Below are positions 1-16,324 of a stretch of 16,324 bases of DNA, piece by piece. Position 1 is the stretch's first letter. Every line of letters starts with the position of its first letter. This stretch comes from Eubacteriales bacterium (GTDB lineage Bacteria; Bacillota; Clostridia; Peptostreptococcales; Acidaminobacteraceae). The DNA lies in contig DAOURC010000006.1 of the NCBI GenBank assembly GCA_030625285.1, positions 1 to 16,324 on the forward strand, written 5' to 3'. A program made the position numbers and the translations under genes. A model generated the notes under the pieces. The model was not told the DNA's origin. It worked only from the letters and a program-made list of their open reading frames with translations, and ran no database searches.

Positions 1-5
1 TGGTA

Positions 6-284
6 ATGAGCCAGATAGTTCAAAAGATGGTTGATAAAGAAGAAATTTTAGCAATAAATTCAGGTGAAGAAAAACCACCACTTGAAATTATTGAAGAATA
101 TTGCGTAGGATGTGGGATATGCTCTAAAGTTTCACCTGATGATTTTGAAATAATAAATAAAAAAGCAATTGTTAAACCTGGATATATTCTTGGACCGACT
201 GTAATGGAAGCATCTAGAAGGTGCCCTACAAATGCTATTGTAATAAATGTGGGAGAAAAGAAAAGAGATAAAAAATCCGCATAA
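6..284 (+). CDS. 4Fe-4S single-cluster ferredoxin (5' end uncertain)
   Basis: This is a small iron-sulfur electron carrier, presumably cytoplasmic. As read it has 92 residues. Three cysteines form a CxxCxxC motif (C33, C36, C39) and the fourth ligand is the distal C73 in a CPTNAI segment. The usual fourth cysteine of the first motif is serine (S43 before P44), which fits a one-cluster rather than a two-cluster ferredoxin. The first 30 or so residues are charged and precede the cluster domain. The frame is open to the window edge and the expected ribosome binding site would lie outside, so the protein could begin upstream or be the C-terminal domain of a larger oxidoreductase. It ends in TAA, 16 bases before a strong hairpin, so it is probably the last gene of its transcript. 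The redox partner cannot be inferred. Confidence 0.8.
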   Translation: MSQIVQKMVDKEEILAINSGEEKPPLEIIEEYCVGCGICSKVSPDDFEIINKKAIVKPGYILGPTVMEASRRCPTNAIVINVGEKKRDKKSA

Positions 285-300
285 TAAAATAATATAAAGG

Positions 301-337
301 AAAAGAGTTATGTCATTGTAGTTGACATAACTCTTTT
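301..337. terminator. Long A/T-flanked hairpin after the ferredoxin
   Basis: A perfect 15-bp inverted repeat, AAAAGAGTTATGTCA (301-315) and TGACATAACTCTTTT (323-337), encloses a 7-base loop. The A-tract and T-tract form the outer stem, so it looks like an intrinsic terminator, possibly working in both directions. Its core and loop closely match a second hairpin at 8847-8875. Confidence 0.8.
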
Positions 338-674
338 CCATATCCAAATCTTTTTTCAATTGTTTAAGATCTGATGTGTTTTTTTACCTTAGTCTGGAGC
401 CTCTTTTAACGGGAGACTTTTTATTAGTAAAAAAAGACAAATATTCAAGTGAGATTCATTTATAGTGAAATGACTTTGATTTATCTGTTTTTGTCATCAA
501 TCAAATATACTAGATATTATAATTAGTTAAGCGTAAATATAGCAAAATACCTGTTCCGCTATATGCTGCTTATGAAATTATATGAATAATATTATATCAT
601 AATTGACATATGATGTGATAGAATATTATTTGTGGAAAAGTAATTAATGGAATTTACCATCAGGAGGAATTAAA
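338..674 (+). other. Non-coding leader upstream of pelD
   Basis: About 340 bases without a credible gene. It is strongly AT-rich. Visible elements are a short stem TCATTT/AAATGA around 456-472, a spaced inverted repeat TTTGATT (475-481) and AATCAAA (499-505), a TATAAT at 518-523 without a well-spaced -35 box, and a TTGACA at 603-608. I did not recognise a c-di-GMP riboswitch (GEMM-I or GEMM-II) or another known riboswitch core. A region this long before a biofilm operon could hold regulator sites, but that is inference. Confidence 0.5.
603..629 (+). promoter_or_regulatory. Candidate sigma-A promoter for the pel operon
   Basis: A perfect TTGACA (603-608) is followed after 15 bases by TATTAT (624-629). 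The spacing is short of the 17-base optimum. Transcription would begin near 637, giving a leader of roughly 40 bases before the GTG start of pelD. An ATCAT/ATGAT inverted repeat overlaps the -35 box (about 596-614) and could be an operator. Confidence 0.4.
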
Positions 675-1871
675 GTGAATAATCGTAAGGCTGTATTTGG
701 CATAATCGAAAGTGTGTTGTTAACATTAATTGTGTGTTTTATTTTCTTTTACATTAATCCTATAAGAGAGAACTTCTTATTCATGAATATTCAGCCGCTG
801 TTGATAGTCGTGGTTGCAATTTCTTTAAGATATGGAAATTATATAGGCATGTTTAGTGCTTTACTTGCGATACTTGCATATATGTATGCTTATCATTCAG
901 TAGGAAGAGATTTATATTTGTTTGCAATTGATTTCTCTTACTATAAATTTTTACTGATGTTTTTTCTAAGTGCAGTAATTTTTGGGCGATTTAAAGATGA
1001 TTATGATTTTAAAGCTAATAACAAAAAATTAGAGTATGATAATTTATTAGCTTCTTACGATGAACTTCATGATGGGTATGAAAAATTAAAATTCATTAAA
1101 GAAGAACTTGCAAAAAGAGTCGTTGGTGCAGAATATAGTATAGTGTCATTGTATGAAATTGCATCAAGCTTAGAGACTCATAATTCAGAAGAAATTTATA
1201 CTGAAGTCATTAATTTGCTTAATAAGTATATTAAGGCCACTGAGATTTCAATTTACACAGTTGACAAAAGTGGTAAGTACTTAAGGCTAAAAATACAGCA
1301 TGGACATGATGAATTAATTCCTACATCCATTGAAGTTGAAAATTTAGAGTGCTATCAAAGAATAATTAAAACGTTAAAACCTGCGAAAATAATTGATGAA
1401 GAGGGATGTCCTTTATTAGTTGGACCAATCATTAGAAATGGAAAGGTTATTGCCGTGGTTAATATCGATGCTTTAGAATTTGAAATGGTAACAGATTATT
1501 CATTCAATATCTTTAAAGTTATAGTTGATTGGGTTACAAAGGCGTTAATCCAAGCTTATGAAGTCGAAGAAATGAAAAAAGATAGAAATTATTTTAAAAA
1601 TACTAAAATAATGAAATATGAGAACTTCTTGAATAGATTACAAGAAGAAAAAGATAGAAAAGAAAAATTTGGATTAGAGTATAGCGTGCTTGAATATGAT
1701 GTTGCCAATCTAACAGTTGATGAAATTGATGAGAGGTTAAAAAACGAATTAAGAGAAGTGGATGTAGTTGGAATTGATGAAGAGAGAGGTAGATTACACA
1801 TTTTGCTACCTGCTACAAGTGGTAAGTATTACAATATCGTGGATGAAAGAATTAAGAAAATATTTGATTAA
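675..1871 (+). CDS. pelD: PelD-like membrane c-di-GMP receptor (GAF plus degenerate GGDEF)
   Basis: Inner-membrane regulatory subunit expected to activate Pel polymer synthesis when c-di-GMP binds. The 398-residue protein has four predicted membrane helices (about 5-27, 36-51, 55-75, 88-104), a charged, probably coiled-coil linker (112-150), a GAF-type domain (about 151-295) and a short C-terminal GGDEF-like domain (308-398). In that domain the inhibitory-site motif RxxD is intact as R360-E-V-D363. The segment that should carry GGDEF reads roughly EERGR (369-373), so diguanylate cyclase activity is not expected. R392 or a nearby lysine might serve as the second c-di-GMP-binding basic residue. 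The start is GTG with AGGAGG at 662-667, seven bases upstream. This is the architecture of Pseudomonas and Bacillus cereus PelD. As first gene of the six-gene run it fits a Pel operon. The call rests on architecture and context, since the primary sequence of this family is poorly conserved. Confidence 0.85.
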   Translation: MNNRKAVFGIIESVLLTLIVCFIFFYINPIRENFLFMNIQPLLIVVVAISLRYGNYIGMFSALLAILAYMYAYHSVGRDLYLFAIDFSYYKFLLMFFLSAVIFGRFKDDYDFKANNKKLEYDNLLASYDELHDGYEKLKFIKEELAKRVVGAEYSIVSLYEIASSLETHNSEEIYTEVINLLNKYIKATEISIYTVDKSGKYLRLKIQHGHDELIPTSIEVENLECYQRIIKTLKPAKIIDEEGCPLLVGPIIRNGKVIAVVNIDALEFEMVTDYSFNIFKVIVDWVTKALIQAYEVEEMKKDRNYFKNTKIMKYENFLNRLQEEKDRKEKFGLEYSVLEYDVANLTVDEIDERLKNELREVDVVGIDEERGRLHILLPATSGKYYNIVDERIKKIFD

Positions 1872-1885
1872 ATGGAGATGGATTT

Positions 1886-3715
1886 ATGAATGTTAAACCA
1901 AAAGTAGTCATCATCCTTATCATAGTAATGATTACCGCTTTATCGGTGCAATTGTTTCGAGGAGGGGTAGTTTTAAAATTTTTCTCTGTGGATCAAGTGA
2001 TTGATAGTGATTTAAAAACAAGTGAATCCTCTGTTGTCCCTGATAATTATAAAAAGATTTTGGTTTTAAATTCAAAAGAGGATTTAGGCTCAGTTTTTAT
2101 ATATGAAAATCTTGAGCGTGTTCTCACTATGACAAAACAAAATTTCAATTGCTTATCCATTGATTCAGATGAAGTGGAGCAGACAGTTAAAGAGTTGGAT
2201 GGCGATGATTTACTCGTTATCGCTACAGAGAACATTGACAAATTAAAAGAGCCTTCAATTATTAAGGATTACATAGAAAATGGTGGAAAAGTTGCATTTT
2301 TAATTAGAAGTCTATATAAGGATTTTGATGAAATTGTAGGGATTAAAGAAAATAACGGCTTTTTAGAAAATGATATTTATGGTATAGAATTCAATAAAAG
2401 GTTTTTTCCGAGTTTGGATGAATTGAAAATCACATCGCAAAAAATACCACATTCAATATTGGATGTGAAAATATCAGATGATACTGAAGTGGTTGCTTCT
2501 ACTGCAGGAGTTCCACTTATTTGGACTCATAAGTACGGATCTGGAAAAGTGATATATGTAAACTCTACAATGCTCATGGATAAGGGGAATCGTGGAGTAT
2601 TAATCAATACATTAAGTTATATTGATGATTATTTTGTGTCTACAGTTTTCAATGGAAAAATTGTAGACATTGATGATTTTCCTGCTCCTATTAAGCGAGG
2701 GAAAGATGAGACTATTTTTGAACAGTATCATATGACTAATCGAAGTTTCTATAGATTGATCTGGTGGTCTTCAATGAATAATCTGGCTTCAAGATATGAT
2801 TTGAAATACACTGGTTTAATTATTGGAACTTATAATTTGGAAACAGTATCACCCTTACCGGAGTTCAACAACTTCGCGATTGATGATCTAGAGTATTTTG
2901 GTAGAAAGTTGTTTGAATCAAGAGGAGAGCTTGGGATTCATGGATATAATCATAATTCTTTAGCACTAGAGGAAGAAATGAACTTCGATAAATATGGTTA
3001 CAATCCTTGGGAATCTACTGAAACAATGGAAGAGGGACTTACTTTAGTAAAAGATTTTATTGATAAATATTATGGCGATATCAAGATATATACATATGTA
3101 GCTCCTTCTAACGTGATATCGAAAGCAGGAAAGATTGCAGTGAAAAATATATTTCCAGATTTGTTGGTTTATGCTGGGATTTATACTGGAAATGATGAAG
3201 AAAGTCTATTGCTTCAAGAATTCGGGAAGGATAAAGATGTTTCTGGAACATATGATTTCCCGAGATTATCCGCAGGTTACTTATATTCAGATGGATTAAT
3301 GTGGGATATTTATAATGGAATAGCTCATTACGGTATCGTGAATCACTTTATTCATCCTGATGATTTGTTAGATCCTGAAAGATCTCAAGGAACTAAGTGG
3401 AAAGATCTTGACAAAAACATTAATCGGATATTCTCAAGCATACATAATAATTTTTCGTTTTTAAGAGACATGACCAATAAAGAAGCGATTGACGAATTCA
3501 TAAGTCAAGAGAATCTTAAAGTTTATGTTAACAAGGAAGAAAATGTGATTAATATATTCTACGAAAATTTTGTCAATCCAGTGTATCATTATCTTTATAT
3601 GAAGGATGAAAAGATAAAATTTGTTGAGGGTGGAGAATTTATTCTTATTGATGAAGAACTTGGGTTATACCTTATTGAAGGAAATGAAATGAGTATTAAA
3701 ATTCTATTAAAATAG
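1886..3715 (+). CDS. pelA: PelA-like polysaccharide deacetylase (Rossmann-like plus deacetylase domains, no hydrolase)
   Basis: Membrane-anchored or secreted enzyme expected to remove acetyl groups from the GalNAc-rich Pel polymer outside the cell. The 609 residues comprise an N-terminal signal anchor (about 7-30), a Rossmann/glutamine-amidotransferase-like region (about 50-250), a metal-dependent deacetylase-type barrel (about 255-510) and a beta-rich C-terminus. Catalytic and metal-binding candidates are D261 and D263 in the VDIDDFP motif and H352/H356 in HGYNH. This DxD plus HxxxH pattern is the one used by P. aeruginosa PelA. Segments YVAPSN and NHFIHPDD resemble later active-site motifs. 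Unlike Pseudomonas PelA it has no N-terminal GH114 hydrolase domain, which is encoded separately at the end of the operon. The start ATG has GGAG eight bases upstream and lies 14 bases after pelD. B. cereus also has a deacetylase-only form. The enzyme class is fairly sure and the exact substrate is inferred from context. Confidence 0.83.
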   Translation: MNVKPKVVIILIIVMITALSVQLFRGGVVLKFFSVDQVIDSDLKTSESSVVPDNYKKILVLNSKEDLGSVFIYENLERVLTMTKQNFNCLSIDSDEVEQTVKELDGDDLLVIATENIDKLKEPSIIKDYIENGGKVAFLIRSLYKDFDEIVGIKENNGFLENDIYGIEFNKRFFPSLDELKITSQKIPHSILDVKISDDTEVVASTAGVPLIWTHKYGSGKVIYVNSTMLMDKGNRGVLINTLSYIDDYFVSTVFNGKIVDIDDFPAPIKRGKDETIFEQYHMTNRSFYRLIWWSSMNNLASRYDLKYTGLIIGTYNLETVSPLPEFNNFAIDDLEYFGRKLFESRGELGIHGYNHNSLALEEEMNFDKYGYNPWESTETMEEGLTLVKDFIDKYYGDIKIYTYVAPSNVISKAGKIAVKNIFPDLLVYAGIYTGNDEESLLLQEFGKDKDVSGTYDFPRLSAGYLYSDGLMWDIYNGIAHYGIVNHFIHPDDLLDPERSQGTKWKDLDKNINRIFSSIHNNFSFLRDMTNKEAIDEFISQENLKVYVNKEENVINIFYENFVNPVYHYLYMKDEKIKFVEGGEFILIDEELGLYLIEGNEMSIKILLK

Positions 3716-3721
3716 GTGATC
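3714..3721 (+). promoter_or_regulatory. Ribosome binding site that decides the pelE start
   Basis: AGGTGATC is an eight-base perfect match to the 16S anti-Shine-Dalgarno tail and overlaps the pelA stop codon. It places the pelE start at GTG 3725 (eight bases after AGG) rather than at the GTG at 3716, which lies inside this site and has no binding site of its own. Confidence 0.7.
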
Positions 3722-3724
3722 AGT

Positions 3725-4705
3725 GTGTTGGTTTTTTTTATTATACTTTTATTTGTTGGAAGTATTATTGATTTACAATTGTTTTTAATTTCAGTTCAAA
3801 GTGGAAAACTTAATATTGTAATGTATGTGATAATTCATTTGTTTTTATCTTTGTGTATCTATATCTTTTATAGATTTGAAGTAAAGAAAAAGATTGAAAT
3901 GCCATTATATTTCATGATTTTTATTCCTATCTTCGGTTTTGTTTTTACAACAATATTCTATCTAGCTCTTTTGGTTTTTAATCGTAAAGGAAATTTGGTA
4001 GAAGATTATGAAACTTATATCAATTATGTTAGTGATTTTATTGTTGAAAAAGATATTGATTTTCATAAAGAAATAAATACAACAACAGCGTTAGATTACT
4101 TACTTATTGGTGATGATGAGCAAAAGAAAAGTGTAATAATCGACTTGGTAAATGAAAATATGGATATTAAAATCGATATTCTAAAAAAGGCACTGAAAGA
4201 TAATAATTCAGAAGTAGTACATTATGCATCTTCAACATTGAATCTTATCGAGAATGAATACGAAAAAAGCTTAGATCATTTAAAAAATAAATATAAGAAC
4301 GAAAAGGGCAGAGTAGTTTTACAGGAACTAATAGATGTATATGGAAAATATATTTATTCAGGATTGAATGAGAATTTCTTGAGGAACATATATTTGGAAG
4401 AATATATTGAAATGATTGATACATATATTGATGAATATGGATATATCGCTGATATTCTTATAAAGAAAGTGAATGCTCTACTAGTTCTTAAAAAATATGA
4501 TAGGGCATTGGATGTGTTGAACATTATGGATGAAAAATTTCCACATAACTTTGATAGATGCATTCTCAGGATGAGATTGTTTTATTATTTAAAAGATTAT
4601 AACGAAATTCGAATAGTGATAAATAAGATGGAAAAAATGCATTATGAAATTCCAATGAAATATAAGCAAATAGTAGATTTTTGGGATGCAAAGGAGAATA
4701 ATTGA
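3725..4705 (+). CDS. pelE: PelE-like membrane protein with helical-repeat cytoplasmic domain
   Basis: Scaffold subunit expected to hold the cytoplasmic polymerase PelF to the PelD/PelG membrane complex. With the GTG start at 3725 it has 326 residues, close to the 329 of Pseudomonas PelE. There are about three hydrophobic helices in the first 85 residues, followed by a wholly helical charged region. Around 120-190 the pattern looks HEAT-like, and from about 230 to the end there are TPR-like helix pairs. No catalytic motif is visible. A GTG at 3716 directly after the pelA stop would add three residues but lacks a binding site. The TGA stop overlaps the pelF ATG by one base (TGATG), implying coupled translation. 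Sequence identity alone would not name this protein. The call rests on length, topology, repeat type and position between pelA and pelF. Confidence 0.72.
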   Translation: MLVFFIILLFVGSIIDLQLFLISVQSGKLNIVMYVIIHLFLSLCIYIFYRFEVKKKIEMPLYFMIFIPIFGFVFTTIFYLALLVFNRKGNLVEDYETYINYVSDFIVEKDIDFHKEINTTTALDYLLIGDDEQKKSVIIDLVNENMDIKIDILKKALKDNNSEVVHYASSTLNLIENEYEKSLDHLKNKYKNEKGRVVLQELIDVYGKYIYSGLNENFLRNIYLEEYIEMIDTYIDEYGYIADILIKKVNALLVLKKYDRALDVLNIMDEKFPHNFDRCILRMRLFYYLKDYNEIRIVINKMEKMHYEIPMKYKQIVDFWDAKENN

Positions 4706-6123
4706 TGAAAATTTGTATGTTTGTTGAAGGATCATATCCCTATGTACAAGGTGGAGTTTCTTCATGGGTGCATCAGTTGACAACTGAATTAAGTGAACAT
4801 GATTTCACGATTATTTCTATTATGCCTTCAAGAGATGATATTAGTGAGGTTAAATATGACTTACCTAAAAATATCAAATCACTGAGGACTATTTATTTAA
4901 ATGATTACCTTGACAACAATCCGTTAAAAGGATCGAAGGAGCCAAGTTTTAATGATCTTGAGAGAGAGCAGATTATTAAGTTTTTTAGATTTGAAAGCGA
5001 TGTAATGTGGGATGTGGTTTTAAAAGGACTTTCAAACATCAAAAAGACAGGTGATTCTGTACAGTTTTTTAAAAGTGAATTTTTTTGGAATGCCATTTTA
5101 GACTACTACAATGATAACTATAGAAAAGAAGAATTCAACCTCTTTTTTTGGACATTGAGATCTATGTTTATACCTCTTTTTAGCATTATTCAAAGTGAAA
5201 TGGAGGAAGCAGATGTTTTTCATACAGTTTCAACAGGGTATGCTGGAATACTTGGACTTATTGCAAAATTTACATACAACAAACCCCTTGTTTTAACCGA
5301 ACATGGTATTTATGCCAGGGAGAGGGAAGAAGAGATAATTCAAGCAAAGTGGGTTACTGGAATTTATAAAAAGTTTTGGATTGAATTGTTTTATTATCTT
5401 TCCGAAGCTGTATATAAAAATGCCGATCTTGTAGTTTCTCTCTTTGATGGAAATAGACAGATACAATTAGAACTAGGTTCAAGAGAGGATAACACTATAG
5501 TTGTTCCAAATGGAGTCGATTTAAAGGGATTCAATATAGAGCATTTGAAAACTGGAGATTTTAATATAGGTGCGATACTTAGAGTAGTACCAATTAAGGA
5601 TGTTAAAACGTTAATTAGAGCTTTTAAACTAGTGAAGAGTAATGTGGAAGAAGCGAAGCTTTATATCATAGGTCCTACAGAAGAAGATGAAGATTATTAT
5701 ACTGAGTGTTTAAGACTTGTTGATAATATGGGGATTAATGATGATGTTGTTTTTACTGATAAAGCTGATGTGAAAAAGTATTTGAAAATTATGGATGTGT
5801 TGGTTTTGACTTCTATTTCTGAAGGTCAGCCTTTAGTTATTTTAGAGGGAATGGCATCAGAAGTGCCTTTTGTTTCTACAGATGTAGGTGGTTGCAGAGA
5901 ATTGCTTCTAGGAAGAGAAAATGAATCTATTGGACCATCTGGTATCATTACTACTCCAGTAATGCCATATGAGACATTTGAAGCTATATATACTTTATAT
6001 AAAGATAGTGAACTAAGAGAACAAATGAGTACAAATGGTAGAAAACGCGTTGAGACTTATTATTCAAAGGAACAATTTATTAAAAAATACAGACAAATTT
6101 ACGATGAAATCGGGAGAAAATAA
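4705..6123 (+). CDS. pelF: PelF glycosyltransferase (GT4, Pel polymerase)
   Basis: Cytoplasmic GT-B glycosyltransferase that in Pseudomonas uses UDP-GalNAc to extend the Pel chain. It is 472 residues long from ATG 4705. The N-terminal segment EGSYPYVQGGVSSWVHQL (8-25) is the hallmark of the PelF/DUF3492 family. The C-terminal Rossmann half carries R293 and K298, the usual nucleotide-sugar phosphate contacts, and an EX7E motif with E373 and E381 followed by GMASE and DVGG. The start is set by AAGGAG (4691-4696), eight bases upstream. A TTG one codon earlier (4702) is less likely. It overlaps the previous stop by one base and its own TAA directly abuts the next ATG, so translation of pelE, pelF and pelG is probably tightly coupled. 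This is the most recognisable gene of the operon and anchors the Pel assignment. Confidence 0.93.
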   Translation: MKICMFVEGSYPYVQGGVSSWVHQLTTELSEHDFTIISIMPSRDDISEVKYDLPKNIKSLRTIYLNDYLDNNPLKGSKEPSFNDLEREQIIKFFRFESDVMWDVVLKGLSNIKKTGDSVQFFKSEFFWNAILDYYNDNYRKEEFNLFFWTLRSMFIPLFSIIQSEMEEADVFHTVSTGYAGILGLIAKFTYNKPLVLTEHGIYAREREEEIIQAKWVTGIYKKFWIELFYYLSEAVYKNADLVVSLFDGNRQIQLELGSREDNTIVVPNGVDLKGFNIEHLKTGDFNIGAILRVVPIKDVKTLIRAFKLVKSNVEEAKLYIIGPTEEDEDYYTECLRLVDNMGINDDVVFTDKADVKKYLKIMDVLVLTSISEGQPLVILEGMASEVPFVSTDVGGCRELLLGRENESIGPSGIITTPVMPYETFEAIYTLYKDSELREQMSTNGRKRVETYYSKEQFIKKYRQIYDEIGRK

Positions 6124-7581
6124 ATGGCTGGAATCGGGTTTACTTTAAAAACATTATTTGAAGAAGAATATTATTTATCTAGAACAAAAGCGTATATATA
6201 TTCAGCTTTGGTTTCGGCAGGTCCCTGGATAGCGGCAGTTGTTACAGTAAATCTCCTTATCCTCTTATCTGATTATTACTTTGATGATATTTCACAAAGG
6301 GATTTATTTATGGGTACCATTGTATATAGTTTTGTGTTTTCTCAGATAATTACAGCTCCATGGCAACTCTTGATTACAAGGTATATTTCAGATAATTTGT
6401 TTTCTAAAACATATCATAATATCAGGGCTTCGTTCTTCGGACTAGGTCGTATTATTTTTATCAGTTCATACATAATCGGGTTAATTTACTATTATGATAA
6501 AGAATTACCGCTTATATACAAAACAATGGCGCTTGCATTATTCGTTTTTCTATCTCTACTATGGATATTGATGGTATATCTAAGCGCCATAAAAAACTAT
6601 TCGTTAATAGCGTATAGCTTTGTTGTCGGGGGAGTAATTTCTGTAATTTTAACTTGTGTTTGGATAAAATATCCACTTCCTTTTGCTGAGTTTAATCATT
6701 CGAGTAATGTACTGCTTGCATATTTAATAGGGATAATAACTACATTTGGCATGTTGCTTTATGGTTTCTTAACCAATTTTTATCTTGGAAATAATAAACA
6801 ATATGATTTTTTAAGATATATTGATCGGTATAAGGCGTTGATGTTCATTGGAGTGTTTTATACGCTAGGGCTTTGGATAGATGATATTATTATGTGGTAT
6901 TCACCTTTGAGTGTGGATATTCATGCAACATACAAATACGCTCCATTATACGATAATGCGATGTTTTTAGCATATTTAACCATAATACCTACAATGATAT
7001 TATTCATGGTATCTGTTGAGACTGAATTTTATGATTTATATAAGAAGTATTATAATTTAGCAGTTAAAAAGGGGACTTTCAAAGAACTGGAAATCGCAAG
7101 GATAGAAATGAAAAAATCGATTAATAGGCAATTACTGCATACGCTTGAAATTCAATCAATTATAACTTTAACACTAATTATTCTTTCGGGGAGAATTTTT
7201 TCGTATTTGGGTATACCGCTTATTGTTAGGGATATATATAGGATTGCTTCTTTAGGTGCACTTTGTAATATTTTTATTTTGTTAATAATTTTGATACTTC
7301 TTTATTTTGAAGGGATAAATTATGCATTGATCATTTCCGGTAGTTTCTTGATATCAAATGCGGTTTTAACAACTTACTTTCTACCAATGGGTATTGATTA
7401 TTACGGTGTGGGATACTTTATGGGTTCATTCGGTACTTTGCTATTGGCTCTGTTGATGCTTGTGAAATTTTTAGATAAAATTCATTATCATACATTTGGA
7501 TTACAGCCGTTATTTGCACCAAAAGATGAAGGACTTTTCTTTAATCTATCTAATGAGATTCACCGTATATTCTTTAAGTGA
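6124..7581 (+). CDS. pelG: PelG polytopic membrane transporter (MOP-flippase-like)
   Basis: Integral membrane protein thought to move the growing Pel polymer across the cytoplasmic membrane together with PelD, PelE and PelF. It has 485 residues and about twelve hydrophobic helices covering nearly the whole length, with one large charged loop in the middle (DNA about 7020-7140). The N-terminal segment MAGIGFTLKTLF and the SAGPW motif near residue 32 are typical of PelG, a polysaccharide-transporter relative in the MOP superfamily. The ATG follows the pelF stop with no gap, and GGGAGA in the end of pelF (6112-6117) serves as ribosome binding site. The pairing of PelF with PelG is specific for Pel systems, which rules out a generic Wzx flippase. 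Confidence 0.9.
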   Translation: MAGIGFTLKTLFEEEYYLSRTKAYIYSALVSAGPWIAAVVTVNLLILLSDYYFDDISQRDLFMGTIVYSFVFSQIITAPWQLLITRYISDNLFSKTYHNIRASFFGLGRIIFISSYIIGLIYYYDKELPLIYKTMALALFVFLSLLWILMVYLSAIKNYSLIAYSFVVGGVISVILTCVWIKYPLPFAEFNHSSNVLLAYLIGIITTFGMLLYGFLTNFYLGNNKQYDFLRYIDRYKALMFIGVFYTLGLWIDDIIMWYSPLSVDIHATYKYAPLYDNAMFLAYLTIIPTMILFMVSVETEFYDLYKKYYNLAVKKGTFKELEIARIEMKKSINRQLLHTLEIQSIITLTLIILSGRIFSYLGIPLIVRDIYRIASLGALCNIFILLIILILLYFEGINYALIISGSFLISNAVLTTYFLPMGIDYYGVGYFMGSFGTLLLALLMLVKFLDKIHYHTFGLQPLFAPKDEGLFFNLSNEIHRIFFK

Positions 7582-7598
7582 TAAAGAAGGGATAAAAA

Positions 7599-8441
7599 AT
7601 GAAGATAAGTACAATATCTATAGTTTTGTTAATAGGAGTACTATTAAGCATTCCTGTTTTTTCGCAGTCTACAATTAGACCGTTTTATGAAGCGATGCTG
7701 GATAGAGGGAAGATTCAAGCAATTAAAGATTTTATAATCTACTATGGAAATCTAGATGTAAAAACGATTGAAAAATTATCTAAATATGATGTAGTAATTA
7801 TTGAACCTAGAAGCGCTGGCAAAAATCAAATTTTATCATTAAAAGAAAAAGGAACAAAGGTATATGGATATTTATCTGTAGTTGAACAAAATGAGAATAA
7901 TTTGGAATTCGTTTCATTAAAAGATGATTGGTTTTATAAAGTTAATGGAGATACAGTAAGAAACGATCAATGGGAATCTTGGTATATGGACTTATCGGTC
8001 GATGGATATAGACGTTTTTTAATAGAGCAAATTTATCTACATGTCGTAGATAAAAATCTTGATGGCGTTTTTATTGATACAGTAGGCGATATTGAAGAAT
8101 TTTCATTTTTGGAGAATGAAAAAGTAGCCATGACAAATGGATATGTAGATTTATTAAAAGATATAAAAATCAACTATGAAGATGTTTCGATTATTCAAAA
8201 CTGGGGATTTAATATTGCAAAAGAATATTCAAAGGATTATATTGACGGAATTATGTGGGAAGGATTTAACCTTAGTCTTCTAAAAGAAGATAAGTGGTCT
8301 AAAAATAGATTTGAAGAAATCAAAGAGATGAATATTGATTTCTATATGGTATCTCCAATAAAAGAACCTGTTGATAAAGTGGTTTTTAATAAAGATGTAT
8401 ATAGATATTATAGAAATATAGATATTTATGATGAATATTAA
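7599..8441 (+). CDS. Secreted GH114 glycoside hydrolase, PelA hydrolase-domain type
   Basis: Exported enzyme resembling endo-alpha-1,4-polygalactosaminidases (GH114), the family of the N-terminal hydrolase domain of Pseudomonas PelA. It would cut Pel polymer during synthesis, release or dispersal. Of 280 residues, the first 24 form a signal peptide ending near VFSQS. The rest follows the TIM-barrel pattern: YYG (48-50), VVIIEP (65-70), VYGYLSVVE (88-96), a WYMDLS strand (128-133), DGVFIDT (155-161), IIQNW (198-202) and DGIMWEGF (216-223). D160 and E221 are the likely catalytic acids, by position matching D160 and E218 of P. aeruginosa PelA. AGAAGG lies eight bases before the ATG and the gap from pelG is 17 bases, so it belongs to the pel operon. 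No membrane or wall anchor is seen after the signal peptide. The C-terminus is rather short, but there is no clear sign of truncation. Confidence 0.82.
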   Translation: MKISTISIVLLIGVLLSIPVFSQSTIRPFYEAMLDRGKIQAIKDFIIYYGNLDVKTIEKLSKYDVVIIEPRSAGKNQILSLKEKGTKVYGYLSVVEQNENNLEFVSLKDDWFYKVNGDTVRNDQWESWYMDLSVDGYRRFLIEQIYLHVVDKNLDGVFIDTVGDIEEFSFLENEKVAMTNGYVDLLKDIKINYEDVSIIQNWGFNIAKEYSKDYIDGIMWEGFNLSLLKEDKWSKNRFEEIKEMNIDFYMVSPIKEPVDKVVFNKDVYRYYRNIDIYDEY

Positions 8442-8579
8442 GTATAATCGGAAAAATTCTTTGGTTACGAAGAGCTGTTTTGTTTGTGTTAAACATAGAT
8501 AAAACTGTATACTATTTGAATATAATAGCATCGTATGATCGATATTTTTTTGAAGTCTTCTGCACTTCGTATCTCTCGT
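8442..8579. other. Gene-free spacer after the pel operon
   Basis: AT-rich sequence with no supported gene. A weak four-base stem ATCG (8530-8533)/CGAT (8540-8543) is followed by seven T (8545-8551) and might end some pel transcripts. The stretch probably includes decayed transposon DNA next to the transposase remnant, but I could not align it to anything. Confidence 0.4.
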
Positions 8580-8750
8580 TCTATATTTCTCTTTTCCAAC
8601 TAAAGAGTATAATTCTTTCGCTAAATCATAAATAAAATCAAAGATAAAAGCTTTCTCAATTTTTCTTAACAGCTGGTTTTTTTCTACCATATCATCTAAT
8701 GAGATAAATGCAATTTGTTCGCTATCTTCTACTGATTTTTTGCCCATCAT
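8580..8750 (-). pseudogene. N-terminal remnant of an IS1182-type transposase
   Basis: On the reverse strand a start (ATG ATG, 8745-8750) with a strong GGGAGGAG binding site leads into about 55 residues. The segment QIAFISLDDMVEKNQLLRKI, followed by FIYDLAKELYS, is the typical beginning of IS1182-family DDE transposases. After that point the expected continuation (a GRPS segment and the first catalytic aspartate region) is missing. The frame runs on as low-complexity residues into the complement of the hydrolase gene, so this is a broken copy lacking the whole catalytic core. The intact binding site and start suggest the decay is not ancient. The family name is from memory of the N-terminal motif and is fairly secure. 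The breakpoint near 8580-8600 is approximate. Confidence 0.7.
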
Positions 8751-8808
8751 AGATACTCCTCCCTTAATATATATAATTCGACAAGAGTTCTTAAAAATTT
8801 TCGAGCAA

Positions 8809-8834
8809 AAGAAACTCAATTTCTTGAGTTTCTT
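8809..8834. repeat. Perfect 11-bp hairpin upstream of the transposase remnant
   Basis: AAGAAACTCAA (8809-8819) and TTGAGTTTCTT (8824-8834) flank a four-base loop. It lies about 60 bases upstream of the reverse-strand transposase start. Insertion sequences often carry such a stem inside the end to block transcription or translation entering from outside. That role here is inference. Confidence 0.6.
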
Positions 8835-8846
8835 GTTTACAGTCTG

Positions 8847-8882
8847 GAGTTATGTCGTTGTATTCGACATAACTCTTTTTTT
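8847..8882 (+). terminator. Intrinsic terminator, near-copy of the hairpin at 301-337
   Basis: Stem GAGTTATGTCG (8847-8857) and CGACATAACTC (8865-8875), loop TTGTATT, then seven T (8876-8882). The T-run makes it a plus-strand terminator, so it would end transcription coming from the pel operon across the transposon scar. The last T residues overlap the stop codon of the reverse-strand gene. Stem and loop are nearly identical to the hairpin at 301-337. Confidence 0.8.
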
Positions 8883-9309
8883 ATTCTGGGAATAGTGTGA
8901 AAGCCAATATTATCAGTATGATAAAAAGAAAAGTTCCTGAATAGAACAAGGGCTTTGTTAGAGAATATTTAAAATCTTTATACAAATAATTATCTTTTAA
9001 ATAGTTATCAATATTTTTTTCATCGTCGATTGAATGCTCGCTCATTAAACTAAACCGATAATTCTTCGATAAAACGACTCTAAAGTGTTTTATTGAATAA
9101 AGGTACAAATTAAACATTTTTTGTTCTGTTATAAACATAAAAGAACCGACTATAAATACAATCGTTGTCAATATCGATAGAATATTATAGTAAGCAAAGA
9201 AAAATGGTGTATTGAAGCCAGTGAAAATTTTACCGATCATAACAATAATAAAACTGATAAAAAGAATTAATAATGAAGGAATAATTAAGTTTTTTGTAAG
9301 ATTTTTCAT
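8881..9309 (-). CDS. Small three-helix membrane protein, possibly DUF3899
   Basis: A 142-residue hypothetical membrane protein. Two hydrophobic helices sit near the N-terminus (about 9-27 and 36-62). A charged central cytoplasmic-type stretch (about 66-115) follows and a third helix closes the protein (about 122-139). The layout resembles DUF3899 membrane proteins, but I cannot confirm this and no function is known. The ATG has GAGG six bases upstream, and a good promoter is seen further upstream (9348-9375), so the gene looks real and transcribed alone. It faces the transposon remnant, and its stop codon overlaps the T-run of the terminator on the other strand. There is no evidence linking it to the Pel or Opp systems. 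Confidence 0.65.
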   Translation of the reverse strand: MKNLTKNLIIPSLLILFISFIIVMIGKIFTGFNTPFFFAYYNILSILTTIVFIVGSFMFITEQKMFNLYLYSIKHFRVVLSKNYRFSLMSEHSIDDEKNIDNYLKDNYLYKDFKYSLTKPLFYSGTFLFIILIILAFTLFPE

Positions 9310-9347
9310 AGAACACCTCGAATAATTGTATTTTGCAACTACAATAT

Positions 9348-9375
9348 ATTATAAATGATTATGATATAAATACAA
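9348..9375 (-). promoter_or_regulatory. Sigma-A-type promoter for the reverse-strand membrane protein
   Basis: On the reverse strand TTGTAT (9375-9370) is followed after 16 bases by a perfect TATAAT (9353-9348). Transcription would start near 9340, about 30 bases before the ATG. Confidence 0.55.
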
Positions 9376-9438
9376 AATAATTACAATTTGTTAACAATAT
9401 AAAATTATTAATATGTATAAAAACAAGTCTAGATGATG

Positions 9439-9484
9439 TATAATGAGTTTAAGTTGTTTGAATGTTTAGTCAATTAACGTTCAA
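9439..9484 (+). promoter_or_regulatory. Candidate oppA promoter and operator-like inverted repeat
   Basis: A perfect TATAAT lies at 9439-9444 with only a poor -35 box (TGTATA at 9414-9419, 19-base spacer). Downstream, 9458-9484 forms an imperfect 27-base inverted repeat with arms TTGAATGTTTAGT and ATTAACGTTCAA. If transcription begins near 9451 this repeat lies in the first part of the mRNA and may be an operator. I do not recognise it as a CodY or CcpA site. Confidence 0.35.
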
Positions 9485-9547
9485 ATGCACAATAAACCTA
9501 TATTACATATGTAATAAAATGGGTTAAATATTTATAGGGGGGTTATT

Positions 9548-11491
9548 ATGAAGAAATTTGTGTCGTTATTACTTATACTTGCTATGATATTCACGTTGAC
9601 AGCATGTAAATCTGAAGAGGTGATCGTTGAGCCTTCAGACCCAGGTACAGAGCCAACAGAACCAGCGGATCCTGTAGTTGAGAAAAAAGTTCTTAATTTA
9701 ATTGAGAGCAGCAACATTCCAAAACTTGTAACATGGCAAGCAACAGACTCGGTATCTTTCTTGATACTTGGTAACATTAATGCAGGCTTATTTACATTAG
9801 GAGAGAACGGTGTTCCTGTTCTTGATATGGCGAAATCATATGAGGCTTCTGCTGATGGATTAACTTATACTTTCCATTTAAGAGAAGGTATTCAGTGGGC
9901 TGACAATACTGGTGAAGCTTATGCTGAAGTTACTGCTAACGATTTTGATTATGCTTGGAGAAAATTATTGGATCCTGCTGAAGCAGCTCAATATTCATTC
10001 ATGCTTCAAACTGCAGGTATCGTTAATGCAGGAGATTCAGTTGCGTTAAGTTCAGAGCTTATAACTTATGAGCAAACGTTGAAAGAGTATCAATCTCTAA
10101 AATTAGAAGATTTTAAAGAAGAAGATGGAAAAACTGCACAAGAGCAATATAATACAGCTAAAGCTGATTTAGAAGGAACTATTGCTGATTATGAAGGTGG
10201 TTTCACAGAAACATATGGTTCTTTAGGAATGGCTTATACAGCACTTGATGAATTAATTGCTAATTTAGGAATCGAAGTAGTTGATGATTATACATTTGTT
10301 GTACATTTATCAAATCCAGTTCCTTACTTTGTTGACTTGATGGCATTCCCATCATTCTTCCCTGCAAATGAAGCATTTGTAACGGAAAAAGGCGACAAAT
10401 ATGGTAAGAACGTAGACGCTTTCTTATACAATGGACCATTTGTATTCAAGGAGTGGAAACTTTCTGAAAGACATTATTTAGTTAAAAATGATTTATACTG
10501 GGATGCTTCAAATGTAGCTCTTGATGAAATAGACTACAGAGTTATTGAAGGCGTTTCAAATGATACAGTTGTTCAAATGTATTTGGACGGCGAAATCATG
10601 ACTGCTGGTTTATCTGGCGAAAATGTTGAAAAATACGGAAACAGACCTGATGCAACTCCAAGAGAAGATACTGTATTATTCTACTTAGAGATGAATCAAG
10701 CAAATGGTAAACTTACTCCAGATAAAGTATTATTATCTGATTCAAATGTAAGAAAAGCTATCAACATGGGATTAGACAAGACATATATTACTGACGTTAT
10801 ATTTGCTAATGGTTCTTTACCAGCGGATTACTTTGTACCTAGAGGATTCCAAGGTTCTGCTAATCATGAAAACAAAGACTTCAGAGAAGTTGCTGAAGAT
10901 ATGTTTGGTGGATTAGAAGGATACAACGCTTATAATCCTACACAAGCTACAGAATTATGGAATGCAGCTTTAACTGACCAAGGTAGAGATTTAGTAGAAT
11001 TTGAATTGATTACTTACCAAGGTGAAACTTCTGGTAAAGTAGCTACACATATTAAAAATGAATTAGAAAAGAATTTACCTGGATTAACAGTAAATATTAT
11101 TGCATTACCGTTTTCTGAGAAATTATTAAGATCAAAAACTGGCGATTTTGAATTGAATTATGCTGGTTGGGGTCCTGATTATCCAGACGCTATGACTTGG
11201 ATGGATATGTGGATTACTGATGGAGATTATAACTCTGGTAAATATGCTAATGCTGATTACGATGCTGTTATCGAAGCAACTAAATCAGGTGAGTTAACTG
11301 CTCCTGATAAAGCTAAAGATCGTTTTGAAGCTTTAGTTCAACTTGAAAAAGTTTTACTTGAAGATGATCAAGTTATAGTTCCATTATATCAACGTGCTGG
11401 AATTGCACTTAGAGATCCTGCATTACAAAATTGGTTCCCACAATCATTTGGACCAGATTATTTATTCAAGTGGGTAGACATAGCTAAATAG
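9548..11491 (+). CDS. oppA: Oligopeptide-binding lipoprotein OppA (enlarged)
   Basis: Extracellular peptide receptor of the ABC importer encoded downstream (SBP family 5), anchored to the membrane by a lipid. Residues 1-19 are a lipoprotein signal peptide with lipobox LTAC and C20 as the modified cysteine. A Pro/Glu/Thr-rich linker (about 27-43) precedes the two-lobed binding domain. The C-terminal signature GWGPDYPDAMTW (540-551) is typical of OppA. At 647 residues it is about 100 longer than B. subtilis OppA. The extra length is mostly a helical, charged, possibly coiled-coil insertion at about 162-241. AGGGGGG lies five bases before the ATG. Codon use is more regular (GCT, GGT, TTA) than in the pel genes, fitting high expression. 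A hairpin follows the gene, so OppA is probably made in excess of the permease. Peptide specificity cannot be read from the sequence. Confidence 0.92.
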   Translation: MKKFVSLLLILAMIFTLTACKSEEVIVEPSDPGTEPTEPADPVVEKKVLNLIESSNIPKLVTWQATDSVSFLILGNINAGLFTLGENGVPVLDMAKSYEASADGLTYTFHLREGIQWADNTGEAYAEVTANDFDYAWRKLLDPAEAAQYSFMLQTAGIVNAGDSVALSSELITYEQTLKEYQSLKLEDFKEEDGKTAQEQYNTAKADLEGTIADYEGGFTETYGSLGMAYTALDELIANLGIEVVDDYTFVVHLSNPVPYFVDLMAFPSFFPANEAFVTEKGDKYGKNVDAFLYNGPFVFKEWKLSERHYLVKNDLYWDASNVALDEIDYRVIEGVSNDTVVQMYLDGEIMTAGLSGENVEKYGNRPDATPREDTVLFYLEMNQANGKLTPDKVLLSDSNVRKAINMGLDKTYITDVIFANGSLPADYFVPRGFQGSANHENKDFREVAEDMFGGLEGYNAYNPTQATELWNAALTDQGRDLVEFELITYQGETSGKVATHIKNELEKNLPGLTVNIIALPFSEKLLRSKTGDFELNYAGWGPDYPDAMTWMDMWITDGDYNSGKYANADYDAVIEATKSGELTAPDKAKDRFEALVQLEKVLLEDDQVIVPLYQRAGIALRDPALQNWFPQSFGPDYLFKWVDIAK

Positions 11492-11532
11492 AGTACTTTG
11501 TTAAGTAAATGTAACAAACAGTAGAATAAAAT

Positions 11533-11566
11533 GTCTTGGTGAGTATAAAAACTTACCAAGACTTTT
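11533..11566 (+). terminator. Hairpin between oppA and oppB (partial terminator or 3' stabiliser)
   Basis: GTCTTGGTGAGT (11533-11544) pairs with ACTTACCAAGAC (11551-11562), including one G-U pair, around loop ATAAAA. Only four T follow (11563-11566), so termination is probably incomplete. Such an element would raise oppA mRNA over oppBCDF, as the binding protein is needed in excess. Confidence 0.65.
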
Positions 11567-11602
11567 ATCACTAAGAATAAATAATTGATTGGGGCGTTAT
11601 AA

Positions 11603-12562
11603 ATGGTTAGATATACAATACAAAGAATTGCGTTAATTGTTTTAACATTATTCTTGATATTGACGATTAACTTTTTTTTACTAAGACTTATGCCAGGAAC
11701 TCCTTTTGATAATCCCAAAATTACGCAAGCACAAAAAGAGCTTATGATGAGAAAATATAATCTAAATGATCCTCCTTTTGTACAATATACAAGATATCTT
11801 AAAGGCGTTTTACATGGAGATATGGGTGTGTCTTTCAAATTACAAGATCAACCTGTTACAGAATTAATACTTTCTAAATTACCACATACAGTGAAAATAG
11901 GTGCTCAAGCACTGGCGTTTGGAGTCATTGTAGGAATAATATTTGGGGCTTTAGCCGCCATATATAGGAATTCCGGCATTGATCACGCAGTCACCATATT
12001 AGGTGTACTCGGGGTGTCCATTCCTTCGTTTGTGTTAGCTGCGTTTTTCCAATATTTTTTATGTGCAAAATTAGGGTGGTTTCCATTCTTATATAGTCCA
12101 GTAAATCTAGACAAGGGAATCACACTTTGGAAATCGTTTTATTCGACAATATTACCATCGTTTTCATTGGCGTTATTCGTCATATCATCAACTATGAGAT
12201 ATATGAGATCTGAATTAGTTGAGGTTTTAAATAGTGATTATATTTTATTAGCGAGAGCTAAAGGATTAAATAAATCGCAGGTTATAGTTAGGCATGCTTT
12301 AAGAAATGCCATGATTCCAGTTGTAACAATAATAGCACCGATGGCAATCGGACTTATGACTGGTTCGTTAATTATAGAAAGATTTTATGGAGTTCCAGGA
12401 TTATCATCACTTATGGTCAATGCTGTAAATACAAATGATTATTTTCTTATTCTCGGTGTAAACATGTTTTATAGTTTATTATTTATAGTAGTAGTACTTA
12501 TAGTAGATTTACTTTATGGAATAATAGACCCTAGAATTAGATTAAAGGGTGGTGAAGCATAA
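11603..12562 (+). CDS. oppB: Oligopeptide ABC transporter permease OppB
   Basis: One of the two membrane subunits forming the peptide import channel. The 319 residues show the usual six helices, the first at about 9-29, and a long extracytoplasmic segment before the second helix that contains the common HGDMGVS motif (71-77). The EAA loop that docks onto the ATPase is at about 212-240 (DYILLARAKGL followed by HALRNAMIPV). The protein ends in the family-typical IIDPRIRLKGG. Length agrees with B. subtilis OppB (about 310), in contrast to its enlarged partner OppC. The ATG has a plain GGGG binding site about eight bases upstream. The gene lies 111 bases after oppA, with the intervening hairpin described separately, and its stop is two bases short of the oppC start. 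Confidence 0.95.
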   Translation: MVRYTIQRIALIVLTLFLILTINFFLLRLMPGTPFDNPKITQAQKELMMRKYNLNDPPFVQYTRYLKGVLHGDMGVSFKLQDQPVTELILSKLPHTVKIGAQALAFGVIVGIIFGALAAIYRNSGIDHAVTILGVLGVSIPSFVLAAFFQYFLCAKLGWFPFLYSPVNLDKGITLWKSFYSTILPSFSLALFVISSTMRYMRSELVEVLNSDYILLARAKGLNKSQVIVRHALRNAMIPVVTIIAPMAIGLMTGSLIIERFYGVPGLSSLMVNAVNTNDYFLILGVNMFYSLLFIVVVLIVDLLYGIIDPRIRLKGGEA

Positions 12563-12563
12563 A

Positions 12564-13994
12564 ATGAATATTTCAAAGGGAAAATTCGTTTTTACAAAAA
12601 GCGATACTGCAGCTGCAGAAAAACTATCAGCTGTAAGTTTGTCATTTTGGCAAGATGCTTGGAGAAGACTTAAGTTAAATAAAGCTGCAATGTTTGGTCT
12701 AGGGATACTTATAATAATATTACTTGTTGCTATTATTGCACCGACAAGAATGGTAAATCAAAAGAATGAAGACGGAACAGTTTATAAATATGATGCGGCA
12801 CCAATTATTTTAGATGAAGATGGCGTGGAAATTGCAAAAGAAAGACTTGCATTTTTACCTCCAAGAGTACCAGGGTTAGAGAAAATAGGTATCTTTGATG
12901 GAGTTGCTCAAATAGAAATTGGATCATATGACTTAGTGATAGGTGTTTTACCTAAAACAATAGAATTCAATGATTTAAGAAAAATCACAAACAAGCAAGC
13001 CTTGATTGATAAATTAGGAATACCTTATCATCCGTATGATATTAATTTTAAAAGTGTTTATGAAGATGAAAATGATGTATTGATGGCGGATATCATAATT
13101 GTCAAAACTGGTGAAGAAGTAACTATTACTTTTGATGAACTCTCAAGTGAATATACTAAATATCAGCAAGGGAATTTTGAATTTGTTAAATCAACTATTG
13201 ATAAATACGGCATAGAAATGATTAAAATAAAAGCGGATTATTATGAAATAAAAAATATAAAGAATTTATATTTTTGGTTTGGAACAGATAAACTTGCTTT
13301 AGATATCTGGACTAGAGTATGGATAGGTGTAAGGGTATCATTGATCATCGCCTTTGCATCACTTATTATAGATTTTACATTAGGTATCATATATGGAACA
13401 ATAGCTGGTTTTTATGGCGGGAGAATGCTAGATACTGTTATGATGAGATTTACAGAAATCATAGGAAGTATACCGGCGCTTGTGCTGATGATTATTTTCC
13501 TAGCTATTCAAGACCCGATAAGTGCTGCGATCAACTCGATTTCACCAGTGCCTCTAACCGTTCCTGTAATACGATTGATTATATTGATCTTGGCGATGAG
13601 TTTAACTGGATGGATTGGTGTAGCAAGAGTTGTACGTGCTCAAATTTTAAAACTTAGAGATTTGGAGTATGTTTTAGCATCTAGAACATTGGGAGCTTCA
13701 AAAGCAAGATTGATGACAAAACATTTATTCCCAAATATTATTGGACAAATTGTTGTAATGGCTACATTCACTATACCAGGTGCAATATTCTATGAAGCAT
13801 TCTTGACTTTCATAGGTTTAGGGTTGCCGATACCTATGGCATCACTTGGTGTTTTGGTAAAAGATGGTTATGAAGCTATTCAAACAATACCTGAAATGTT
13901 ACTTATACCTGCACTTATAATGGTTATGCTGATGTTATCTATTAATTTACTTGCAAATGGATTAAGAGATGCATTAGACCCACGCATGAGATAA
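12564..13994 (+). CDS. oppC: Oligopeptide ABC transporter permease OppC with large extracytoplasmic insertion
   Basis: Second membrane subunit of the peptide importer. The 476 residues begin with an OppC-type cytoplasmic tail and first helix (about 42-60). Residues 61-236 then form a large soluble domain outside the membrane that includes the segment FLPPRVPGLEKIGI. The classical permease continues from FGTDKLALDIWTR (239-251) with five helices and the EAA loop (368-391, TLGASKARLMTKHLFPN at its core), ending LDPRMR. B. subtilis OppC has about 305 residues, so the insertion accounts for the difference. Similar long OppC proteins occur in other Clostridia and related groups as far as I recall. 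The start is ATG 12564 with GGTG nine bases before it. A GTG at 12549, inside oppB, would add five residues and is less likely. Confidence 0.92.
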   Translation: MNISKGKFVFTKSDTAAAEKLSAVSLSFWQDAWRRLKLNKAAMFGLGILIIILLVAIIAPTRMVNQKNEDGTVYKYDAAPIILDEDGVEIAKERLAFLPPRVPGLEKIGIFDGVAQIEIGSYDLVIGVLPKTIEFNDLRKITNKQALIDKLGIPYHPYDINFKSVYEDENDVLMADIIIVKTGEEVTITFDELSSEYTKYQQGNFEFVKSTIDKYGIEMIKIKADYYEIKNIKNLYFWFGTDKLALDIWTRVWIGVRVSLIIAFASLIIDFTLGIIYGTIAGFYGGRMLDTVMMRFTEIIGSIPALVLMIIFLAIQDPISAAINSISPVPLTVPVIRLIILILAMSLTGWIGVARVVRAQILKLRDLEYVLASRTLGASKARLMTKHLFPNIIGQIVVMATFTIPGAIFYEAFLTFIGLGLPIPMASLGVLVKDGYEAIQTIPEMLLIPALIMVMLMLSINLLANGLRDALDPRMR

Positions 13995-14013
13995 TCGAAA
14001 GGAGAATGGAAAG

Positions 14014-15048
14014 ATGAAAGATAAAATATTAGAAGTTAAAGATCTCGAAGTCTCTTTTAGAACTTATGCTGGTGATGTGCAAGCTGTTAGAGGATCTACT
14101 TTCGATTTGTATGAAGGGGAAACTCTAGCTATTGTAGGGGAATCTGGATCTGGAAAATCAGTTACAGTTAAAGCTATCATGGGACTTTTGGCAACTAATG
14201 GTTATTATAAAAATGGAAGTATAATGTTTGAAGGCAATGAAATTACAGAAATGAAAGAAAGAGATATGCATAGTATAAGAGGTAATAAGATTGCGATGAT
14301 ATTCCAAGATCCTATGACTTCTTTAGATCCTACTATGACTGTAGGGAAACAACTTACTGAAACTATCAAACTGCATCATGATGTTACTAAAAAAGAGGCG
14401 CATGATAGAGCTGTGAATCTTATCGAACTCGTTGAGATTCCAGAACCTGCTTCTAGAATGAAACAATATCCGCATCAATTTTCTGGTGGGATGAGACAGC
14501 GTATAGTAATTGCTATGGCACTTGCATGCGAACCTAGAATTCTTATTGCAGACGAGCCGACTACTGCACTTGATGTTACAATTCAAGCGCAAATAATTGA
14601 ACTTATGAATGATTTGAAAGAGAAACTTGGAGTAGCGGTAATATTTATAACGCATGATTTAGGTGTTGTGGCGAATGTTGCAGATAGAGTTGCGGTTATG
14701 TATGCTGGTAGAATAGTGGAAATCGGTACAAGCAATGAAATTTTCTACAACCCTTACCATCCATATACTTGGGGACTTATGACTTCTATGCCTGATTTAG
14801 AGACAGAAGGAAAATTGCTGGCGATTCCCGGAACACCACCAAATTTACTTCATCCTCCAGTCGGAGATGCGTTTGCACTTAGAAGTGAATATGCGATGGA
14901 AATAGATTTTGAAGAAGCACCACCATTATTCAAAATTTCAGAAACGCATTATGCAGCAACTTGGTTACTTCATGAGTATGCTCCTAAAGTAACTCCACCT
15001 GCAATAATCGTTAAGCGAAAAGAACGTTTCAGTGAGGTGAGTGAATAA
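14014..15048 (+). CDS. oppD: Oligopeptide ABC transporter ATPase OppD
   Basis: ATP-hydrolysing subunit on the cytoplasmic side of OppBC. In the 344 residues are Walker A GESGSGKS (42-49), Q-loop Q98 in FQDP, signature FSGGMRQR (156-163), Walker B with catalytic E181 in IADEPT, and switch H214. The C-terminal oligopeptide-transporter domain starts near 245 and contains GDAFALRSEYAMEID (284-298). Many OppD/DppD proteins have four cysteines binding a 4Fe-4S cluster in this domain. Here these positions are D, S, D and T, as in B. subtilis OppD, so no cluster is expected. AAAGGAG lies nine bases before the ATG, and the gap from oppC is 19 bases. The stop overlaps the oppF start by one base. Confidence 0.96.
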   Translation: MKDKILEVKDLEVSFRTYAGDVQAVRGSTFDLYEGETLAIVGESGSGKSVTVKAIMGLLATNGYYKNGSIMFEGNEITEMKERDMHSIRGNKIAMIFQDPMTSLDPTMTVGKQLTETIKLHHDVTKKEAHDRAVNLIELVEIPEPASRMKQYPHQFSGGMRQRIVIAMALACEPRILIADEPTTALDVTIQAQIIELMNDLKEKLGVAVIFITHDLGVVANVADRVAVMYAGRIVEIGTSNEIFYNPYHPYTWGLMTSMPDLETEGKLLAIPGTPPNLLHPPVGDAFALRSEYAMEIDFEEAPPLFKISETHYAATWLLHEYAPKVTPPAIIVKRKERFSEVSE

Positions 15049-15983
15049 TGGAGAATAGAGAAATTATATTAGAAGTCAAAAATTTATCAAGACATTTCAA
15101 GCTTGGGATGAAAAAAGTTGTCAAGGCTGTAGACGATATTAGCTTTTCGATATATAAAGGTGAAACATTCGGACTAGTTGGAGAATCGGGTTCGGGAAAA
15201 TCTACAACAGGAAGAACTATTATTAAATTGTATAAGCCAACTTCTGGCGAAGTGTATATGAATGGTGGAAGAATTGACGGAAAAATAAGTAGAGAAGACA
15301 ATGCTTATGTAAACAAAAACATTCAAATGATTTTTCAAGATCCGATGGCCTGTTTGAATCCAAGGATGAAAGTTGAAGATATTATTGCAGAAGGATTAGA
15401 TATTCATAAAATGACAACTAGTGAAAAACAAAGAAGAGACAAAGTTGTTGAGATGCTTGAACTTGTTGGCTTGGATGAGCAGCATTTGGAAAGATATCCA
15501 CATGAATTTTCTGGAGGACAGAGACAGAGAATCGGTATTGCTAGAGCGATGGCTGTAGAGCCAAAACTGATAATAGCGGATGAGCCGATATCGGCGCTTG
15601 ACGTATCTATTCAGGCTCAGGTAATAAATTTAATGAATGATTTGAAAGAGCACAAGGATTTAACATATTTATTCATTGCTCATGATCTTTCTATGGTTAA
15701 ATATATATCTGATAGAATTGCTGTAATGTATAAAGGTAAGATTGTAGAGTTGGCTACAAGTGAGGACTTGTTTAAGAATCCTCTACATCCATACACAAAA
15801 TCATTATTATCAGCAATACCTTTACCAGATCCGATAACAGAGCGGAAAAGAAAAAGATTTTCATATGATGCATCGGTACACAATTATGATGTAGAAACAC
15901 CTGAAATAGTTGAAATTATACCGAATCATTTTGTATATGCATCTCCATCTGAAATCGAGAAATATAAAACAGAAATTAAATAA
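15048..15983 (+). CDS. oppF: Oligopeptide ABC transporter ATPase OppF
   Basis: Second ATPase, pairing with OppD. The 311 residues contain Walker A GESGSGKS (45-52), Q97 in FQDP, signature FSGGQRQR (154-161), Walker B with E179 in IADEPI, and switch H212. The C-terminal extension (about 243-311, beginning NPLHPYTKSLLSAIP) is the Gram-positive OppF type without the cluster cysteines. All catalytic residues are present, so both nucleotide sites should be active. The ATG overlaps the oppD stop (TAATG), and GAGG ten bases upstream lies inside oppD, implying translational coupling. The gene is the last of the operon and is followed by a strong terminator nine bases after its stop. Confidence 0.96.
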   Translation: MENREIILEVKNLSRHFKLGMKKVVKAVDDISFSIYKGETFGLVGESGSGKSTTGRTIIKLYKPTSGEVYMNGGRIDGKISREDNAYVNKNIQMIFQDPMACLNPRMKVEDIIAEGLDIHKMTTSEKQRRDKVVEMLELVGLDEQHLERYPHEFSGGQRQRIGIARAMAVEPKLIIADEPISALDVSIQAQVINLMNDLKEHKDLTYLFIAHDLSMVKYISDRIAVMYKGKIVELATSEDLFKNPLHPYTKSLLSAIPLPDPITERKRKRFSYDASVHNYDVETPEIVEIIPNHFVYASPSEIEKYKTEIK

Positions 15984-15991
15984 TCGAACGC

Positions 15992-16026
15992 AAAAAACTG
16001 TTGGTTGAGAAACTGGCAGTTTTTTT
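15992..16026 (+). terminator. Rho-independent terminator of the opp operon
   Basis: AAAAAACTGTTGGTT (15992-16006) pairs with AACTGGCAGTTTTTT (16011-16025), counting three adjacent G-U pairs, around a GAGA loop. It ends in a run of seven T (16020-16026). It separates oppF from the S1-domain gene. Confidence 0.85.
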
Positions 16027-16051
16027 ATTTCCCCATTTCCGGAAAAATTGA

Positions 16052-16073
16052 TATACTGATATCAGAGGTGATC
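16052..16073 (+). promoter_or_regulatory. Candidate -10 box and strong ribosome binding site for the S1-domain gene
   Basis: TATACT (16052-16057) could be a -10 box, but no convincing -35 box is seen 17 bases upstream, so the promoter is doubtful. GAGGTGATC (16065-16073) is a nine-base perfect match to the anti-Shine-Dalgarno sequence and sets the ATG at 16078. Confidence 0.4.
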
Positions 16074-16077
16074 ACTT

Positions 16078-16324
16078 ATGGAAGAAAAAAATATGGAAGA
16101 ATTAATGAAAGAATTTGACGAAAAAACGATAAAAATTGAAGAAGGGATGATAGTAGAAGGCATAGTATATTCTATTGGAAATGACGATGTTGTTGTTTCT
16201 ATCGGACATATGTATGATGGAGTTGTACCGAGGATAGAAATTGAAGAAGAAAAATTGAATGTCGATGAAAAAATCAAATTTGAAATAGTAAGGATAGATG
16301 ATGAAAATGGACAAATAGTATTAT
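16078..16324 (+). CDS. S1 RNA-binding-domain protein, probably ribosomal protein S1-like (3' end outside window)
   Basis: The first 82 residues of a protein that continues past the right edge. After an acidic helical tail (1-20), the segment EGMIVEGIVYSIGNDDVVVSIG (22-43), with YDGVVPRIEI following, is the start of an S1 OB-fold domain, which binds single-stranded RNA. The acidic start and early S1 repeat fit the short multi-domain S1 proteins of Clostridia that act on the 30S ribosome, but a general S1 stress-type protein or an RNA-decay enzyme cannot be ruled out without the rest. A near-perfect ribosome binding site lies upstream, suggesting efficient translation. It is separated from oppF by a terminator, so it is transcribed independently. 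Confidence 0.8.
   Translation, partial: MEEKNMEELMKEFDEKTIKIEEGMIVEGIVYSIGNDDVVVSIGHMYDGVVPRIEIEEEKLNVDEKIKFEIVRIDDENGQIVL

Follow-up and report, generated by a model that had tools for sequence, protein, structure and literature searches.

Does a run of six genes at positions 675–8441 of a clostridial contig encode a complete Pel exopolysaccharide system, and what does the order of those genes, D-ADA-E-F-G-AH, say about its descent? The stretch of DNA that we analyzed (the window) is a whole contig of 16,324 bases, one of 201 in a 1.06-Mb draft genome that is 62.8% complete, and absences reported below for the host genome cover only that incomplete draft. A preliminary description had read the region as a Pel locus in a clostridial host, with both enzymatic activities of PelA encoded and PelB and PelC absent. 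We found all six open reading frames in place on the + strand, no more than 17 bp apart, PelF passing its equivalog cut-off and PelG, PelADA, and PelAH their Pfam cut-offs, and a six-gene Pel set of this kind is far beyond chance. No pelB- or pelC-like gene was present among the open reading frames of the locus. The assignment to a clostridial host also held, as the host's taxonomic order includes Peptoclostridium litorale and Tepidibacter thalassicus, the former placed in Peptostreptococcales by NCBI.

The pel locus and its surroundings

The features of the window that bear on the locus are as follows.

ferredoxin-like gene, 6–284: left neighbor of the pel genes
stem-loop, upstream copy, 305–337, no strand assigned: 33 nt, terminator-like, located past the ferredoxin gene and ahead of pelD
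pelD, 675–1871, + strand: short form of 398 residues with membrane segments, GAF domain, and degenerate GGDEF domain, and no epimerase (SDR) domain
pelADA, 1886–3715, + strand: putative membrane-anchored polysaccharide de-N-acetylase, DUF2194
pelE, 3716–4705, + strand: N-terminal membrane segments, then sub-threshold TPR/HEAT matches only
pelF, 4702–6123, + strand: putative GT4 glycosyltransferase/polymerase; the likelier start is the ATG at 4705
pelG, 6124–7581, + strand: putative multi-pass membrane transporter with hydrophobic segments
pelAH, 7599–8441, + strand: putative glycoside hydrolase of the PelA type; N-terminal segment hydrophobic, signal-like
IS1182-family transposase, N-terminus remnant, 8573–8756, − strand
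stem-loop, downstream copy, 8847–8879, no strand assigned: 30/33 identical to the upstream copy, followed by a T run
DUF3899 gene, 8881–9309, − strand (opposite to the pel genes): right neighbor of the pel genes

From pelD to pelAH, successive genes on this one strand are spaced by 14 bp, 0 bp, a 4-bp overlap, 0 bp, and 17 bp. Beyond the DUF3899 gene lie a solute-binding protein gene, two permease-like and two ATPase-like open reading frames, which we read as a putative peptide transporter, and the start of the gene for ribosomal protein S1. The pel genes (25.4%–32.2% GC) are slightly GC-poorer than most of their neighbors (32.3%–37.5% for the ferredoxin and transporter genes, 24.9% for DUF3899), values that would fit, rather than demonstrate, import of the operon. 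The downstream stem-loop, in its T-tailed form at 8846–8876, is a possible operon terminator, and the stem-loop repeat together with the IS1182 remnant beside the operon may be a hint of mobility. We also looked for a pel-free version of the site by way of its DUF3899 neighbor. Among 41 genomes, this gene was found only in the host's own and in one other, at 29% identity, which yielded no pel-free site for comparison. On the idea that the stem-loop might be an IS1182 end, one plasmid-borne IS1182 element has a stem-loop behind its gene, not before it.

A riboswitch before pelD was sought in the window, with no match at E values up to 1. A c-di-GMP riboswitch upstream of pelD was likewise absent at gathering scores from 15 related loci and was set aside as a candidate; the RNA elements of those loci were FMN, lysine, TPP, glycine, and cobalamin riboswitches, a T-box, and an L20 leader. 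One sub-threshold sRNA match in the window fell on the upstream stem-loop.

The encoded proteins and their proposed product

PelF scored 386.4 bits against the NCBIfam equivalog NF038011 (cut-off, 100) and 278.2 bits against PF11997 (cut-off, 23.3), the family of GT4 polymerases with DUF3492, while PelG scored 457.5 bits against PF16933 (cut-off, 29). In phylogenies, both proteins fell among other Pel loci, in keeping with the preliminary description. The two PelA activities are encoded as separate proteins, PelADA (PF09960) and PelAH (PF14885 and PF03537). PelADA matched PF09960 (DUF2194) at 359.8 bits (E = 3e-107), above the Pfam cut-off, and the solved Bacillus cereus PelADA, 9zau, at E = 2.6e-79. 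Its putative catalytic residues are D263, D264, H352, H356, R460, H490, and D493. In a comparison that took in all but P405, D263, D264, the HxxxH motif, R460, H490, and D493 correspond to D262, D263, HxxxH, R458, H488, and D491 of the B. cereus enzyme, in which D262 is described as the base, H488 as the acid, D263 and HxxxH as the zinc site, R458 as the arginine, and D491 as the activating aspartate (PMC13254593). The DD, HxxxH, PR, and HPDD motifs of PelADA were intact in 20 of 20 aligned proteins.

PelAH scored 44.4 bits against PF14885 (GHL15) and 32.2 bits against PF03537 (GH114), both above the Pfam cut-offs, and matched a solved PelA at E = 4.1e-8. The best fold match of its structural model (mean pLDDT, 83.6; residues 1–39 poor) was the PelA hydrolase domain 5tcb (Foldseek E = 6.7e-16). 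All eight near relatives compared had D160 and E221 conserved, and from the alignment we take E221 to be the counterpart of the catalytic glutamate, E213 in B. cereus and E218 in Pseudomonas aeruginosa. Across a wider set, trimmed to the matched part, the glutamate column was empty in 11 of 33 hydrolase-like stretches; nine of these came from Selenomonas-type loci and the other two from loci L050 and L054, whose stretches match GH114.

The preliminary description had proposed profile searches of each protein; the PelF, PelG, DUF2194, and GH114 models gave matches above their cut-offs, but neither PelD nor PelE matched a Pfam model above its cut-off. A single-sequence search of solved structures with PelD returned no PelD among its matches; with a profile of nine short PelDs, the top five rows were the solved P. 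aeruginosa PelD, matched weakly (E = 0.0038–0.0048). That profile aligns an arginine, an aspartate, and a distal arginine with residues of P. aeruginosa PelD that we take to be R367, D370, and R402, and the candidate I-site residues in the window by this alignment are R360, D363, and R392. R392 sits 29 residues past D363, the same spacing as in B. cereus PelD, whose I-site residues are R363, D366, and R395 (PMC7112168). Among PelDs of loci with the D-ADA-E order, RxxD was present in 11 of 11 and the distal arginine in 10 of 11, with lysine in L054. The structural model of PelD (mean pLDDT, 81.7; pTM, 0.50) had PelD 4etz as its best fold match (E = 3.7e-8), with a low whole-chain TM-score of 0.28. 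PelD is thereby predicted to carry a c-di-GMP-binding I-site in its degenerate GGDEF domain. PelE has N-terminal membrane segments and is 17%–37% identical to ten relatives; an iterated profile reached, in Pseudomonas loci, the gene flanked by pelD and pelF, and also other repeat proteins, for example PelB-sized ones. Its assignment, suggested by position, membrane segments, and the iterated profile, is the weakest of the six.

Besides the genes of the locus, their families, their conserved catalytic and ligand residues, and their place in Pel trees, we directly established that the host draft genome holds galE (454.7 bits, above cut-off, on another contig), 11 GGDEF places, and 3 EAL places, which makes a source of UDP-GalNAc and c-di-GMP signaling plausible. 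Activities, substrate, complex formation, c-di-GMP control, and transcription as a single operon we infer from characterized relatives. In the mechanism that we propose, GalE would make UDP-GalNAc from UDP-GlcNAc, and c-di-GMP would bind to the I-site of the degenerate PelD GGDEF domain and activate a PelD-PelE-PelF-PelG membrane complex, in which PelF would polymerize UDP-GalNAc and PelG would move the chain out. Membrane-anchored PelADA would then strip part of the N-acetyl groups from the emerging chain, and secreted PelAH, a product of the same operon, would trim the polymer. The locus probably encodes a working Pel system under c-di-GMP control, and we consider it very likely that it is a complete monoderm-type operon functioning as proposed, with a c-di-GMP-switched synthase, a deacetylase, and a hydrolase.

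The putative catalytic residues of both the deacetylase and the hydrolase are intact, and the B. cereus enzyme that PelADA matches has been shown to remove acetyl groups from α-1,4-GalNAc oligomers (PMC13254593); both points make it improbable that this is a Pel-like synthase making some different or uncharged polymer, such as mostly acetylated GalNAc or another hexosamine, in place of cationic Pel. Such a product would be in line with the view that strongly divergent operons may yield a polymer of non-identical composition (PMC7112194) and with variant loci whose product was left undecided (PMC7112168). Streptococcus intermedius Pel has moreover been suggested to be mainly GalNAc, hence neutral (PMC12345266), so that the charge of the polymer is not to be assumed from genes alone.

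Gene order and descent

Gram-positive loci have been described as sharing pelDEADAFG synteny (PMC7112168). With the pelDEADAFG locus of B. cereus ATCC 10987, as described there, the window shares the five core genes, a deacetylase-only PelA, an epimerase-free PelD with a GAF domain and a (here predicted) I-site, a separate PelA-type hydrolase near the operon, and the lack of pelB and pelC. The two differ in the position of pelADA, between pelD and pelE in the window but between pelE and pelF in B. cereus; in pelAH, which is the last gene and runs in the same direction here but is divergent there; and in galE, which lies on another contig in the host but is divergent with pelAH at the B. cereus locus (PMC7112168). 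The pelABCDEFG operon of P. aeruginosa has in common with the window the PelDEFG homologs, a hydrolase and a deacetylase encoded alongside the synthase, and a short PelD with an I-site, whereas in the window the PelA activities are split over two genes, neither pelB nor pelC is in the locus, and the deacetylase is of the CE21 type rather than CE26 (family names per PMC13254593).

In clostridia, streptococci, and actinobacteria, the long PelDs are reported to carry an epimerase-like domain, which goes with cotH-type accessory genes (PMC7112168). The clostridial and streptococcal loci of this type share the core genes with the window, and the clostridial ones also the host class. The window differs from them in four ways: its short PelD gave no epimerase match; no cotH, polyphosphate polymerase, DUF4956, or DUF4832 gene of such loci (PMC7112168) was found among the scanned window open reading frames; the gene order is another; and its PelG branches elsewhere in the tree than that of the long-PelD loci. 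By every sequence feature tested bar PelE, the locus groups as a member of the Pel family and would work as the B. cereus and P. aeruginosa systems do, departing from the printed Gram-positive order and from the printed clostridial PelD type. Judged by titles, abstract openings, and text passages of PMC7112168, we found no description of the D-ADA-E-F-G order, and the names pelDADAEFG and pelDAEFG were not found among the papers listed.

We then surveyed gene order in genomes with PelG above its cut-off. Counting the window's own genome each time, these were 6 of 99 among relatives, 13 of 398 in the phylum, 16 of 393 in the order, and 15 of 391 in the class, four overlapping samples that together hold 39 different genomes without the window's own. 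Across the resulting 40 genomes, pelADA directly follows pelD in nine, namely the window and G013, G215, G234, G308 (which has no pelE), G545, G590, G608, and G631. A further 25 read D-E-ADA-F-G, two have no nearby pelADA (G988 and G1138), and four are unclassed (G318, G363, G379, and G1053). The preliminary description had held that both order and content differ from the described Gram-positive model. That was right insofar as D-ADA-E-F-G-AH is not pelDEADAFG, but the order is usual within its clade (9 of the 40 PelG-positive genomes), and hydrolase genes within or adjoining many pel operons, commonly divergent in bacilli, had already been described (PMC7112168).

The comparison over genomes recovered the exact six-gene order in four relatives, L047 (P. 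litorale, G608), L048 (T. thalassicus, G545), L170 (G631), and L171 (G590), and pelD-pelADA adjacency in six further loci (L030, L034, L036, L037, L050, and L054). PelG of the window is 57% identical to that of L048, 58% to that of L047, and 65% to that of L170. The flanking genes of the four differ from those of the window, and in L170, unlike in the window, an epimerase gene immediately precedes pelD.

To these we added the best 80 of 544 confirmed relatives from a PelG-alignment scan with one genome per species (84,980 species), a set ordered by similarity to the query rather than sampled at random. Over all sets, 110 loci comprised 11 with D-ADA-E (L036 being so classed despite having no pelE), 64 with D-E-ADA, 23 with D-E-F-G, in which pelADA is absent or elsewhere, and 12 unclassed, mostly incomplete; by record title, 19 of the 23 D-E-F-G loci are Gram-negative. 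Ten rows of an original 120 had been removed before counting: the duplicates L169, L172, L183, L069, L058, and L080, whose D, ADA, E, F, and G are identical to those of L047, L048, L056, L033, L041, and L039, respectively; L043, L044, and L045, which are fragments or remote matches; and L053, which has broken frames and reads D-E-ADA-F-G. An apparent PelADA-PelF fusion in L029 was rejected because its open frame crosses a run of N in the contig, and the locus was counted as D-E-ADA-F-G.

Order and PelD length went together in these loci, which include the best 80 of 544 relatives: PelD has 398–453 residues in the 11 D-ADA-E loci and 515–952 in 61 of the 64 D-E-ADA loci, the rest being two of 409 and 432 and one partial. 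The epimerase family PF01370 had no match in four short PelDs (window, L036, L047, and L049) and matched the long PelD of L033 at 153.7 bits; all other PelDs were typed as long or short by length alone.

Phylogenies were then compared with gene order. In a quick PelG tree with SH-aLRT support only, the window and L170, L171, L047, L048, and L034 formed a supported set of six, all D-ADA-E, and the next supported sets, of 10 and 13 rows, took in L029 (D-E-ADA), L049 (without pelADA), and the partial L052. Ten of the 11 D-ADA-E loci have a row in this tree, all within one supported set of 13; L030, whose match is split by an insert, is absent. The PelADA and PelF trees gave supported sets of similar make-up, the four rows nearest to the window in both the PelG and PelADA trees were L047, L048, L170, and L171, and the window had the same relatives as neighbors whichever of G, F, D, or ADA was used. 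In the PelD tree, the window lay in a supported set of four D-ADA-E rows, and because the next supported set holds 32 rows, this tree neither supports nor contradicts the clade. A tree of PelG plus PelF from chosen loci (24 supplied, 23 used after L036 was dropped; L030 and L052 not among them) recovered an 11-row set of nine D-ADA-E loci, L029, and L049 with support of 98/96.

Strict monophyly of the D-ADA-E order was rejected (AU test, p = 6.7e-5) because L029, with D-E-ADA, and L049, with no pelADA, fall inside the clade. Two histories remain, a single gain followed by one reversal and one loss, or more than one gain. Several origins, which would make the order no clean mark of descent, could account for the AU result and for the F tree, which needs three changes, and no supported branch of the D tree contains the clade alone; we nevertheless find repeated origin rather doubtful, given that the D-ADA-E loci with a PelG row all share one supported set of 13 and that the trees of G, ADA, and D can each be explained by two changes, fitting one gain and one reversal. 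An isolated rearrangement, or an artifact of draft assembly, might be suspected of a window that is a single contig of a 201-contig draft, with a stem-loop repeat and an insertion-sequence remnant flanking the operon. That reading is refuted by the recurrence of the order in other genomes, with all six genes so arranged in L047, L048, L170, and L171 and pelD-pelADA adjacency in L030, L034, L036, L037, L050, and L054, and we give it next to no credence. The D-ADA-E order is a property of a short-PelD Pel clade, not of another pathway, and it is not a perfect mark of descent.

Beside the clostridial Pel operon type already described, the locus represents a second one, and the picture of what Pel is stays unchanged. 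Pel gene order largely follows descent, with short-PelD, pelADA-second operons in one clade over three phyla (Bacillota, Fusobacteriota, and a candidate phylum). P. litorale DSM 5388 and T. thalassicus DSM 15285 are cultured anaerobes in which Pel could be tested.

Loci beyond the clostridia

The clade reaches Propionigenium maris (Fusobacteriota, L054) and Candidatus Mcinerneyibacterium (candidate phylum, L050). Fusobacteria have an outer membrane, and we assume the same of Candidatus Mcinerneyibacterium. The PelB barrel family (Pfam) had no match in the whole genomes of P. maris (4.1 Mb) and Candidatus Mcinerneyibacterium (2.2 Mb), in P. litorale or T. thalassicus, or in the 62.8% complete draft of the host; the positive control, Pseudomonas, matched at 1.7e-102. 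Nor did it match in 14 control genomes, including Thermotoga maritima, which gave matches for PelG and PelF. A Pseudomonas PelC-sized protein had no Pfam family match. These results point to genomes with Pel genes yet no PelB barrel.

We tentatively suggest, as a possibility that we hold to be less than even, a distinct Pel lineage with short, epimerase-free PelD and the D-ADA-E-F-G order that moves horizontally and has crossed from monoderm clostridia to outer-membrane bacteria, the window operon being a movable unit bounded by the 33-nt stem-loop repeat and the IS1182 remnant. If this is true, P. maris and Candidatus Mcinerneyibacterium would have another outer-membrane route for Pel, or the polymer would stay inside that membrane. 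The operon-adjacent open reading frames at 12723–13709 of L054 and 2449–3648 of L050 had no Pfam family match. Both loci have a hydrolase-like gene in front of the pel operon, and the survey brought up natural operons whose hydrolase gene is internal, precedes the operon, or lies elsewhere.

Sequences flanking the pel operon

The pel operon of the window is flanked on both sides by a 33-nt stem-loop, and a transposase remnant lies behind pelAH, the hydrolase gene. The features are as follows:

305-337, 33-nt stem-loop, upstream copy
8573-8756, minus strand, IS1182-family transposase remnant, approximately the first 60 residues
8847-8879, 33-nt stem-loop, downstream copy, in the same orientation as the upstream copy

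The two stem-loop copies are identical at 30 of 33 positions, against a top flank-to-flank match of 24/33 across 12 single-base shuffles. The core pattern had no further copy in the window's draft genome (62.8% complete) and was not found in 40 relatives. The pair could have arisen by duplication of a terminator, or could be a mark left by mobility. For the transposase remnant, the NCBIfam match (E 0.0057) fell far under that model's cut-off and a Pfam search returned no match; tblastn against plasmid-borne IS1182 copies gave a best E of 1e-8.

Pel gene content and order in other genomes

By locus annotation, pelADA (the deacetylase gene) was not found beside D-E-F-G in surveyed loci L049 (1334-6710), L182, and L188, and pelE was not found in pel locus L036. 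Another variant of pel gene order is that of locus L061 (Selenomonadales, 1806-13023), where three deacetylase-like frames, of which two overlap, come after D-E-F-G-AH. Thermotoga maritima, a control genome, had matches to the PelF and PelG families and no match to the PelB barrel family (the outer-membrane export part of Pseudomonas Pel), making it a further case of an outer-sheathed bacterium that carries Pel genes but lacks a PelB barrel match.

Whereas the long PelD of locus L033 carries an epimerase-like domain fused at its N-terminus, the epimerase of locus L170 is a separate gene (2536-3450, genome G631; PF01370, 216.9 bits), ending one base ahead of the first possible start of pelD. 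This stand-alone epimerase is possibly the unfused counterpart of the long-PelD domain.

Long PelG frames

PelG of Propionigenium maris (L054, 10001-12730) is 909 aa long; C-terminal to its PelG part are a lipobox-like stretch and then a long Gly/Tyr/Asp-rich repeat, for which Pfam gave no match. We also observed PelG and a CotH-kinase domain as a single open frame in Paenibacillus and some other Bacilli, scored in locus L112 (10001-13111; PelG 438.6 bits, CotH 193.1 bits) and recognized elsewhere by length. The frames known by length alone, of 1029-1088 aa like that of L112, are those of L065, L067, L071, L075, L077, L082, L088, L089, L091, L100, L101, L102, L108, L110, and L121.
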